A DNA stretch of 64,000 nt, from contig NZ_JFGS01000004.1 of the NCBI RefSeq assembly GCF_000740775.1, positions 62,001 to 126,000 on the forward strand. The letters are read 5' to 3'. The position numbers and the translations under genes were made by a program. Of this stretch, positions 1 to 64,000 are shown one piece after another. How positions within the stretch are numbered: position 1 is the stretch's first letter; every line of letters begins with the position of its first letter. This DNA comes from Haematobacter missouriensis (GTDB lineage Bacteria; Pseudomonadota; Alphaproteobacteria; Rhodobacterales; Rhodobacteraceae). A model generated the notes under the pieces. That model was given only the letters and a program-made list of their open reading frames with translations. It ran no database searches and was not told where the DNA came from.

Positions 1-1
1 C

Positions 2-682
2 CTCTCCACAGCGAGCAGCGACGCCATCGCCGCCCGCTTGGCGGAGGCCATCCATCAACACCGCGTCCTGCCCGGCACGAAACTGTCGGAGGACGAAGTG
101 GGAGAGGTTTATGGAGTAAGCCGGACGGTGGTCCGCGCGGCCTTTCAGCGGCTGGCGCATGACCATCTCATCGTACTGAAACGCAACCGCGGCGCGTTTG
201 TGGCTCAGCCCTCCGCCTCCGAGGCGCAAGAGGTGTTCGATGCCCGGCAGATCCTCGAACCCCGAACCGCCTGCCTCGCCGCCGAACGGGCCACACGGGC
301 AGATATCGACCGGCTGGCGGGCCATATCGCCATGGAACAGGCGGCGCTCGCGGCAGGCGATACGGGTCGGGCGCTGTACCTCTCCGGCGGGTTCCACGTG
401 GAGGTCGCGCGGCTCGCCGGCCAGTCGATCATCTGCGAATTCGTGGCCTCGCTTGTGTCGCGCTCATCACTTATCATCGCGCTCTACTGGCAGCGGCGAC
501 AGGCCATCTGCGACAGCCACGCACATGGTGACCTCCTGCACGCCATGGCGGCAGGCGATGGTGCGCGGGCGGAGATCGCAATGGCGCATCACCTGTCGGA
601 CCTGCTCTCCTCGCTCGATCTCAGTCGCCCCGCACTGCCTGCGGGATCGCTGCGCGAGGCGCTAACCAGTCACAGGTCGTAA
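2..682 (+). CDS. GntR/FCD-family transcriptional regulator, 5' end outside the window
   Basis: DNA-binding regulator of the FadR-like GntR class, expected to sense a small organic ligand and repress or activate a nearby metabolic operon. The frame is open to the left edge, so the true start lies outside the window; a TTG at position 38 is unlikely to be the start because recognisable winged-helix sequence already precedes it. The N-terminal part has the family pattern PGTKLSEDE followed by a helix-turn-helix with VSRTVVR. The C-terminal 130 residues form the all-helical FCD ligand domain, with conserved Glu/Arg near LEPRTA and a His in GGFHVE. Its last 13 bases overlap the convergent carboxypeptidase gene. 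The ligand cannot be read from the sequence. Confidence 0.85.
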   Translation, partial: LSTASSDAIAARLAEAIHQHRVLPGTKLSEDEVGEVYGVSRTVVRAAFQRLAHDHLIVLKRNRGAFVAQPSASEAQEVFDARQILEPRTACLAAERATRADIDRLAGHIAMEQAALAAGDTGRALYLSGGFHVEVARLAGQSIICEFVASLVSRSSLIIALYWQRRQAICDSHAHGDLLHAMAAGDGARAEIAMAHHLSDLLSSLDLSRPALPAGSLREALTSHRS

Positions 683-2148
683 AGCCGCCCGAACTTGGCT
701 TCCAGATAATCGAGCAGCGGCCCCTCCGACGGCGGCTCTCCGGTGGCGCGGGCGATGAGGTCGCGCGGCTCGTAAAGACCGCCATGCCGCTGAACCGCCT
801 CCTTGAGCCAGTGCAGCGCCGCCGCAAGATCCCCGCGCTCGAGGTCGCCGTCCAGTTGCGGCAGATCGCGGCGCATCGCCGAATGAAGGCAGCCCGCATA
901 GACGTTGCCAAGCGCGTAGGTCGGGAAATAGCCGAACAGCCCCACCGGCCAGTGAACGTCCTGAAGTACCCCCTGACTCGGACGGGTGATCTGCTGGCCG
1001 AAGTCGCGGGCGAAGCGTGCGTTCCACGCCTCCTCCAGATCGGCGGCCTCCATCTCCCCCCGGATCAGCGCGCGTTCCAGATCGAAGCGCAGCATGATGT
1101 GCAGGTTGTAGTGCACCTCGTCCGCCTCCGTGCGGATGAAGCCGGGATGGACACGATTGACGGCGCGGTCGAACTCCGCCGGATCGGAAGGCGCGTTATC
1201 TCCGAACAGTTCCACCATGCGGCCGGACAGCCAGCCGGTGAAGGCGCTGCTGCGGCCAAGCTGGTTCTCGAAGATGCGACTCTGGCTCTCATGCACGCCC
1301 ATCGAGGCGCCGTGGCCGATGGCGGTGAGCAGGTAGGCCGGATCGACCGTTTGCTCATAGACCGCATGGCCCGTCTCGTGGATAGTCGAATAGATGCAGT
1401 TCAGCGGATCGGCGGGATCGGTGCGGGTGGTGATCCGCACATCCTGACCGGAGCCGGAGGAGAAGGGATGCACGGCCTTGTCCAACCGCCCGCGCCCCCA
1501 GTCATAGCCGAAAACACCTGCCAGTTCGGCGGCGAGCGTCATCTGCGTCGCCTCATCGAACCGCCCCGACAGGGTGGGCGCGCTCCGGTCCGATGCAAGG
1601 ATCGCCTCACGCAACGCGACGAGGCGGGGCCGCATCCGCCCGAACAGGGCGGCGGTCTCCTCCCCCGTTGCGCCGGGCTCGTAATCCTCCATCAGCGCAT
1701 CGTAAGGGTCGCCGCCCGCTGCCAGCGCCTGCCCCTCCTCACGCTTCAGTGCGACCACTTCGGAGAGCGTGGGCAGGAAGCCCGCCACATCCTCCCGCGC
1801 GCGCGCATCGGCCCAGAGCCCCTGCGCCATGCTCGTGGTCCGCGCCAGCGCCGTGGCCAGCCGCAGCGGCACGCGCATCTGCCGCTCATGCGCGCGCCGG
1901 ATCCGCTGAACCTGCGCCGCCTCAGCCGGAGCAAGCCGGGCGGTATCGAGCGCCGCCAGCCATTCGCCGATACGGGGATCGGTGCGGCGCGCGTGCAGCA
2001 CCCCCTCCAGCGCCGCCGTCTCCTCCCCCCGCTGGGCATAGGCGCCGCGGGGCATGACGGTCTCCTGATCCCAGCCCAGCCGCTCCGCCACCTGGGCCAG
2101 CGCCTCCGTCTCCCGCTGGAAGGCGAGCAGATCGGCCAGCGCGCTCAT
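670..2148 (-). CDS. M32 family metallocarboxypeptidase (carboxypeptidase Taq type)
   Basis: Cytoplasmic zinc carboxypeptidase that removes C-terminal residues from peptides. The protein has 492 residues, the usual length of the family. It shows all M32 signatures: HPF at 227-229, DVRIT at 236-240, the zinc motif HETGH at 257-261 and HESQ at 286-289, which supplies the third zinc ligand. I chose the ATG at 2148 because its first bases overlap the stop of heme A synthase as ATGA, a typical translational coupling, and because the frame upstream is only the shadow of that gene. The functional link between a peptidase and heme A synthesis is not obvious; they may simply share a transcript. Confidence 0.95.
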   Translation of the reverse strand: MSALADLLAFQRETEALAQVAERLGWDQETVMPRGAYAQRGEETAALEGVLHARRTDPRIGEWLAALDTARLAPAEAAQVQRIRRAHERQMRVPLRLATALARTTSMAQGLWADARAREDVAGFLPTLSEVVALKREEGQALAAGGDPYDALMEDYEPGATGEETAALFGRMRPRLVALREAILASDRSAPTLSGRFDEATQMTLAAELAGVFGYDWGRGRLDKAVHPFSSGSGQDVRITTRTDPADPLNCIYSTIHETGHAVYEQTVDPAYLLTAIGHGASMGVHESQSRIFENQLGRSSAFTGWLSGRMVELFGDNAPSDPAEFDRAVNRVHPGFIRTEADEVHYNLHIMLRFDLERALIRGEMEAADLEEAWNARFARDFGQQITRPSQGVLQDVHWPVGLFGYFPTYALGNVYAGCLHSAMRRDLPQLDGDLERGDLAAALHWLKEAVQRHGGLYEPRDLIARATGEPPSEGPLLDYLEAKFGRLYDL

Positions 2149-3305
2149 GCCCGCGCCCCCCGAATGGAAGTCTGGATAGGATACTGCGACAGATACCGCG
2201 CCCGGATGATCATCACCCAGAGCAGGATTGCGCCGAGCTGATGGGTGATCGCCGCGTGAAGCTGCGCGCCCGTCAGCACCGCGACGATGCCCAACACCAC
2301 CTGCAGGAGCAATGCCGCCAGCACCATGTTGAAGGCGGTACGGGTCGCGGCATGGCTGCTCCGCCGCCCGCGGACCCAGACCACCACACCGAAGACGAAC
2401 AGCAGATAGGCCACCATGCGGTGCATGAACTGCACTATGCCCGGATTCTCGAAGAAATTCCGCCAGAACGGCTCGATATAGAACCCGCCAGGCGGAAAGA
2501 ACCCGCCGTCCATCAGGGGCCAGTCGGTGAAGCTGCGGCCCGCGTCGATCCCCGCGACCAACGCGCCGACGAGGATCTGGAGGAAGGCGAAATGCATCAG
2601 GCCGGTGGACATGGAGAACAACTTCGGCTCCCGCGCACGGCGCGCCTGAAGCAGATCGGCCTCCGACCGCCCCAGAAGCAGCGCATACCACCACAGGAAG
2701 CCGAGAATCACGAAGGCAAGGCCAAGATGGATCGCCAGCCGGTAGGAGGCGACCGAGGTCATCTCTCCCGTCAGGCCGGAGGCGACCATCCACCAGCCGA
2801 TCGCGCCCTGCACCCCGCCCAGCACGCCGGGAAGCAGCAGCCTGCCCGTCCAGCCCGCGGGGATCTTGCGCGCGATCAGGAAGCCGAAGAAGCCGAGCGC
2901 CCAGACCACCCCCACCAGCCGGCCCAGCAGGCGGTGCCCCCATTCCCACCAGTAGATCTGCTTGAACGCCTCAAGGCTCATGCCCGCGTTCATGTATTGA
3001 TACTGGGGACTTGCACGATACTTCTCGAACTCCCCAAGCCAGGCTGCATCGTTCATCGGCGGCAATGCACCCGTGACGGGGCGCCATTCGGTAATAGACA
3101 GTCCCGCGTCGGACAGGCGCGTCAGCCCGCCCACGATGATCATCGCCGCGACGAGCGCAAAGAGGATCAGCAGCCAGATGCGGATGGCGCCGCGCGCACC
3201 GCTGCGGCCCTCTCCGATGCGGCCGGGGCGCGCGGCCTCGATCCGGGTTTCGGTCGCGACCTCTTCGAAGATGGCGCGGGTTGGGGTCTTGCGCTTCTCG
3301 GCCAT
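2145..3305 (-). CDS. ctaA: Heme A synthase (COX15/CtaA)
   Basis: Inner-membrane enzyme that oxidises the C8 methyl of heme O to a formyl group, giving heme A for aa3-type cytochrome oxidase. The 386-residue protein has a hydrophilic N-terminal extension of about 40 residues, usual in alphaproteobacteria, followed by eight predicted membrane segments in two repeats. Conserved histidines that ligate heme are visible in WEWGHRLLGR, IHLGLAF, MHRMVAY and HQLGAIL. The GGLTRLSDAGLSI segment is diagnostic of the family. A GGAG box lies 5 nt before the ATG. It overlaps the M32 peptidase gene by 4 nt. No ctaB or oxidase genes are in the window. Confidence 0.95.
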   Translation of the reverse strand: MAEKRKTPTRAIFEEVATETRIEAARPGRIGEGRSGARGAIRIWLLILFALVAAMIIVGGLTRLSDAGLSITEWRPVTGALPPMNDAAWLGEFEKYRASPQYQYMNAGMSLEAFKQIYWWEWGHRLLGRLVGVVWALGFFGFLIARKIPAGWTGRLLLPGVLGGVQGAIGWWMVASGLTGEMTSVASYRLAIHLGLAFVILGFLWWYALLLGRSEADLLQARRAREPKLFSMSTGLMHFAFLQILVGALVAGIDAGRSFTDWPLMDGGFFPPGGFYIEPFWRNFFENPGIVQFMHRMVAYLLFVFGVVVWVRGRRSSHAATRTAFNMVLAALLLQVVLGIVAVLTGAQLHAAITHQLGAILLWVMIIRARYLSQYPIQTSIRGARA

Positions 3306-3394
3306 GATGTCTCCGGACCCTGACTTGCGGCGGCGAACCTAGTTTCCACACTTCTCCGCCGCAAGCCCCGAAGGACGGCGCGGCACCTTGGGAA

Positions 3395-3428
3395 GCGCGG
3401 GGGACGCCCCCCGCGACCCCCGACGTCA
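3395..3428 (+). repeat. Dispersed 33-34 bp hairpin repeat, copy 1
   Basis: The core forms an 8-bp GC stem (CGCGGGGG/CCCCCGCG) with a 4-nt loop. The same sequence recurs at 43382-43415 (one mismatch) and inverted at 49228-49260. This copy lies just downstream of the RND pump stop codon on the minus strand, where it could stop or stabilise transcripts. Confidence 0.8.
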
Positions 3429-3439
3429 AACGGCCTGCC

Positions 3440-6400
3440 CTAGCCCGAAGTCTCAGCCGCTTCGGCGAGTTCACGCACGAGCCGCGCCTCCTCCTCCGCC
3501 TTCGCGGGCGAGAATCCGGCAAGAAGCAGATACACCACCGGAGTGAGATAAAGCGTCGTCACCATGGCAAGCCCCAACCCGCCCACGATGATCCAGCCGA
3601 GCGCGGCCCGAGCCTCCGCCCCCGCGCCGGAGGCGAGCACCAGCGGCACGCCGCCCAGCACGGTCGCGGCCATGGTCATCACCACCGGCCGGAGGCGTAT
3701 GGAGCAGGCCTCCTCCACGGCGGAGCGCACGCTCTGCCCCTTGTCGCGCAGACTATTGGCGAATTCGACGATGAGAATTCCATTCTTCGCCATGATCCCC
3801 ACCAGCAGGACCAGGCCGATCTGGCTATAGACGTTGAGCGACGTGCCGCTAAGCAGCATGGCAAACACGGCACAGGCCAGCCCGAGCGGCACGGTCGCCA
3901 TCACGATCACGGCCGAGACAAAGCTCTCGAACTGGGCGGCGAGCACCAGAAGCACGATCAGCAGGGCGAAGCCGAAAGTGGTGATGAGCCCGGCGGAGGT
4001 CTCTCCCAGCGTCGCGGCCTCGGCGAGCGGAATGACCCGCATCGTCTCGGGCAGGGTCTCGGCAGAGAGGGTGCGCACGTCTTCCCACGCAGCTCCGAGG
4101 CTCTTGTCCGGCGTCAGGTTCGCGGCAATCTCCACCGAGCGGAGCCGGTCCTCCCGCCCGAGATTGGGGGCAACGGCCCGCTCCGTCATGGTGACGAACG
4201 TCGATACAGGAACCATGTCGCCGTTGGAGGTCCGCACAAAGATCCGCTCCAGGTCGGAGGGATCATCGACGGGATCGGCCGTGGACACGAGCTTGATGTC
4301 GAAGCTCCGGTCGGCGACGAAGACGGTGCCGACCGTCCGACCGTCCAGCATGGCCTGCAACGCTTCACCCAAACCGTCTATCGGCACGCCAAGATCGCTT
4401 GCCCTGTCGCGGTCCACCTCGATGAACAGTTGCGGATCTGTCGTCTCGTAGCCCAGTCGCACCTGGCCGAAGCCGGGATCCTGCTCCATGCGCTCCACAA
4501 GCTGTGCGGCGACTTTGGCCAGTTCCTCGTACGTCGGCCCCAGCAGGGCGAAGCGCAGTCCCTGACCCGCGCCACGGATGCCGAGCGAGTTCGGCTGGTT
4601 GGTGAAGATGCGCACGCCGATGATGGCGCGCATCCGCTCCGTCAGATCGGCGAGGATCTCCGACTGGCTCCGTTGCCGCTCGCCCCAGGGCGCGAGCGTC
4701 AGCACCATGAAGGCCCGGTTCTGTGAACTGGCCGCGCCGATGATGCCGTAGCTGTGAAGCACCTCGCCTGCAGCGCGCAGCGGGGCCAGCGCCTCCTCGA
4801 TCTCGCCCACTTTCGCGGCGGTGAAGTCGAGCGAGACACCCTGCGGCGCCCAGACGGAAAGGATCACCGTCGCGCGATCCTCATCCGGCGTGAGTTCCTG
4901 CCGCAACTGCCCCCAGAGGAGGAAGGCCAGAAAGCCGAACAGCGCCGCCACCGTCAAGACGACGAGCGGCGCATTCAGGCATGACTTCAATGTCCGATCG
5001 TAAGTGCCTTGGAATACATTCCATATTCTCCCACCTTCCGCCTCCTTCACGTCGGTCTGCGGAAGGCGGCTCGCCATGACCGGACACAATGTCAGCGCAA
5101 CGATGGAGGACAGGAGGATGGAGACGGCAAGGGTGAAGCCAAACTCCCGGAACAGCCCGCCGGTCTGACCCGGCAGGAAGGAAATCGGCACGAACACGGC
5201 GGCCAGCGTCAGCGTCGTCGCGATCACGGCGAAGAACACCTGCCGCGTACCAAGCACGGCCGCCGCCCGGGGGCCAAGCCCCCCCTGCCGCCGGCGGACG
5301 ATGTTCTCCAGCACCACGATGGCATCATCCACCACCAGACCCGTCGCCAGCACGATGGCGAGCAATGTCAGGATGTTGATGGAGAACCCCATGATCCAGA
5401 TCGCCGCAACCGTGCCGATCAGCGCCACGGGCATGGCGATGGCGGGGATCATCGTCGCGCGCCAGTCCCCGAGGAACAGGTAGATGATCCCGACCACGAT
5501 CAGCACCGTCAGGATCAGGGCGATCTGCACCTCATGGATCGCGCCCTGGATGAAGGAGGCGCTGTCCTGCGTGATGACGATGCGCACATCGGGCGGCAGG
5601 GTCCGGTTCAGCCCCGCGACGATGCGGGTGATCTCCTCCGAAATGATGAGCGTGTTGCTCTGAGCCTGCCGGATGATGCCGATGCCGATGCCCCGCTGGC
5701 CATCGACACGAAGCTCCGAATTGGCGATGTCGGGGCCAAGCGTCACCCGCGCCACATCGCCCAGCCGCACATTCCCCTTCAGCTCCAGAGCCTCGAACTC
5801 CTCCGGTGTGGTCACCGGGGCGGTGGTGCGCACGACCAGCGTCTGGGCCGCGGCGCGCAGTGTGCCCGCGGGCGCATCGAGCGACGCATTGCCGACCGCG
5901 TTGCGTATGTCGGCCAGCGTCAGGCCCCGGGCGGAAAGCTGCATCTGGTCAATGTCGATGCGGAACACCTGATCCCGGTCGCCGCTGATCTGCAGGTCGG
6001 CCACACCGGGCGCGGAGATGAGCTGATCCTCCACCGCGTCATCGACAAGCCGCGTCAAGTCGTCGATCTGGCGGGTGTCGGAGAGCACGGCCAGCCGCAT
6101 CACCGGATCCGAATCCGCATCCGCCTTGACGATCTGCGGCTCCTCCACATCATCGGGCAGTCTATTGCGGATGCGGGAGATCGCGTCCCGCGTATCGGAA
6201 GCCGCCACGTCGATGTTGACGTCCTGATTGAACTCGACCGTCACGCGGCTCTGTCCGAAACGCGAGGTGGAGGAGATGGAGGAGACGCCGGGCACCCGGC
6301 CCGCCGCGCCCTCGATCTCCGCCGTCACCTCCCGGTCGATGGTCTGGGCGGAGGCGGAAGGAAAGCGCGTTGTGACGGTCAGCACGGGACGGTCCACGGA

Positions 6401-6538
6401 GGGTAGCTCCCGCACCTCCACGGCAAAAAGCGCGGCCAGCCCCGCCAGCACGATCAGCGCATTCAGGACGAAGGCGAGAACCGGGCGCCGGATGAACAGC
6501 GCGACGCCGGAATGGGCCTCAGATGTCGCGTCCGCCAT
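3440..6538 (-). CDS. RND efflux transporter permease (HAE1/AcrB-like)
   Basis: Inner-membrane proton-driven pump that exports hydrophobic drugs or other toxic compounds through a trimeric porter. The 1032-residue product has the RND layout: TM1 near residue 20, a large periplasmic loop, TM2-6, a second loop and TM7-12. TM4 carries the proton-relay Asp-Asp pair in GLVVDDAIVV, and TM10 carries the Lys in GIMAKNGIL. The ATG at 6538 was preferred over the upstream candidate at 6622 because the extra Arg/Pro-rich residues are coded over the end of the adaptor gene. It overlaps the adaptor by 20 nt, so the two are translated together. No outer membrane factor gene is beside it, so TolC must come from elsewhere. 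The substrate is unknown. Confidence 0.93.
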   Translation of the reverse strand: MADATSEAHSGVALFIRRPVLAFVLNALIVLAGLAALFAVEVRELPSVDRPVLTVTTRFPSASAQTIDREVTAEIEGAAGRVPGVSSISSTSRFGQSRVTVEFNQDVNIDVAASDTRDAISRIRNRLPDDVEEPQIVKADADSDPVMRLAVLSDTRQIDDLTRLVDDAVEDQLISAPGVADLQISGDRDQVFRIDIDQMQLSARGLTLADIRNAVGNASLDAPAGTLRAAAQTLVVRTTAPVTTPEEFEALELKGNVRLGDVARVTLGPDIANSELRVDGQRGIGIGIIRQAQSNTLIISEEITRIVAGLNRTLPPDVRIVITQDSASFIQGAIHEVQIALILTVLIVVGIIYLFLGDWRATMIPAIAMPVALIGTVAAIWIMGFSINILTLLAIVLATGLVVDDAIVVLENIVRRRQGGLGPRAAAVLGTRQVFFAVIATTLTLAAVFVPISFLPGQTGGLFREFGFTLAVSILLSSIVALTLCPVMASRLPQTDVKEAEGGRIWNVFQGTYDRTLKSCLNAPLVVLTVAALFGFLAFLLWGQLRQELTPDEDRATVILSVWAPQGVSLDFTAAKVGEIEEALAPLRAAGEVLHSYGIIGAASSQNRAFMVLTLAPWGERQRSQSEILADLTERMRAIIGVRIFTNQPNSLGIRGAGQGLRFALLGPTYEELAKVAAQLVERMEQDPGFGQVRLGYETTDPQLFIEVDRDRASDLGVPIDGLGEALQAMLDGRTVGTVFVADRSFDIKLVSTADPVDDPSDLERIFVRTSNGDMVPVSTFVTMTERAVAPNLGREDRLRSVEIAANLTPDKSLGAAWEDVRTLSAETLPETMRVIPLAEAATLGETSAGLITTFGFALLIVLLVLAAQFESFVSAVIVMATVPLGLACAVFAMLLSGTSLNVYSQIGLVLLVGIMAKNGILIVEFANSLRDKGQSVRSAVEEACSIRLRPVVMTMAATVLGGVPLVLASGAGAEARAALGWIIVGGLGLAMVTTLYLTPVVYLLLAGFSPAKAEEEARLVRELAEAAETSG

Positions 6539-7709
6539 CGGCCCTCCGCGTCTCGGTTGCGGGCGTCGTGCCCGCCGGAACGCGGGAGGCCGCCGTGGTC
6601 GGTGCATCGGGCGGCGCAACATGCACCTGCTGGCCGGGGCGCAGGGTCTGCGAGCCCTCGCTCACCACCAGATCGCCGGGAACGAGCGCGGCCTGCACCA
6701 GCACCCTGTCCGCATCGCGCTGCAGGATGCGGATGGCCACGCGCTCCACCACGTTGCTGCGCACTACCCAGACATAAGAGCCCGCCGCGTTCCATTGCAC
6801 CGCGAGCGGGGGCACGGCGGGCAGGCTTTCCCCCGGAAAGCGCATGTCTATTCGGAAGGCCATGCCGGAGCGGAAACGGTCATCCGCATTGCCGATCTCC
6901 CCCTGTACCCGGAAGCTGCGAGAGGCGGGATCGACCCGGTTGTCGATGGCGTGGACCTTTCCCTCCGCTGCCTCGGCCTCCATGACGGAGAGCGTGGTCG
7001 TGGTCAGCGCATCCCCCACCCGCACACGGCCCGCAAAACGCTCCGGCATACGGAACTCCACCAGGATCCTGCTCCGGTCGTCGATCACGGTAATGTCCGT
7101 GTTGGAGGTGACCTGATCGCCGACGTCAAGATCCAGCAGACCCACATGACCGGCGATCGGCGCCCGGATCGTGCGCTGCTCCAGCGCATGTGCCGCATCC
7201 CGCAACTCAAGTTCCGCCGTCTCCACAGTCAGCCGGGCGGCGATGAGCTGTATTTCATTGGTCGTGCCGCTGGCATGCAGCCGCTCGATCCGCTCCAGTG
7301 CGGTCTGCGCATCCGCCCGCACCAACCGCGCCCGTTCCAGCGCGATCCGCTGCACCTCATCATCCAGTGACACGATGATCTCTCCCGCCGCGACGAGCGC
7401 GCCGGAGGCGACGGGCACCGCGACCACACGGCCCGATACTTCTGGCCGGAGCGTGACCGAGCGGAAGGCGCGGCCATCACCGATGGCGGTCATCTGGTCG
7501 GCGACAGCAGCCAGCCGCACCGGCTCCGCCACCACCGTAGGGATGCCCACGGGCAGTTCGGCCTGATGTTGCGCCGCTGGCGCTCCGGCAAGCCAACCCA
7601 ATCCCAGTGGCTCCAGCCGCGCATACGCCCCCGGATCCAGCCGCACCCACGCCGCAGCACCCACAACGGCAAGCGCAAGCGCGGTGGCGATCTGACGGCT
7701 CGTTTTCAT
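6519..7709 (-). CDS. RND efflux periplasmic adaptor (HlyD/AcrA family)
   Basis: Membrane fusion protein that connects the adjacent RND permease to an outer membrane channel. The 396-residue product starts with an N-terminal hydrophobic anchor (about residues 7-25) without a lipobox. A lipoyl/barrel-sandwich half motif follows (VSGRVVAVPV, ending at GEIIVSLDD), then a short helical hairpin, the second lipoyl half (IRAPIAGHVGLLDL) and beta-barrel domains. The ATG at 7709 is preceded by AGGA at good spacing; 36 residues upstream in frame are not family-like. It is the first gene of a two-gene minus-strand operon with the permease. Confidence 0.9.
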   Translation of the reverse strand: MKTSRQIATALALAVVGAAAWVRLDPGAYARLEPLGLGWLAGAPAAQHQAELPVGIPTVVAEPVRLAAVADQMTAIGDGRAFRSVTLRPEVSGRVVAVPVASGALVAAGEIIVSLDDEVQRIALERARLVRADAQTALERIERLHASGTTNEIQLIAARLTVETAELELRDAAHALEQRTIRAPIAGHVGLLDLDVGDQVTSNTDITVIDDRSRILVEFRMPERFAGRVRVGDALTTTTLSVMEAEAAEGKVHAIDNRVDPASRSFRVQGEIGNADDRFRSGMAFRIDMRFPGESLPAVPPLAVQWNAAGSYVWVVRSNVVERVAIRILQRDADRVLVQAALVPGDLVVSEGSQTLRPGQQVHVAPPDAPTTAASRVPAGTTPATETRRADGGRDI

Positions 7710-7819
7710 GCGCGCTTTCCTGATGGCGGGAAGAAGTATCTGACCCTTCCCTGTCTCCCCGATTCTTCGCACAGAGTGCAATCTCGCGCGACATAAACTA
7801 ATGGTGTGCCGGGACATTT

Positions 7820-7865
7820 GCCTCAGGATGAGGCACCGGTCTCAGGAAACCGGCCTCAGGAAAGC
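7820..7865. repeat. Degenerate CTCAGGA repeats with small hairpins after pqiC
   Basis: Three CTCAGGA-containing units lie at and after the pqiC stop codon. The first folds as GCCTCA-GGA-TGAGGC and the second as CCGGT-n7-ACCGG. There is no strong T-run, so a terminator role is only possible. The array belongs to the class of junction repeats seen elsewhere in the window. Confidence 0.5.
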
Positions 7866-8416
7866 TGCGCGATCCGGGTCGCGAGGATCTGGATGGCGCG
7901 CGCCTGCGCCGCCGCGATCGCGGCCGGCCCCTCGCCGGCGAGCGGAACGGCGATGTCGAAACTGCGCTGCTGATCGCTGCCGGAGAACCCGGCGGGCGAG
8001 ACGAAATACTGCCCCGACAGATGGAACAGCCCGTCCGCTCCCGCCAGCATCCGCGACACCCGAACCTCCAGACGCCGGGCGGGCGGTTCGGCGAATGGCC
8101 ATGGCTCGGCGATGGCGGTGGCGCCGCTGGCTGCCTCTATCTGCCGGGCGAGCGTGCGTGTCACGGCGCGCTGCGGCGTATCGGCCCAGATGTTCCGCGG
8201 ATTGCTGCGCACCGCACCATCCGCCGTCTGCCAGCCGATTTCCTGCCCGGAAGCATAGTCGGGAAGCTGCACGTCCCGCACCTCCACCCGGCCGATACGG
8301 TTCGGAACCGTGGCCGTCAGCGGGGGCGGTTCCAGCGTGAATCGCGCCGTATCCTCAGGTTTGGAACAGGCGGCGAGCGCGGCAAGCCCCACCAGCAGAA
8401 CGGGTTTCAGGCGCAT
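7856..8416 (-). CDS. pqiC: PqiC/YmbA-like lipoprotein of an MCE transport system
   Basis: Lipoprotein predicted to sit in the envelope and contact the MCE tunnel protein PqiB, as in the E. coli PqiABC lipid transport system. The 186-residue product has a short signal peptide with a lipobox LAAC (Cys at residue 17). The rest is the ABC-type transport auxiliary domain, recognisable from IGRVEVRDVQLPDY and the pattern with VTRTLARQIE. The gene follows pqiB by 9 nt on the same strand and is the last gene of the operon. Family membership rests on domain pattern and on gene order pqiA-pqiB-pqiC; no substrate can be read. Confidence 0.88.
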   Translation of the reverse strand: MRLKPVLLVGLAALAACSKPEDTARFTLEPPPLTATVPNRIGRVEVRDVQLPDYASGQEIGWQTADGAVRSNPRNIWADTPQRAVTRTLARQIEAASGATAIAEPWPFAEPPARRLEVRVSRMLAGADGLFHLSGQYFVSPAGFSGSDQQRSFDIAVPLAGEGPAAIAAAQARAIQILATRIAQLS

Positions 8417-8425
8417 GATACCTCC

Positions 8426-10543
8426 TTAGCGGCCGGTGAGGATGGAGCTGGGATTGCGTTCGATGGTCTGCGCCAGCGAACCGACGGCGGAGGCTGCACG
8501 GCGAAGTTCGCGCAGTGCGCTCAGCGTCTCGGTGCTGAAGCTGGAGCGGGCACCATAAGTCTGGATCAACCCGTCGAGATTGCGCACCACCGTGTCGAGC
8601 CGCTGGCTGATCGCGGGCAGCTGATCGGAGGCCCGTGCTACACCGTCGGCAGCGGCCTGCGCGCTTTGCAGCGTACGGTTCAGCGTCTCCGCGGCGCCAC
8701 CGTCCCGCAACGTCTGCAGAAGGCTGGCGAGCTCATTCAGCGTTGCGCCGAGCTGCGCGGGCAACGCTTGTGTGCCCTCCTGCCCCGCAACCTCCTCCAG
8801 TCTTGCGAGCAAGCCGCTCATACGGTCGCCCAACTCCCGGTAGTTGAGCGCGGCCACCTGATCGGTCAGCGTCTGAAGCCGGGTGACCAGATCCGGCAAC
8901 CCCTCGCCCACCTCCGCCACGGTGGCGGCGGCGCGCGCGGTCTCGTCGAGCGCAATGCCGACCTTGCCGCCGATCTCCTGGCTGCGCAGGTCGGACACCA
9001 GCCCCTGCACTTCACCGACCAGTTCCCGGACGGCGGCTGGAGCGCTGCGCATCTCCTCCGAACCGAGCAGCGCCCGCGCCTGATCCAGCAGGTCGCGGGC
9101 AGCAGCCGGCGTCTGGCGGAGATCATCGCTCATCATGAAGGCGGTGGCGGAATTCATCAGGCCGGTAGCGGCCTCGATCAGTTGCTCGATCGGCAGATTG
9201 CCGAGCCGGGTGAGAAGCCCCTCCGCAGTGGTGGTCACGTCGCTCAGATCGGCGGGCGCGCTGGGGATCGCCGGGAACGGCTGCGCCGCCCTGTCCAGCG
9301 CACCGCCCTGGGCACCCTCCACCCGCGCCAGTTCCATGATCATGGTATTGCCGAGGAAGCCTGTGCCGACGGCCCGTGCGCGCAGCCCCTGTGCGATCTG
9401 CTCATCCAGAAACTCGTACATTCCCTCCGGCGTGGTATCGGGCGGCAGGCCCATGCGCTCCGGCACCAGTGAAAGAATGACGCGCTGGCGCACCTCCTCC
9501 GATCCGTCCGGCGCGCGGTCGATCTGCACGGCAAGGTTGGTGACCTCTCCAACGGGAAGGGCCTCGTAATGCACTGCCGCCCCCTGCGTCAGCCCCCGGA
9601 CAGAACTGTCGAGCAGGACGGAGACCTCGATCCGTGTCCCTTCGGACTTGGTGAACAGGCTGTCACGCGCCGCACTTTCGCTGGGGAACAGCCGGTATTC
9701 CTCCCCCGAACGGCTTACCCCCCCGCCAGAGATCGGTGTGGTGAACTCCACACCTCCCTGCACGAGCGCGGCAAGGCTGGAGACATTCAGGTTCACACCG
9801 CTCGGCCCGACGGACACGGAAAAGCCGGAGGTGTCCCAGAAGACGCTGGCCGTTGTAAGAAGCTTGTCATGCGGCTCGGAAACGAAGGCATCCACCAGAA
9901 CCGTGTCCCCCGTCGGGGCGAGGCGGATGTTCTGCAGATGCCCGACCGTGATGCCGCGGTAGAGTACCGGAGCCCCTTCGGCCAGTCCGCGCGGGTCCGC
10001 GACGCGGAGAGTGACGGTCGTGCCCGGCCCGTTCAGAATGCCGGGCGGCATCTGCTCGAGCCCTGTGAATTCATAGACGGGTGGCCCATCGGGATGCGCG
10101 TTCCAGAAGCCTTCGACGAACACCCCGGAAATCACCGTATCGAGCCGCGAAATACCCTGCGCTGAAACCTCGGGCCGCACGATCCAGAACCGCGCGTCCT
10201 TGTCAACGAAAGGCGCGATGTCCCGATGCACCCGGATACGGAGCACGACGTGCGAAAGATCTTCGCTGAAGCCGATGGACTCCACCACCCCGACATCCAC
10301 ATCCCGGAAGCGGAGCGCGGTCTGTCCGGGCGTCACCCCGGTGGCATTGGCAAAGGTCACCTCGATCAAGACGCCCCGCTCGCTGTATGCACGCCAGGCG
10401 ATCCCCAGCGTTACGAGCAGCGCTACGAGCGGTACGATCCAGATCCAGGCGATACGCCGCCAGAACGGCTCCCGCGTGGGGCGTTGGTCAAGGGGCGCGG
10501 GGCCGTCGGAGCCATTGCCCCGGCCGGTGCCGTGATCAGTCAT
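8426..10543 (-). CDS. pqiB: PqiB-like MCE-domain tunnel protein
   Basis: Periplasmic MCE protein anchored in the inner membrane, expected to form hexameric rings and a long tube moving lipids between membranes. The 705-residue product has one N-terminal membrane helix (about residues 28-50). Three MCE domains follow, starting near residues 50, 160 and 285, each with the GLxxGxxVxYRG-like pattern, for example GLAEGAPVLYRG. A long helical tail from about residue 440 to the end would make the coiled-coil needle. The tail is longer than in the 546-residue E. coli protein. The ATG at 10543 overlaps the end of the second pqiA gene by 8 nt, which favours it over the upstream candidate at 10675. Confidence 0.92.
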   Translation of the reverse strand: MTDHGTGRGNGSDGPAPLDQRPTREPFWRRIAWIWIVPLVALLVTLGIAWRAYSERGVLIEVTFANATGVTPGQTALRFRDVDVGVVESIGFSEDLSHVVLRIRVHRDIAPFVDKDARFWIVRPEVSAQGISRLDTVISGVFVEGFWNAHPDGPPVYEFTGLEQMPPGILNGPGTTVTLRVADPRGLAEGAPVLYRGITVGHLQNIRLAPTGDTVLVDAFVSEPHDKLLTTASVFWDTSGFSVSVGPSGVNLNVSSLAALVQGGVEFTTPISGGGVSRSGEEYRLFPSESAARDSLFTKSEGTRIEVSVLLDSSVRGLTQGAAVHYEALPVGEVTNLAVQIDRAPDGSEEVRQRVILSLVPERMGLPPDTTPEGMYEFLDEQIAQGLRARAVGTGFLGNTMIMELARVEGAQGGALDRAAQPFPAIPSAPADLSDVTTTAEGLLTRLGNLPIEQLIEAATGLMNSATAFMMSDDLRQTPAAARDLLDQARALLGSEEMRSAPAAVRELVGEVQGLVSDLRSQEIGGKVGIALDETARAAATVAEVGEGLPDLVTRLQTLTDQVAALNYRELGDRMSGLLARLEEVAGQEGTQALPAQLGATLNELASLLQTLRDGGAAETLNRTLQSAQAAADGVARASDQLPAISQRLDTVVRNLDGLIQTYGARSSFSTETLSALRELRRAASAVGSLAQTIERNPSSILTGR

Positions 10544-11240
10544 GGAGAAACACCTGTTCGGTCGTTCCGGGAGGCTGGCCCTTGGGGCCGATCGTGGAAT
10601 TCCTGCCAGATTTCCGCGCCTTGCGCCAGACAAGTCGGCTGTCAAAACTATGCGCGGACACCATGGTGAACGCAACGCTCAAGGCAAAGGCCGCCGCCGC
10701 CGTTCCGGGATGTATGGAGGCGACGAAACCCAGTTGCACGAGCGCCGACAGGATGGCCACAACGAAGACGTCGATCATCGACCAGCGCCCGATGAAATCC
10801 ACTACCTCATAGACATGCTGATATCGCACGCCCCCTGCCTGTCCGCGTTGCACGCTGATGGCAAGAAAGGCGATGACCGCGAATTTGCAGATCGGAATCA
10901 GGACGCTTGCGATGAAGATCACCGAGGCGACGAAATAATCGCCGTACTGGAAAAACTCTATCACACCGCCCAGGATCGTCGCGCCGGAACTGTAGATCAG
11001 CGTGTCGGTGTAAAGCATCGGAAACATGTTTGCGGGGATGTAGAAGATCAGCCCGGTAATCAGCCAGGCCCAGACCCATTGCAGGCTTGCCGTGTCCGGG
11101 CTGTAGAGGCGACTGCCGCACAGACCGCAGTGCTCCTGCCCCTTTGGCCAGGCGCGGCAGCACATCCTGCAGCCAACCAACCCTGCCTCATCGGCAGTCA
11201 GGATCTGTTCCGTGTTTCCAGCGCCGACCATATGGACCAT
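10536..11240 (-). CDS. pqiA: PqiA domain protein, second half of a split PqiA
   Basis: Integral membrane partner of PqiB. Its 234 residues match the C-terminal half of E. coli PqiA. A Cys4 zinc-ribbon-like N-terminus (CRMC and CGLC pairs) is followed by four predicted membrane segments, including FYIPANMFPML, a PqiA signature. The gene overlaps the first-half gene by 43 nt in another frame, with no good ribosome binding site at the ATG at 11240. Translation is therefore probably coupled to the upstream gene. An alternative ATG lies three codons further in. The halves look intact and are not simply one gene with a frameshift, since each keeps its own Cys4 head. Confidence 0.85.
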   Translation of the reverse strand: MVHMVGAGNTEQILTADEAGLVGCRMCCRAWPKGQEHCGLCGSRLYSPDTASLQWVWAWLITGLIFYIPANMFPMLYTDTLIYSSGATILGGVIEFFQYGDYFVASVIFIASVLIPICKFAVIAFLAISVQRGQAGGVRYQHVYEVVDFIGRWSMIDVFVVAILSALVQLGFVASIHPGTAAAAFALSVAFTMVSAHSFDSRLVWRKARKSGRNSTIGPKGQPPGTTEQVFLHD

Positions 11241-11830
11241 CTGTTGATATAGCCATCGGCGATGGCCACGGTGAAGATCATCGCGGCAAAAGCCCAGAAG
11301 GCAGGCCCGAGTGTGATATTGGCCAGCCCGGCGACCTTGACGAGTGCCACAGCGGTGCCGATCACGAAAACCTCCACCATGGACCAGGGGCGCAGCCGCT
11401 CCGCAATGCGGAACACCCGCACGGCGTGGCGGAGCGGCGGGCGGCCGAGCGTCAGGGGGAGCAGCGTATAGATGAGCGCGATGCAGCGGGTGACCGGCAG
11501 CAGGACAATCATCAGAAGCACGGCAAAGGACAGCGGCCGAAGATCGCCGTGAAAGGCCAGCGCCGCCCCGAAGACCGAGCTTTCATTGCTCATCCCGTAG
11601 CTGGATACGCCCAGAAACGGAAAAAATACGCCGCCACTCATGAGGATGAGGGACGTGATGGACAGAACGGAGACCAGAAGCGGTGCATTCGGCCGGTTGC
11701 GGATCAACGTGGAGCCGCAACGCCGGCACAGCGCCCGCCCGCCCGGCTCGACGGGCGCCAGCTCGTGCAGCGCGTCGCAATAGGGGCAGACGATGAAACT
11801 GGAGGCCGGGTTCAACGGGGCGGAGGTCAT
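11198..11830 (-). CDS. pqiA: PqiA domain protein, first half of a split PqiA
   Basis: First gene of the pqi operon. The 210 residues begin with a zinc-ribbon-like head (CPYC and CRRC pairs within the first 40 residues), followed by four predicted membrane segments and the family motif FFPFLGV. It corresponds to the N-terminal half of the single-chain E. coli PqiA of about 417 residues. The stop lies 43 nt inside the next gene. Together with the second half it would rebuild the two-domain membrane platform for PqiB. Regulation is not visible; in E. coli the system is induced by paraquat through SoxRS. Confidence 0.85.
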   Translation of the reverse strand: MTSAPLNPASSFIVCPYCDALHELAPVEPGGRALCRRCGSTLIRNRPNAPLLVSVLSITSLILMSGGVFFPFLGVSSYGMSNESSVFGAALAFHGDLRPLSFAVLLMIVLLPVTRCIALIYTLLPLTLGRPPLRHAVRVFRIAERLRPWSMVEVFVIGTAVALVKVAGLANITLGPAFWAFAAMIFTVAIADGYINRWSIWSALETRNRS

Positions 11831-11951
11831 GCGGCGAGCATGTAGCGGAGTACACCGTCTTTCAATGGCGTAACGCGTCTCTTCTCCCAGAGTGGAGCGA
11901 ATGCGGCACGGTCACCCCCCGCAAGGTCACCGCCGATATCACGTTCGCTTG

Positions 11952-12119
11952 TCAGTTAGCACGCGAGCGGAGCGCGCCGAACACCATGCCTGCGAGCATT
12001 CCGAGAAAGCCGAAACCGAAATACGACAGTGCCGCAACGAGCAATCCATATCCCCCGGCGAGCGACGCTCCCGCGGAGAGAACGCCCATCGAACAGCCCA
12101 GAATCACGAAGATTGGCAT
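11952..12119 (-). CDS. Small glycine-rich membrane protein, 55 residues, unrecognised
   Basis: Short open frame on the minus strand. It has an ATG at 12119, an AAGGAA box 7 nt upstream and a TGA at 11952. The product has two predicted hydrophobic segments (about residues 2-18 and 22-48), is rich in Gly and Ala, contains a GMLAGMVFGAL stretch suited to helix packing, and ends in a basic tail RSRAN. Codon use is GC-rich at third positions like neighbouring genes. It sits alone between pqiA and the VWA gene, all on the same strand. I do not recognise a family. The good ribosome binding site and membrane pattern are the support; conservation is untested. Confidence 0.55.
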   Translation of the reverse strand: MPIFVILGCSMGVLSAGASLAGGYGLLVAALSYFGFGFLGMLAGMVFGALRSRAN

Positions 12120-12272
12120 TGGCCTATTCCTTGCTTCGACATCCTCATAAAAAAGTCACGAGCATTTGCCCGCATCGGCGATAACCTGCCTAATTCTATT
12201 TAATGTACAAACTGACCCTGCTCAATCAACCTAAAGAGGAGAAATTTACACGTTTTGTTCAGGCTGCCCCGT

Positions 12273-13457
12273 TCAACGTGCCAATTCCTTGATTCCGCGC
12301 GACAATCCTTCAAGGGTCAGCGGGAACATCCGATCATCGAAAATTTTACGGATCAGCGTGGTCGAGTGCGCGTGCCGCCAATGCGCCTCCGGCACCGGAT
12401 TCAACCAGATGTTGGACGGCCACTGCAGGCGGGCACGATGCAGCCAGACTTCTCCCGGCTCCGCGTTCCAGTGCTCATTGGCGCCACCCGGGTGAGTGAC
12501 CTCATAGGGCGACATCGCGGCGTCGCCCACGAAGATGCACCTGTAGTCCGCACCGTAGGTCCGCAGAACCTCCTCAGTCGGGATCTGCTCGTCCCACCGG
12601 CGGCGGTTTTCCCGCCAGACGCCTTCGTAAAGGCAGTTGTGGAAGTAATAATATTCGAGATGCTTGAATTCTGCCCGCGCGGCGGAGAACAACTCCTCCA
12701 CCAGCTTCACATGGGGGTCCATGGAGCCACCGACGTCGAAGAAAAGCAAAAGCTTCACGGCATTGCGGCGCTCCGGGCGGGTCTGTACGTCGAGATAGCC
12801 GTGTTCCGCCGTGGCGCGGATGGTTCCATCCAGGTCCAGTTCCTCCTGCGCGCCATCCCGCGCCCATCGGCGGAGCCGCTTCAAGGCGACCTTGATGTTG
12901 CGGGTGCCGATCTCCACCGTGTCGTCAAGATTTCGGAATTCCCGCTTGTCCCAGACCTTCACGGCGCGTTGATGGCGGCTCTCATCCTGCCCGATGCGAA
13001 CACCCTCGGGGTTGTAGCCATAGGCGCCGAACGGCGAGGTACCCGCCGTTCCAACCCATTTGGAGCCACCCTGATGGCGGCCTTCCTGCTCCTTCAACCG
13101 CTGGCGGAGTGTCTCCATCAGCTTCTCGAACCCGCCCATCGCCTCGATCTGGGCGCGTTCCTCGGGCGTCAGGAACTTCTCTGCACGTTTCTCCAGCCAG
13201 TCGGGCGGCAGTGACAGCGCCTCCAGCACCTGGCCCACCGAAATCTGCTCCAGCCCCGCAAAGGTCTGGGCAAAGGCGCGGTCGAAACGGTCCAGATGCC
13301 GCTCGTCCTTCACCATCACCGTCCGGGCGAGGTAATAGAAGCCCTCCACATCATAGATCACCAGATCGGCGCGCAGTCCTTCCAGAAAGGCCAGATATTC
13401 CCTGAGACTTACCGGAATGCCCGCGCCGCGCAGTTTCTCGAAGAAGGGCAGGAACAT
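12273..13457 (-). CDS. VWA domain protein, CoxE-like
   Basis: Cytoplasmic von Willebrand A protein that normally works with a MoxR-type AAA+ ATPase in assembling or maturing protein complexes. The 394-residue product has a CoxE-like helical N-terminal region. The VWA domain from about residue 230 has a degenerate metal site, DVGGSM at 241-246, where the usual DxSxS has Gly in place of the first Ser. The start codon at 13457 shares one base with the stop of the upstream 57-residue gene (TGATG). A MoxR ATPase lies 2.1 kb upstream on the same strand, which supports the pair. The client is unknown; no carbon monoxide dehydrogenase genes are near. Confidence 0.88.
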   Translation of the reverse strand: MFLPFFEKLRGAGIPVSLREYLAFLEGLRADLVIYDVEGFYYLARTVMVKDERHLDRFDRAFAQTFAGLEQISVGQVLEALSLPPDWLEKRAEKFLTPEERAQIEAMGGFEKLMETLRQRLKEQEGRHQGGSKWVGTAGTSPFGAYGYNPEGVRIGQDESRHQRAVKVWDKREFRNLDDTVEIGTRNIKVALKRLRRWARDGAQEELDLDGTIRATAEHGYLDVQTRPERRNAVKLLLFFDVGGSMDPHVKLVEELFSAARAEFKHLEYYYFHNCLYEGVWRENRRRWDEQIPTEEVLRTYGADYRCIFVGDAAMSPYEVTHPGGANEHWNAEPGEVWLHRARLQWPSNIWLNPVPEAHWRHAHSTTLIRKIFDDRMFPLTLEGLSRGIKELAR

Positions 13458-13630
13458 CAGCCGGCACCGTGCCGCAGCAGCCAGATAGTGACGAACACCA
13501 TCAGCACTCCGCCGATCAGCGCGTGAACCGCAGCGTATTGCGCGATGTCGAAGCCGTTGCCTCCCCGCGCCCTCGCGCGAAAACCGCCGACGACGGCGCC
13601 AACCACCGCCCCGAGCAGAACGTAGAGCAT
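13457..13630 (-). CDS. Small membrane protein, 57 residues
   Basis: Two-helix membrane protein. The first hydrophobic segment spans residues 2-15 with a GAVVGAVVGG glycine pattern. A short basic loop with ARARGG follows, and the second segment covers about residues 30-53. The ATG at 13630 lies 2 nt after the stop of the DUF2927 gene, and its stop overlaps the VWA start by one base, so it is embedded in a translationally coupled operon. This position makes it very likely real. In this frame the sequence upstream of 13630 is only a shadow of the DUF2927 gene. Function is unknown. Confidence 0.75.
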   Translation of the reverse strand: MLYVLLGAVVGAVVGGFRARARGGNGFDIAQYAAVHALIGGVLMVFVTIWLLRHGAG

Positions 13631-13632
13631 CC

Positions 13633-15018
13633 TCACCCCTTCTTGCGCCCGTTCACCGGGCCGAGCGCCGAGATCTCGGACAGGCGCTCCCTGACCGCCT
13701 GATCGGCACCGAAGCCGTAACGCGCCCAAGCGAGGCTGTCGAGCCGCACAACTCCCGCCTCTTCGCCGCGCCCGAGCCTGTCGAGCGCCTCCGCCTTCAT
13801 CATAAGCAGGGTGGAGAGCAGCGCGGCATTTTGCCACTTCTTCGCCTCCTGCAACTCCGGCTCCACCAGCCGCAGTGTCTCCTGCGGATCGCCGGAGGTC
13901 AGGGCAAACGCGGCGAGCTGCATATCCACATGCGCCTTGTGCGTGGCGCAGGACGGCAATCCCTCATAAAGCCTGCGCGCGGACATCAGACTGGTGACCG
14001 CCGCCTCCGGATCGACCGCCATGGCGGTCCGCGCATAGGTGAAATGGCTGAAGGCCAGCCGCGCATCCACCCAGCCGTTGCGCTGCGCGATGGTGACAGC
14101 CCGGCGCGCGGCATTGGCCCGCGTTTCCGCCGAACCGCTGCTCAGCGCCGTATTGATCGCGTCGCGCCAGTCGGGTGTGGTGGGGCCGGCGGGCTTGCGG
14201 GCCACGTTCCGTCCCGGCGGGTTCAGCCGGTCGAGGATGTTCGGCAGCCGCTCCGCCACCTCCGCCCGCGTCATGCCGCTGGCCAGCTCGGGTGAATAGT
14301 AGGCGCGCAGCATCAGCATGTCGAACCCGGTCAGCGCGCCGTGGAAGTTATCGTCGTTGAATACGCTGTCCGGCAGACGGTAGAGGTCGTTCAGCGGCCC
14401 CATGGCCTGCGCCGTTTCTTCGTGCAGGCAGTCGCGGATCTCCTGCGGGCTGGCATCGGCGGGGATGAACACCCCTGCCCGCGTACGCGTGGTGAGCTTT
14501 GTCCAGTCCACCCGGTCGGTGCGGCGGGCGCTCAGATAATCGCTCCAGCTCGTCACATTGGGAGCCACGAAACAGGCCGCGTCGGGGGCGGCGTTGCGGA
14601 GCCTGCTTTGCGGGACGAACTCGACCACGATCCGCGCGGCGGCGGGATCCGCAACGCGGGTGATGTCGATATGCGCCTCGCGCCGGAACCGGGTCAGGAG
14701 CTTGTCCACCTCGCCGGACGCGCTCGGCGGAACCGGGCCTGTCAGGGCCAGCGTCACCGGGACTTCGAACCGGGTCAGCACCGGCAGCGCCCGCCCGCTT
14801 TCCATCTCGAACGAGAGTTCCAGAAAATCGTCCACCATATCCGCATTGGCGCGGCGTGGCGGATCGATCCGTTCCACCCCGAACGCTTTCATGGCGGGAA
14901 GCGCTGTCACAGGCGCGGCAAGGCGGGTGGGCTGATCCCTGACCTGCCCGCAGGCGGAAAGCGCCAGCCCCATCGCGAGCGCGATGGAACCGGGACGGAA
15001 GGGAAAGTGTTTGAACAT
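13633..15018 (-). CDS. DUF2927 lipoprotein (461 residues)
   Basis: Exported lipoprotein of the DUF2927 family. The signal peptide ends in a lipobox LSAC with Cys at residue 23. The conserved core covers about residues 60-260 and includes HEETAQ at 199-204 followed by a VFNDD motif, the same pair of motifs as in the paralogue at 26264-27235. The remaining 200 residues are helical and resemble TPR-like repeats, an addition the paralogue lacks. The HExxx(Q) motif resembles a zincin active site with the second His missing, so catalysis is uncertain. It lies in an operon with a MoxR ATPase, a GNAT enzyme, a small membrane protein and a VWA protein. Confidence 0.85.
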   Translation of the reverse strand: MFKHFPFRPGSIALAMGLALSACGQVRDQPTRLAAPVTALPAMKAFGVERIDPPRRANADMVDDFLELSFEMESGRALPVLTRFEVPVTLALTGPVPPSASGEVDKLLTRFRREAHIDITRVADPAAARIVVEFVPQSRLRNAAPDAACFVAPNVTSWSDYLSARRTDRVDWTKLTTRTRAGVFIPADASPQEIRDCLHEETAQAMGPLNDLYRLPDSVFNDDNFHGALTGFDMLMLRAYYSPELASGMTRAEVAERLPNILDRLNPPGRNVARKPAGPTTPDWRDAINTALSSGSAETRANAARRAVTIAQRNGWVDARLAFSHFTYARTAMAVDPEAAVTSLMSARRLYEGLPSCATHKAHVDMQLAAFALTSGDPQETLRLVEPELQEAKKWQNAALLSTLLMMKAEALDRLGRGEEAGVVRLDSLAWARYGFGADQAVRERLSEISALGPVNGRKKG

Positions 15019-15102
15019 GCGGCCTCCGGGCTGTTGGTCGAGGGCCGCTTGCGGCCCCGCGACACTTTGCCCGGGTTTTGTGGGTTCTCCGTGTCGCTTA
15101 GT

Positions 15103-15561
15103 TCAAAATCTATTGTATTTGATGAACGGCGTCACCTTGCCAATTCGGTCATAAAGCTGTCGCGCAGTCGTGTTGAACTCCTGCGTCAGCCAATAGACTT
15201 GGGGCGCCCCTTCCCGGTCCGCCGCAGCATAGACTGCCTCGATGAGCACGCGGCCCAGCCCGGTTCCCCGCGCAGCCTTGTCCACAAACAGGTCCTGAAG
15301 GTAGCAAACCTGCTCGACCCGCCAGCAATGCGGGTGAAAGACATAGTGCACAAGCCCCAGCAGCCCATCGCCCCGGTCCGCGACCAAGGCCCGGAACGTG
15401 GTGGCCTCATCGCTGAGAAGCCGCTTGAAGGTCGTCTCGTAAACCTCCTCGGATACTGAGCTTTCATAGAATTCCAGATAGAGCGTCCACAGCCTGCGCC
15501 ATTCAGCCTCGTCCGAGGCGCGAAGCGGTCGAACCGCCACCGTCTGATCCACCTTTGTCAT
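15103..15561 (-). CDS. GNAT family N-acetyltransferase
   Basis: Acetyl-CoA dependent acetyltransferase of 152 residues, the normal size for a single GNAT domain. The acetyl-CoA pyrophosphate loop is RGTGLG at residues 98-103, preceded by the beta-4 strand with YLQDLFVD. The C-terminal part (VYWLTQEFN, then ARQLYDRIG) is typical of small-molecule or amino-acid acetyltransferases of this class. It lies 31 nt after the MoxR gene and before the DUF2927 lipoprotein on the same strand. The substrate cannot be assigned. Confidence 0.9.
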   Translation of the reverse strand: MTKVDQTVAVRPLRASDEAEWRRLWTLYLEFYESSVSEEVYETTFKRLLSDEATTFRALVADRGDGLLGLVHYVFHPHCWRVEQVCYLQDLFVDKAARGTGLGRVLIEAVYAAADREGAPQVYWLTQEFNTTARQLYDRIGKVTPFIKYNRF

Positions 15562-15592
15562 GATCTCGTCATTTTCCAGTCAAGCCCATCGC

Positions 15593-16432
15593 TCAGCGTT
15601 GCCCGCGGGCCATGAAGGCCAGCCTCTCGAACAGGTGAACATCCTGCTCGTTCTTCAGAAGCGCGCCGTGAAGCTTTGGCAACAGGCTGCGCGACTCCTT
15701 GCGCAGATCCTCCGCGGTCATGTCCTCCGCCAGCAACAGCTTCAGCCAGTCCAGCACCTCGGAGGTGGAGGGCTTCTTCTTCAGGCCGGGCTGTTCGCGG
15801 ATTTCGTAGAATCGGGTCAGCGCGGCGGCGAGCAGATCTTCCTTCAGATCGGGAAAATGCACGGCCACGATTCGCCGCATCGTCTCCGCATCCGGGAAAC
15901 GGATGTAGTGGAAGAAGCACCGTCGCAGGAAAGCGTCCGGCAATTCCTTTTCGTTATTGGATGTGATGATCACAATTGGGCGATGGATGGCCCGCACCGT
16001 CTCCCCCGTCTCGTAGACGTGGAACTCCATCCGGTCGAGCTCCTGGAGCAGATCGTTCGGGAATTCGATGTCGGCTTTGTCGATCTCGTCGATCAGCAGG
16101 ACGACCTTTCCGGGGGCGTCGAACGCCTGCCACAGCTTCCCCTTGCGGATGTAGTTGCCCACGTCCCGCACCCGTTCGTCGCCAAGCTGGCTGTCTCGCA
16201 GCCGGCTCACCGCATCATATTCGTATAGGCCCTGCTGCGCGCGGGTGGTGGATTTGATGTTCCATTCGATCATCGGCAGGCCAAGGCCCGTCGCCACCTG
16301 ACGGGCCAGTTCGGTCTTGCCCGTCCCAGGCTCCCCCTTCACCAGCAACGGCCGTTCGAGCGCCACTGCCGCGTTCACGGCGATCGTCAGATCCTCCGTC
16401 GCAACGTAATCCTGAGTACCGAGAAACTTCAT
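15593..16432 (-). CDS. MoxR-type AAA+ ATPase
   Basis: AAA+ ATPase of the MoxR group (CoxD/RavA-like), usually partnered with VWA proteins as a chaperone that inserts metal or remodels complexes. The 279-residue protein has Walker A GEPGTGKT at 33-40, Walker B LIDE at 113-116, a sensor 1 Asn in ITSNNEKELP and an arginine finger region in LRRCFF. The ATG at 16432 starts the conserved sequence; an upstream candidate at 16477 adds 15 unlike residues. It is the first gene of the group that includes the CoxE-like VWA gene. dksA diverges from it across about 180 bp, which must hold both promoters. Confidence 0.93.
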   Translation of the reverse strand: MKFLGTQDYVATEDLTIAVNAAVALERPLLVKGEPGTGKTELARQVATGLGLPMIEWNIKSTTRAQQGLYEYDAVSRLRDSQLGDERVRDVGNYIRKGKLWQAFDAPGKVVLLIDEIDKADIEFPNDLLQELDRMEFHVYETGETVRAIHRPIVIITSNNEKELPDAFLRRCFFHYIRFPDAETMRRIVAVHFPDLKEDLLAAALTRFYEIREQPGLKKKPSTSEVLDWLKLLLAEDMTAEDLRKESRSLLPKLHGALLKNEQDVHLFERLAFMARGQR

Positions 16433-16609
16433 CCTGCCCGCCGATCTCCCTGATGCTGGCATGAGGGTAACACGCACCTTCTTCGCTGCAAGTGCAGGAT
16501 CAAAGCTAGTGACAGGTGCTACATCTTGCGGTAATGCACCCTCCCAAGGAGTGCCTGTATGCCGATAAGCGAACCCAGTGCACGGCCCGGTCTGACCAAG
16601 GGGGCTGAC

Positions 16610-17032
16610 ATGAAGGCAGAAGTCTTTCTACCCGAAGACTATCGACCCGCCGAAGACGAACCATTCATGAATGAGCGACAGCTCGAATATTTTCGCAGAA
16701 AATTGATTGCGTGGAAGAATGACCTGCTCTCGGAAAGCCGGGAAACGATCGAAGGTCTTCAGGACAGCACCCGCAATATCCCCGACATCGCAGATCGTGC
16801 CAGTGAGGAGACCGACCGCGCGCTTGAACTTCGGACCCGTGACCGGCAGCGCAAACTCGTGTCCAAGATCGATGCCGCGCTGCGGCGCATCGACAATGGC
16901 GAATACGGCTATTGCGAAGAAACGGGAGAGCCCATCTCCCTCAAGCGGCTCGATGCCCGCCCCATCGCGACGCTCAGCCTTGAAGCGCAGGAACGCCACG
17001 AACGTCGCGAGCGGGTTCACCGCGACGACTGA
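16610..17032 (+). CDS. dksA: RNA polymerase-binding transcription factor DksA, cysteine-poor form
   Basis: Binds the secondary channel of RNA polymerase and works with ppGpp in the stringent response. The 140-residue protein has the coiled coil with the tip motif DxxDxA (Asp59, Asp62, Ala64) and the C-terminal globular domain. Of the four zinc cysteines of E. coli DksA only Cys102 is present; the others are Thr, Leu and Ala-type residues. This is known in alphaproteobacterial DksA proteins that work without a zinc finger. Two starts are possible. The ATG at 16610 opens the conserved sequence and has AAGGGGG before it. An in-frame ATG at 16559 has a stronger AAGGAG 7 nt upstream and would add 17 residues. 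A hairpin terminator follows the gene. Confidence 0.95.
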   Translation: MKAEVFLPEDYRPAEDEPFMNERQLEYFRRKLIAWKNDLLSESRETIEGLQDSTRNIPDIADRASEETDRALELRTRDRQRKLVSKIDAALRRIDNGEYGYCEETGEPISLKRLDARPIATLSLEAQERHERRERVHRDD

Positions 17033-17088
17033 CCTTCCGGCGCCCGCCCGGCCGATTGCCATTTGGGCGCCTGCCGGAGACATGACTG

Positions 17089-17125
17089 GAAACACCGGCG
17101 GCAGTGGCTGCCGGTGTTTCGTTTT
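17089..17125 (+). terminator. Rho-independent terminator of dksA
   Basis: An 11-bp stem (GAAACACCGGC / GCCGGTGTTTC) with a 10-nt loop is followed by GTTTT. It lies 56 nt after the dksA stop and just before the next gene's ribosome binding site. Confidence 0.8.
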
Positions 17126-17137
17126 GGAGGCGAGAGG

Positions 17138-18322
17138 ATGGAGCTGAGCGGCCGGGAGATCACGGTGGTCGGCGCGGGCGTTGCGGGGCTGGCGGCAGCG
17201 CTGGCGCTTTCGCGCCGGGGTGCCCGGGTGACCGTGCTCGAACAGGCCGAAGCGGTGCGGGAGTTCGGGGCGGGTTTCCAGATCACCCCCAACGGCGCGC
17301 GCGTGCTGGAAGCCCTCGGCCTCGGAGAGCAGCTCTCCACCCTGTCGCTCCGCTCCCGCGGGGTGGAGATCGTGGACGGCCCGACGGGGCGGCGCGTGAT
17401 CCGGCTCGACCTCGCCCGGCTCAGACCGGAGGAGCCGCACCGCTTCGTCCGCAGGCCCGATCTCATCGCCCTCCTTTTCAACGCGGTCCGGGAGGCGGGC
17501 GTCACTCTCCGCCTGAAGACCCGCGTGCTGGCTGCCGATGTGACCGGCCAGACCGTACGCCTCAACCTTGCCGGCGGCGAGAGTCATGAGGCCCACCTCC
17601 TCATCGGCGCGGACGGTATCCATTCCCCCGTGCGCACAGCGGTTGAGGGGGAGGACACCACCCAGCCCTTCTTCACCGGTCAGGTCGCCTGGCGGGCCGT
17701 CGTGCGGGGAGAGGCGGAGCCGGTCGCACGGGTCCATACCGGACCGGGGCGGCATCTGGTCACCTATCCTCTGCCCCGTGGCCTGCTGAACATCGTCGCG
17801 GTGGAGGAGCGGGCCGCATGGGCGGCGGAGGACTGGCGGGCGGTGGACGATCCCGCCAACCTGCGAGCCGCCTTTGCCGGGTTCGCGACGCCCGTGCGCA
17901 GTCTGCTTGCAGAGGTTGACGAGGTGCATCTCTGGGGCCTGTTCCGCCACGGCCTCGTGCAGCACTGGTACCGGGGCGCGGCCATCGTCATCGGCGATGC
18001 CGCCCATCCCACGCTCCCGTTTCTCGCCCAGGGGGCCAACATGGCGCTGGAGGATGCGTGGCTGATCGCAGCAGCGCTTGCCTCCGCGCCGGATGCGGAA
18101 CAGGGATTCGCCGATTTCGTGCGTCTCCGCCGCGCGCGAGTCGCCCGTCTCGTCGCGGCGGCAAATGCGAATGCGCGCAACTACCACCTGACGGGCGCGT
18201 CCCGGCAGGCGGCGCACATGGTCCTGCGGCTGGGCGGACTGCTGGCGCCCTCGGCCGCCATCGGCCGATTCGACTGGATCTACCGCTACGATCCCGTTGC
18301 GGCCTGCCGGATGGATGCCTGA
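17138..18322 (+). CDS. FAD-dependent monooxygenase (salicylate hydroxylase/UbiH-like class A flavoprotein)
   Basis: Single-component flavoprotein hydroxylase predicted to use NAD(P)H and oxygen on an aromatic or similar ring. The 394-residue protein has the Rossmann motif GAGVAG at 12-17 with Glu35 ending the second strand, the DG motif in GADG at 157-160 and the second FAD motif GD at 286-287 (VIGDAAHP). GGAGG lies 9 nt before the ATG at 17138, which decides the start over the in-frame upstream candidate at 17063. It stands between the dksA terminator and convergent zapA, so it is likely transcribed alone. The substrate is unknown; no ring-cleavage genes are near. Confidence 0.9.
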   Translation: MELSGREITVVGAGVAGLAAALALSRRGARVTVLEQAEAVREFGAGFQITPNGARVLEALGLGEQLSTLSLRSRGVEIVDGPTGRRVIRLDLARLRPEEPHRFVRRPDLIALLFNAVREAGVTLRLKTRVLAADVTGQTVRLNLAGGESHEAHLLIGADGIHSPVRTAVEGEDTTQPFFTGQVAWRAVVRGEAEPVARVHTGPGRHLVTYPLPRGLLNIVAVEERAAWAAEDWRAVDDPANLRAAFAGFATPVRSLLAEVDEVHLWGLFRHGLVQHWYRGAAIVIGDAAHPTLPFLAQGANMALEDAWLIAAALASAPDAEQGFADFVRLRRARVARLVAAANANARNYHLTGASRQAAHMVLRLGGLLAPSAAIGRFDWIYRYDPVAACRMDA

Positions 18323-18349
18323 CGGGACGTGTCCAGTCCCCGATAGGGG

Positions 18350-18751
18350 TCAGGAGGCTCGCTTGATCCGTTCTTCCAGTTCGCCCGCCAGCGCCTCCGC
18401 CCGCGCCGCGATTTCCGAAAGCGTATCTATCACGATTTCCGGTATCACCGGCACCTCGATCCGCGCAGGCTCCGGCGCTGGTCGCGAGAGCGCCTCTTCC
18501 AGCGCCGCCTCCGCCTCCGTCGCGCGCATTTCGGCGAGACGCAGCCGCTCTTCCAGCCCCGCCGTGCGGTCGGCCAGCATGAGTCCGGCCATCAGCAGAA
18601 GCCGGGGCTCCGGTATGCGCGCGCTCTGCTGGACCAGAACCTGCGCCTGATCGTCCAGAAGCGCCGCCGCGGTTTGCACGAAGGACTCCTGCCCCTCTTG
18701 GCATGCGACGGCGAATTCACGGCCGCCGATCGAAACGGTCACTTCAGGCAT
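18350..18751 (-). CDS. zapA: Cell division protein ZapA
   Basis: Small FtsZ-associated protein that cross-links protofilaments at the division septum. The 133-residue product begins with the ZapA beta-strand head (VTVSIGGREFAVAC) and the helix with LLLMAGLMLADR. A coiled coil follows, here extended by about 30 residues containing a Pro/Glu-rich linker. The ATG at 18751 overlaps the end of the upstream coiled-coil gene by 8 nt. It is convergent with the FAD monooxygenase. Order coiled coil - zapA - tkt - gap is a common alphaproteobacterial arrangement, which supports the call. Confidence 0.9.
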   Translation of the reverse strand: MPEVTVSIGGREFAVACQEGQESFVQTAAALLDDQAQVLVQQSARIPEPRLLLMAGLMLADRTAGLEERLRLAEMRATEAEAALEEALSRPAPEPARIEVPVIPEIVIDTLSEIAARAEALAGELEERIKRAS

Positions 18752-19205
18752 CAGTTGGCTCTCCGATCAGAGGACGTAGTTCTTCCAGGATTTCCTCCAC
18801 TTGCGCAAGATCCGCCGCACGACGGCTGCGGAGTTCCTCCGCCTCGGCAAGCAGAGCGCGGTTCAGCACACTCGCCTCCGGGTCCCGCGCCTCGCGCAGC
18901 TCGCGCATCGCCTCCGACAGTGCCGCGTTCACATTGCGAAGCCGGCCCATTTCTTCCGTCGCGAGGTCGAGCGCCCCCGCCAGATCCGCAACCCGCCGCT
19001 CCAATTCCGCGACCAGAGCCTCCTGCTCCGACCGAATCGCGTCGGCCCGCGCCTCCAGCGTACGGTTGCGCTCCTCTTCTGCCACAAGAGCGGCGCGGAG
19101 TGCGCCGTCACCATCCATATCGGGGGTGGGAATGTCCTCCATTCCCCGCCGCAGACGTTCCAGCGCGGTCGTGATCCGTCTTTCCAGATCGGCGATCTCG
19201 TTCAT
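18744..19205 (-). CDS. Coiled-coil protein upstream of zapA
   Basis: Soluble, highly acidic protein of 153 residues predicted to be almost entirely coiled coil (about residues 3-140, with heptads rich in Ala, Leu, Glu and Arg). No signal peptide or membrane segment is seen. It overlaps zapA by 8 nt and precedes it in the same transcript, so a role with ZapA in Z-ring organisation is inferred from context only. The ATG at 19205 was chosen over an in-frame start at 19274 because the conserved-looking helix begins there. Divergent tkt starts 228 bp away. Confidence 0.75.
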   Translation of the reverse strand: MNEIADLERRITTALERLRRGMEDIPTPDMDGDGALRAALVAEEERNRTLEARADAIRSEQEALVAELERRVADLAGALDLATEEMGRLRNVNAALSEAMRELREARDPEASVLNRALLAEAEELRSRRAADLAQVEEILEELRPLIGEPTDA

Positions 19206-19432
19206 GGGCCCCCCGTTAGGCTGCGACTGTCGCTCCAATGCGTTTCCATGATGTCGCGGCACCTTCGCGGACAAACTTCGACCAAAGCGGCAGCCGGTTC
19301 AAGGCCGCATCTGCGCGCCGACGATCATCGGCGGCCCTTCGCAGCCTTGAACTTGGGCGACAGGCTGCTATCACGCCCCGGAAACCGCCGCGGGAAGGAC
19401 CGATTTCCGGCGGCCCTGCGAAAGGAAAGCGC

Positions 19433-21463
19433 ATGGATATCGCAACGCTCCGCGACCGCTATCCCGAACACTGGCAGCAGGCGGCCGCGGTCCGCGCTCT
19501 GGCAATGGACGCGGTTCAAGCGGCAAATTCCGGCCACCCCGGCATGCCGATGGGCATGGCCGACGTGGCCACGGTGCTGTTCACCCGGCACATGAAATTC
19601 GACGCCTCGCACCCTGACTGGGCGGACCGCGATCGGTTCATCCTCTCGGCGGGTCACGGCTCGATGCTGATCTACGCGCTCCTCCACCTGCTGGGCTACG
19701 AGGAAGTGACGATCGAGGAGATCCGCAACTTCCGCCAATGGGGGGCCAAGACGGCCGGGCACCCGGAATACGGCCATGTGAAGGGGGTGGAGACGACCAC
19801 CGGCCCGCTGGGCCAGGGGCTGGGCAACGCCGTGGGCTTCGCCATCGCGGAGGAGGCGCTCCGCGCCCGTTTCGGCGCGAAAGCGGTGGATCACCACACC
19901 TATGTCATCGCGGGCGACGGCTGTCTGATGGAGGGCATCAGCCAGGAGGCCATCGGCCTCGCCGGGATGCAGAAGCTCTCGAAGCTCATCGTGCTGTGGG
20001 ACAACAACGGCATCTCCATCGACGGCAAGGTCTCCCTCTCCGACATCACCGATCAGCGGGCGCGCTTTGCTGCCTCGGGCTGGAAGGTGCTGCATTGCGA
20101 CGGGCACGACCCCGCGGCGATAGACGCCGCGCTGACGGAGGCCAAGCGCTCCGAGCAGCCGGTCTTCATCGACTGCAAGACGCATATCGGCTTCGGCAGC
20201 CCGAAGAAGCAGGACACGGCCGGCGCGCATGGCTCGCCCCTCGGCCCGGACGAAATCGCCGCCGTTCGGGAGATCTACGGCTGGAACCACGCGGCCTTCG
20301 AGATCCCGGATGATATCCGGGCAAGCTGGCGCGAAGCGGGCCTGCGGGGCTCCGCCGACCGGCAGGAGTGGGAGAGCCGCATCGCCGCCCTGCCCGCCGG
20401 TCGCCGGACCAGCTTCGATCGTGCGCTCTCCGGCGAGCTGCCGGCAAAGGTCGCGGGCCTTATCCGGGGTCTGAAACGGCAGGCGGCGGAGTCGAAGCCC
20501 AAGGTCGCGACGCGGAGATCGTCGGAGATGGTGCTTGAGGTGTTGAACCCCGCGATCCCGGAGATGCTCGGCGGTTCCGCCGACCTCACCGGCTCCAACA
20601 ACACCAGGACGGCCGATCTGGGCATCTTCTCGCCGGAGAATCGCAAGGGTCGCTACATCCACTACGGCATCCGTGAACACGGAATGGCGGCAGCGATGAA
20701 CGGCATCCAGCTTCACGGCGGGTTCCATCCCTATGGCGGCACCTTCTTCGCCTTCACCGACTATGCGCGAGGGTCCATGCGGCTTTCGGCGCTGATGGGT
20801 CTGCCGGTCATCTATGTAATGACCCACGATTCCATCGGTCTGGGGGAGGACGGCCCCACGCACCAGCCGGTCGAACATCTGGCGATCTGCCGCGCGACGC
20901 CCAACACGCTGACCATCCGTCCCGCCGACACGGTGGAGACGGCTGAGGCGTGGGAGATCGCGCTGAACCAGAAGGCGACGCCGACGGTGCTCGTCCTCTC
21001 CCGCCAGAACCTGCCGACGGTTCGGACCGACTTCACCGCGAAGAACCTGACCCAACAGGGCGCCTATATCCTGCGGGAAGCCACGGGCAAGCGTCAGGCC
21101 ATCCTGATGGCCACCGGCTCGGAAGTGGAGATCGCGCTCGCCGCGCGGGAGGCGCTGGAGGCCGAAGGCATCGGCACCCGCGTCGTCTCCATGCCCTGTG
21201 CTGAACTGTTCGCCCAGCAGCCGGAAGCGTATCGCCGCAAGGTGCTGCCCGCAGGCCCCGTCCGGGTGGCAGTGGAGGCCGCAACCGGCTTCGGCTGGGA
21301 CCGCTGGCTGATCGGTGAGCGCGGGCGCGACGGCAAGGCCGCTTTCGTCGGCATGACCGGCTTCGGCGCCTCCGCCCCTGCGGAACGGCTCTATCAGGAG
21401 TTCGGCATCACTGCCGAGAACGTGGCGGCGCAGGCGCGCGCCCTGCTTGGCCGCAACAGCTAA
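19433..21463 (+). CDS. tkt: Transketolase
   Basis: Thiamine diphosphate enzyme of the pentose phosphate and Calvin pathways that transfers two-carbon ketol units between sugar phosphates. The protein has 676 residues. The N-terminal signature has His35 in SGHPGMPMG, the TPP motif runs from GDG (161-163) to NN (191-192), and the C-terminal part has the pyrimidine domain with [11 protein letters not shown]. The ATG at 19433 has AGGA upstream; the open frame to 19238 is only an extension through the promoter region. gap follows 1.4 kb away but a DUF808 gene on the other strand separates them, unlike the tight tkt-gap pairs of many relatives. Confidence 0.97.
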
Positions 21464-21470
21464 TGCCCGG

Positions 21471-21499
21471 GGGGCCGGTCCCGCTTCGGATCGGCCCTT
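21471..21499 (+). terminator. Probable terminator after tkt
   Basis: An imperfect 10-bp stem (GGGCCGGTCC with GGATCGGCCC, one mismatch) around CGCTTC lies 8 nt after the tkt stop. There is only a weak T-run, so termination strength is uncertain. Confidence 0.5.
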
Positions 21500-21529
21500 C
21501 GCCACAGATGCAAGGCGCTGTCCTCCCCT

Positions 21530-21614
21530 CCTCAGGTCGCCATCCTATCCGGGTGACCGTCCTCCTCAGGTGACTTCCCCTTCAGGCCACAGCATTCCTC
21601 AGGTCGCCGTCGTT
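21530..21614. repeat. Degenerate 17-nt tandem repeat, about five units
   Basis: Units begin at about 21530, 21547, 21564, 21581 and 21598, with a consensus near CCTCAGGTGACCGTCCT. The array fills the gap between the convergent tkt and DUF808 genes. The first and last units share CCTCAGGTCGCC exactly. Confidence 0.65.
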
Positions 21615-21619
21615 CACAA

Positions 21620-22627
21620 TCAATGGCCGGCCTCCGGCGCGGTCTTGCGGAACAGCCCCGCCACCGGCGTGATCACATATTTTGCCAGCGGGATCAGGAC
21701 AAATCCCAGCGCCAGCCCGAAGATCCCATCGAAAAGCGCCGTGACGATCCAGTGGGTCGCGCTGTGAATCGTCCCCGTCTCCTCGATCGCATCGGCGGCG
21801 GCATCAGCCATATCCTCGATCTCGTGCCCGATCACGCCGAGTCCGAAGCTCTCCAGCCCGTGGATGACGATGGAGCCGCCCACCCAGATCATCGCCGCGG
21901 TGCCGACGATGGTCAAAAGCTTCATGAAGACTGGCATCCCCCTGACCAGCCCGCGCCCCAGCGCGCGCACGATGCCCGATGCACCCGTGAACCCCTCATA
22001 GCGGCTGAGCGACAGGCCGATGTCATCCATCTTCACGATGATCGCCACGCCGCCATAAACCACGGCGGTGATCATGATGCCGACGATGGCGAGTATCAGC
22101 GCCTCCATCCACAGGCTCTCCGGCGGAATGGCGGCAAGCGCGATGGTCATGATTTCCGCAGAGAGGATGAAGTCGGTCTTGATGGCGCCTTTCACCCGCG
22201 CCTCCTCCAGCAAGCGCGCTCCGTCCTGACCCGCCGCAACAGAAACCGCGGCCTCCGTGCCGTGATCCTCGGACGGGAACAGCCAGTGGTGGACCTTCTC
22301 CGCGCCCTCGAAACACAGATAGGCCCCACCCAGCATGAGCAGCGGCGTGATCGCCCAGGGCGCGAATGTGGAGAGCAGGAGTGCCAGCGGCAGCAGGATC
22401 ACCAGCTTGTTGACGAGCGACCCCATGGCGATCTTGCCCACGATGGGCAGCTCCCGCTGCGGCGCAAAGCCCTGGACGTATTTCGGCGCGACCGCAGCAT
22501 CGTCGATCACCGCGCCCGCCGCCTTTGCGCCCGCCCGTGCCGCCTGCCCGGCCACATCGTCCAGCGAAGCCGCGGCCACCTTGGCGATGGCGGCCACGTC
22601 ATCCAGCAGTGCCAGCAATCCACTCAT
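21620..22627 (-). CDS. DUF808 family inner membrane protein (YedI-like)
   Basis: Polytopic inner membrane protein of 335 residues with at least six predicted hydrophobic segments and no signal peptide. The opening MSGLLALLDDVAAIAK and the PKYVQGFAP-like segment mark the DUF808/YedI family. The conserved acidic stretches KTDFILSAEI and MDDIGL lie between membrane segments. The biochemical role of the family is not established. It is transcribed opposite to tkt and gap. A 218-bp region separates it from gap and contains a palindrome that could act on either promoter. Confidence 0.88.
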   Translation of the reverse strand: MSGLLALLDDVAAIAKVAAASLDDVAGQAARAGAKAAGAVIDDAAVAPKYVQGFAPQRELPIVGKIAMGSLVNKLVILLPLALLLSTFAPWAITPLLMLGGAYLCFEGAEKVHHWLFPSEDHGTEAAVSVAAGQDGARLLEEARVKGAIKTDFILSAEIMTIALAAIPPESLWMEALILAIVGIMITAVVYGGVAIIVKMDDIGLSLSRYEGFTGASGIVRALGRGLVRGMPVFMKLLTIVGTAAMIWVGGSIVIHGLESFGLGVIGHEIEDMADAAADAIEETGTIHSATHWIVTALFDGIFGLALGFVLIPLAKYVITPVAGLFRKTAPEAGH

Positions 22628-22694
22628 CTTGAATCCACTCCCCGTATCAGGGCAGAACTAGCGTCGCGACCGAATGTCGCAAGGATGTCCGGCT

Positions 22695-22738
22695 GTTGGC
22701 GCAAGCGTTTGCGCTAACTTTCAGAGATTGCGCTAACA
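22695..22738. promoter_or_regulatory. Candidate operator: 24-bp near-palindrome plus an extra half site
   Basis: The segment 22695-22718 reads the same on both strands except for three symmetric mismatched pairs, with arms GTTGGCGCAA and TTGCGCTAAC. A second TTGCGCTAAC copy lies at 22728-22737. The shape suits a LacI-family regulator. It lies about 110 bp before gap and 70 bp before the DUF808 start. A link to a carbon regulator such as CceR of Rhodobacter sphaeroides is a guess. Confidence 0.45.
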
Positions 22739-22845
22739 TATTGGAGTATCGCGGGTTTCGGCTTTCAGGCTGAACGGATCAAGCCTATATTGGTGCCCAA
22801 TTCCGATACTTTCGGACGATCCCATTCCCCGCGACGGAGCATTCC

Positions 22846-23847
22846 ATGACGATCACCCTCGGCATCAACGGTTTCGGTCGCATCGGCCGCTGCACATTGT
22901 CCCACCTTGCGCAAAGCGCGCGCAACGATGTGAAGGTCGTCAGGATGAACGCGACCGGGCCGATCGACACCGCCGCGCATCTGATCCGTTATGACAGCGT
23001 CCATGGCCGCTTTCCCGGGCTGGTGAAAGTGGAGGGTGACACGATGGATCTGGGCCAGGGCCCGATCGAGGTGATGTCCACCTACAACCCGGAGGAGCTG
23101 GACTGGACGGGCGTGGACGTGGTGCTCGAATGCTCCGGCAAGTTCAACGACCGTGACAAGGCCGCCGTCCACCTGGAGCGGGGGGCGAAGCGGGTGCTCG
23201 TGTCCGCCCCGGCGAAGAAAGCCGACCGGACCATCGTCTTCGGCGTGAACGACGGTGTTCTGACGACAAGCGATCTTGTCGTCTCCAACGGCTCCTGCAC
23301 GACCAATTGCCTCGCTCCGGTAGCGAAGGTGCTGAACGACGCCATCGGCATCGAGCGTGGCATCATGACCACCATCCACTCCTATACCGGCGATCAGCCG
23401 ACGCTGGACCGCCGCCACAAGGATCTCTACCGCGCCCGCGCCGCCGCCATGGCGATCATCCCGACCTCCACCGGCGCGGCGAAAGCGATCGGAGAGGTTC
23501 TGCCCGATCTCGCCGGCAGGCTTGACGGCACCGCCCTCCGCGTGCCGACGCCCAACGTCTCCTGCGTTGACCTGACCTTCGAGGCGAAGAAGGACGTGAC
23601 GGTCGAGGATGTGAACGAGATCGTCCGCGAGGCCGTTCAGGGCCCCATCGGTCGCGTGCTCGCCTATGACCCGGAGATGAAGGTCTCCATCGACTTCAAT
23701 CACACGGAATACTCCTCCATCTTCGCACCGGATCAGACCAAGGTGGTGGGCAAGCGCACCGTGCGGGTGTTGGCATGGTATGACAACGAATGGGGCTTCT
23801 CCTGCCGGATGGCCGATGTCGCGGCGGCTATGGGCCGGCTGATCTGA
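22846..23847 (+). CDS. gap: Glyceraldehyde-3-phosphate dehydrogenase
   Basis: Converts glyceraldehyde 3-phosphate to 1,3-bisphosphoglycerate in glycolysis and the reverse in gluconeogenesis. The 333-residue enzyme has the NAD-binding GINGFGRIGR at 6-15, catalytic Cys151 in SNGSCTTNC and His178 in TIHSYTGDQ. At the end of the second strand, where NAD enzymes have Asn-Asp, this protein has Asn35-Ala36. Loss of that Asp may allow NADP use, although this is inference. A hairpin terminator follows closely. A LacI-type palindrome lies upstream. No pgk is adjacent. Confidence 0.97.
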   Translation: MTITLGINGFGRIGRCTLSHLAQSARNDVKVVRMNATGPIDTAAHLIRYDSVHGRFPGLVKVEGDTMDLGQGPIEVMSTYNPEELDWTGVDVVLECSGKFNDRDKAAVHLERGAKRVLVSAPAKKADRTIVFGVNDGVLTTSDLVVSNGSCTTNCLAPVAKVLNDAIGIERGIMTTIHSYTGDQPTLDRRHKDLYRARAAAMAIIPTSTGAAKAIGEVLPDLAGRLDGTALRVPTPNVSCVDLTFEAKKDVTVEDVNEIVREAVQGPIGRVLAYDPEMKVSIDFNHTEYSSIFAPDQTKVVGKRTVRVLAWYDNEWGFSCRMADVAAAMGRLI

Positions 23848-23870
23848 CTTTCCGCTAACCGACTGAAAAC

Positions 23871-23899
23871 AGGCCCGTCGCGCGATGCGGCGGGCCTTT
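23871..23899 (+). terminator. Rho-independent terminator of gap
   Basis: The stem AGGCCCGTCGC pairs with GCGGCGGGCCT through one G-T wobble around a short GCGAT loop and ends in TTTG. It lies 23 nt after the gap stop. Confidence 0.75.
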
Positions 23900-24043
23900 G
23901 CCATTGCGAACGCATGATCTTGCCCAGGGGGTGCGGACTTTCTGACCACAGTCCCGGAAACTCTGCCACAACACTGGAAATATCGCAGCCGCTGGCCTAT
24001 CCTCTCCTCACGAGCGTTTTTCGGGGCTACGGCAAGGACCGCA

Positions 24044-24133
24044 ATGGGCAAGGACGGGCTGCGCAGAATCGCCTTCTTCCTGCTGGTGGCGCTCATGTTC
24101 TACGTGGCCACGGCAGGCGCAGGGCCTGCCTGA
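24044..24133 (+). CDS. Candidate 29-residue membrane peptide before the XpaC-like gene
   Basis: Short open frame from ATG at 24044 to TGA at 24131-24133. The stop overlaps the next gene's ATG as TGATG, a strong sign of coupled translation. AAGGAC lies about 5 nt upstream. The peptide has a basic head (GKDGLRR), a single hydrophobic helix (about residues 9-23) and a short Ala/Gly/Pro tail, so it would be a single-pass membrane peptide. It is not the truncated start of the next protein, because that runs in another frame. I do not recognise it. The exact junction with the next start is the main support. Confidence 0.45.
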   Translation: MGKDGLRRIAFFLLVALMFYVATAGAGPA

Positions 24134-25035
24134 TGGCGGAAAGGTATCGCGGCCCTTACAGCCCCGGTGGCGACGGCGCTGACACGCCCCGTCCGGAAGG
24201 TTCTGCCCCGTCACGCACCATCCCGCCGCGCCGCCGCAGGCGTCGTGCGGGAGGTCGGGCGAATTTCCTGTTTCTCGCCCCCGTGCTGTTCCTGCTGACC
24301 GCGTTCGGCAAGGAGCCTGTGGGCATGGCTCTTGGCTTGGCGGCCTTCGGGGTGCTGGAACTTGCCGCCTGGCTCACCCATCAGGGCCTGGTGGCGGAGG
24401 AGGCATATGAGGCGCGCAACATTGCCCGCCGCCCCGCAATCCCGCGCAAGCTCTTCGGCAGCGTACTGACTGCGGCGGGCCTGTTTCTTGGCGGCTACGC
24501 CCCCGGGGGAAGCATCGTCAACCCGGCCATCTTCGCCGTGCTGGGCTTTGCACTGCATTTCTTCGCTTTCGGTCCCGATCCCATGCGCGACAAGGGGATG
24601 ACCGGCATCGACCGGTTCGAGGGCGACCGCGTCGCCCGCGCCGTGGACGAGGCGGAGAGCCATCTCCGCGACATGAAGGACGCGATAAAGCGTGCGGGCG
24701 ATCGAAGGCTGGAATCGCGTGTGGACCGTTTCGCGGAGACCGCCCGCGCCATGTTCCGCCGGGTGGAGGCCGACCCCCGCGACCTGACGGGTTCGCGCCG
24801 TTACCTCGGCGTCTATCTGCTCGGCGCGCGGGACGCGACCGTCAAGTTCGCCGATCTCTATGCCCAGAACCGCGACCCGTCGGCCCGATCGGCCTATGAG
24901 GCGTTGCTGGACGATCTGGAAACCAACTTTTCCAGCCGGACGCAGGATCTGCTGCTCAACGACAGGACCGATCTCGACGTGGAGATTGACGTGCTGCGTG
25001 AGCGGCTCCAGCGTGAAGGCGTCAAGACCGACTGA
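24133..25035 (+). CDS. XpaC family membrane protein (5-bromo-4-chloroindolyl phosphate hydrolysis protein)
   Basis: Membrane protein of 300 residues. A disordered Pro/Arg-rich N-terminus contains a run of basic residues (about 35-48). Four hydrophobic segments follow between about residues 48 and 155, then a helical cytoplasmic tail (about 160-300) with the XpaC pattern. XpaC proteins are almost always beside TelA, as here (33 nt downstream); the pair is tied to tellurite and other envelope stress tolerance, with unknown chemistry. The ATG at 24133 overlaps the stop of a 29-residue peptide gene. The in-frame region upstream to 23914 is not family-like. Confidence 0.85.
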   Translation: MAERYRGPYSPGGDGADTPRPEGSAPSRTIPPRRRRRRAGGRANFLFLAPVLFLLTAFGKEPVGMALGLAAFGVLELAAWLTHQGLVAEEAYEARNIARRPAIPRKLFGSVLTAAGLFLGGYAPGGSIVNPAIFAVLGFALHFFAFGPDPMRDKGMTGIDRFEGDRVARAVDEAESHLRDMKDAIKRAGDRRLESRVDRFAETARAMFRRVEADPRDLTGSRRYLGVYLLGARDATVKFADLYAQNRDPSARSAYEALLDDLETNFSSRTQDLLLNDRTDLDVEIDVLRERLQREGVKTD

Positions 25036-25068
25036 AACGATACCGACAGACTGACGAGGGAGAAGCAC

Positions 25069-26262
25069 ATGGCCGAAAGCGTCCGCCGTCAGGCGACCGA
25101 CACCCAGAAGGAACTGAACGACGTGGTGGAGGTGACGCTGCCCCCGCCCGCGCCGGAGGTTCCCGCGCTCGAACAGGCCCGTCCGGAGCTGCAGGATCAG
25201 ATCCGCAAGCGCATGGCCGAACTCGACATGTCGAACACCCAGTCGATCATCGGTTTCGGCTCCCGCGCTCAGGCCGGGCTGCAGGAGATCAGCCAGTCCA
25301 TGCTGGCCGATGTCCGCAACAAGGATGTCGGCCCCGCCGGGGACAGCCTGCGGGAGATCGTGACCACGATCCGCGGCTTCTCCGTCTCCGAACTCGACAT
25401 GCGCCGGGAGCGGAGCTGGTGGGAGAAGCTGATGGGCCGCGCCACCCCCTTCGCCAAGTTCGTCGCCCGGTATGAAGACGTGCAGGGCCAGATCGACCGC
25501 GTGACGGACCAGTTGCTGACGCATGAGCACAAGCTCCTGAAGGACATCAAGTCGCTCGACATCCTCTATGAACGCACGCTGACCTTCTACGACGAGCTCG
25601 CGCTCTATATCGCGGCGGGGGAAGCGAAGCTGGCGGAGATCGACACGACCGACGTTCCTGCCGCCGAACATCGGGTGGAAGCGGCGGCGGAGGATCAGAA
25701 GGTGCTCCGTGCGCAGGAACTCCGCGATCTGCGCGCCGCGCGGGACGATCTGGAACGCCGGGTGCATGACCTGAAACTGACCCGCCAGGTAACGATGCAG
25801 TCCCTCCCCTCCATCCGGCTGGTGCAGGAGAATGACAAGTCTCTGGTAACCAAGATCAACTCCACCCTCGTCAACACCGTGCCGTTGTGGGAGACGCAGC
25901 TTGCGCAGGCGGTCACCATCCAGCGCTCGCGCGAGGCGGCGACCGCTGTGAAGGAAGCCAACGACCTAACCAACGAACTGCTGACCAAGAACGCGGAGAA
26001 CCTGCGCGAGGCCAACAAGGTCGTCCGCACGGAGATGGAGCGCGGCGTCTTTGACATCGAAGCGGTGAAGAAGGCCAATGCAGAACTGATCGCGACCATC
26101 AATGAAAGCCTTCAGATCGCCGATGACGGCAAGGCCAAGCGCGCTGCGGCGGAGGCCGATCTGGAGAAGATGGAAATTGAACTGCGCGAGACGCTCGCCT
26201 CCGCCAAGTCACGGGGCGACGGTCTGGGCGCCACGGCGGGCGGCGCAGTCCCGAAGGGTTGA
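25069..26262 (+). CDS. telA: Toxic anion resistance protein TelA
   Basis: Cytoplasmic, almost wholly helical protein of 397 residues in the TelA/KlaA family, linked to tolerance of tellurite and some antibiotics or lantibiotics by unknown means. Family motifs are IIGFGSRAQ near residue 60, the central WWEKLMGRATPFAKFV around residue 115 and the C-terminal coiled coil beginning near LWETQLAQAV. A GAGGGAGAAG stretch gives the ribosome binding site. It sits between the XpaC-like gene (33 nt) and a DUF2927 lipoprotein gene (1 nt), so the three are one operon. The DUF2927 partner suggests the system reaches the outer envelope. Confidence 0.95.
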   Translation: MAESVRRQATDTQKELNDVVEVTLPPPAPEVPALEQARPELQDQIRKRMAELDMSNTQSIIGFGSRAQAGLQEISQSMLADVRNKDVGPAGDSLREIVTTIRGFSVSELDMRRERSWWEKLMGRATPFAKFVARYEDVQGQIDRVTDQLLTHEHKLLKDIKSLDILYERTLTFYDELALYIAAGEAKLAEIDTTDVPAAEHRVEAAAEDQKVLRAQELRDLRAARDDLERRVHDLKLTRQVTMQSLPSIRLVQENDKSLVTKINSTLVNTVPLWETQLAQAVTIQRSREAATAVKEANDLTNELLTKNAENLREANKVVRTEMERGVFDIEAVKKANAELIATINESLQIADDGKAKRAAAEADLEKMEIELRETLASAKSRGDGLGATAGGAVPKG

Positions 26263-26263
26263 A

Positions 26264-27235
26264 ATGCTGGCTCCCCTGCTGCGCCGCGGTCTTCTCCCGG
26301 CGCTCCTCCTCCTGCTGGCCGCCTGTGCGAAGCCGCCTTCGGATGTCCTGACCGCCCCGCAGGCGCATGCACGTCCGAAGCCGCGCCCCGTGGAAGCTCC
26401 CGTAGCCGTTACGCCGCGAAGCGCGGAAAGTGAGGCGCTGGTGCAATATTATGCCCGCGTCCAGAACGACCTGCTCTCGCAGGGCCTGATGCGGATGGAT
26501 GGCGGCGGTGTGGACACGCCGTTCGACGCGCGCATTCTGGCCGAAAATTTCATCCGCATCGCCCTTTACGATGAATATACCACGTTGCCGGGCGGTACTC
26601 GCGTGGCTCGTGTCACGCCGAGCGTGCTACGCCGTTGGGACAAGCCAATCCGCATGAGCGTCGAGTTCGGCGCCTCCGTTCCGCGACCCCAGCGGGAACG
26701 AGACAGTACGATGGTGGCGGGCTACGCCATGCGCCTGTCGCTGCTCACCGGCGTGCCCCTGACGATGACCCGGCCCGAACATGCGAATTTCCATGTTTTC
26801 ATTGTGAATGAGGATGAGAGACGCGCCATGGGAGAGCGCCTTGCCCGCTTGGTTCCAGGGATCAGCGGCGCCGATATCCGCTCCGTCACCGATCTGGATC
26901 GCGCGACCTTCTGCTTTGCCTATGCGTTTTCCGAGCGGGGTCAGTCCACCTACCGTCAGGCCCTTGCGCTGATACGGGCGGAACATCCCGACCTCCTCCG
27001 CCGTTCCTGCGTGCATGAGGAGCTGGCGCAGGCCATGGGGCTTGTGAACGACAGCCCGCAGGCGCGGCCGTCGATCTTCAACGATGACGAGGAATTTGCC
27101 CTGCTGACCCGGCAGGACGAAATGATGTTGCGCATCCTCTACGACCCTCGGCTACGCCCCGGAATGACCCCGGAGGAAGCCCGTCCCATAGTGGAGGAGA
27201 TCGCGCGGGAACTGATGGGAGAAACCTCGGTCTGA
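26264..27235 (+). CDS. DUF2927 lipoprotein (323 residues)
   Basis: Exported lipoprotein with a signal peptide ending in lipobox LAAC (Cys21). The DUF2927 core runs from about residue 60 to 310 and has HEELAQ at 251-256 followed by the IFNDD motif near 271-275. Both motifs also occur in the paralogue at 13633-15018. The ATG at 26264 is one base after the telA stop, which fixes the start and places it as last gene of the XpaC-TelA operon. The motif resembles a zincin helix with Gln at or near the second metal position, so it could be a degenerate or unusual metalloprotein. Function is unknown. Confidence 0.85.
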   Translation: MLAPLLRRGLLPALLLLLAACAKPPSDVLTAPQAHARPKPRPVEAPVAVTPRSAESEALVQYYARVQNDLLSQGLMRMDGGGVDTPFDARILAENFIRIALYDEYTTLPGGTRVARVTPSVLRRWDKPIRMSVEFGASVPRPQRERDSTMVAGYAMRLSLLTGVPLTMTRPEHANFHVFIVNEDERRAMGERLARLVPGISGADIRSVTDLDRATFCFAYAFSERGQSTYRQALALIRAEHPDLLRRSCVHEELAQAMGLVNDSPQARPSIFNDDEEFALLTRQDEMMLRILYDPRLRPGMTPEEARPIVEEIARELMGETSV

Positions 27236-28285
27236 AGCCCCGGGTCTAAAGCTCCAGTGTCCCGGCGACCCTTGCCGGCAGGAGTTGCCGGACCAGCGCC
27301 TCTGACGTGGCTGCGGGGTCGGCAAGGTCTCCCGGATCTGCCAGATCTGCGGGGACCGCGAGGTCGGCAAGGTCTGCGGGGTCGGCAAAGTCGGCAAGGT
27401 CTGCGGGGACCGCGAGGTCTGCGGAGTCGGCAAGGTTGGCGAGGACTGCGAGGACTGCGAGGACTGCGAGGACTGCGAGGACTGCGAGGACTGCGAGGAC
27501 TGCGAGGACTGCGAGGAGATTGCAGCACCTCAGCCGCCTGACGCAACGGCAAAAGTCGGCTCAAGGCAACCCGCTAAGACCGGCGCATTCGCTGCGGGAA
27601 AAAGCTCTCGGGCCTGCGGTAGCAGAAATCGCTCGCAATCCGATCAGCGGGAGAGAGACACATTCCGGATCATTCCGCCCCATCTCGAGTCCCGGATCAT
27701 GGGGATAACCATCCATCGGTCAAAACGACACATTTCGTAGCTTTTTCAAGATTTTGTCAGGACAGCCGTAAGCACCCGCGTCCACATCTCGACGACTTTA
27801 CCTTGATTCCGGGCCGACAGTCCCCGCGAACCCCCGACTTGTCCCTGCTCACGACAACGTCGCCCGAACGCTCAAAGCCCCGAGCAGCCCTCGTCCTCCG
27901 GAGTCGCCAGAACGTGAAGAGCAGAGCCACAGAGGTTTCGTCGCCAATATGGCCCGCTCCAACCCGGGACTGAACCCTCGGCCCCGACGCGAATCCGCGG
28001 ACCGCGGATTATGGCGAGCGGGTCAAGCAAGCCCCCGCTCCCTCAAGGGCAGCGGCGCAACAGGAGAGCCTCTCCGTCACAATCTCTCGGATCTGCCGGA
28101 GGCAACAAGCTTGGCCGACGATCTCGGGACACCCCGGCGGTCAAGGTGGCCTGCATGCAGTTCCAAGGGACGCTCGGGAGTCTGCCACACCCGGTCATGC
28201 GCCCCGTCAACGCTCCGCCCCTTACGGAAGGACACGGGCGCAACCTTCACGCCCGCGCCTGCCCCTGCCAACCTGCCCTCGGTTG
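27236..28285. other. Gene-free region of about 1.05 kb with a 9-nt minisatellite
   Basis: No convincing gene is seen between the DUF2927 gene and cysE. Open frames here in several frames reflect the repeat array and high GC content. Apart from the 9-nt array at 27313-27517, the region has unremarkable mixed sequence and a slightly AT-richer stretch near 27700-27830. It lies at the meeting point of two transcription units but no clear terminator hairpin was found. Confidence 0.6.
27313..27517. repeat. 9-nt tandem repeat array, about 23 units
   Basis: Units stay in a single 9-nt phase from 27313. The first 14 are degenerate (GCGGGGTCG, GCAAGGTCT, GCGAGGTCG and similar). The last eight, 27439-27510, are perfect GCGAGGACT copies, followed by a 7-nt partial unit. 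The gradient from degenerate to perfect copies suggests recent growth at the right end. Every frame on the plus strand is open over the array, but no start signal or family resemblance supports a gene. Confidence 0.9.
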
Positions 28286-29092
28286 TCAGTCGCCTTCGAT
28301 CATCTGGTCCATCAGGATAGAGGGATGCAGACACCCCGCCTCCCCGACCACCCGCGCCGGCACGCCCGCCACGGTGGAGTTCCGCGGCACATCGGCCAGA
28401 ACCACCGAACCCGCGGCGATACGGGAGCAGTTGCCCACGCGGATATTGCCAAGAACCTTGGCTCCCGCGCCGATCAGCACGCCGTCGCCGATCTTCGGGT
28501 GACGGTCGCCGTCCGCCTTGCCGGTTCCGCCCAGCGTCACCGAATGGAGCATGGAGACGTTGTCCCCCACCACTGCGGTCTCGCCGATCACGATGGAATG
28601 CGCGTGATCGATCATCACGCCCCGCCCGATCCGCGCGGCGGGATGAATGTCCACGCCGAAAACCTCTGACACGCGGGTCTGCACGAAATAGGCCATGTCG
28701 CGCCGCCCCTGCTGCCAGAGCCAGTGGCCGATCCGATAGGCCTGCAACGCCTGATAGCCCTTGAAGAACAGCAGCGGCTGAAGAAAGCTGTGGCAGGCGG
28801 GATCGCGCTCGAAAACCGCCACCACATCGATCCGCGCGGCCTGAGCAAGGGAAGGGTCAGCGACATGGGCCTCATCCGCGATCTCGCGCAGGATTTGCTC
28901 CGACATCTCGCCCGAGGCCAGCTTCAGCGAAAACCGGTAGGCCAGCGCCCGCTCCAGCGAGGCATGATGCAGCACGCTCGAATGGATCAGGCCGCCGAGC
29001 AGCGGTTCCCGCTCGACGGCTTCATGCGCCTCGGTGCAAATACGCGACCAGACGGGATCGACCTCGGCCACCGTTGCTTTCACCTGCGCCAT
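28286..29092 (-). CDS. cysE: Serine O-acetyltransferase
   Basis: Transfers acetyl from acetyl-CoA to L-serine, the first step of cysteine synthesis. The 268-residue protein has the helical SATase N-terminal domain (about residues 1-140), including VWSRICTEAHE and LERALAYRF. A left-handed beta-helix of hexapeptide repeats follows, with catalytic His in IDHAHSIVIGE and in MLHSVTLGG. The C-terminal tail ends in MIEGD; many SATases end in Ile, which docks into cysteine synthase, so the complex may be weak here. The ATG at 29092 has AGGG upstream and was chosen over 29134. It lies 63 nt after the last GTA gene, so read-through from the GTA cluster is possible. Confidence 0.95.
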   Translation of the reverse strand: MAQVKATVAEVDPVWSRICTEAHEAVEREPLLGGLIHSSVLHHASLERALAYRFSLKLASGEMSEQILREIADEAHVADPSLAQAARIDVVAVFERDPACHSFLQPLLFFKGYQALQAYRIGHWLWQQGRRDMAYFVQTRVSEVFGVDIHPAARIGRGVMIDHAHSIVIGETAVVGDNVSMLHSVTLGGTGKADGDRHPKIGDGVLIGAGAKVLGNIRVGNCSRIAAGSVVLADVPRNSTVAGVPARVVGEAGCLHPSILMDQMIEGD

Positions 29093-29155
29093 GACGCCCT
29101 CCGTTTTCCTCAGTCTAGCCGAGATAGGGCGCAATTGGCAGGTCGGAAAGAAGGA

Positions 29156-29860
29156 TCAGGCCGCCGGGAGGGTCAATTCCAGAAAATGTGCCGCGATACG
29201 CACCTTTCCGCCAGAAAAATTACCCCCTGCCGCGGTCAGCAGCAGCCGCGTGGCCGCCCAGCGGGGGGCCGGCGCAGTCGGTCCCATCGCCCAGGATCCC
29301 GCGCCGGTGCCAAGCTCGGAGCCATAACGATCCACCCCGTCCGACTCACCCAGCTTCCATGAGGCAAGCGTACCGGTGAGCGGCTCCAGCACCCGCGCAG
29401 TCACGCCGAAGACGGTGGCGTGGCTCGGGATCAGCGGGGTTGTCAGGTTGCTTGCCCCCGGCGTGACGACATGGTCGATCTCCGCGACCCGCCATACCGG
29501 CCCCGCGCCATTGGGAGAGCTTGCCAGCAACCCCGCACGCCATCCCTGCCCGTCATGCAGCCGCTCCGCCCCCTCGTCCGCCACGAAGGCACGCCATCCC
29601 GCGCGCGGCATCAGGAACTCCCACCCGCCGTTCAGCCGGAGCGCGACCTTCCCCGCGGCGCCCGCCCAGCCGCCGGTGGCTCCCGCGGGCACACCATAGG
29701 CCGCGCCCTCATCCGGCATCTGCGGCTCACCCCCCGTGATGGAGCGGAGCGTAAGCTGACAGAGCGCATCGATCCGGGCCAGCGCCTCGTTCACGGTGAC
29801 ATGTTTCTGGGCCTGACCGGGCGCGATCAGCGGCAGGCGAAGGGTCGGTGTCTCGGTCAT
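29156..29860 (-). CDS. DUF2793 protein at the end of the GTA cluster
   Basis: Protein of 234 residues with the DUF2793 head typical of phage-like and GTA tail regions (TPTLRLPLIAPGQAQKHVTV). It is often the last gene of Rhodobacterales GTA clusters, where it may be a tail fibre or receptor-binding accessory. The C-terminal half, with VTPGASNLTTPLIPSHATVFGV and a beta-rich end, looks like a carbohydrate-binding or fibre-type domain. Three close ATGs exist (29872, 29863, 29860); the last has GGAG at a good distance. It lies 71 nt after g15, across a direct repeat. Confidence 0.8.
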   Translation of the reverse strand: MTETPTLRLPLIAPGQAQKHVTVNEALARIDALCQLTLRSITGGEPQMPDEGAAYGVPAGATGGWAGAAGKVALRLNGGWEFLMPRAGWRAFVADEGAERLHDGQGWRAGLLASSPNGAGPVWRVAEIDHVVTPGASNLTTPLIPSHATVFGVTARVLEPLTGTLASWKLGESDGVDRYGSELGTGAGSWAMGPTAPAPRWAATRLLLTAAGGNFSGGKVRIAAHFLELTLPAA

Positions 29861-29885
29861 CATCGTCTCCATCGTTGGAATCTCA

Positions 29886-29935
29886 GGCGGGGTGGTCAGG
29901 TCAGTCAGGATGTTCGGATCGGGCGGGGTGGTCAG
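29886..29935. repeat. 14-bp direct repeat between g15 and the DUF2793 gene
   Basis: GGCGGGGTGGTCAG occurs at 29886-29899 and again at 29922-29935. The second copy overlaps the g15 stop codon, so the repeat straddles the gene junction. Confidence 0.7.
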
Positions 29936-32900
29936 ATTGTCAGGCTGGCAAACGGGCCGGGACCGAAGCGGTCGGACAGTTGCGCGACCTCCAGCCGGAG
30001 CGCGGGGCCGTCGGCCGCGCGCATCTGGGCGCTGTAGCGCCACTCCGGCATGGTGGTCTCCGCCTCCCGCATGACGCCCGAAGCGCCGATGACCCGGAGG
30101 AGATAGGCCTCCCGCGTCTCGCCAAGCGGGATGTCGCGGCTCTCCCAGTCGTCGCCGTCCAGCCGGCTGCGGCGGATCCAACGGAAGGCCAGATCGCCCC
30201 CCTCCGGTCGCATCCGCAGGTGCACGGGCCGGTAGGGGCGCAGACCCACCCCCCGGAAGGCCGCCGTGAGATGGACAAAGGCCGGGTCGTCATAAGCCAG
30301 TCCCGCAGGGCCGATCCGGTAATGCCGCTCCATCCCGCGACGGGCGGGGTCGAGCGCGATCTGCCCCACACGGTGGTCGAGCAGCACGAACCGGCTTCCT
30401 GCAGGCCAGACATGGCCCTCCCGCTCCGTCCCGGCCTGCCCGCGCAGCAGATGGGTCAGCTCGTAGGTGTCGGGCGCGGTCAGCGTCGCGGTGGCGAACT
30501 GGATCACCTCCCATCCATCGGGCGAGCCATCCCCCACCGCAGCCGCATTCGCGCCGCTCAGGACGGAGAGCCGCTCCGCCGATGACAGCGCCCCCGACAT
30601 GCGGACGCGGAGCCGCCCCCTGTCCCACAACCCCGGATGGCGCGCGCCGAGCGGCTCCAGCGTCTCGCCAATCACAGCCGCGCGCTCCACATTGCCGTTC
30701 AGCCGGTAGCCGCTGTCCGTTGGCGCATCCAGCACCGCGATGTCGCCCGGCCAGGGGCTGGCGGTGACGGCAAGATGTGGCGCGTGCGGAACCTCCGCGC
30801 CGGAGAGCAGCGGCAGGTCCAGAAACAGCGCGGCCACGGGTGCGGGCGGTACAAAGGGGCGCGGCTTCGCGGGCGGTTCCTCCACCGGCGGTGCGGAATA
30901 GAGCGCAGGCTCAACCCGCACGGCCTCCACCTCCGCGCCATGTCCCTCCGCCAGCCGGTCGATGCGGTAAAGACCCCGCGCGCCGCCTGCCTCCAGCCGC
31001 ACCACCTCCCCCGCGCCGATCCCGGCGGAGGGCGGCAGGACAAAGCGCGCGGTATCCCGCGCCACCCGCGTCTCCGCCAGCCAGCGTTCGGCAATCGCCA
31101 CCGCCTCTCCCGCCGTGAGGGCGAGCGGGAGTTCGGTTTCCGAGACGGCATCGCCTTCCTCGCCGGGATGGGTGACCTCCACGCTCCGCGCCTCGTAATC
31201 GGCCTCGGCGTCGATATGGCCGATGCGGAGGCGGGGCGGGATTTCGGTTGCGCCCGCGCGCTCCTGCTGCACATCGCCGCCGTCCTGCGCAATGATCGCG
31301 TCGGCATCGATCACCCGCACCGCCTCCGCGCCCCGGCGGCTGAAGACAAGACGCCCGTCCCGCTCCGCCGCATCCACGCCATAGGCCAGCATCAGCGCCT
31401 GCAACGCCCCCCGAGCGGTCTGCTCCGTCAGGGAAAGACCGCGCACCAGCCCGTGCAGACGCGCGACATCCACATCGCCCACCCCCGCCCGCGCACAAAT
31501 CTCCGCCACCACGGCGCCAAGCGGCTGCGCCGCCGTCCGCCCGGTGATCCAGTGGCCGCGGGCGTGGTTTTCACCATCGCTCCAGACATCGGTGGCCTGC
31601 GGAAAGGCGGGCCAAGGCCGCGCATCCCACGCCCAGACATGCGCCCGCGCCATATCCACCATTGGCCCGCCATAATGCGGCGAGACGGGGTTGGCCGCGG
31701 GATCGCTCCAATACCGGGCCAGCGCACGCAGATACTGCATCTGGATCAGGTCGTCCCGCGCCCCGGTCGAGAAATGCGGCAGCGCGGATTCGGAGGACTT
31801 CGGATCAAGGAACTTGTTGGGCTCGTTCGTGCCCTTGTCCACGGCGGCGCAGCCGATCTCGGTGAACCATATGGGCTTCGACATCGGCACCCACGGGCTC
31901 GCCGCCGCCTGCCGGGCACCGCCCACCCGGTCGTGATGCGGATTGCTCCACCAGTTTAGGATGTCCTTGTAGCGCCAGATCCACGGTTCCCCCTCACCAT
32001 CGGTGATCGGGATGCGCCGTTGGGCCGCGCGATCCTCCGGCGTCGCGTAATACCAGTCGTAGCCCTCGCCGCCCGCGACATTCGCGGTCAGGTAGTCAAG
32101 ATCATGGATGGTTCCCGCTGCCGCATCCGCATGGCCGCTGCCGTCGCGCCAGTCGGAGAGGGGCATGTAGTTGTCGATCCCGATGAAGTCGATCGCCGGG
32201 TGGGCCCAGAGCGGGTCGAGGTGGAACCAGCGGTTGCCCTCCGGGTCGGTCGTGCCGAAATACTCGCTCCAATCCGCAGCATAGCCGATCTTCGCGTCCG
32301 GCAGGATCGCGCGGACATCCGCGGCCAGACGGCAAAGCTCCGCCACGGCGGGAAAGCCCCCCGCGTCGCGGATGGCCGTCAGCGCCACCATCTCGGAGCC
32401 GATGCAGAACGCATCCACCCCTCCCGCCAGCGCGCAGAGATGCGCGTAATGCAGGATGAACCGTCGATAGGACCACTCCGGCGGACCGGTATAGACGATG
32501 GTCGTGCCGGTCGCAGTGAAATCCTCCACCCGCGCGGAGCCGAAGAACCGCGCAACCTCCGCCTTGGCAGCAATGGTGCCGAAGGGAGAGCCGACCTCGC
32601 CCGGCGCGCGCGACAGCGTGATCCGCCCCCGCCACGGCAGGGCGGGTTGCTCGCTGCCGCCCCATGGGTCGGGTCGGGCATTGCCCCGAAGCTGCTCCAT
32701 GAGGATGAAGGGGTAGAACACCGCCCGCTTCCCCGCCTGGGCGAGCGCGGTCAGCGCCTCGATCACCGAGCCGTCGGAAGGCGTGCCGCCATAGACGGGG
32801 CGGCCCTCTCGCGTCGCGACCACCTCCGCGTTGCGGCGGGCAAGGCCGCTCACCCGCCAGGGCTGCGCCGCCTCCGCCGTGACCTGCTCCACCTTCGGGC

Positions 32901-33789
32901 TGATCGTGCAGTCGCCGCAGCGCAGGTCCGTCCCGAACCAGGAGACGACCAGCGACACGGAGCCGACCTTCGGCAGCTCCCGCCCCATCTGGTCGAGAGA
33001 GGCCCTGAAATCCGTAACGCCTGCGGGTGAGTTCACGTTCGCGACCCGGTTCCGCCCCAGCCTGTCGGAAAAGACGGCGGGCGTGGTGGCCAGCGCATAT
33101 TCCCCGGTGCCGGGGATGAGCGCCACGGCCCGCGTGACCGCGCCGATGCCGCCCTCCGCCTCCGGTACGCCCTGCGCGGGGCGCATCACCTCGAAGCTGA
33201 ATTGCGGCACCCGGTTACCGAACCGGTCGAGCGCCAGATCCTCGATCACCACATAGGCGGTGCCGCGATAGGCGGGCGCGTTCTCCGCCCCCTCCTCCGC
33301 CACGATGCGCGCGTCGGGAAGCTGCGCGTCATCGCCGCGGTAAAGGCGGAGCGTGACGCTGTTCCGCGCGATCTCCACCCCATCGGCCCAGATCCGGCCG
33401 ATGTCGGTGATGACCCCTTCGCAGAGCGCGATGGCAAGGCTCACGGTATAGGAATACTGCCGCACCTCCGGCCCGGCGCCGCCCTTGCCGCCCCGCGCCG
33501 AACTGGCGTGTTCGGTGAAGGGAGAGGCCCAGATCACCTGCCCGCCGATCCGCATCCGGCCGAAGACCAGCGGCAGGGGCGCGCCCTCGCTCGCCCCGGT
33601 GACCCGGAACCGCTCTATGCGGCCGTGCTCCACCGTCTCTGACCCCGCGCCCAGCAGCCGCTGGTCGATGACGCGTCCCACCGTCGCGCCCAGCGCCCGC
33701 CCGGCGACCGCCCCGGTCAGCCCCATGACCGTGCCACCCATCGCGCCGCCCAGCGATGCGCCGACCGCGCCCAGCATTATGGTTGCCAT
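29932..33789 (-). CDS. GTA gp15, tail tip protein (megatron)
   Basis: Large baseplate protein of the gene transfer agent tail, thought to contact the recipient and help carry DNA through the envelope. The 1285 residues begin with a glycine-rich hydrophobic segment (about residues 5-40). A TIM-barrel-like glycoside hydrolase domain lies around 390-740 (patterns such as FIGIDNYMPLSDWRDG and WFTEIGCAA), and phage tail-tip and fibronectin-like regions follow. Asp and Glu residues in the barrel are present, so sugar-cleaving activity is possible. Its ATG at 33789 overlaps the g14 stop as TGATG. It has the size of other GTA gp15 proteins and appears intact. Confidence 0.95.
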   Translation of the reverse strand: MATIMLGAVGASLGGAMGGTVMGLTGAVAGRALGATVGRVIDQRLLGAGSETVEHGRIERFRVTGASEGAPLPLVFGRMRIGGQVIWASPFTEHASSARGGKGGAGPEVRQYSYTVSLAIALCEGVITDIGRIWADGVEIARNSVTLRLYRGDDAQLPDARIVAEEGAENAPAYRGTAYVVIEDLALDRFGNRVPQFSFEVMRPAQGVPEAEGGIGAVTRAVALIPGTGEYALATTPAVFSDRLGRNRVANVNSPAGVTDFRASLDQMGRELPKVGSVSLVVSWFGTDLRCGDCTISPKVEQVTAEAAQPWRVSGLARRNAEVVATREGRPVYGGTPSDGSVIEALTALAQAGKRAVFYPFILMEQLRGNARPDPWGGSEQPALPWRGRITLSRAPGEVGSPFGTIAAKAEVARFFGSARVEDFTATGTTIVYTGPPEWSYRRFILHYAHLCALAGGVDAFCIGSEMVALTAIRDAGGFPAVAELCRLAADVRAILPDAKIGYAADWSEYFGTTDPEGNRWFHLDPLWAHPAIDFIGIDNYMPLSDWRDGSGHADAAAGTIHDLDYLTANVAGGEGYDWYYATPEDRAAQRRIPITDGEGEPWIWRYKDILNWWSNPHHDRVGGARQAAASPWVPMSKPIWFTEIGCAAVDKGTNEPNKFLDPKSSESALPHFSTGARDDLIQMQYLRALARYWSDPAANPVSPHYGGPMVDMARAHVWAWDARPWPAFPQATDVWSDGENHARGHWITGRTAAQPLGAVVAEICARAGVGDVDVARLHGLVRGLSLTEQTARGALQALMLAYGVDAAERDGRLVFSRRGAEAVRVIDADAIIAQDGGDVQQERAGATEIPPRLRIGHIDAEADYEARSVEVTHPGEEGDAVSETELPLALTAGEAVAIAERWLAETRVARDTARFVLPPSAGIGAGEVVRLEAGGARGLYRIDRLAEGHGAEVEAVRVEPALYSAPPVEEPPAKPRPFVPPAPVAALFLDLPLLSGAEVPHAPHLAVTASPWPGDIAVLDAPTDSGYRLNGNVERAAVIGETLEPLGARHPGLWDRGRLRVRMSGALSSAERLSVLSGANAAAVGDGSPDGWEVIQFATATLTAPDTYELTHLLRGQAGTEREGHVWPAGSRFVLLDHRVGQIALDPARRGMERHYRIGPAGLAYDDPAFVHLTAAFRGVGLRPYRPVHLRMRPEGGDLAFRWIRRSRLDGDDWESRDIPLGETREAYLLRVIGASGVMREAETTMPEWRYSAQMRAADGPALRLEVAQLSDRFGPGPFASLTI

Positions 33790-34286
33790 CAGATCGTTCC
33801 CTTCGGATAGCCGAACCGCGCCACGATGCGCCGCGCCCAGGGCTCGGAGAGCGGGCTTTCGACGACGGCATGGCCGCTGTAGGCATGGATGAATGTGGGT
33901 GCCGCGCCGGTTTCGGCGGCGATGCCCAGATGTTTGGCGATGCCGCCCGTGCGCAGGCGGAAAAGCAGCACGTCGCCCGGTTCCGGCAGGCCCGGTTCCT
34001 GCAGGCCCGTGGCAAGTAGGCCGCTGCCAAGCGGGCTGGCATCAAGTGGGTTGGCGGCAAGCGGAATAAGGTGGCGGGTGGCGGCGGACCAGAGCACCTC
34101 ATGCCGCCCCGTCTCCCCCCAGTCGGGGGTATAGGCGGGGGGCGCTTCAGGCTCCGGCCCGCACAGATCGCGCCAGACCCCCCGGATCAGGCCGAGGCAA
34201 TCCGCGCCCGCCCCACGACAGGAGGCCTGATGGCGATAGGGCGTGCCCAGCCACAGCCGCGCGGCGGCGACGACATCCCCCCTCAT
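33789..34286 (-). CDS. GTA gp14, NlpC/P60 cell wall peptidase
   Basis: Tail-associated peptidase that opens the recipient's peptidoglycan during GTA DNA delivery. The 165-residue protein has the NlpC/P60 catalytic Cys30 in GADCLGL and the catalytic His in AKHLGIA. Between them, residues 75-104 are six imperfect pentapeptides (PLAAN, PLDAS, PLGSG, LLATG, LQEPG, LPEPG). They correspond to 15-nt DNA repeats and look like an insertion relative to other gp14 proteins. The gene overlaps g13 by 4 nt (ATGA) and g15 by one base. Activity should survive if the insertion forms a surface loop. Confidence 0.93.
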   Translation of the reverse strand: MRGDVVAAARLWLGTPYRHQASCRGAGADCLGLIRGVWRDLCGPEPEAPPAYTPDWGETGRHEVLWSAATRHLIPLAANPLDASPLGSGLLATGLQEPGLPEPGDVLLFRLRTGGIAKHLGIAAETGAAPTFIHAYSGHAVVESPLSEPWARRIVARFGYPKGTI

Positions 34287-35137
34287 CGCCCCATCCTCCG
34301 GGCGGGCGAAGCGACGAGCCAGTCCTCCCCCGGTACATGCGGAAAGCCTCGGAAATTCAGCGTATTGCCAAATTTGCCGCCGCAGGTGTGAAGCCGCTTG
34401 TCACAGCCCGCCGTGAGCCGCACCCTGTCACCGGGTTGAAGCGGCGCGCGCAGCTCCTGCCAGAGCTCCACCTGTCCGCCCGCCTGAATCTTCACCAGCC
34501 CGACCAGCCCCGAGGCCGCGCCCGAAAGGACGGTGAGGCTTCCGCGTTCGAACCAGCGGGCGGGATGGCCGCCCAGCGCATCGCCAAGCTGGACGACGCG
34601 CGCGCCCGTCACCGAGAGAACAACCCCCTCGCAGCCATAGCGCGGATCGCCAAGGTCGATGCCACAGGCCGCATCCCCCAGCCGCGCGGTGCAGCCTCGC
34701 TGGATCGCGCGCCCGCCCCGCTGGTTGAGCCGGTCGGCAAGCCCGCGCAACTCCGCCTCGAACGCACCGGCGCCGCGCCGGATCTCTCCGATCTCCCCCC
34801 GGAAACGCAAGGCGCGCTGGCCCACATCGGCCCAGTTGACCAGCCATGACCGGACCTCCGCCCCGTCATAGCGGCCTGCGGCAATGTCCTCCTCCGTGAT
34901 CCCTTGCGCGGTGAGTGCGCCGGAGGCGGCGGTGTTGTCCACGGCCAGCCCCGTCACCTGCTCAAGCTGCGCGGCGGTCATACCGGTCGCGGCGCGGAAC
35001 AGGATCCCGTCGAAGCTCAGGTCTGTATCGTGGTCGGTGAATCCCATGCGGACCCCGTCCCGCCGTTCCACCGCCCAGCAGCGGCAGACGGTGGTCGCCC
35101 CGGTCTCCAGATGGGCCTGAAGCGTGCTGCTGCTCAT
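34283..35137 (-). CDS. GTA gp13, tail hub protein (DUF2163/BR0599 family)
   Basis: Hub protein of the GTA tail baseplate. The 284 residues have the DUF2163 domain first (ATTVCRCWAV, GFTDHDTDL) and the BR0599-type C-terminal domain with conserved cysteines (GCTARLGDAACG, then CDKRLHTCGGKFGN), a metal-site-like cluster known in RcGTA gp13. The ATG at 35137 has AGGGGAG before it and starts the conserved sequence. The frame remains open upstream to 35590 because of repeats with no stops, but this is not coding by resemblance. It overlaps g14 by 4 nt. Confidence 0.93.
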   Translation of the reverse strand: MSSSTLQAHLETGATTVCRCWAVERRDGVRMGFTDHDTDLSFDGILFRAATGMTAAQLEQVTGLAVDNTAASGALTAQGITEEDIAAGRYDGAEVRSWLVNWADVGQRALRFRGEIGEIRRGAGAFEAELRGLADRLNQRGGRAIQRGCTARLGDAACGIDLGDPRYGCEGVVLSVTGARVVQLGDALGGHPARWFERGSLTVLSGAASGLVGLVKIQAGGQVELWQELRAPLQPGDRVRLTAGCDKRLHTCGGKFGNTLNFRGFPHVPGEDWLVASPARRMGR

Positions 35138-35586
35138 GTCATCTCCCCTCTCCCTCCGCCAGTGTGCGGCGGGCCCCCCGCACCGGGGCGCCCCTCGCAC
35201 CAAGGCATCTTGCCCACGGGCCTTCTGCTGGTTCGGGCCACGCCGTTGTGTGGTTGGCCCTCCACATCGGACCGCTCTCCGTATCGGACCGCTCTCCGCA
35301 TCGAGGTCCATTGCCCAAGGGCCTGCTGCCAGCCGGGTCCCGCGCCAGTGCGTGACTGGCCCTCCCGCACCGGGTCTCCCCTCGCGCCACGCCCCGTTGC
35401 CCGATGGCCTGCTGCCAGTCCGGCCCGATGCAGAGTGTCGTTCACCCTCTGAATCGGGTCTTCCCTCGCATCGGCGTCTGCCGCGCCATGAGCCGTTGCC
35501 GAGAGGTCTGCCGCCGGCCACCGTATGGGCGATGCCGTGCGGAGGCCCGCCGGCCGCTGCGGGCGCGTGAAACGGTCTCCCGCGTC
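35138..35586. repeat. Imperfect tandem repeats of about 100 nt between g13 and g12
   Basis: A block beginning TTGCCC and containing GGCCTGCTGCC recurs at 35210, 35311, 35397 and 35496, spaced 101, 86 and 99 nt. An internal 17-nt duplication (ATCGGACCGCTCTCCG twice) lies near 35266-35298. The whole 449-nt gap between the two GTA genes is made of this material. Normal GTA clusters have g12 and g13 close together. No gene is supported here, although several frames are open throughout. Confidence 0.8.
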
Positions 35587-36210
35587 TCACAGCCGCAGCT
35601 CCACAACTGGCACATCGGGCACCTCGCCTGCCTGAAAGGTCGCGACGGAAGTGCGGATCTGATCGGTGTCGAAGCGCACCGGCACGTCGAACTCATAACC
35701 TGCGGTGATACTCACCCCCCGTGCCGGCGGCGCGGCGAAGGTCACGACGCCGCTTTCCCGGTCCACCTCCCAGGCAGTGACCTCTCCGCCCTCCAACGCG
35801 ACGCGGAGGCTGCCCGCGACGGGCTTCGTGATCGGGCGGAGATAGGCCGACCCGGCGGAGGCATAGCGCTTCGTCAGGCGGAACGACCGTTCCACCCCGT
35901 CGCCCAGGCCGATCTGCTGGTCCGTGGCGCTGATCGCGGCGCTGGGCGGGCAGGATTTGTAATCGGCCCAGTCCTTCCAGCGGAAGCCATGCAGCCGCCC
36001 CATCCGCGCCTCGAAGAAGGCGACGAGCACCGCCACATCGTCAAGCGACCGCAGGCCGCCGCCTGCGTCATACCGCCTCCGGGAATGAGCCCAGGGGGTG
36101 TTGCGTTCCTCGAACCCGTTGGCGAGCGTGACGATCTCCGTCCGCCGCTCCGGTCCGCCGGTGGAGCCGTAGCTCAGCCGCGCGGGGTAGAGCACTTCGT
36201 GAAAGGCCAT
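35587..36210 (-). CDS. GTA gp12, distal tail protein (DUF2460)
   Basis: Distal tail protein of the GTA particle, linking the tail tube to the hub. The 207-residue product is a full-length DUF2460/TIGR02217 protein with the opening MAFHEVLYPARLSYGS, the central RWKDWADYKS motif and a C-terminal galectin-like part ending with FDTDQI. It lies 9 nt after g11 on the minus strand and is followed by the 449-nt repeat region before g13. All family motifs are present, so it is expected to be functional. Confidence 0.95.
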   Translation of the reverse strand: MAFHEVLYPARLSYGSTGGPERRTEIVTLANGFEERNTPWAHSRRRYDAGGGLRSLDDVAVLVAFFEARMGRLHGFRWKDWADYKSCPPSAAISATDQQIGLGDGVERSFRLTKRYASAGSAYLRPITKPVAGSLRVALEGGEVTAWEVDRESGVVTFAAPPARGVSITAGYEFDVPVRFDTDQIRTSVATFQAGEVPDVPVVELRL

Positions 36211-36219
36211 GATCCCTCC

Positions 36220-36873
36220 TTACCGGTTGCGTTGCCCGCGAGAGAGGGCGCGCCCCATCTCCGCGGCGATCTGGCTCCGGCTGCGGCGGAAGCCGTCCAC
36301 ATCGGGCGTGGTGACATTGACGGTGACGTTGACCGCCTGCCCGCCGCCCGCACGCACGCCGAGACTGCCGTCCGCGCCGCGGGCGAGCGGCAGGATCGCC
36401 TCCGGCCCCGCCTCTCCCATCAGGCCGGTGGCGCCGCCCCGCATCGGGAAGGTCGTCGGTGCGGAAACCACACCTCCCCGGGCAAAGGGCATGACCCTGC
36501 CGCCCGCGAATCCGCCGCCCGTGGCAAAGGGCAGGAAGGCTGCCAGCGCGGCCTCCATTCCCCCGGAAAGCATGTCCCCCGCCGCACGCTGCACCGGCTG
36601 CATGGCCATGTTGTAGACCGTGCCCACCATGGAGCGCCCCAGCCCCTCCAGCGCATCCGACAGCTTCTCGCCGTTCAGCGCGATGCCGTCGAAGGCGCGG
36701 CGCACGCCCCGGCCCATGCCGTCCGACAGCCGCGCGCTTTCACGGGCGGTCCCGGCGAGGCTTGTCCGCATCCCCTGCAACTCGCCGTCAAAGGCCGCGG
36801 CCATCGTTCGGGCACCGCCGAGGCTTACCTCCAGCGCCGCGATCTCATCGGCCAGTGCATCAATCGCCGTCAT
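36220..36873 (-). CDS. GTA gp11, tape measure protein
   Basis: Tape measure protein that sets GTA tail length and is released through the tube. At 217 residues it is as short as the roughly 220-residue RcGTA protein, matching the short GTA tail. The N-terminal half is helical. The middle has the phage motif GGVMEAALAAFLPFATGGGF-like glycine region and RGGVVSAPTTFPM. The C-terminal part has GLMGEAGPEAILPLARG, the strongest signature. GGAGGG lies 5 nt before the ATG at 36873, preferred to the in-frame codon at 36921. It overlaps the chaperone gene g10.1 by 14 nt. Confidence 0.93.
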   Translation of the reverse strand: MTAIDALADEIAALEVSLGGARTMAAAFDGELQGMRTSLAGTARESARLSDGMGRGVRRAFDGIALNGEKLSDALEGLGRSMVGTVYNMAMQPVQRAAGDMLSGGMEAALAAFLPFATGGGFAGGRVMPFARGGVVSAPTTFPMRGGATGLMGEAGPEAILPLARGADGSLGVRAGGGQAVNVTVNVTTPDVDGFRRSRSQIAAEMGRALSRGQRNR

Positions 36874-37156
36874 CCTGTCCCTCCATCCGTTCATCCGTAG
36901 GGTCGTTTCCCATGCGGTCATCAGGCGCGGTCATGGGGCTCTGGTCGTGGGGCACGGGGTCATCGGGCACGGGGTCATCGGGAAAGGCGTGCATCAGCGC
37001 CTCCAGACCCGTCCGGCCCAATGTCGACTGTGCGCCGCCGCGCCCGGTGAGGAGCGCCAGTTCCCAGGGAGTAAGCGTCCAGACCTGTGCTGGCAGCAGC
37101 CCCGCGCGCAATCCGGCGCGAAGCAATCCTGCCCAGTCAAAGCCCCCCTCACGCAT
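36860..37156 (-). CDS. GTA g10.1, phage tail assembly chaperone (rcc01693-like)
   Basis: Small protein of 98 residues with the tail assembly chaperone pattern (MREGGFDWAGLLRAG, then LTPWELALLTG). Such proteins shield the tape measure before tube assembly. The last 30 residues are acidic and include two exact copies of a DDPVP-coding 15-nt repeat at 36950-36979, not part of the usual domain. The ATG at 37156 overlaps g10 by 8 nt and its stop overlaps g11, keeping the chaperone in the usual place between the tube genes and the tape measure. Confidence 0.85.
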   Translation of the reverse strand: MREGGFDWAGLLRAGLRAGLLPAQVWTLTPWELALLTGRGGAQSTLGRTGLEALMHAFPDDPVPDDPVPHDQSPMTAPDDRMGNDPTDERMEGQDDGD

Positions 37157-37463
37157 CGGGAGCAAAGGCCGCGACCAGCAGCCGTGCCGCAACCTTCGCC
37201 GCCCCCGCGGGACCGCCGGCGATCTCCGCACCGCGCAGATCCGCGGCCGTGCCCTGCCAGCCGCCGCCGCGCAGCCCCGCCACGATCAGCGCGAGCACGT
37301 CGCGCGTGGTGAAGCGCCCCTCCTCGAACCGGCGGACAAGGGCGGGAAGGCTCTCCTCCGGCAGCGCGGCCTCCATCTCCGCCAGTACGCCCAGCGTCAG
37401 TTTCAGCACATGCCGCCGCCCGTCGATGACCAGCGCGACCTCTCCCGCCCATGCATTCGCCAT
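37149..37463 (-). CDS. GTA gp10 family protein
   Basis: Protein of 104 residues in the GTA gp10 family, opening with NAWAGEVALVIDGRRHVLKLTL and containing TTRDVLALIVAGLRGGG. Its position between the tail tube gene and the chaperone matches the G-type tail assembly protein of phages, so a tail assembly role is inferred. The start overlaps the g9 stop by one base (TGATG) and the end overlaps g10.1 by 8 nt. No unusual features. Confidence 0.92.
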   Translation of the reverse strand: MANAWAGEVALVIDGRRHVLKLTLGVLAEMEAALPEESLPALVRRFEEGRFTTRDVLALIVAGLRGGGWQGTAADLRGAEIAGGPAGAAKVAARLLVAAFAPDA

Positions 37464-37870
37464 CAGAGCGCCGTGAAGCCGATCTGGCCCGCCGAGGCGA
37501 GCGATAGCTCATAGGTCGCCTCGCCGTTGTGGCTGCCGGAATATTCCAGCGCGGTGATCTGGAACGCCCCCTCCACCACGCCGAAACTGGGGATCACCAC
37601 CTGGATGCGGGGGATCTCGCCCGAGAAGAACAGCGCGCGGGCGCGTTCGTCCGCTGCCGTGTCCCGGAACACCCCGGAGCCGGAGACGCTCGCCGAGCGC
37701 ACCCCCGCCCCCGCCAGCAGCTCCCGCCAGCCGCCCGAGCTTTCGAGGCTGGTGACATCCACCGTCTCCGCGTTGAAGGCGATGCGGGTCGCCCGAAGCC
37801 CCGCAAGGGTCTGATACGCCCCCGCCACGTTGATCTTGATGAGCAGATCCCTGCCGTTCTGTGCCGCCAT
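37463..37870 (-). CDS. GTA gp9, major tail (tube) protein
   Basis: Tail tube subunit of the GTA, 135 residues, the family length. It shows the TP901-1-like tube pattern: AQNGRDLLIKI at the start, TVDVTSLESSGGWREL in the middle, and EYSGSHNGEATYELSLASAG with FTAL at the end. The start codon at 37870 begins just after the repeat-filled gap of 595 nt that separates it from g8. A gap of that size within the tail operon is unusual and could affect read-through from the head genes to the tail genes. Confidence 0.95.
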   Translation of the reverse strand: MAAQNGRDLLIKINVAGAYQTLAGLRATRIAFNAETVDVTSLESSGGWRELLAGAGVRSASVSGSGVFRDTAADERARALFFSGEIPRIQVVIPSFGVVEGAFQITALEYSGSHNGEATYELSLASAGQIGFTAL

Positions 37871-38465
37871 CGGTCATCTCCCTTGTCCTGCGCCGCCAGA
37901 GGGCGCGTCTCGTCACTCCGCCGGTCCGTCCGGCGGCGCGAACTGTTTCAGGCTGTGCGAAAGGTCCGTCCGGGGGCGCGATCAGCGCGGAACCTGCGGG
38001 CGGATGCGGGAAGCGGGCCGCTCCACGGCGCAGGGCGTCCGCGTGCTGTTGAGGGACCACGCGCCATCGGGGTCAGACCTCCCGCCGGCCCCGACACCCG
38101 GCTCCGACACCCGGCTCCGGCACTCGGCCACGGCCACGCCCCCCCCCGACCCTGGGCCTGCGCCTCGGGTGCGGGTGTCCTCCACGAGCGTGCGGAACAT
38201 CAGATTTCCACCCGCGCACCGCATCGTTGTGGGTGCTAATGCGGGAAGCGCCGGCTGCCGGATGGCCCGCCATCGGGCTCGGACCTTCCGCCCCGCGCCG
38301 ACCGCGCCCACTTCAACCCTGCCCAACACTTCGACCCCGCCAGGCATTTCGACCCCGCCTGTGCTTCGACCGGCAGACGATCCGCCGTTGAAAGCAGTCC
38401 TTCCGCCCCGCGCTCCGACCGCGCCCGCCAATCCAACCCCGCATTCCCCCCCCCCCGCCGGTGCC
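37871..38465. repeat. Repeat-filled gap between g9 and g8 with a decayed copy of the g8 3' end
   Basis: The 595-nt gap holds several repeat types. The segment 38174-38214 is a diverged copy of the last 40 nt of g8 (38472-38510); on the minus strand both would end in FRxLVEDT. Three 13-nt GACACCCGGCTCC-like units lie at 38093-38130. Three and a half 18-nt units (CACTTCGACCCCGCCAGG-like) lie at 38309-38371. No ribosome binding site or family match supports a gene. Duplication of the g8 end followed by slippage expansion fits the pattern. Confidence 0.75.
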
Positions 38466-38879
38466 TCAACCGGTGTCCTCCACCAGCGCGCGGAAGGTCA
38501 GGTCCACCCGCCGCCCCGCGCCATTGTCGATCCGGCGGGCACGGGCGCGGAGGAACCACAGCCCGACGACCTGCCCGCGTGCGAGGGTGAGCGGCGTCGC
38601 CAGCAGCGCGTCCGACACGCGCGCGGCGACCTCCTTCGTGCGGCCCAGACCGGCCCGCGCCGTCACTACGCTCAGCGTCACGTCATGCTCGGCGCCCCGG
38701 TGGGTCTGGTCGGACCGGTCGCGCACCTCCTCCGGACCGAGGGCCACGTAGGTCTCCGGCAGCGGGCCGGGGGGCAGGGCATCGTGCACGGCCCCGCCGA
38801 TCAGCGCCGAGAGGGCCGCATCGCCCGCCAGCCGCTCCCAGATCGCCGCCTGCAACGCGCCTGCGGTTCCATAGCTCAT
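38466..38879 (-). CDS. GTA gp8, tail terminator protein (DUF3168)
   Basis: DUF3168 protein of 137 residues that caps the GTA tail tube and joins it to the head. Family patterns are GALQAAIWERLAGD, YVALGPEEVRDRSD and the central THRGAEHDVTLSVV. The C-terminus, LTFRALVEDTG, is the part also found as a decayed copy in the downstream gap. The start overlaps the g7 stop by 4 nt (ATGA). The protein appears complete. Confidence 0.93.
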   Translation of the reverse strand: MSYGTAGALQAAIWERLAGDAALSALIGGAVHDALPPGPLPETYVALGPEEVRDRSDQTHRGAEHDVTLSVVTARAGLGRTKEVAARVSDALLATPLTLARGQVVGLWFLRARARRIDNGAGRRVDLTFRALVEDTG

Positions 38880-39208
38880 GACGGCACCTCCTCATGGCAG
38901 TGACAGGTGAGGTAGAGCCCCGCCCGATCCGCCTCGGCTACGGCAAGGATGCGGAGCGCGCGGCTTCCCGCCCGGAAGCGCTGCCCCGCAAGCGGGCGGC
39001 GCGGATCGCCGGGAGGCGCGGCGCGGACGGTGACGCGATAGGGCACGGTGGCGATGGTCAGAAACTCCGCGCCCGCCTCGCGGCCCGCGCCGGGTTTCAC
39101 CTCCGCCCAGACGCGGCCCAGCCTGTGCCAGCGGCTCGCGTATCCGCCTGCGCCATCGGCTGCGCGCTCCTCCCCCTCAAGATCCAGACAACGGGTAAGC
39201 CGCCTCAT
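38876..39208 (-). CDS. GTA gp7, head closure (stopper) protein
   Basis: Head-tail connector protein of 110 residues, part of the neck that closes the GTA head after packaging. It has the phage head closure pattern with WAEVKPGAGREAG and the beta-barrel end GSRALRILAVAEADR. The ATG at 39208 overlaps the g6 stop by one base; the open frame upstream is the shadow of g6. The stop overlaps g8 by 4 nt, so g6-g7-g8 form a tightly coupled neck module. Confidence 0.9.
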   Translation of the reverse strand: MRRLTRCLDLEGEERAADGAGGYASRWHRLGRVWAEVKPGAGREAGAEFLTIATVPYRVTVRAAPPGDPRRPLAGQRFRAGSRALRILAVAEADRAGLYLTCHCHEEVPS

Positions 39209-39795
39209 CACGCACCCCCCAGCAGACGGACGGTGCGCCAGGGCTGGAGCAGCGCCTCCACCCCGAAGGGCATCGGGCGGCCGGTCTCCCGTTCCTCCCG
39301 CAGTTCGTGATACTGGGCGGCGAGCAGCAGCACTGCCTGCGCCAGATCGCCGGGCACCTGCGCCCAGCCGCCGAAACCGGCCTCGAACACCACCTCCACG
39401 CCGCCGCCCTGCGGCACCGCGGGCAAGGCCGCCCCGGTTGCCGCGAGGCGCGGACGCTGGAGATCGCGGATCAGCCGCCAGCGGCTCTCCGCCACCGCGC
39501 TCTCCCGCCCCGTCCGGTCCGTCATCGTGACGGAGATCACCCGGCTCACGGGGGCGAGCGGCAACGGCTCCGCCGCCGCGTCGCGCCAACAGGAGAGCGT
39601 GAGCGCGAATTCCCGCGTCAGCAGCGCCTTGCCCGTCCGCCGCTCCACGGCCGCCATGGCACGGCGCAGATACCCTTCCGCCAGCGCATCGCTCCGCGCC
39701 TCCTCCTCGAAGCCGGTGCCAAGGCGCAGGTGGTCGATCAGCGCGCCTACCGGCAGGGCGGAGGCTGGCACCGCCGCGCGTTCCGTCAACATCAT
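39208..39795 (-). CDS. GTA gp6, head-tail adaptor protein
   Basis: Adaptor ring protein that binds below the portal. The 195-residue protein begins with a helical gp6-like domain (PVGALIDHLRLG, YLRRAMAAVERRTGKALLTREF) and continues into a beta-rich region ending near PFGVEALLQPWR. This is the RcGTA gp6 layout. A GGGGGA stretch precedes the ATG at 39795; a second ATG follows at once. It is 205 nt from the capsid gene, with a stable hairpin between them that may lower neck gene expression relative to capsid. Confidence 0.9.
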   Translation of the reverse strand: MMLTERAAVPASALPVGALIDHLRLGTGFEEEARSDALAEGYLRRAMAAVERRTGKALLTREFALTLSCWRDAAAEPLPLAPVSRVISVTMTDRTGRESAVAESRWRLIRDLQRPRLAATGAALPAVPQGGGVEVVFEAGFGGWAQVPGDLAQAVLLLAAQYHELREERETGRPMPFGVEALLQPWRTVRLLGGA

Positions 39796-39938
39796 CGCTT
39801 GTCCCCCGATTTACGCATGTCCGTGTTCCTTCTCCGCACTGGTCCGCCGCCCTCCTCCGGCGTGCCGGACGCGCGCCTCCCGTCCGCCCGGGCGGAGGAG
39901 GAGACTGGACGACGGGATCCCCGGCGCGCGTCCGTTCG

Positions 39939-39958
39939 CCCGCGCCCGAAGGCGCGGG
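39939..39958 (-). promoter_or_regulatory. UUCG tetraloop hairpin between the capsid gene and g6
   Basis: In the sense of the GTA transcript the RNA would fold as CCCGCGCC-UUCG-GGCGCGGG, an 8-bp GC stem closed by the very stable C(UUCG)G tetraloop. It lies 42 nt after the capsid stop. No T-run follows, so it is more likely an mRNA 3'-end stabiliser or attenuator than a simple terminator. A second palindrome around 39890 (TCCGCCCGGGCGGA) adds to the structure. Confidence 0.6.
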
Positions 39959-40000
39959 ACTCACGGGCCGCCCAAAAGCCGCCCGCGATGGCTGTTTCCG

Positions 40001-41158
40001 TTACTGCGTCGCAAACTTCAGCAGCTTGATCGCGTCGAAGTCGCTCACGTCACCGCCGACGCGCTTGGAGGCGTAGAACAGCACATGCGGCTTGGCCGAG
40101 AACGGATCGCGCAGCACTCGCAGGTCGGGCCGTTCGGCAATGGTGTAGCCCGCGTGGAAATCCCCGAAGGCGATGGCCGTGGCGCCGGGACCGATGTCCG
40201 GCATGTCCTCCGCGATCAGCACCGGATAGCCCATGAGCCGCGCAGGCTCCGCCGCCGCCAGCCCGTCCGACCACAGGAAACGGCCGTCCGTGTCCTCCAT
40301 CTTGCGCACGGCACCGGCGGTCTTGGAGTTCATCACGAAGGTCGCGTTCGCGCGGTAGCGGGCGGAAAGCGCATAGACGAGGTCCACGATCGCATCCGCC
40401 GGGTTCACGTCGGCGAAGTCGCCCGCGGCCCCGGTCGGCACATAGCCGATCCGGCCCCATTCCCAAGCATCGGCGGGAACGGTCGGATGGGCGAGGATTC
40501 CTTTCGGCTTCTGCTCCCCGTCACCGGAGATGAAGGCCTGCGCCTCCGCCCGCGCAAAGCGGTCGGCAATGCGTTCGGCCAGCCAGCCCTCGATATCGAA
40601 GGCGCTGTCGTCCAGCAGCCGCTGCGAGGCCTTGGGCATGGCGGACAATTCATGCAGGCGGATGGAGATGCGCTCGATCTGCGGGGTGTGGGCGTCCTCC
40701 ATCACCTCCGTCTCCGCCATCCAGCCGGAGCCGATGTCGGACTGATCGACGAGCACGTCGAAAGAGCCCGCCTCGACATTCACCACCGTCGCGACCGCAC
40801 GAAGGGAAGCGGTGCCGCCCAGCGTTGCGCGGATCCGGTCCGCGGTCTGACCGTCCACCAGGAAGCCGCCCTCGCCGTTGACCTGCGTGTTGAGGCCCTT
40901 GCCCTCCAGCACCAGCCCACGCAGGCCCGCATCGTCACCGGTGCGCAGATAGGCGTCGAATGCCTTCAGATGGGGGGCGCCTGCCTCCTCCGCGCCGGAA
41001 AGGGCGGGACGACGGGCGGTGAGAGATTTGCGATCCAGCATGTTCAGACGCTCTTCCTGTTGTTGCAAAGCCTTGGCGATGTCGCCCTGAAAGTCCTTGA
41101 ATTCACTCATGAAGCCGGTGATGGCCATATCGAGTGGCCCCGGCGTGGTCTGTGTCAT
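40001..41158 (-). CDS. GTA gp5, major capsid protein (HK97 fold)
   Basis: Shell protein of the GTA head. The 385-residue precursor has an N-terminal scaffolding-like region (about residues 1-100, partly coiled coil) that the gp4 protease should remove, then the HK97 fold beginning near LNTQVNGEGGFLVDGQ. Conserved patterns include GSGWMAETE, HELSAMPKASQRLLDDS and the C-terminal YASKRVGGDVSDFDAIKLLKFA. The ATG at 41158 overlaps the g4 stop by 4 nt (ATGA). The protein looks intact. Confidence 0.97.
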   Translation of the reverse strand: MTQTTPGPLDMAITGFMSEFKDFQGDIAKALQQQEERLNMLDRKSLTARRPALSGAEEAGAPHLKAFDAYLRTGDDAGLRGLVLEGKGLNTQVNGEGGFLVDGQTADRIRATLGGTASLRAVATVVNVEAGSFDVLVDQSDIGSGWMAETEVMEDAHTPQIERISIRLHELSAMPKASQRLLDDSAFDIEGWLAERIADRFARAEAQAFISGDGEQKPKGILAHPTVPADAWEWGRIGYVPTGAAGDFADVNPADAIVDLVYALSARYRANATFVMNSKTAGAVRKMEDTDGRFLWSDGLAAAEPARLMGYPVLIAEDMPDIGPGATAIAFGDFHAGYTIAERPDLRVLRDPFSAKPHVLFYASKRVGGDVSDFDAIKLLKFATQ

Positions 41159-41736
41159 TCGTCCCTCCTGGTGATGGTCGTTCCGCTGCTGGCGAGCCGC
41201 ATGCGGGCGGCGCGCATCTCTCCGGTCATGCGCGCGAGAAGCGACGCCATGTCCGTCTCCGCCGCCTTCTGGGCGACCCGCGCCTCCGGCAGCATCGGGA
41301 AGGTGACGAGCGACACCTCCCACAGATCGAGCGCGTGAAGCCGGCGCTCCCCCTCGGGCCCGCGATCGCTGCGGAGCGTGCGGTAGCCGATGGAGAGCCC
41401 GTCGATAGCCCCCGCCTCCAGCAGCGCCACCGCCTCGCGGCCCCGGCCGACCTCGGCCAGCAACCGGCCCTTGACGCGAAGACCGTGGGCGTCCTCGACG
41501 ATCTCGTCCCAGATGCCGATGGGCTGGGCGGCGTCGTGCTGCCACAAGAGCTTCACCCGCCGCCCCGCCGCCGCCATCCGGGCGAGCGAGGCGGCATAGG
41601 CCCCCGGCATCACCACGTCCCCTCCCCGGTCGCGGACGCCGAAGACGGAGGCGTAGCCCTCGATCCTCGTGCCGTCCGTCACCGTCAGCGCGCCCGGCAC
41701 CGCGAACTTGCGTTCGAGTTCCCCTTCCGCCTGCAT
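41155..41736 (-). CDS. GTA gp4, prohead protease
   Basis: HK97-type prohead protease that trims the capsid protein during head maturation. The 193-residue protein shows GYASVFGVRDRGGDVVMPGAY near the start, the catalytic His in LLWQHDAAQPIG and the catalytic Ser in GLSIGYR. The ATG at 41736 has AGGGG 8 nt upstream; an in-frame ATG at 41751 is possible but lacks a good signal. It overlaps the capsid gene by 4 nt and follows g3.5 by 11 nt. Confidence 0.93.
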   Translation of the reverse strand: MQAEGELERKFAVPGALTVTDGTRIEGYASVFGVRDRGGDVVMPGAYAASLARMAAAGRRVKLLWQHDAAQPIGIWDEIVEDAHGLRVKGRLLAEVGRGREAVALLEAGAIDGLSIGYRTLRSDRGPEGERRLHALDLWEVSLVTFPMLPEARVAQKAAETDMASLLARMTGEMRAARMRLASSGTTITRRDE

Positions 41737-41747
41737 TCCTGATCCCC

Positions 41748-42038
41748 TCATCGCATGGCGGCAGCGACCAGCGCCTCCGCCCCTTTCGCCAGCATGAAGG
41801 CCGCGATCCCGTAGACCCCGACCCACATGCGCTTCTCCAGCCGCTCCAGCGCCGTTTCGATCTGGCCCAGCCGGTATTCGAGCGCGCTCCACCGCTCCTC
41901 CGCGACGCGTTCGTTCGCCTCGATCCTGAGGGCGGCAGCGTCGAAACTGTCGTAGAGGAAGCGCGATCCGCCTTTCGGGCGCGTCACGGCCTCAATCCGC
42001 GAGACGCGGCAGGCCAAGGAGCGCGCGCTTTTCCACAT
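41748..42038 (-). CDS. GTA g3.5 protein (rcc01685-like head formation protein)
   Basis: Small GTA-specific protein of 96 residues. A basic N-terminus is followed by the conserved FLYDSFDAAALR, a coiled-coil helix (about residues 40-70, EERWSALEYRLGQIE) and a C-terminal hydrophobic helix (about 72-94), so it may be membrane-linked. It lies between portal and protease genes, as in RcGTA. The ATG at 42038 makes a 47-nt overlap with g3; a GTG at 41987 just after the portal stop is an alternative that would shorten it to 79 residues. Confidence 0.82.
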   Translation of the reverse strand: MWKSARSLACRVSRIEAVTRPKGGSRFLYDSFDAAALRIEANERVAEERWSALEYRLGQIETALERLEKRMWVGVYGIAAFMLAKGAEALVAAAMR

Positions 42039-43176
42039 CCGTCAGGAAAGCCGCCTCGCCCACGCGCTTCCATTGCTGGTCGCGTTCGTCGGCAAGGGCG
42101 GGCACCTGATCCAGATCGGGGCGCAGCTCCACCGCCTCGCCGGTGAAATCGGACAGCCAGAAGGAGACGGCGGCGGTCACCTTCGTCACCAGCGGCAGCA
42201 CCGTCAGGCGGAAGAAGGCGCGGTTGGCCTCCTGATAATTCGCGTAGGTCGCGTCCCCCCGGATGCCGAGCAGCATGGGCGGCACGCCAAAGGCGGTGGC
42301 GATCTCCCGCGCGGCGGCTTCCTTGGTCTGGTGGAACTCCATGTCGGACGGGCTGAAGCCCATCGGCTTCCAGTCCAGCCCGCCCTCCAGCAGCATGGGC
42401 CGACCGGCATTGCGCGCGCCTTGATGGTGCAACTCCATCTCTGTGACCAGCCGGTCATACTGATCGGGCGTCAGCGCCGCCTGCCCGTCCGCGCCCTTGT
42501 AAACGATGGCGCCGGAGGGACGCGCGGCGTTGTCGAGCAGCGCCTTGGACCAGCGGGAGGCGCTCGAATGCACATCGAGCGCGGTCGCGGCGGCCTGCAG
42601 TGGCGAAAAGCCGTAATGGTCGTCCTGCGGGTGAAACGCGCGGATATGGCAGATGGGCTGCGTCTCGCCGGTCATATCGAAGCGCAGCTTGGCGCCGCCC
42701 GCGGTGTAGTCATAGGCGACGGGCCAGCCGTCCCGCCCCGGCACCAGCACCATGCGGTCGGAGCGGAGCACATGAAGCTCCGCCGGGATGCGCGCGGAAC
42801 CGGAGACTGCCTCCACATAGCCGTCGCCGGTCAGCAGGATCTGACCGAACAGCGCCTCGAACAGCTCCGCCCGCCCCTGTCCACCGTTCGGCCTTCGGAT
42901 GAGGTCGAGCACCGGATGGCGGTCGTAGCGCCGCTCCGCATCCTGGAGGACGAGCGGCAGCGCGGCGGCGGATTCCGCTATGAGCTTGACCGCGCGGAAG
43001 CAGACGGGATTGCCGAGGAACCCCGCGCGGGTCAGCGAGCCGGTATCCCGCGGCGTCCAGGCGACCTGCCCGCCCGCGATGCTGCCCATCGGGCTGCGCG
43101 CCATCACCCGGCCGGCAGCCGAGGCCTTCTGTTCCTGCGGGGCCTCTGCCCCGCGCCGCAGGAAATCGAACATCAT
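41992..43176 (-). CDS. GTA gp3, portal protein
   Basis: Portal ring protein through which DNA enters the GTA head. The 394-residue protein belongs to the HK97-type portal family: VCFRAVKLIAESAAALPL near residue 60, the LTGDGYVE motif, AFHPQDDHYGFSPLQAA and the late FGVPPMLLGI with YANYQEANRAF. An AGGGAG box lies before the ATG at 43176. It is now the first gene of the minus-strand GTA block. Terminase, which normally precedes it, is on the other strand at 47819-49162. The 300 nt upstream hold a 12-nt array and a dispersed repeat but no promoter that I can recognise. Confidence 0.95.
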   Translation of the reverse strand: MMFDFLRRGAEAPQEQKASAAGRVMARSPMGSIAGGQVAWTPRDTGSLTRAGFLGNPVCFRAVKLIAESAAALPLVLQDAERRYDRHPVLDLIRRPNGGQGRAELFEALFGQILLTGDGYVEAVSGSARIPAELHVLRSDRMVLVPGRDGWPVAYDYTAGGAKLRFDMTGETQPICHIRAFHPQDDHYGFSPLQAAATALDVHSSASRWSKALLDNAARPSGAIVYKGADGQAALTPDQYDRLVTEMELHHQGARNAGRPMLLEGGLDWKPMGFSPSDMEFHQTKEAAAREIATAFGVPPMLLGIRGDATYANYQEANRAFFRLTVLPLVTKVTAAVSFWLSDFTGEAVELRPDLDQVPALADERDQQWKRVGEAAFLTDVEKRALLGLPRLAD

Positions 43177-43290
43177 GCCGGCCACTCCCTTCACGAACCG
43201 CGTCTCGTTGAAGGCAAGATGACCGGGAAGTTCTGCGATCCCGCTAACCGACCGCGCGTTGCGCCCGCCGCTGGACGCAACACCCGCGTC

Positions 43291-43386
43291 TCATGCGGAA
43301 GCGCCTGCGACAGCGCGTGCGAGGGGGTCAGCAAGGGAGCCTGTGACAACGCCCGTGACGCGGCCTGCGACGGGGTCGCAGGCGCG
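43291..43386. repeat. 12-nt tandem repeat, eight degenerate units, before the portal gene
   Basis: Units start every 12 nt from 43291 (TCATGCGGAAGC, GCCTGCGACAGC, GCGTGCGAGGGG and so on), with a consensus near GCCTGCGACGGC. The array touches the dispersed hairpin repeat at 43382. It lies between the portal gene and the proposed inversion point. Confidence 0.75.
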
Positions 43387-43415
43387 GGGGACGCCCCCCG
43401 CGACCCCCGGCGTCA
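43382..43415 (+). repeat. Dispersed hairpin repeat, copy 2 (left inversion end)
   Basis: Identical over 33 bp to the copy at 49228-49260 but in opposite orientation, and one mismatch from the copy at 3395. It lies about 200 bp before the portal gene start. Together with copy 3 it bounds the segment that carries the terminase genes in reverse. Confidence 0.85.
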
Positions 43416-43476
43416 CCGGGGGAAGAGGAATGACGGGCGTCTCCTTGGCTTCTCCGTTTTGACCACGGGTGACGAA

Positions 43477-43801
43477 CTAACCCCGAAAGACGAAGACCGC
43501 ACCTACCGCGATCAGCGCAAAGCCAATCGCGCGGTTCCGTTCAGCGTTTCCTTCAGGTGGAGCACCGAAAAGCCGCTGGAGACGAGGAGAGTGATGACTT
43601 CCTGTAGCGCCTTGAGTTGAGCCGCGGAATAGACCTCACGCCCGATCCGGTGGGCCGGCACCGCAAACCAGTATTCGAAGAAGGCGATCCCCCAGGAGGA
43701 CATGACCGCGATCCAGAGCGGCCGCGCGGGACTTTGGAGATGGCCATACCATGCGAAGGTCATGAAGGCGTTCGAGACGGTCAGAACAGGATCGACAGCA
43801 C
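43477..43801 (-). pseudogene. DUF486 (DMT-like) membrane protein gene with two frameshifts
   Basis: The middle of the frame reads as a DUF486 small multidrug-like membrane protein: AFMTFAWYGHL, SWGIAFFEYWFAVPAHRIG and YSAAQLKALQEVITL. Two breaks are visible. At the 5' end, GTG at 43801 begins a plausible VLSILF segment that needs one extra base near 43780 to join the next part. At the 3' end the frame closes early at 43512, but the next frame continues as NRAIGFALIAVGAVFVFRG to a TAG at 43477. A functional protein of about 107 residues is therefore lost unless these are sequencing errors. It lies next to the proposed left end of the inversion. Confidence 0.7.
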
Positions 43802-43949
43802 TTAGGGAAGAGTGGGCATCGGCAGCATCCCCCGCCTGTAGGAAAATCAAACCGATATTTGCGTGCGATACCGCCCTTTTGGAAAAGGTCTTGCAGCGGC
43901 CCAGATGCTCAAGGGGGAATGCCGACAGGCAGAATGCGGCCAGGCAAGT

Positions 43950-43983
43950 AAAAAGCCCGCGCAAGGGCGCGGGCTTTCTTTTC
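43950..43983 (-). terminator. Terminator of the TRAP transporter operon
   Basis: The minus-strand RNA has stem AAAGCCCGCGC / GCGCGGGCTTT around CCTT followed by a T-run. It starts 11 nt after the dctM stop. The plus strand also ends in T-rich sequence, so it may work both ways. Confidence 0.9.
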
Positions 43984-43993
43984 ACCGGAGGCG

Positions 43994-45484
43994 TCAGTTC
44001 CCGCCGCGCCCAGTCAGACCCGGAATACCCGGCGGTTCCGTGGATCCGCCGAGGCCCGGAATACCGCCGTCTCCCCCAAGGCCAGGGATGCCACCGCCGC
44101 CAAGACCCTCGCCGGTGGGAAGCTCGATGCGGATCGTATCCAGATCGACATTGTTCTGGCCGGGCAGCAGACCCGTGACCAGTTCAGGCCAGAAGATCAC
44201 GATGCCCACCAGCAGAAGCTGCATGACGAGCCACGGGATCGCACCCATGTAGATCTCCGTCGTCTTGACGGTCCGGGGCGCGACGGAGCGCAGGTAAAAC
44301 AGCGCAAATCCGAAGGGCGGGTGCATGAAGGAAGTCTGCAGGTTGATGCAGAGCAGCACGCCGAACCACACGAGGTCGATCCCCAGCGAATGGGCCACCG
44401 GGGCGAGCATCGGCACCACGATGAAGGCGATCTCGAAGAAGTCGAGGAAGAAGGCCAGGAAGAAGATGAATACGTTGACGAAGAGCAGGAAGCCGATCGG
44501 CCCGCCCGGCAGCGAGGTCAGCAGATGCTCGATCCACAGAGCACCGTCCATCCCCTGGAAGACCAGCGTGAACACGGTCGCGCCGATGAGGATGAACACC
44601 ACCATCGAGGTGAGTTGCGCCGTGGCGCCGATGGCCTGACGCAGCAGGTTCCATGTCAGCCGCCGATGGGCGGCGGCAAGGATCAGCCCTCCGACAACCC
44701 CGAGCGCCCCGGCCTCCGTCGGCGTGGCAAGGCCGAGGAAGATGGTGCCGAGCACGAGGAAGATCAGCACGATGGAGGGAACGATGCCCTTGACCACCTT
44801 CCAGACCAGCGCGAGGTCCAGATCGCCGCGCACTTCCTTCGGCAGGGGCGGCACCCAGTGCGGGCGGAAGATGGCGACGAGGCCGATGAAGCACAGGAAG
44901 ATGAACACCTGCACCGCCGCCGGACCCATCGCCCCGATGTAGAGATCGCCCACCGATTTTCCGAGCTGGTCAGCCAGCACGACCAGCACGAGCGAGGGCG
45001 GGATGAGCTGCGCCAGCGTCCCCGATGCCGCGATCACCCCCGTGGCGAGCCGCGGGTTGTAGCCGTAGCGCAGCATCACGGGGAGTGAGATCAGGCCCAT
45101 GGTGATGACCGAGGCCGCCACCGTGCCGGTGATGGCGGCGAGCACCGCGCCCACCAGCACCACCGCCACGGCGAGGCCGCCCGGCACGCCGCCAAAGAGC
45201 TTGCCCGTCCCCTCCAGCAGATCCTCCGCCAAGCCGCAGCGTTCGAGGATCGCGCCCATCAGGGTGAAGAACGGGATCGCCAGCAGGAGGTCATTGGAGA
45301 CGATGCCGAAGAAACGATAGGGCAGCGCCGACAGGAAGGCCGGGTCGAAGTGACCCGTCAGAATGCCGAGCGCGCCGAAGAACAGCCCGGCTGCGCCGAG
45401 CGAGAAAGCCACCGGAAACCCGTAGAGCATGAAGATGATCATGCACAGGAACATCAGCGGCGGCATGGGGCCATAGTGAAACAT
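43994..45484 (-). CDS. dctM: TRAP transporter large permease (DctM type) with a GIPGL-rich tail
   Basis: Inner-membrane ion-coupled permease of a TRAP transporter, acting with the small permease and binding protein upstream. The 496-residue protein has about 12 hydrophobic segments and the DctM patterns FLAIPFFTLMGAIL-like near residue 85 and GTVAASVITMGLISLPVMLRYGY. The last 50 residues are extra: a Gly/Pro-rich hydrophilic tail with repeated GIPGL units after a short acidic region. This tail is not known in typical DctM proteins of about 430 residues. The gene ends 11 nt before a strong terminator. Confidence 0.93.
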   Translation of the reverse strand: MFHYGPMPPLMFLCMIIFMLYGFPVAFSLGAAGLFFGALGILTGHFDPAFLSALPYRFFGIVSNDLLLAIPFFTLMGAILERCGLAEDLLEGTGKLFGGVPGGLAVAVVLVGAVLAAITGTVAASVITMGLISLPVMLRYGYNPRLATGVIAASGTLAQLIPPSLVLVVLADQLGKSVGDLYIGAMGPAAVQVFIFLCFIGLVAIFRPHWVPPLPKEVRGDLDLALVWKVVKGIVPSIVLIFLVLGTIFLGLATPTEAGALGVVGGLILAAAHRRLTWNLLRQAIGATAQLTSMVVFILIGATVFTLVFQGMDGALWIEHLLTSLPGGPIGFLLFVNVFIFFLAFFLDFFEIAFIVVPMLAPVAHSLGIDLVWFGVLLCINLQTSFMHPPFGFALFYLRSVAPRTVKTTEIYMGAIPWLVMQLLLVGIVIFWPELVTGLLPGQNNVDLDTIRIELPTGEGLGGGGIPGLGGDGGIPGLGGSTEPPGIPGLTGRGGN

Positions 45485-45502
45485 GCGTCTGTCCTGTCGG
45501 TC

Positions 45503-46042
45503 CTACTGGAGAGGCTTTTCGTATTTGGTCTCCAGGGTGATCATCCCCCGGAGCGCCGCGATGCGCTTGATGAGTTCAGAGATGCCCTGAAGCGCCAGCA
45601 AAGCGAACCCGGCCGTCAGCATGAGCTTCACCGGCCAGCGGATCAGGCCTCCCGCGTTCTGCGACACCTCTCCCTGCTGCCACGACAGCACGAAGACCGG
45701 CCAGTTGAGCCAGGCGCAGTAGATGGAGAACGGCAGCAGGAACACGATGATCCCGAACAGATCGACCCAGAGCCGCGCCCTCTCGGAAATCGCGCCGTAG
45801 ATCAGGTCCACCCGGACATGTTCATTCTTCTTCAGCGTATAGGACGCGCCCATCAGGACGATGAAAGCGAACATGTACCACTGGATTTCGAGCCAGCCGT
45901 TCGAGCTGATATGGAATGTGTAGCGGATGAGCGCGTTGAACGCGCTGACAAGGGCGCAGAGAAGGACGAGATACTCGCCGATCCTGCCAAAGAACTCGTT
46001 GATGCGGTCAATGAGACCGCTCAGGGCGAGCAGAGCTTTCAC
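45503..46042 (-). CDS. dctQ: TRAP transporter small permease (DctQ type)
   Basis: Four-helix inner membrane subunit that joins the large permease. The 179-residue protein shows the DctQ pattern with FNALIRYTFHISSNGWLE and EIQWYMFAFIVLMGASYTLKKNEHVRVD. I chose the GTG at 46042 because AGGAGG lies 5 nt before it; the longer in-frame start at 46105 would read through a hairpin. The gene lies between dctP and dctM on the same strand, 18 nt before dctM. Confidence 0.92.
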   Translation of the reverse strand: MKALLALSGLIDRINEFFGRIGEYLVLLCALVSAFNALIRYTFHISSNGWLEIQWYMFAFIVLMGASYTLKKNEHVRVDLIYGAISERARLWVDLFGIIVFLLPFSIYCAWLNWPVFVLSWQQGEVSQNAGGLIRWPVKLMLTAGFALLALQGISELIKRIAALRGMITLETKYEKPLQ

Positions 46043-46083
46043 TGGAACCTCCTGACCCGCGCGCACCGGGCCGCAAAGCAAAC

Positions 46084-46103
46084 GGCCGGGACTGTGCCCG
46101 GCC
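46084..46103 (-). promoter_or_regulatory. Intercistronic hairpin between dctP and dctQ
   Basis: A perfect 7-bp stem GGCCGGG/CCCGGCC with a 6-nt loop lies 15 nt after the dctP stop. It could lower expression of the permeases relative to the abundant binding protein, a common TRAP operon pattern. No T-run follows. Confidence 0.6.
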
Positions 46104-46118
46104 ATTCCATGTCGCCTG

Positions 46119-47222
<1,104 letters not shown>

Positions 47223-47390
47223 TTATCCTCCCTTGATCCCGGCCCTCTTCTCCCCGGTCCGGGTAGCGAACAAAAGCACGTGAGGCGGTTGTCTCGCAAG
47301 CGTTTCGCATTATGGCCCCGTCAGAATATGCACCCCTGCAACGGTTGCCGTTGCGTCAATGCGTTGGGCGCATCGCCGCAGCGCACGGAC

Positions 47391-47456
47391 GATTAATGAA
47401 ATATTGTTTATTTACAACACATTAATCTTGACTTTTCGCCCGTTGCAAGGCATGGT
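47391..47456 (+). promoter_or_regulatory. Inverted repeat and possible promoter before GTA g1
   Basis: GATTAATG at 47391-47398 and CATTAATC at 47420-47427 form a perfect 8-bp inverted repeat with a 21-nt AT-rich spacer that itself contains TTGT-n6-ACAA. Directly after it, TTGACT at 47428-47433 is followed 17 nt later by CATGGT, a possible promoter toward g1. This is the only AT-rich stretch near g1 and the likely control region for g1-g2, and perhaps for divergent dctP. The binding factor is unknown. Confidence 0.5.
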
Positions 47457-47553
47457 CGCGGACATGCTGGAGAATTGTGCAGGCGGCCGGGGCGATCCGA
47501 GCCGCTTTTTCAATTCGCTCGGGCGGGGGCTTGAGGGGCACAGGGCGCAGCAT

Positions 47554-47868
47554 ATGCCAGACCTGACGACACACGAAACGCCACCGAGGGATGTGCTCTC
47601 GGAGGTGATGGAACTCTACGATACGGCAATCGAAGTCTTCACCGAAACCATGCGCGAAGCGCGGGAGGACGGGCGCGTGAAGGAGGCGAACTCCTACGTC
47701 CGCGAACTCGGCAAGATCGTTCTCGCAGTCATCACGGAAAGGGAAAAGATTGACAAACTTCGCAGGCAGGAAACCGGCGGGACCGGAGGAGGCGCACTCG
47801 ACCTCGATGCGGCACGGGATGAGATCGGCCGCAGGCTGGCTCGCCTCCGCGACGCCGGAGACGCTTGA
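47554..47868 (+). CDS. GTA gp1, small terminase subunit-like protein
   Basis: First gene of the usual GTA cluster, shown in R. capsulatus to act as a small terminase. The 104-residue product is helical and charged, with the conserved RDVLSEVMELYDTAIEVFTE and NSYVRELGKIVLAVITEREKI, and an acidic or glycine-rich linker before the last helix. The ATG at 47554 begins the conserved sequence; the frame is open further upstream into the AT-rich control region. The ribosome binding site is weak. It overlaps g2 by 50 nt. It lies on the plus strand, opposite to g3-g15. Confidence 0.88.
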   Translation: MPDLTTHETPPRDVLSEVMELYDTAIEVFTETMREAREDGRVKEANSYVRELGKIVLAVITEREKIDKLRRQETGGTGGGALDLDAARDEIGRRLARLRDAGDA

Positions 47869-49162
47869 GTCCTTCATGGAGGGGCTTTCGCCCAATGCGC
47901 TCGCGGCTCTGCCGTGGCTTTTCGAGATCTGGGCGCTGCCGCATCAGCTTCCGCCGGAGGGGGACTGGAAGACCTGGGTCATCATGGGAGGGCGCGGGGC
48001 GGGCAAGACCCGCGCCGGCGCGGAATGGATCAGGTCGGAGGTGGAGGGGGCGCGCCCCCTCCTTCCCGGCCGGTCGCGGCGGGTTGCGCTGGTCGGAGAG
48101 ACGCTCGAACAGGTTCGCGAGGTGATGGTGTTCGGCGAAAGCGGTATCCTCGCCTGCTCTCCCCCCGACCGGATGCCGGTCTGGGAAGCGACGCGGCGGC
48201 GGCTCGTCTGGCCCAACGGGGCCGTGGCACAGATCTTCTCCGCCCACGACCCGGAAAGCCTGCGAGGCCCCCAGTTCGATTGCGCCTGGGTCGATGAGCT
48301 CGCGAAGTGGAAGAAGGCCTCCGACACCTGGGACATGCTCCAGTTCGGCCTCCGGCTTGGCGATCAGCCGCGGCAGGTCGTCACCACCACACCCCGCAAC
48401 GTGGGCGTGCTGCGCGACATCCTGCGTAACGCATCCACCACCGTCACACATGCGCCGACGGAGGCCAATCGCGCGCATCTGGCGGCGTCGTTCCTCAGCG
48501 AAGTCCGCGCGCGCTATGCCGGTACGCGCCTCGGACGGCAGGAGCTGGACGGCCTCCTTGTCGATGAAGCGGAAGGCGCACTCTGGACGGCGGTCCTGCT
48601 GGACCGCGCGCGGCTGCGGGAGCTTCCCCCCCTCACCCGCGTCGTGGTGGCCGTCGATCCGCCGGTGACGGGCCACGGCGGCTCGGACGACTGCGGCATC
48701 GTGGTGGCCGGGGTGGTCGCCGAAGGTCCGCCGCAGGACTGGCGGGCGGTGGTGATAGAGGACGCCTCCGTCTCCGCCGCCTCCCCCGACCGGTGGGCGC
48801 GGGCCGCACTCGCGGCGGCAGAGCGGCACGGCGCGGAACGGGTGGTGGCGGAAGTCAATCAAGGCGGCGATCTGGTCGAGAGCCTGCTGCGCTCCATCGA
48901 CCCGCTGGTGCCGTTCCGCGCCGTCCGCGCCTCCCGCGGCAAGGCCGCCCGGGCCGAGCCGGTGGCCGCGCTCTACGAGCAGGGCCGCGTGCGCCACATG
49001 CCGGGGCTCGACCGGCTGGAGGACCAGATGTGCCGCATGACCGCCCAAGGCTATGAGGGGCGCGGCAGCCCAGACCGGCTTGACGCGCTCGTATGGGCAC
49101 TGACGGAGTTGATGATCGTTCCGGCACAGGGTTGGCGGAAGCCGGGCATCCGGCTTCTGTGA
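47819..49162 (+). CDS. GTA gp2, large terminase subunit
   Basis: ATP-driven DNA packaging motor and nuclease of the GTA. The 447-residue protein has Walker A GGRGAGKT at 57-64, Walker B ending in Asp159-Glu160 (CAWVDE), and the C-terminal RNase H-like nuclease with Asp280 in VVVAVDPP, the SDDCG motif and a final Asp in PDRLDALVWAL. The start is uncertain: ATGs at 47804 and 47819 and a TTG at 47750 are in frame; 47819 fits the family best. In other Rhodobacterales it directly precedes the portal gene on the same strand. Here the portal is about 6 kb away on the other strand. Confidence 0.95.
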   Translation: MRSAAGWLASATPETLESFMEGLSPNALAALPWLFEIWALPHQLPPEGDWKTWVIMGGRGAGKTRAGAEWIRSEVEGARPLLPGRSRRVALVGETLEQVREVMVFGESGILACSPPDRMPVWEATRRRLVWPNGAVAQIFSAHDPESLRGPQFDCAWVDELAKWKKASDTWDMLQFGLRLGDQPRQVVTTTPRNVGVLRDILRNASTTVTHAPTEANRAHLAASFLSEVRARYAGTRLGRQELDGLLVDEAEGALWTAVLLDRARLRELPPLTRVVVAVDPPVTGHGGSDDCGIVVAGVVAEGPPQDWRAVVIEDASVSAASPDRWARAALAAAERHGAERVVAEVNQGGDLVESLLRSIDPLVPFRAVRASRGKAARAEPVAALYEQGRVRHMPGLDRLEDQMCRMTAQGYEGRGSPDRLDALVWALTELMIVPAQGWRKPGIRLL

Positions 49163-49164
49163 CC

Positions 49165-49203
49165 GCCTGAGGAACGGGCCTGAGGAACGGCTCCGAGGAA
49201 CGG
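49165..49203. repeat. 13-nt tandem repeat directly after the terminase stop
   Basis: Three units, two exact GCCTGAGGAACGG copies and one CTCCGAGGAACGG, start 2 nt after the stop codon. The remaining 270 nt to the zinc peptidase gene hold the dispersed repeat at 49228 and otherwise nothing recognisable. Confidence 0.8.
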
Positions 49204-49227
49204 GCGCGGTGGCATGGGCGCGCGGGC

Positions 49228-49260
49228 GACGCCGGGGGTCGCGGGGGGCGTCCCCCGCGC
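49228..49260 (-). repeat. Dispersed hairpin repeat, copy 3 (right inversion end)
   Basis: Exact 33-bp match to copy 2 at 43382-43414 in inverted orientation. It lies 65 bp downstream of the terminase gene. Relative to the terminase it has the same orientation as copy 2 has relative to the portal gene, which is what a single ancestral g2-repeat-g3 junction split by inversion would leave. Confidence 0.85.
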
Positions 49261-49471
49261 CGCCGTAGGTTGCGGCGCCCTCTCCGTCCTTCCGTTGCCC
49301 GCATTTGCGACGCAGCCACGCGCGGCCCTACAGGCAACCCGACAACGGCAGGTGAAGCGACCCCGCCATCGCGCCCTGCCGATGAACACGCCGACAAACA
49401 CGGGTGCGACAAATGGAACCGCCCTCGGCCTGTCGCGTTGCGCGAGGCTGGAACGCGCCCCGGAGGCCCCC

Positions 49472-50551
49472 ATGAAGCTCTTTCACTGCCAGAACTGTCA
49501 GCAAGTCGTCTATTTCGAAAATACCGCCTGCGTGAAATGCGGCATGACGCTCGGCTACCTTCCCGATCAGGGGGAGATGTCATCCGTCGCGCCCGACGGT
49601 CCAAACTGGACCGCGATGGCCAATCCCGGCACACTCTATCGCTTCTGCGCCAACTGGGAGCAGAGCGCGTGCAACTGGATGGTCACCACCGACAGTCAGG
49701 ATACGCTGTGCTTCGCCTGCCAGCACAACCGGACGATCCCGGATATCTCCTCACCGGAAAACCACGCGCTCTGGCAGAAGATGGAGCAGGCGAAGCGGCG
49801 ACTGTTCTACAGCATCATCAAACTCGGCCTTCCCGCGCCCACGGCCGCGAGCAATGCGCCGGAGCCCCTCATCTTCGACTTCCTTGCCGATGATCCGGCA
49901 AGCGGGGAAAAGGTGGTCACGGGCCATGACAACGGTGTCATCACCCTCTCGCTGAACGAAGCGGACGACGCGTTCCGCGCCAAGATGCAGGAGGAGTTGC
50001 ACGAGCCCTACCGCACGCTTCTTGGCCATTTCCGTCATGAGGTGGGCCATTACTACTGGGACATCCTGGTCCGCGATGGCGGGCATCTGGAGGACTTCCG
50101 GGCACTCTTCGGAGATGATCGGGAGAGTTATCAGGAAGCGCTCGACCGTCACTACCAGAACGGCGCGCCGCCCGACTGGCAGGAAAACTACATCTCCGCC
50201 TACGCTACGATGCATCCATGGGAGGACTGGGCGGAAACCTGGGCGCATTACCTTCATATCATCGACACGCTGGAGATGGCGCGCGCCTTCGGCATCACTG
50301 TAAACGCGGCCGTGACGGGTGATCCCGACGCAGAGATTTCGGTGGATGTGGATCCGCACCGCGCCTGGCGGTTCGAACCATTGATCGACGCCTGGCTGCC
50401 CCTGACATTCGCTGTCAACAGCCTCAACCGCGCAATGGGGCAGCCCGATCTCTATCCTTTCGTGCTGAGTCCCAAGGTGATCGAGAAGCTGAGTTACATC
50501 CACAAGCTCGTACAGTCGAACCGTATCCGACAACTTCGCGCTCAACCATAG
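49472..50551 (+). CDS. Putative zinc-binding metallopeptidase with N-terminal zinc ribbon
   Basis: Soluble protein of 359 residues. The N-terminus is a Cys4 zinc ribbon (CQNC and CVKC), followed by more paired cysteines (CNWM, CFAC). The peptidase region has HEVGH in FRHEVGHYYWD with a downstream acidic segment WEDWAETWAHYLHI that supplies the third zinc ligand. The whole matches the family called putative zinc-binding metallopeptidase, whose substrates are unknown. CGGAGG lies upstream of the ATG at 49472; the open frame to 49214 is unsupported. It stands alone between the GTA terminase region and a DUF1045 gene. Confidence 0.92.
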   Translation: MKLFHCQNCQQVVYFENTACVKCGMTLGYLPDQGEMSSVAPDGPNWTAMANPGTLYRFCANWEQSACNWMVTTDSQDTLCFACQHNRTIPDISSPENHALWQKMEQAKRRLFYSIIKLGLPAPTAASNAPEPLIFDFLADDPASGEKVVTGHDNGVITLSLNEADDAFRAKMQEELHEPYRTLLGHFRHEVGHYYWDILVRDGGHLEDFRALFGDDRESYQEALDRHYQNGAPPDWQENYISAYATMHPWEDWAETWAHYLHIIDTLEMARAFGITVNAAVTGDPDAEISVDVDPHRAWRFEPLIDAWLPLTFAVNSLNRAMGQPDLYPFVLSPKVIEKLSYIHKLVQSNRIRQLRAQP

Positions 50552-50564
50552 AGTGTCAGAATTC

Positions 50565-50614
50565 GACGAATGCGGAAACATCGGGCGAAGGCGACGCAAA
50601 ATGTCGCATTCGTC
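50565..50614. repeat. Perfect 10-bp inverted repeat with a 30-nt loop
   Basis: GACGAATGCG at 50565-50574 pairs with CGCATTCGTC at 50605-50614. It lies 14 nt after the zinc peptidase stop and 120 nt before the DUF1045 start. No T-run follows, so an operator or RNA structure is as likely as a terminator. Confidence 0.6.
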
Positions 50615-50733
50615 CGAAACCCGGATCGAAATCACTCCGACCGCCCTTGATCCGCGGGAAGCGATTCTTAGGCAACCTATACTTTCAGACAGGGGAGCCG
50701 CGGCCCCCGGCAGGGGTGCCGCAGGAGGTTGGA

Positions 50734-51438
50734 ATGATGAGTGACTACAGGAAGCTTGCCATCTTTTACCTGCCGGGCCGCGGTGCGCTGGCGGATTTCG
50801 GAACGGCCTGGTCGGGTTGGGATCCTGTCGAGGCGATGGCGCTGCCACCCTTGGCAGTGCCGGGATTACCTCCATCGCTCGCAGAGCCCGGAGAGGCGCT
50901 GGGGAATTACGGGCTGCACGGCCGGATCACGGCACCGTTCCGGCTCATCGATGGAGTGCAGATTTCCACGATGATCGCCGCGCTGGATGCGTTGGCCGCA
51001 AGATTGGCCGCGGTGGAGGTCTCCAGCCTCGGCTTGGTGCGCGTGAACGGGATGTTCGCTCTCGCCCCCGCGCGGGAGGAGATCGCCCTTAACCTGCTTG
51101 CCGCCCGCATCGCACGAGAGGTCGACCACTTCCGCGCGCCTCTGTTGGTTGACGACGTGATTCGCCGCCACGCGGCGCGACTTTCGGGGTCGCAACGGTC
51201 ATTGCTTGGCCAATGGGGCTATCCCTTCGCCTCGCCGGGCGAAGACGATGGCTTCCGTCTGCACCTGACCGGCAGCTTACCTGAGGATCTTTGCGATCAG
51301 GTGCAGGCGGTCCTGGAGCCACTCGTCCTGCCGCTGCTGCCGAAACCGTTCTGCTTCGACCGCCTGTCGCTCTGCGGCGAGGGAGAGGATGGACGCTTCC
51401 GCCTTATCCGCCAGTTTCCTCTTTCGGGGTCTGTCTGA
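50734..51438 (+). CDS. DUF1045 family protein (2H phosphoesterase-like)
   Basis: Protein of 234 residues in the DUF1045 family, usually found beside phosphonate degradation genes. The 2H phosphoesterase pattern is present as two His motifs: LHGRITAPFRL near residue 55 and RLHLTGSL near residue 175, so a cyclic phosphodiester or RNA-end substrate is possible. AGGAGG precedes two adjacent ATGs (50734, 50737). No phn gene is in the window, so either the phosphonate cluster is elsewhere or this copy has another role. It is followed by a flavin reductase gene 62 nt later. Confidence 0.88.
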   Translation: MMSDYRKLAIFYLPGRGALADFGTAWSGWDPVEAMALPPLAVPGLPPSLAEPGEALGNYGLHGRITAPFRLIDGVQISTMIAALDALAARLAAVEVSSLGLVRVNGMFALAPAREEIALNLLAARIAREVDHFRAPLLVDDVIRRHAARLSGSQRSLLGQWGYPFASPGEDDGFRLHLTGSLPEDLCDQVQAVLEPLVLPLLPKPFCFDRLSLCGEGEDGRFRLIRQFPLSGSV

Positions 51439-51500
51439 GGGGTGGCATCGTCGCAGGGGACGTGCTTTGTGACGGGGTAGGATGACCAGAGGAACCCGCC

Positions 51501-51986
51501 ATGCCGATCTTCACCCCCGACCGTGATCACGAACGCGACTTCCGGGATGCCCTCGGCAGATTTGCGACTGGCGTGACGGTGGTGACCACGAACACGGCGG
51601 CGGGTCCGATTGCCATCACCGCCAACAGCTTCGCCGCCGTTTCGCTCAATCCGCCGCTGGTGCTCTGGTCGCCCGCCCGAATGTCCAGCCGGTTCGAGGC
51701 TTTCGTCGGCGCCGAGCGGTTCGCGATCCATGTTCTGGCGGCGGGGCAGAACGAGATCGCACGCCACTTCACCAAGCAGGGCACCGATTTCACGGGCGTG
51801 CCGATAACGAACTCCCAAACGGGCATACCGCTGATCGAGGGCTGTCTCGCGCGTTTTGAATGCCGGCAGCACGCGATGCACGAAGGCGGTGATCACATCA
51901 TCATCGTCGGAGAGGTGGAGCGTGCCGCCTATGATGACGGGGCACCGCTGGTTTTCCATGCGGGTCACTTCGGCAATTTCGTCTAA
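51501..51986 (+). CDS. Flavin reductase family protein
   Basis: FMN-binding split-barrel protein of 161 residues, the family length. It shows FRDALGRFATGVTVVTT at the start, ITANSFAAVSLNPPLVLWSP in the flavin-binding part and the C-terminal HIIIVGEVERA. Such proteins provide reduced flavin to a two-component monooxygenase or are flavin-dependent oxidoreductases on their own. No large monooxygenase component is nearby except the unrelated FAD enzyme at 17138. It is convergent with the glycerate kinase gene, with 6 nt between their stops. Confidence 0.92.
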   Translation: MPIFTPDRDHERDFRDALGRFATGVTVVTTNTAAGPIAITANSFAAVSLNPPLVLWSPARMSSRFEAFVGAERFAIHVLAAGQNEIARHFTKQGTDFTGVPITNSQTGIPLIEGCLARFECRQHAMHEGGDHIIIVGEVERAAYDDGAPLVFHAGHFGNFV

Positions 51987-51992
51987 GGCAGG

Positions 51993-53240
51993 TCAGGAGC
52001 GGATCATCACCTGAAGATCCGCGACATTCGTGCCGGTCGACCCTGTAATCACAAGATCGCCCGACGCGGCGAGGGCAGGATTGCTGTCATTCCGGGCCAG
52101 CGCCTCCTCCGGATCAATTCCGGCGGCGCGCATCCGGGCGAGGCTCTCCCCGTCCACCAGCGCGCCTGCCGCCTCCGTCGGCCCATCGCGGCCATCGGTG
52201 CCCGCGGAGAGAAATACCCAGTCGTTCTTCCAGCCCGCCTGCTCCGCCAGAAGCGCGACACGAAGCGCCAGCTCCTGGTTGCGCCCGCCCTTGCCTTCTC
52301 CCCGTATCCGCACCGTCGTCTCGCCCCCCCAAAGCCAGACGCCGGACCCGTCCGCCTCCGCCATAATACGGGCGGCTGCTTCCGAGACATCACCGGTCAA
52401 CGGCTCTCGCGCTAGGACAGCGTTGGCGGCAGCGCGGGCCATGGCCTCCCGCGAGAGGGTGTTCGAGCCGACCAGACGGTTGTCCACATGGTTGGACGCC
52501 GCCGCGGTCGGCTGATCCTCCCTTTCCAGGCAGGCCCGGATCGCAACCGGAAGATCCGGCCAGAGACCGCGCGCCCGGAGCCGCTCCCGCGCGTCTGAGC
52601 GTGTGCCGACAGGCGCCGCAGTCGGACCAGAGGCGATCACGGAAAGATCATCGCCGACGACATCCGACAGAATCAGTGCGACGACATCGGCAGGGGCCGC
52701 GGCGCGGGTCAGGCCGCCGCCTTTCAGCAGGCTGACCTGCTGACGAATGAGGTTCATCTCGCTGATATCGGCACCCGAGGCCAATAACAGGCGATTGAGC
52801 TCGCGCTTGTCGGCCAGCGTCACCCCGTCGGGTGGCGCAGGCAGCAACGCGGAACCACCCCCCGAAACCAGGACAAGCAGGTTCTGCCCGGCAGCAAGCG
52901 CGGACACCGCCTCCAACACCGCTCTGCCCGCCGCGAGGCCAACCTCATCGGGCACAGGATGCCCGGCTAGGAAAAGACGAACGCCCGGCGGAAGTTCGGC
53001 TTTCGCATTCTCCCGGTGCGTGATCACAATGGCCGGAACGGGCCCGAAGCGCGTCGCAGCAGCTCGCATCATGCCCGGCGCCGCTTTGCCCACTGCCACG
53101 ATCAGATCAGGTTTGCGGTCAGGAAGCGTTTTCACAACCGCGGATTCGGGGTCCGCAGCGGCAACGCCCGCTTCAAAGAGGCGAAATGCCTCATCGCGCA
53201 TGGCGGATACGGTAGGCGAACAACTTGTCCCTGACGGCAT
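51993..53240 (-). CDS. Glycerate 2-kinase (DUF4147/GckA-TtuD type)
   Basis: ATP-dependent kinase that makes 2-phosphoglycerate from D-glycerate, used in glyoxylate, tartrate or serine-cycle metabolism. The 415-residue protein has the N-terminal GckA-like domain (VAVGKAAPGMM, LVLVSGGGSALLPAP) and the C-terminal MOFRL-type region with GKGGRNQELALR and the AGTDGRDGPT motif. The ATG at 53240 is preceded by GGAAG. An alternative ATG at 53201 lacks a binding site. Its 5' end is close to the start of a divergent ArsR gene, so both promoters overlap. Confidence 0.93.
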   Translation of the reverse strand: MPSGTSCSPTVSAMRDEAFRLFEAGVAAADPESAVVKTLPDRKPDLIVAVGKAAPGMMRAAATRFGPVPAIVITHRENAKAELPPGVRLFLAGHPVPDEVGLAAGRAVLEAVSALAAGQNLLVLVSGGGSALLPAPPDGVTLADKRELNRLLLASGADISEMNLIRQQVSLLKGGGLTRAAAPADVVALILSDVVGDDLSVIASGPTAAPVGTRSDARERLRARGLWPDLPVAIRACLEREDQPTAAASNHVDNRLVGSNTLSREAMARAAANAVLAREPLTGDVSEAAARIMAEADGSGVWLWGGETTVRIRGEGKGGRNQELALRVALLAEQAGWKNDWVFLSAGTDGRDGPTEAAGALVDGESLARMRAAGIDPEEALARNDSNPALAASGDLVITGSTGTNVADLQVMIRS

Positions 53241-53311
53241 GGGCTCTACTTCCAGAAGATAGACGCGGCGCGATCCAAAAGCCGCGGGATTTCAGGCAAA
53301 AGTTGGGTATC

Positions 53312-53638
53312 GTGACGAGCAGGACCGCCGCGACGCAGGGAATGGACCCGTCGAAACTTGCGCCGCGCGCACCGTTCGCGGCCGCGCTGTTGAAGGCCTT
53401 TGGGCATGAGGGGCGGCTGATGATCCTTTGCCACCTCACGACGGGCGAAAAATCCGTAACGGAACTTGAGCAACTTCTGAACACCCGTCAGGCCGCGGTC
53501 AGCCAGCAGCTCGCGCGTCTGCGCATGGAAGGGCTGGTGGAGCCGCGGCGCGAGGGTAAGGCGATCTATTACTCGCTGGTTCCGGGGGAAATGGAGCATT
53601 ATATCCGCGCTATCTGCAGGCTGTTCGCGATGGAGTGA
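53312..53638 (+). CDS. ArsR family regulator, possibly thiol-sensing
   Basis: Winged-helix repressor of about 108 residues. The ArsR fold is clear: FGHEGRLMILCHL, then the recognition helix TRQAAVSQQLARLRMEGLV and the wing REGKAIYYSLV. Two cysteines, Cys40 in the alpha-2/3 region and Cys102 in the last helix, are placed roughly like the redox pair in BigR/SqrR sulfide sensors, although the second is shifted by some residues. The start is uncertain (GTG 53312, ATG 53342 or TTG 53225), none with a good binding site. It is divergent from the glycerate kinase gene; its target is unknown. Confidence 0.85.
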   Translation: MTSRTAATQGMDPSKLAPRAPFAAALLKAFGHEGRLMILCHLTTGEKSVTELEQLLNTRQAAVSQQLARLRMEGLVEPRREGKAIYYSLVPGEMEHYIRAICRLFAME

Positions 53639-54376
53639 CAGCCACCTGTCCATGCGTTGGCGGTTCAACAGATCGAAGGAGCATCGTCCGGACATTCCAT
53701 CTTGCGAGAAATCCAATGGTTGGGTGGTAATCTGGACGGCTTCGTGCCGGGTGGCAACGCTTTAACGGTTTCTCAAAAGGCTTTGAGGTCTATCAACGAA
53801 AATCGTCCGCAATCGCAAGAAGGTCAGCCGGGCCTCCACCCCTTCCCGCCATTCCCTATCATTTCGGAGCGGATTTCCGATATTGGCGCAGACCCGTGAT
53901 CGTTAAATTCAGTGGATCGTCAATATAAGGCAATGGATCATGCATCTTGCATGTGAGGGAGCTACCGTTGCGGTAATCGCGCGCCAAGGGGGTCACGGCT
54001 TGTCCCATGCGGAGAATTTGGCAGGTGGCGTCTTTCGCCGCCAACAACTCCCGACTTGAAGCGCCCCGGTTTCCGCTTTTCAAACGAGCGTGCTTATCCG
54101 CGGCATGGGTATAATAACGAGGGGCATCATAACGGGCCTTGTCCGCTGAATGCCCGTGAATCCGTGGGACCGGTGTGTCCACCTTCGTGAAAGAGCGGAA
54201 TCGGCCGAAGTCATGGAAGGCATGACTTTGAAGCCGGTTTCGCCTCGAGGGGTGAACGCGCAAAACTGGAAGGAAGGGAATCGATTGCCTTCAACACAGG
54301 ATCGAAGGCGGTCCGGACGCGTTCGGAGCGAGGTGGGCACCCGAAGATTCTCGCGAAGATACGCGGTCTTGGAATG
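53639..54376. other. Gene-free region of about 740 nt between the ArsR gene and clpX
   Basis: No recognisable gene. Short open frames exist on both strands (for example 53657-53899 plus and 53859-54263 minus) but lack binding sites and family resemblance. Base composition is lower in GC than the flanks, and the sequence could be a decayed gene or mobile element end, which I cannot name. Confidence 0.5.
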
Positions 54377-54409
54377 AAAAGGGGCGGATCCAAGGATCCG
54401 CCCCTTCTT
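54377..54409 (-). terminator. Terminator of clpX
   Basis: A perfect 11-bp stem GGGGCGGATCC/GGATCCGCCCC with a 2-4 nt loop is followed by TTTTC on the minus strand. It lies 16 nt after the clpX stop. The plus strand end is also T-rich. Confidence 0.92.
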
Positions 54410-54424
54410 CATTCTTAGCAGAAA

Positions 54425-55690
54425 TCACCCGGCAGTGGCCGGTTCCTTCTTCGGCTCTGTATAGATGAGAAGCGGTTTCGCACCCGCGGTCACAGCTTCT
54501 TCATTCACCACGACCTCTTCCACGCCATTCATGCCCGGAAGTTCGAACATGGTATCGAGCAGGATATCCTCCATGATCGAGCGGAGACCGCGGGCACCTG
54601 TCTTGCGCTTGATCGCACGCGAGGCGATGGCTTTCAGAGCGTCTTCGGTGAAGGTGAGTTTCACCCCTTCGATGTCGAAAAGCCGTTGGTACTGTTTGAC
54701 CAGCGCGTTCTTCGGCTCCGTCAGGATGGTGACCAGCGCCTCTTCATCGAGGTCGGACAGGGTGGCGATCACCGGAAGACGTCCGACGAACTCCGGGATG
54801 AGGCCGAATTTCAGCAGGTCTTCCGGCTCCAGCTCCCGGAACAACTCGCCTACGCCGCGTTCGTCGTTGGCCTTGACCTCGGCTCCGAAGCCGATGCCGG
54901 ACCCCTTGTTCCGGTGGGCGATGATCCGGTCCAGCCCAGCGAAAGCGCCGCCGCAGATGAACAGGATATTCGTCGTGTCCACCTGCAGGAATTCCTGCTG
55001 CGGATGCTTGCGCCCGCCCTGAGGCGGCACGGAGGCGACGGTGCCCTCCATGATCTTCAGCAGCGCCTGCTGCACCCCCTCCCCGCTCACGTCGCGCGTG
55101 ATGGAGGGGTTGTCGGATTTACGGGTGATCTTGTCGACCTCGTCGATATAGACGATTCCGCGCTGCGCCCGTTCCACGTTGTATTCAGACGCCTGAAGGA
55201 GCTTGAGGATGATATTCTCCACATCCTCCCCGACATAGCCCGCTTCGGTCAGCGTGGTCGCGTCCGCCATGGTGAACGGCACGTCGAGAATGCGGGCCAG
55301 CGTCTGCGCGAGCAGGGTCTTGCCCGTCCCCGTGGGACCGATCAGCAGGATGTTCGATTTCGAAAGCTCGATCTCGGACGACTTGGCCCCGTGGTTGAGC
55401 CGTTTGTAGTGGTTGTGCACGGCCACCGACAAAACGCGCTTCGCATGGATCTGGCCGATGACGTAATCGTCCAGAACCTTGCAGATCTCGCGCGGGGTCG
55501 GCACGCCGTCGGCGGATTTCAGGCCGGAGGTTTTCGTCTCCTCCCGGATGATGTCCATGCACAACTCGACGCATTCATCGCAGATGAACACAGTCGGGCC
55601 GGCGATCAGCTTGCGCACCTCATGCTGGCTCTTTCCGCAGAAGGAGCAGTAGAGCGTGTTCTTGCTGTCGCTGGAGGAGTTGTTCGCCAT
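54425..55690 (-). CDS. clpX: ATP-dependent Clp protease ATP-binding subunit ClpX
   Basis: AAA+ unfoldase that recognises tagged or adaptor-bound proteins and feeds them into ClpP. The 421-residue protein has the N-terminal Cys4 zinc domain (Cys15, Cys18, Cys37, Cys40), Walker A GPTGTGKT at 118-125, Walker B YIDE at 181-184, the pore loop with GYVG at 151-154 and the ClpP-docking loop IGF in [10 protein letters not shown]. It lies 138 nt downstream of clpP on the same strand and ends in a strong terminator. In alphaproteobacteria ClpXP also degrades CtrA, a regulator linked to GTA production. Confidence 0.98.
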
Positions 55691-55828
55691 GTGATACCTC
55701 TGCGGCTCCTATGCCAAGACCCGGAGTAACGTCCCGGCTGGACGAGGGTTGCCCCAAAAGTCTAGGACAGCCCTGTTTTCTTCACAACGCCAAAATGGCT
55801 GCGGTGCAGCAATGTGCGCCGCTTCGCC

Positions 55829-56458
55829 TCATTTGCCGCTTTCCATCTTGCCCCGATCCGCCACGATCTCATCGATCAGGCCCCATTCCTTGGCATCTTC
55901 GGCCGACATGAAGCGGTCACGCTCCAGCGCATCCTCCACTTCCTTGAGGCTGCGCCCGGTATGCTTGACGTAGATCCCGTTCAGCCGGTCCTTCAGTTTC
56001 TGGGTTTCCTGGGCGTGGATCATGATGTCCGTCGCCTGACCCTGGAACCCGCCGGAGGGCTGGTGAACCATGATGCGGCTGTTCGGCAGGCTGAATCGCA
56101 TCCCGTGCTCCCCGGCCGCGAGCAGGAGAGACCCCATGGAGGCCGCCTGCCCGATGCACACGGTGGACACCTTCGGCTTGATGTACTGCATCGTGTCGTA
56201 GATCGACAGGCCGGAGGTCACGACACCGCCGGGGCTGTTGATATACATCGAGATTTCCTTGTTCGGGTTGTCCGCCTCAAGGTACAGAAGCTGCGCCACG
56301 ATCACCGTCGCCATGTCATCCTGCACGGGACCGGCGACGAAGATGATCCGCTCCTTCAGCAGACGGGAGAAGATGTCGTAGCGGATGGATCCGCGGGAGT
56401 TGGTTTCCTCCACGGTCGGGATGATGAAGTTGGTCCACGTGTCGATGGGGTCTCTCAT
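55829..56458 (-). CDS. clpP: ATP-dependent Clp protease proteolytic subunit ClpP
   Basis: Serine protease that forms the double-ring chamber of ClpXP and ClpAP. The 209-residue protein has the catalytic triad Ser107 (GQAASMGS), His132 (IMVHQPSGG) and Asp181 (ERDRFMS), with the substrate-binding NSPGG at 74-78. The N-terminal 14-20 residues are the short propeptide that ClpP removes itself. It is the first gene of the clpP-clpX unit. A terminator for the upstream TonB receptor gene separates it from that transcript. Confidence 0.98.
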
Positions 56459-56577
56459 TTTCCGCCCTGCCTTGGTCTGGAGGATTAATAGATCACGGAT
56501 CTCTTTCTAGAGTCTTAGTCATGCGTTCGGACCCCCGCAAGGGCCGCGCTGCGAATGACGCGACTGCGGGTAATTCG

Positions 56578-56609
56578 AAAGGCCCCGGCGAGGGAACCCC
56601 GGGGCCTTC
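56578..56609 (-). terminator. Terminator of the heme receptor gene
   Basis: The stem AGGCCCCGG/CCGGGGCCT with a loop of about 10 nt is followed by TTTCG on the minus strand. It lies 42 nt after the receptor stop and insulates clpP. Confidence 0.75.
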
Positions 56610-56650
56610 CGCCTGCCCGCCAGGCACCTCACCGGCGGCCGGGTTCGTGT

Positions 56651-58762
56651 CTACCAGTCGAACTGCTTGGTCATGGACAGCTTGAATGTGCGTCCGCGCC
56701 CGTTGTCCTGGTAGAGATTGTTTCGATAATCTTCGTCAAAGACGTTATCCACGGCGAAATCGACTGTGAATCCGGCGAGCGCGCCGGTATCCGGCTTCCA
56801 GCTCACGAACAGGCGGTGGACATCGTAGGAGGAGAAATGCCCCAGCGTCGTCGTGATGGAATCGACGTAGGTCGCGCGCCAGCCGTATTCAAGATTGTGC
56901 TCCGGCAACCGACCGCCGAGCGTGAGCGAGACCTGTTCCGCCGGAATGGTCGAAAGCGTCTCCCGCGTGTCCTTGTTCACGCCCTTGACCTGCGAATAGG
57001 CCAGCCTTCCGAACCACCGGTCCGCGGAATAGGCACCTTCCAGCTCCCCTCCCCAGATTTTCGCGTTGTCGATGTTGAGATACCGGGGAACCACTCCGTT
57101 CACGGACTGGTAACCGGTATTTGAAGCGATGAGGTTTTCGATATCGTTGTGGAAGAGCGTGCCCTTGAGCGCGAGGCTGTCATCCGCATCCAGCAGGCCC
57201 TGGGCAGAATAGGTCACGCCCACCTCCACCGTATCGGCCTTTTCCTTCGCCAGGTCGAGGCTCGGCACCCGGCGCGCGTCATGGGCGTAAAGCTCGTCCA
57301 GCGTCGGCATACGCTCCGTCCGTGCGTAGGAGGCGAAGATCCCCCATGCCTCCGTCAGCTTGTAGAGCGCCGCGATCTTCGGCGAGACGGCGGTGTCGGA
57401 GACATCTTCCGCCCCCGGAATGCCGGAGCCGGGTGAACGCTCGCCGAAATCGAAGCGGATCCCCGGCACGATGGCAAGACGATCCTGCCAGTTGAACTCC
57501 GCCTGCGCATAGACGCCGATCTTGTCGTCCGTGCCCTCCGGGTGGAAGTTCAGTGCACCGACGGCGCTGGTCGCCACGCGGTTCTGATGAGTGAACTGAA
57601 GCCCGGTCGTCAGGTAGTTCTGCCAGTCGCCAAAGGCGAATTCACTGACGTTTTCGACTTTCGCCAGCGTCGTTTCATAGGCGTATTCGCTGTCGCAGAC
57701 CACGGCCAGCGTGCCGGGCATGCACGTCACGAAGCCGCCGGACGTATCGACGTGGTCGGACTGCTTCACCTGCGTCCTGGAGTAGGAGAGCTGCACCCTC
57801 AGGTCGAGCCAGGCGCTGTCCACGAAGGGGTTGGCATATTCGGCCACGATCGTGTCATCGGTCACGTCGCGGTTGATGTAGCCGAAGGTGTCGATGATCG
57901 GCGCCCCGCCGCCGGTCCGCACCAGGGGCGATTCGTTCATGTCGCTCTGCGTCCGCTGGTAGGAGAGGCGGACGGACTGGTCCAGATCCTGGCCGAAGTG
58001 ATAGGTGCCCTTCACCAGCCCCGACCATGCCTCGGCGTCCGAGCCCTTCACCCTGTCGCCGTTGCCGTCCTTGTATTCATCCATCGTGCGGTAGTTGAGG
58101 TTGCCGATCACCTCGAACCGGTCATCGTATTTCTGCGCATAGATGACCGAGCCGAGCCAGCCCGAACCGTTCGAATCGTAGGATCCCTTGAACCGCAGCG
58201 CATGGGTGTTGCCGTCCGTCAGGAAGTCGGACGCATCCTTGGTCGTGAAGTTCACCACGCCGCCGATCGCGCCGGAACCATAGAGCGTGGAGCTGGCCGG
58301 GCCGCGCAGGACTTCCACCTGCTTGTAAAGCTCCACGTCCGAGAAGAACGATCCCATGCGGTACTGTTCGTAGAACTTCGGCACACCGTCCACATTGACG
58401 ATGATTCGCGATTCGCTGGCCGTGGTTTCGGTGGCGCCGATCCCGCGGATGTTGAAGGCGAAGCCCAGCGGGTTGTCCGCCCCCGCGCCTTGAACGCCCG
58501 GCACATTGGCAAAGATCTGGTCGATGGAGCTGGCCTGCTCGCTGTCCAGATCCTGCTGATCGATGACGGTGACGGCCTGCGGCGTGTCTGTCGCCACTCT
58601 GGGTTGCCCTGCGCCGAGAACGATTCGGTCGAGCACGGTTGCCGGCTCTCCTGTCCGGGTCACTTCCGCCGCCTCCTGCGCGGGGGCGGGCAGCGCCAGA
58701 AGCGCGGCGACGGCCACGCTCATCATCAGGTCGCGCCTGAGGCGCCGGGGCAGAAGTCGCAT
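56651..58762 (-). CDS. hmuR: TonB-dependent heme receptor (HmuR/HemR type)
   Basis: Outer membrane beta-barrel that imports heme using TonB energy. The 703-residue precursor has a signal peptide ending near APAQ at residue 29. A plug domain follows (about 45-165) with a TonB-box-like TVLDRIVL, IRGIGATETTASE and VLRGPASSTLYGSGAIGG. The 22-strand barrel ends in the terminal aromatic QFDW, with Trp where the usual Phe is. Conserved His and the FRAP-box region are less clear (ARTERMPTLDELY). The gene is divergent from hmuS with 170 bp between, an arrangement typical of iron- and heme-regulated loci. Confidence 0.92.
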   Translation of the reverse strand: MRLLPRRLRRDLMMSVAVAALLALPAPAQEAAEVTRTGEPATVLDRIVLGAGQPRVATDTPQAVTVIDQQDLDSEQASSIDQIFANVPGVQGAGADNPLGFAFNIRGIGATETTASESRIIVNVDGVPKFYEQYRMGSFFSDVELYKQVEVLRGPASSTLYGSGAIGGVVNFTTKDASDFLTDGNTHALRFKGSYDSNGSGWLGSVIYAQKYDDRFEVIGNLNYRTMDEYKDGNGDRVKGSDAEAWSGLVKGTYHFGQDLDQSVRLSYQRTQSDMNESPLVRTGGGAPIIDTFGYINRDVTDDTIVAEYANPFVDSAWLDLRVQLSYSRTQVKQSDHVDTSGGFVTCMPGTLAVVCDSEYAYETTLAKVENVSEFAFGDWQNYLTTGLQFTHQNRVATSAVGALNFHPEGTDDKIGVYAQAEFNWQDRLAIVPGIRFDFGERSPGSGIPGAEDVSDTAVSPKIAALYKLTEAWGIFASYARTERMPTLDELYAHDARRVPSLDLAKEKADTVEVGVTYSAQGLLDADDSLALKGTLFHNDIENLIASNTGYQSVNGVVPRYLNIDNAKIWGGELEGAYSADRWFGRLAYSQVKGVNKDTRETLSTIPAEQVSLTLGGRLPEHNLEYGWRATYVDSITTTLGHFSSYDVHRLFVSWKPDTGALAGFTVDFAVDNVFDEDYRNNLYQDNGRGRTFKLSMTKQFDW

Positions 58763-58849
58763 CTTTGTCCTCTCGGAGATCGGCGAAAGGCTGGCTTCTG
58801 CTGGCAGCTCGCGTACGGCAATTCTTGACTTTATCGGTCAGGCATGTTG

Positions 58850-58878
58850 CCTCTAGAGTTGCTTATGATTTCTGTCAA
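58850..58878 (-). promoter_or_regulatory. Possible promoter of the heme receptor gene
   Basis: On the minus strand TTGACA (58878-58873) is followed after 17 nt by TAGAGG (58855-58850), a good -35 and a weak -10. It lies about 90 nt before the receptor ATG. No classical Fur, Irr or RirA box was clear by eye. Confidence 0.4.
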
Positions 58879-58932
58879 GTATTACGACATCGTGATGGCC
58901 TTGCAGAAATGCCGATATCACAAGAGGTTGCC

Positions 58933-59970
58933 ATGACCCTCCCCTCCGCCGAAACCATCCGCAAGGCGCGCGCAGACAATCCCAAGATGCGGGAGCGCGA
59001 TCTCGCGGCCTCGCTTGGTATCAGCGAGGCTGCGCTGGTCGCCGCACATGTGGGCCATGGCGTCACCCGGATATCGCCGGTGCCCGGGCGACTGATCCCA
59101 CTGGTCGAGTCGCTGGGAGAGGTCCTTGCCCTGACCCGGAACGAAAGCGCGGTGCATGAGCGCGTGGGCCGCTACACCGACTTCACCGACGGGCCGCATG
59201 CGGCGATGCTCACCGGGCCGGATATCGACCTGCGGATCTTCCCCTCCCGCTGGGTGCATGGATTCGCGGTGGAAAAGCCGACCGCGGAGGGGATCCGGCG
59301 CTCCGTTCAGGTGTTCGACGCCCATGGCGATGCGGTGCACAAGGTTCACCTGCGACCCGCTTCCGATGTCGCGGCCTTCGACCGGCTGGTTGCCGAATTG
59401 CGGGAGGAGGAGCAGGCTGACACGCTCTCCGCCACGCCACGCCCGCCCGTGGAGGGCCCGAAAGCGGACCCTTCCAAGGCGGATCGGCTGCGAGAGGAAT
59501 GGATGCGCATGACCGACACGCATCAGTTCCTGTCGCTGACGCGGAAGCTCAAGATGAACCGGCTCGGCGCCTATCGCACCGTGGGCGCGCCTCAGGCGGT
59601 GCGGCTGGCCGATGACGCAGTCACGGTCACGCTGAAGGCAGCCTCGGCCAGCAAGACAGGCGTGATGGTATTCGTCGGCAATGAGGGCTGCATCCAGATC
59701 CACTCCGGGCCGGTCGACAATATCGTCGCCATGGGGCCGTGGATCAACGTGCTGGACCCGCTGTTCGACCTCCACCTGCGCACCGACCACGTGACCGAGG
59801 TCTGGCTGGTGGAGAAGCCCACCCGCCACGGCAAGGCGGTTTCCGTCGAGGCGTTCGACAAGGAGGGCTACCTGATCCTCCAGATCTTCGGACGGAGGGG
59901 AGAGGAGAATGCCCGCGCATGGGAGAGGCTCGTCGCCACCCTGCCGCGCGCCGAAACGGTGACGGCATGA
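58933..59970 (+). CDS. hmuS: Hemin-degrading/heme-trafficking protein HmuS
   Basis: Cytoplasmic heme-binding protein that receives heme from the transporter and degrades or passes it on. The 345-residue protein is a tandem of two HemS/ChuX-like domains; the first begins IRKARADNPKMRERDLA and the second begins near REEWMRMTDTHQF. The conserved His ligand of the second half lies in CIQIHSGPV. AGAGG before the ATG at 58933 favours that start over the ATG at 58909. The stop overlaps an in-frame ATG (59967, ATGA) that opens the repeat-rich stretch before hmuT. Confidence 0.93.
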   Translation: MTLPSAETIRKARADNPKMRERDLAASLGISEAALVAAHVGHGVTRISPVPGRLIPLVESLGEVLALTRNESAVHERVGRYTDFTDGPHAAMLTGPDIDLRIFPSRWVHGFAVEKPTAEGIRRSVQVFDAHGDAVHKVHLRPASDVAAFDRLVAELREEEQADTLSATPRPPVEGPKADPSKADRLREEWMRMTDTHQFLSLTRKLKMNRLGAYRTVGAPQAVRLADDAVTVTLKAASASKTGVMVFVGNEGCIQIHSGPVDNIVAMGPWINVLDPLFDLHLRTDHVTEVWLVEKPTRHGKAVSVEAFDKEGYLILQIFGRRGEENARAWERLVATLPRAETVTA

Positions 59971-60141
59971 GCAAAGGGCGAAACGGGCCGGAGAGGCGGG
60001 ATCGGGAGCAGGCGCTGGCTCGCACTCAGGCTGCGCCCCAGACTCCGCCCCGTGCGCCTTTCCATTCTGGCGGAAACAGATATGCGCGCGGTTCCGAAGG
60101 CACGACGTGTCCCCAGGCACCGCAGGGCGCGTCCGGCTGGG

Positions 60142-60405
60142 GGATTGGCCCCGGAACTGACCCCGGGACTGACGCCCCGATTCGCCCCGTGACCGGTCCC
60201 GGGACTGGCCGGGTGATTGGAGCCGCGACTGACCCCGCGATTGGCCCGGTAACTGGACCCACGATTGGCCGGGTGATTGACCCCATGATCGGCTCCTTGA
60301 CTGGCCGCATGACCGGCGGGCTGACCGGCCGAATGACTGTCCGAAAGAGTGCCGGAGCGACTGGCGGGGCGACTGGCGGGGAAACTCTCCGGGTGACTGA
60401 TCCCC
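60142..60405. repeat. 12-nt tandem repeat array between hmuS and hmuT, about 21 units
   Basis: Units of 12 nt, consensus near GACTGGCCCGGT, run through most of the 614-nt gap between hmuS and hmuT. Both strands remain open over it. On the plus strand it would code tetrapeptides of the type x-(Thr/Ile)-(Gly/Asp)-(Pro/Arg), in frame with hmuT and with an ATG that overlaps the hmuS stop. The rest of the gap has no recognised gene. Degenerate units dominate, with a few exact pairs. Confidence 0.85.
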
Positions 60406-60584
60406 ATCCTGCCCCGGGGAATGACGGCGCGGGAGCGGGCAACACGCCGGCGTGGTCTATGGACCCGCCCATCGCGCGCGGCAGCCCGGAGCGGGACCGC
60501 TTGTTTCACTGGGGCGCAATCCCCGTGCGGCCCGGAGGACTGAACCGGGGCGCCCTGCCCGCCGCCCCGCAGTCGGGAGCCCTG

Positions 60585-61481
60585 ATGCCGAAGCCCGCAG
60601 CCCTGCGGCGGATCGCGGCTACGGCTCTCCTGGTGGTGGCGATGCCGCTGGCGCTCACGGTGATGACGGCGCCTCCGGCAAGCGCGGCGGAGACGGCACA
60701 GCGCATCGTTTCCGTCGGCGGTTCTGTGACGGAGGTGATCTATGCGCTCGGTGCTCAGGACCGTGTGATCGCGCGCGATTCGACGTCCACCTTCCCGCCG
60801 GAGGTGATGGACCTGCCCGACGTGGGCTATGTCCGTGCCCTGTCGCCCGAAGGGCTGCTGGCCGTGAACCCCGACCTGATCCTTGCCGAGGACGGGGCCG
60901 GCCCGCCGGAGACCGTCGCCCAGCTAAAGGCCGCCGCCGTTCCCTTCGTCACCGTTCCGAATGGCTGGACGGCCGAAGCCGTGGGCGCAAAGATCCGGGC
61001 CGTGGGGGCGGCGCTGGGTCTGGAGAGCCGGGCGGAGACGCTGGCTGCCGATGTCACGCATCAGATTGCCGCCGCATCTGATGCCGCCCTCGCCCGTCCC
61101 GGCCCGAAGCCCCGCGCGCTGTTCGTTCTGTCCACACAGGGCGGTCGCATCATGGTCTCGGGCACCGGGACTCAGGCGGCGGGGATGCTGGCGCTGGCGG
61201 GGGCGGAGAATGCCGTCACGGAGTTTCCGGGCTACAAGCCGCTGACTGACGAGGCGATCATCGCCGCCGCCCCCGATGTCATCGTGATGATGGACCGGGG
61301 CGGCGACCACGGCGCGACGGCGGAGACGCTCTTCGCCCTGCCGGCCATGGCGCTGACCCCCGCCGGCAAGACGCGGGCGCTGGTGCGGATGGATGGGCTA
61401 TACCTGCTGGGCTTCGGTCCGCGGACGGGCGCGGCGGTGGAGGAATTGTCCCGCGCGCTTCACGCAGCGACGGAGGGCTGA
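60585..61481 (+). CDS. hmuT: Heme ABC transporter substrate-binding protein HmuT
   Basis: Periplasmic heme-binding protein of the HmuTUV importer. The 298-residue precursor has a normal signal peptide (about residues 1-35, cleavage near ASAA) followed by the class III binding protein fold: RIVSVGGSVTEVIYALG, TFPPEV and the C-terminal LTDEAIIAAAPDVIVMMDRGG. GGGAG lies 5 nt before the ATG at 60585, so this start is favoured. The frame is however open back to an ATG at 59967, which would give a 504-residue form with a repeat-rich head and an internal signal peptide; this is probably not the main product. Confidence 0.93.
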   Translation: MPKPAALRRIAATALLVVAMPLALTVMTAPPASAAETAQRIVSVGGSVTEVIYALGAQDRVIARDSTSTFPPEVMDLPDVGYVRALSPEGLLAVNPDLILAEDGAGPPETVAQLKAAAVPFVTVPNGWTAEAVGAKIRAVGAALGLESRAETLAADVTHQIAAASDAALARPGPKPRALFVLSTQGGRIMVSGTGTQAAGMLALAGAENAVTEFPGYKPLTDEAIIAAAPDVIVMMDRGGDHGATAETLFALPAMALTPAGKTRALVRMDGLYLLGFGPRTGAAVEELSRALHAATEG

Positions 61482-61482
61482 G

Positions 61483-62556
61483 GTGGTCGTGGTGGGCGAG
61501 ACGCGCCCGATGCGCGCCGATGGGGACCGGGGCCTGCGGGCGCGGCGGGTGTTCATGCTGCTCCTTCTGGCGCTCGCTGCGGCGGCGACGCTCGGGCTGA
61601 CGCAGGGCGCGACAGCGGCCTCTCTGCCCGCCGTGCTGCGCGACTGGCTGGGAGGAGACGCCGCTCCGCTCCGCGACATGACGATCCTCCGCGACATCCG
61701 CCTGCCGCGCCTGATGCTGGGGATGCTGGTGGGCGCCTCGCTCGCCGTGTCCGGCGCGGTGATGCAGGGGCTGTTCCGCAATCCGCTGGCCGATCCGGGG
61801 CTGGTCGGCGTCTCCTCCGGCGCGGGTCTTGGCGCGATCGCGGCCATCGTTCTGCCCGGCGGGCTGGGAATTGCCCTGCCGGCGGTGCTGGGCTTCTATC
61901 TCGTGCCGCTCGCCGCCTTCTGCGGGGGCTGGGCGATGACCGTCGCGCTCTATGCCATCGCCACGCGGCAGGGGCGGACATCGGTCGCCACCATGCTGCT
62001 TGCCGGAATCGCTCTTGGCGCGATGGCGGGCGCCGTCTCGGGGCTGATCGTGTTTCGCGCGAACGACCAGCAGCTTCGTGATCTGACGTTCTGGGGTCTT
62101 GGCTCCCTGTCCGGGGCCACATGGTCCAAGGTGCTGGCGGCGGGGCCGATCATCCTCCTCGCGCTCGCCGCCGCCCCGTTTCTGGCGCGCGGGCTGAACC
62201 GGCTGACGCTGGGCGAGGCGGCAGCGCTGCACATGGGGACGCCGGTGCAGCGGGTGAAGCGGGCAGCGATACTGTCCGTCGCGGCGGCGACCGGCGCATC
62301 GGTGGCCGTATCGGGCGGGATCGGCTTCGTCGGCATCGTGGTGCCGCATCTCCTCCGGCTGGCCATCGGGCCGGATCACCGCTGGCTCCTGCCCTGCTCA
62401 GCCCTTCTGGGCGCGGCGCTGCTGGTGCTTGCCGACGTGGTGAGCCGGACGGTCATCGCGCCCGCGGAACTGCCCATCGGCATCGTTACCGCCGCGATGG
62501 GCGCGCCGTTCTTCTTGTGGATCCTGCTCCGCCAACGGGGAGTGATAGACCTGTGA
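61483..62556 (+). CDS. hmuU: Heme ABC transporter permease HmuU (FecCD family)
   Basis: Inner-membrane permease of the heme importer. The 357-residue protein has about 10 predicted helices and FecCD patterns: RLPRLMLGMLVGASLAVSGA, NPLADPGLVGVSSGA and the late GFVGIVVPHLLR with DHRWLLPCSALLGA. GGAGGG lies 5 nt before the GTG at 61483, which begins right after the hmuT stop. An ATG at 61510 is an alternative. The stop overlaps the hmuV start as GTGA. Confidence 0.93.
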   Translation: MVVVGETRPMRADGDRGLRARRVFMLLLLALAAAATLGLTQGATAASLPAVLRDWLGGDAAPLRDMTILRDIRLPRLMLGMLVGASLAVSGAVMQGLFRNPLADPGLVGVSSGAGLGAIAAIVLPGGLGIALPAVLGFYLVPLAAFCGGWAMTVALYAIATRQGRTSVATMLLAGIALGAMAGAVSGLIVFRANDQQLRDLTFWGLGSLSGATWSKVLAAGPIILLALAAAPFLARGLNRLTLGEAAALHMGTPVQRVKRAAILSVAAATGASVAVSGGIGFVGIVVPHLLRLAIGPDHRWLLPCSALLGAALLVLADVVSRTVIAPAELPIGIVTAAMGAPFFLWILLRQRGVIDL

Positions 62557-63326
62557 CCCTGACCGCGACCGACATCACGCTGCGCGCCGGGCGGCGTGTC
62601 ATACTCGACCGGGTGAGCCTTTCCGCCCCCGCAGGCGCGTTGACGGCCATCGTCGGTCCGAACGGCTCCGGCAAGACCACGCTCATCCGCGCGCTGACGG
62701 GAGAGGTCCGTCATGACGGGCGGGTGGCGCTCGACGGGCAGGATATCGCGGGCCTTTCGCCTGCCGTGCTGGCGGGGTTGCGGGGGGTGCTGCCGCAGGC
62801 GAGCCTGCTGTCCTTCCCCTTCACGGTGCGGGAGGTCGTGCGGCTGGGCTGCGACGCGGCCATGACCCGGCCGCCTTCGGTGGAGACGGCGCTTGCCTCC
62901 GTCGGCCTGCCGGGGTTCGAGGGGCGGTTCTATCAGGAACTGTCGGGTGGAGAGCAGCAGCGGGTGCAGCTTGCCCGCGTTCTGGCGCAGGTGTGGGAAC
63001 CGGTGCTGAACGGACGCCCGCGCTGGCTGTTCCTCGATGAGCCGGTGGCGAGCCTCGACATAGGCCATCAGCTCACCGTCATGCGGCTCGCGCACGATTA
63101 TGCGCGCCGTGGCGGCGGCGTGGTGGCGGTGATGCACGATCTGAACCTCACCGCGCTTTTCGCCGACAAGGTCGTGCTGCTGCATGAGGGGCGGATCCTC
63201 GCGGCGGATACACCGAGGGTCGTGCTGACCAGCGAGGCGCTTTCCGCAGCCTACGGCTGCCACCTCCGGGTGGGAGAGACGCCCCCGCCAGGCGTTCCCT
63301 TCATATTGCCTCAGACTGCGGCATGA
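62553..63326 (+). CDS. hmuV: Heme ABC transporter ATP-binding protein HmuV
   Basis: ATPase that powers heme import. The 257-residue protein has Walker A GPNGSGKT at 35-42, the ABC signature LSGGEQ at 130-135, Walker B LFLDEP at 159-164 and the H-loop His in VMHDLN. It begins with GTG at 62553 inside the end of hmuU, with GGGGAG upstream. It is the last gene of the hmuSTUV operon. A short loop with VLNGRPRW before Walker B is typical of HmuV proteins. Confidence 0.95.
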   Translation: MTLTATDITLRAGRRVILDRVSLSAPAGALTAIVGPNGSGKTTLIRALTGEVRHDGRVALDGQDIAGLSPAVLAGLRGVLPQASLLSFPFTVREVVRLGCDAAMTRPPSVETALASVGLPGFEGRFYQELSGGEQQRVQLARVLAQVWEPVLNGRPRWLFLDEPVASLDIGHQLTVMRLAHDYARRGGGVVAVMHDLNLTALFADKVVLLHEGRILAADTPRVVLTSEALSAAYGCHLRVGETPPPGVPFILPQTAA

Positions 63327-64000
63327 CCGGCTTACCACGCGGCTGAAAAAGTCCTGAAACGTCATGCCCATGTAACGGAAATGGGAAAATCGGCGCGGAA
63401 ATGCCCGGAAGCACGTCGATTTCCGGCTGGATTTCGTCAGATGGCAAACGATTTCCGCTTCGACACAGTCAAAAAAGTCTTTTCTCAGCAGCCTGTTAAA
63501 GGGCGTCGGCGGAAGGGGCAGCGGCAGGAAAATCCCCCGCCCACGACCACCGCCACGGAGATACGCCAACCCCAAAACCCGTCAGGCTCCAAAACCCATC
63601 GGACCCGGAATCGTAGGCACTAGAAGTCATAGGCCCCAGAATCGTTTGCCCGAAAAAATCGGGGGCCAAAAAATCCGTCATGTCCAAGTGAGATCGCCGC
63701 AGGCGGGCTGGCCCAAGATAGACTGACCCCAGCCAGGCTCACCCGCGTCAGGCTCCATGCGGCGGTCAGCGTGCCCCGCATGGAGTGGGGGCGGCCTGTC
63801 AGCAATCGGATGAGCAGATCATCTTCATTCCAAATAAGCTGTTAGGCATATTCTAGGAGCGTAAAGTCAGCCCATGACCCTCCTTCCAGAAAAGACGTCT
63901 GACTTCCTTGTGCGCGGGCGTCAGGTTCCGCTGCATCGTTCAACCTTATCCTCCATCTGCGGGACTGTGGATTTTCGCTAGCCTCCGTCGCATCGCAAAA
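63327..64000. other. Gene-free 3' region with degenerate repeats, to the window edge
   Basis: No convincing gene in the last 674 nt. From about 63545 to 63680 there are loose 17-nt units of the kind CAAAACCCGTCAGGCTC and variants, and shorter ones to about 63760. The remainder is AT-richer near the end and may be the control region of a gene beyond the window. Confidence 0.5.

Follow-up and report, generated by a model that had tools for sequence, protein, structure and literature searches.

The AT-rich sequence in front of the terminase genes g1 and g2 in the 64-kb window (the whole stretch of Haematobacter DNA that was analyzed) is the predicted g1 promoter of a gene transfer agent (GTA) of the RcGTA type, a domesticated phage. 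A TTGACT hexamer, a poor -10 element 17 nt further on, a leader hairpin with a tail of five T's, and g1 itself follow one another here as a module with homologues in R. capsulatus and many further Rhodobacteraceae. The promoter is probably driven by GafA with the assistance of CtrA and/or IHF, and GafA probably overrides a terminator in the leader; the binding of these factors and the antitermination are carried over from what is reported in R. capsulatus and Caulobacter. A short inverted repeat in the same sequence, which the first-pass annotation had connected with nutrient control of DNA packaging, is ordinary as a finding. In contrast, a conserved GTA promoter with a leader terminator, accompanied by CtrA-type boxes in about half of its members and found here in a genus whose GTA cluster is split, merits a test at the bench.

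A conserved promoter and leader before g1

47427-47521, + strand: whole promoter-leader module, matched by covariance model R1 (62 bits, E 4.6e-14)
47428-47433, + strand: -35 element TTGACT, unchanged in both congeners and aligned to R1
47451-47456, + strand: -10 position CATGGT, a poor match, 17 nt after the -35 and unchanged in both congeners
47457-47553, + strand: untranslated g1 leader, in which the congeners differ at 3 and 5 of 97 positions
47482-47510, + strand: bulged hairpin of the intrinsic-terminator type with a T5 tail (dG -16.2 kcal/mol, 10 pairs)
47554-47868, + strand: g1, small terminase subunit, 104 aa, assigned from its position ahead of g2 and its homology to GTA g1 loci
47750-49162, + strand: g2, large terminase subunit, an open frame with Terminase_6N and Terminase_6C

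The module was recognized with covariance model R1, for which 51 promoters were taken from other Rhodobacteraceae and none from this genus. The -35 is present in the rows of R1 by construction, since they were anchored on TTGAC or TTGA. The match at 47427-47521 is the only strong one in the genome and lies directly before g1 and g2, bearing out the earlier view that the terminase genes are controlled from here. Over 61 genomes, R1 matched 23 with one match each under the stricter filters, and all 23 matches are upstream of g2 on the same strand; the distance from the end of the module to residue 1 of g2 is 229-317 bp in 22 of them and 680 bp in one. The three genomes of the genus rank 16th-18th among the 23, with the window 16th. 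Within the family, 32 of 37 genomes have g2 at E 1e-60, and 23 of those 32 have the module. When the genus is set apart, 14 of the 34 family genomes give no module match under the stricter filters, and 9 of the 14 have g2. Outside the family, R1 matched none of 24 genomes, and g2 was matched in 12 of them. Some of these genomes are the same organisms as the relatives' loci, so the genome matches are in part not independent of the model.

The search for relatives kept the best 80 of 585. Counts of leaders and promoters are based on 106 g2 loci, 4 of which were set aside (the window's own, later restored, and three repeats of congener loci). A promoter anchor was found in 90 of the 102 loci left. 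It was missing in 12 (L004, L017, L018, L022, L023, L058, L068, L081, L086, L097, L099, and L103), and some of these are misses of the method, since the genome of L004 (G030) has a module match. Removal of duplicates and addition of the window gave 88 leaders, including those of three genus genomes, and 87 promoters once the misplaced L069 was taken out. A separate scan with a stricter anchor used 74 of the 102 loci, or 72 promoters after duplicates were removed, with no member of the genus.

In most relatives, the layout consists of TTGAC, a spacer containing GCGNNCGG, a TAGA- or TATA-like -10 (mostly TAGANN or TATANN), a GCTRG word, a G+C-rich hairpin, and a T tract. The window has the -35 and the 17-nt spacing of its relatives, whereas its CATGGT is a poor match to their -10. 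The annotation had proposed a possible TTGACT promoter toward g1. The hexamer and its spacing agree with those of relatives and are matched by R1; a simple scan of the region upstream of g1 called neither a sigma-70 promoter nor a terminator. The g1 start site would lie at about 47463. The g1 frame most likely starts at the ATG at 47554, since a one-base difference in length upstream in G001, one of the two congeners (G001 and G002), breaks the longer frame; a coding leader was rejected for the same reason. The g1 product has no match in Pfam or NCBIfam.

The coordinates of the module in R. capsulatus (L080) place it relative to published work. In that species, the -35 begins at -129, the -10 at -106, and the hairpin at -76 relative to g1, compared to -126, -103, and -72 in the window, and in both g1 begins 40-50 nt beyond the T tract. 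The probe bound by GafA lies 76-125 bp upstream of R. capsulatus g1 and contains the -10 and the start site seen by RNA-seq (Fogg 2019, PMC6363796). The module is thus the mapped RcGTA promoter, and the hairpin begins where the GafA-bound piece ends.

A second symmetrical sequence was noticed by eye in the same intergenic region.

47337-47353, no strand: 17-bp palindrome GCAACGG-TTG-CCGTTGC, with two differences per 20 bp in each congener

It lies about 90 bp before the -35, in a position that resembles that of the far-upstream GafY element of Caulobacter, and is a candidate either for a far-upstream GTA site or for an operator of dctP.

Candidate factor sites beside the -35

47411-47425, no strand: candidate CtrA-type box TTTA-N7-TTAA, one mismatch, overlapping the right arm of the inverted repeat (47420-47427)

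The general CtrA consensus is TTAA-N7-TTAA. Both congeners have it exactly at -17, where the window has one mismatch. Among the 87 promoters, this genus included, an exact box occurs in 16 (0.2 expected) and a box with at most one mismatch in 42 (3.6 expected); at the latter tolerance, spacings of 5, 6, 8, and 9 give 8, 9, 7, and 3. Within 150 bp of the -35 in the 72-promoter scan, the exact box was found 13 times (0.1 expected), compared to 0-2 for other spacings, and the box with up to one mismatch 35 times (2.6 expected), compared to 3-16 for other spacings. The highest rival was a spacing of 13, with 16 of 72 promoters at one mismatch (2.7 expected). The starts of the boxes cluster at -56, near -45, at -26, and, in this genus, at -17, which looks like helical phasing.

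The consensus for IHF is WATCARNNNNTTR, and in the window its best fits on either strand have two mismatches (at -74, -31, -16, and -13). Across the family, 44 of 87 promoters carry the IHF-type word YAANNNNYTGATW when up to one mismatch is allowed (4.8 expected) and 12 carry it exactly (0.1 expected), and 28 of its 48 places are 24-29 nt before the -35; in the other orientation, it is found in 23 of 87 (4.3 expected). Both the CtrA-type and the IHF-type words are present in 27 of 87 promoters, and their counts are not independent because the words overlap in many of them. The abundance of the IHF-type word speaks for a different reading, possible but on the whole doubtful, in which the AT-rich block is not a CtrA box but an IHF site or a plain UP-type element, acting through DNA bending or contact with the alpha subunit of the polymerase. 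In the congeners, the element can likewise be read as an IHF site, with one mismatch on the forward strand, and IHF is required at the GTA promoter of Caulobacter (PMC11150451). Against this reading, the window itself comes within one mismatch of the CtrA-type box and only within two of the IHF consensus, and the CtrA-type box is exact in both congeners.

The g1 promoter of R. capsulatus has neither a CtrA-type nor an IHF-type word at up to one mismatch. CtrA showed no binding to the GTA promoter of that species (PMC6363796), in agreement with the missing box. The spacing-specific boxes seen elsewhere suggest that the R. capsulatus result may be a special case. In D. shibae, CtrA sites have been described at gafA and two other GTA-associated genes, together with a LexA site at the cluster (Koppenhofer 2019, PMC6473078).

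A predicted terminator in the leader

The leader hairpin proper occupies 47482-47505 and the T tail 47506-47510, both inside the R1 match. Its form is that of an intrinsic terminator, a G+C-rich hairpin with a T tract immediately after it, and the simple scan probably missed it because of the bulge. A search of Rfam returned one weak match (traJ_5, 23.9 bits with a cut-off of 50), which is taken as chance. When a hairpin was required to have a dG of -8 or lower and at least 5 T's in eight bases, 85 of 88 leaders had one, that of R. capsulatus among them, compared to 32 of 264 shuffled leaders; the leaders that failed were L011, L031, and the misplaced L069.

The leader stems of relatives also carry compensatory base changes (RNAalifold was run as well). 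Over 70 leaders, the eight-pair stem is 91.9% paired, compared to 82.6% in shuffles and 28-69% when the stem is slid along the alignment, a percentage that leans upward because the leaders were chosen for having the hairpin. This alignment, A5, holds 68 loci that pass the hairpin test, the window, and L002 (whose row is about 16 nt off), so that A5, like R1, was built from preselected leaders; a further alignment, A6, holds 51 of the 68, picked by hand. Cells with a double change number 43, compared to 9.0 in shuffles and 7-19 when slid, and none of 500 shuffles reached as many. That 6 of the 8 pairs show at least one double change is unremarkable, since 11 of 500 shuffles reach this number and slid stems give 3-7.

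The hairpin could instead be an element for RNA stability or control of translation, or what is left of a phage terminator with no use today. In favor of such an alternative, transcription runs beyond the hairpin when the cluster is on, and the role of the hairpin as a terminator is read from its sequence. The alternative is nevertheless an unlikely one, given that the stem, the T tail, and the place of the hairpin are kept in nearly all of the leaders, that double changes abound in the stem, and that the hairpin lies downstream of the promoter elements with the T tail of an intrinsic terminator.

A GTA cluster split by a transporter operon

46119-47219, - strand: dctP, TRAP solute-binding protein, divergent from g1; its structure matches are 2hzk and 7ug8
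43994-46105, - strand: dctQ and dctM, TRAP permease subunits
41992-43194, - strand: g3, portal, the first gene of the separated g3-g15 block; its ATG is probably at 43176

The divergent layout described by the annotation is as it had said, with g1 and g2 on the + strand, dctPQM on the - strand, and the HK97-type portal and capsid genes beyond dctPQM, also on the - strand. A 1285-aa frame at 29932-33789 is taken as g15 from its size and place only. The transporter was likewise rightly called one for 2-oxo acids: the whole of DctP aligns with 2hzk (E 2e-159), the 2-oxo acid binder TakP of R. sphaeroides, and DctP also matches 7ug8, which is named as ketoacid-binding.

The three genus genomes examined all carry g1, and all have the same gene order, namely g2-g1, dctPQM, and then g3, g5, and the g15 frame. 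A TRAP operon between g1-g2 and g3-g15 is common to 3 of 3 genomes in the genus. It was seen at none of 80 other loci (0 of 80), where the stretch examined, up to 5 kb on each side, contained no dctP and no dctM. This makes the region shared by dctP and g1 specific to the genus and not a conserved coupling. In 74 of the 80 loci, g3 follows g2 on the same strand; the remaining 6 have no g3 in the stretch examined, and four of those stretches end just past g2. A run of g1-g15 in one direction behind the promoter is not seen in this genus, where g3, g5, and the g15 frame are on the other strand, and such a run characterizes clusters rather than promoters. Should an inversion of dctM to g2 have produced the present order, the head-to-head pair of dctP and g1 would be older than the inversion.

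The genes g3-g15 now stand behind dctPQM on the same strand. A second promoter-leader module was not found before g3, the next R1 match in the genome having 17.6 bits (E 0.3), and the 126 bp before g3 match nothing but themselves in the genome. Over roughly the last 120 bp before g3, the three genus genomes are nearly identical; further upstream, G002 diverges. By its split, the cluster offers a natural experiment on the need for one common switch for packaging and capsid genes.

The poor -10, the cluster split by TRAP genes, and the divergent box might also mean that the GTA of this genus is decaying and that its promoter is a relic. This is improbable. Purifying selection acts on g1, g2, g3, and the frame taken as g15 (dN/dS 0.04-0.13); for example, g1 is 96-98% identical in the congeners with a dN/dS of about 0.12, and the values for g2 are 0.04-0.05. 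The gene g5 was left out of this evidence (dN/dS 0.00-0.31, doubtful start included). In addition, the split is common to the whole set of genus genomes, and all three have a GafA-family gene together with its promoter box.

Several rearrangements were observed around these genes. Between dctM and g3 (window 43500-43900, - strand) there is a remnant of a gene for a small membrane protein, DMT-like by eye, which is open in G001 and interrupted in the window. In G002 (L027/L029), dctQ and dctM are only 82-84% identical to those of the window, compared to 95-98% for dctP, g2, and g3, and the stretch from dctQ-dctM to g3 is a patch of different descent adjoining the GTA genes. In L015 and L024, part of the g15 frame has as its immediate neighbor a truncated g2 or a g2 fragment, with the intervening GTA genes lost; the genome of L015 still has a strong match to the promoter module.

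The inverted repeat

47391-47398, no strand: left arm GATTAATG, in which the congeners differ at 1 and 3 of 8 positions
47420-47427, no strand: right arm CATTAATC, whose TTAA forms the second half-site of the candidate CtrA box

The perfect 8-bp inverted repeat reported by the annotation is present, as is its AT-rich character. The arms GATTAATG and CATTAATC are perfect over 8 bp and separated by a 21-nt spacer, with TTGACT directly after them, and 47391-47427 has a G+C content of 19%, the lowest of the window at that length. There are nine such AT-rich 37-mers in the window, and all of them start at 47389-47400, in a single cluster. Perfect 8-bp repeats with a spacer of up to 25 have 53 centers across the window, and only the pair at 47391/47420 has at least 6 A/T per arm. 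When the 334-bp intergenic region was shuffled, 300 of 2000 shuffles yielded at least one comparable AT-armed repeat, and when the AT-rich 60 bp alone were shuffled, 43 of 2000 did so. The repeat is thus mildly unusual at best, and these counts point to a symmetry that is probably due to chance.

The arms read GTTTAATG/CATTAATC in G001 and GTGTAAGG/CATTAAAC in G002, with 0 and 1 of 8 positions changed in the right arm, so the position of the repeat is kept and its symmetry is not kept in either congener. A comparison of the region before g1 in relatives had been put forward as a check, and in it the AT-rich block proved to be conserved together with the -35 and the leader, whereas the inverted repeat as such fails. 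The repeat was accordingly rejected as an operator on its conservation in congeners, together with its chance level across the whole intergenic region. A joint operator for dctP and g1, bound by a local nutrient-responsive regulator, would suit the divergent arrangement with a TakP-like TRAP protein and a perfect repeat that is rare in shuffles of the AT-rich core, but it is very improbable in view of the shuffles of the whole intergenic region, the arms not kept in congeners, the lack of TRAP neighbors in the stretches examined at all 80 other loci, and the lack of any regulator among the ten neighboring frames scanned. Nutrient control of packaging through this repeat is not supported.

GafA and a possible phage-like switch

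The genome encodes a GafA-family protein with a PF20057 match of 213 bits, PF20057 presumably being the C-terminal domain of GafA. This assignment is supported by the CtrA-type box upstream of the gene, TTAAC-N6-GTAAT; the CtrA site described at gafA is TTAAC-N6-GTAAC (PMC6363796). An antitermination scheme of the Q/GafZ type would consist of a loading site within the promoter, a terminator downstream, and a cognate protein, and of these parts a predicted terminator and a PF20057 protein are present. GafZ, a homologue of the C-terminus of GafA, is an antiterminator in Caulobacter, and the authors of that work suggested that GafA might have an unrecognized antitermination activity (PMC11150451). 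The terminator-type hairpin shared by the g1 leaders provides a concrete target for this suggested activity. Other readings of GafA are that it is a possible alternative sigma factor (PMC6363796) or that it recruits the polymerase through omega.

In the mechanism proposed here, CtrA and/or IHF would bind the AT-rich block beside the -35 and help RNA polymerase. GafA would load at the -10 and start region, where its C-terminal part binds in R. capsulatus, and activate transcription. It would also let the polymerase pass the leader terminator, which means that cells without GafA would make only a short leader RNA. The rearrangement in this genus would have left g1 and g2 alone behind the switch, with g3-g15 in need of another promoter or of read-through.

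More tentatively, it is conceivable that throughout the family the GTA cluster is run in the manner of a phage late operon. In about half of the genomes, the promoter would be marked directly by CtrA (with IHF), the polymerase would halt about 50 nt on at the leader terminator, and GafA would act as the antiterminator. The inversion in this genus would then have separated packaging (g1-g2) from particle building (g3-g15), making two switches of one.

Likeness to known systems

At the late promoter pR' of phage lambda, the leader RNA ends at the promoter-proximal terminator tR', and the antiterminator Q loads inside the promoter. The g1 module would resemble it in having a promoter, a short leader RNA with a terminator, and an antiterminator loaded at the promoter, a likeness that is known here from the DNA only, and its leader is much shorter than that of pR'. 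The authors of the work on GafZ state that it resembles neither Q nor AlpA in sequence or structure (PMC11150451).

The closest system is the RcGTA g1 promoter of R. capsulatus (PMC6363796, PMC9638019), which has the same place, -35, spacing, and leader hairpin; GafA acts there, and a GafA-family protein is encoded here. It differs in having no TTAA-N7-TTAA box and no CtrA binding, whereas a candidate box is present in the window. The -10 here is poorer than that of RcGTA, and the promoter serves only g1 and g2. The CtrA boxes of alphaproteobacteria, such as that of the gafA promoter (PMC6363796), have the same TTAA-N7-TTAA spacing near the -35, with the window one mismatch away. In the PgtaT promoter of Caulobacter crescentus (Tran and Le 2024, PMC11150451), the activator is far upstream, IHF is in between, and the site of the antiterminator lies between the -35 and the -10. 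GafY and GafZ are homologous to the halves of GafA, and the terminator tested in Caulobacter was a set of 150-bp repeats after the first gene, in contrast to the short leader hairpin here (PMC11150451).

No description of a leader terminator or of CtrA-type boxes at g1 promoters was found among the papers listed from the open GTA literature, supplements aside, and the same holds for reports of CtrA binding at any g1 promoter. The word "terminator" is absent from the main texts of PMC6363796 and PMC9638019, refers to a tail protein in PMC11409702 and PMC7947584, and belongs to a cited title in PMC9690577. The available text of PMC8224337, PMC3423380, and PMC9632790 contains nothing on a leader terminator, nor was one met in the corresponding parts of PMC6854486, PMC4046655, PMC11655674, PMC13236601, and PMC9552610. 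A motif for GafYZ could not be predicted, according to PMC9632790.

A recurrent word near GafA and g1 promoters

The word GTGTTGC is, from its distribution, a candidate site for the N-domain of GafA. Among 24 GafA-family loci, 14 have it at a distance of 82-87 nt upstream of the best CtrA-type box, three of these loci being from this genus, and five more have it elsewhere within 170 nt (L127, L132, L133, L134, and L140); it is absent from the GafA-family loci L135, L137, L139, L141, and L142. On either strand, TGTTGC[GA] precedes 24 of 87 g1 promoters, compared to 87 of 2000 random 160-mers. GTGTTGC is also found 108 bp before g3 in all three genus genomes, with the longer GTGTTGCG in two of the three, whereas upstream of other g3 genes GTGTTGC occurs in 2 of 73 on the forward strand and 1 of 73 on the reverse, and GTGTTGCG in 0 of 73. 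The stretch before g3 resembles the g2-g3 junction of L084 and L079, so the word there may be a leftover, and GTGTTGCG was set aside as a GafA N-domain site and kept only as a lead. The places concerned are 657-665 in L110, the GafA-family loci L120-L142, the sequences upstream of g1, and 43276-43284 (- strand) in the window. It is enriched before g1 promoters in some lineages, such as Paracoccus.
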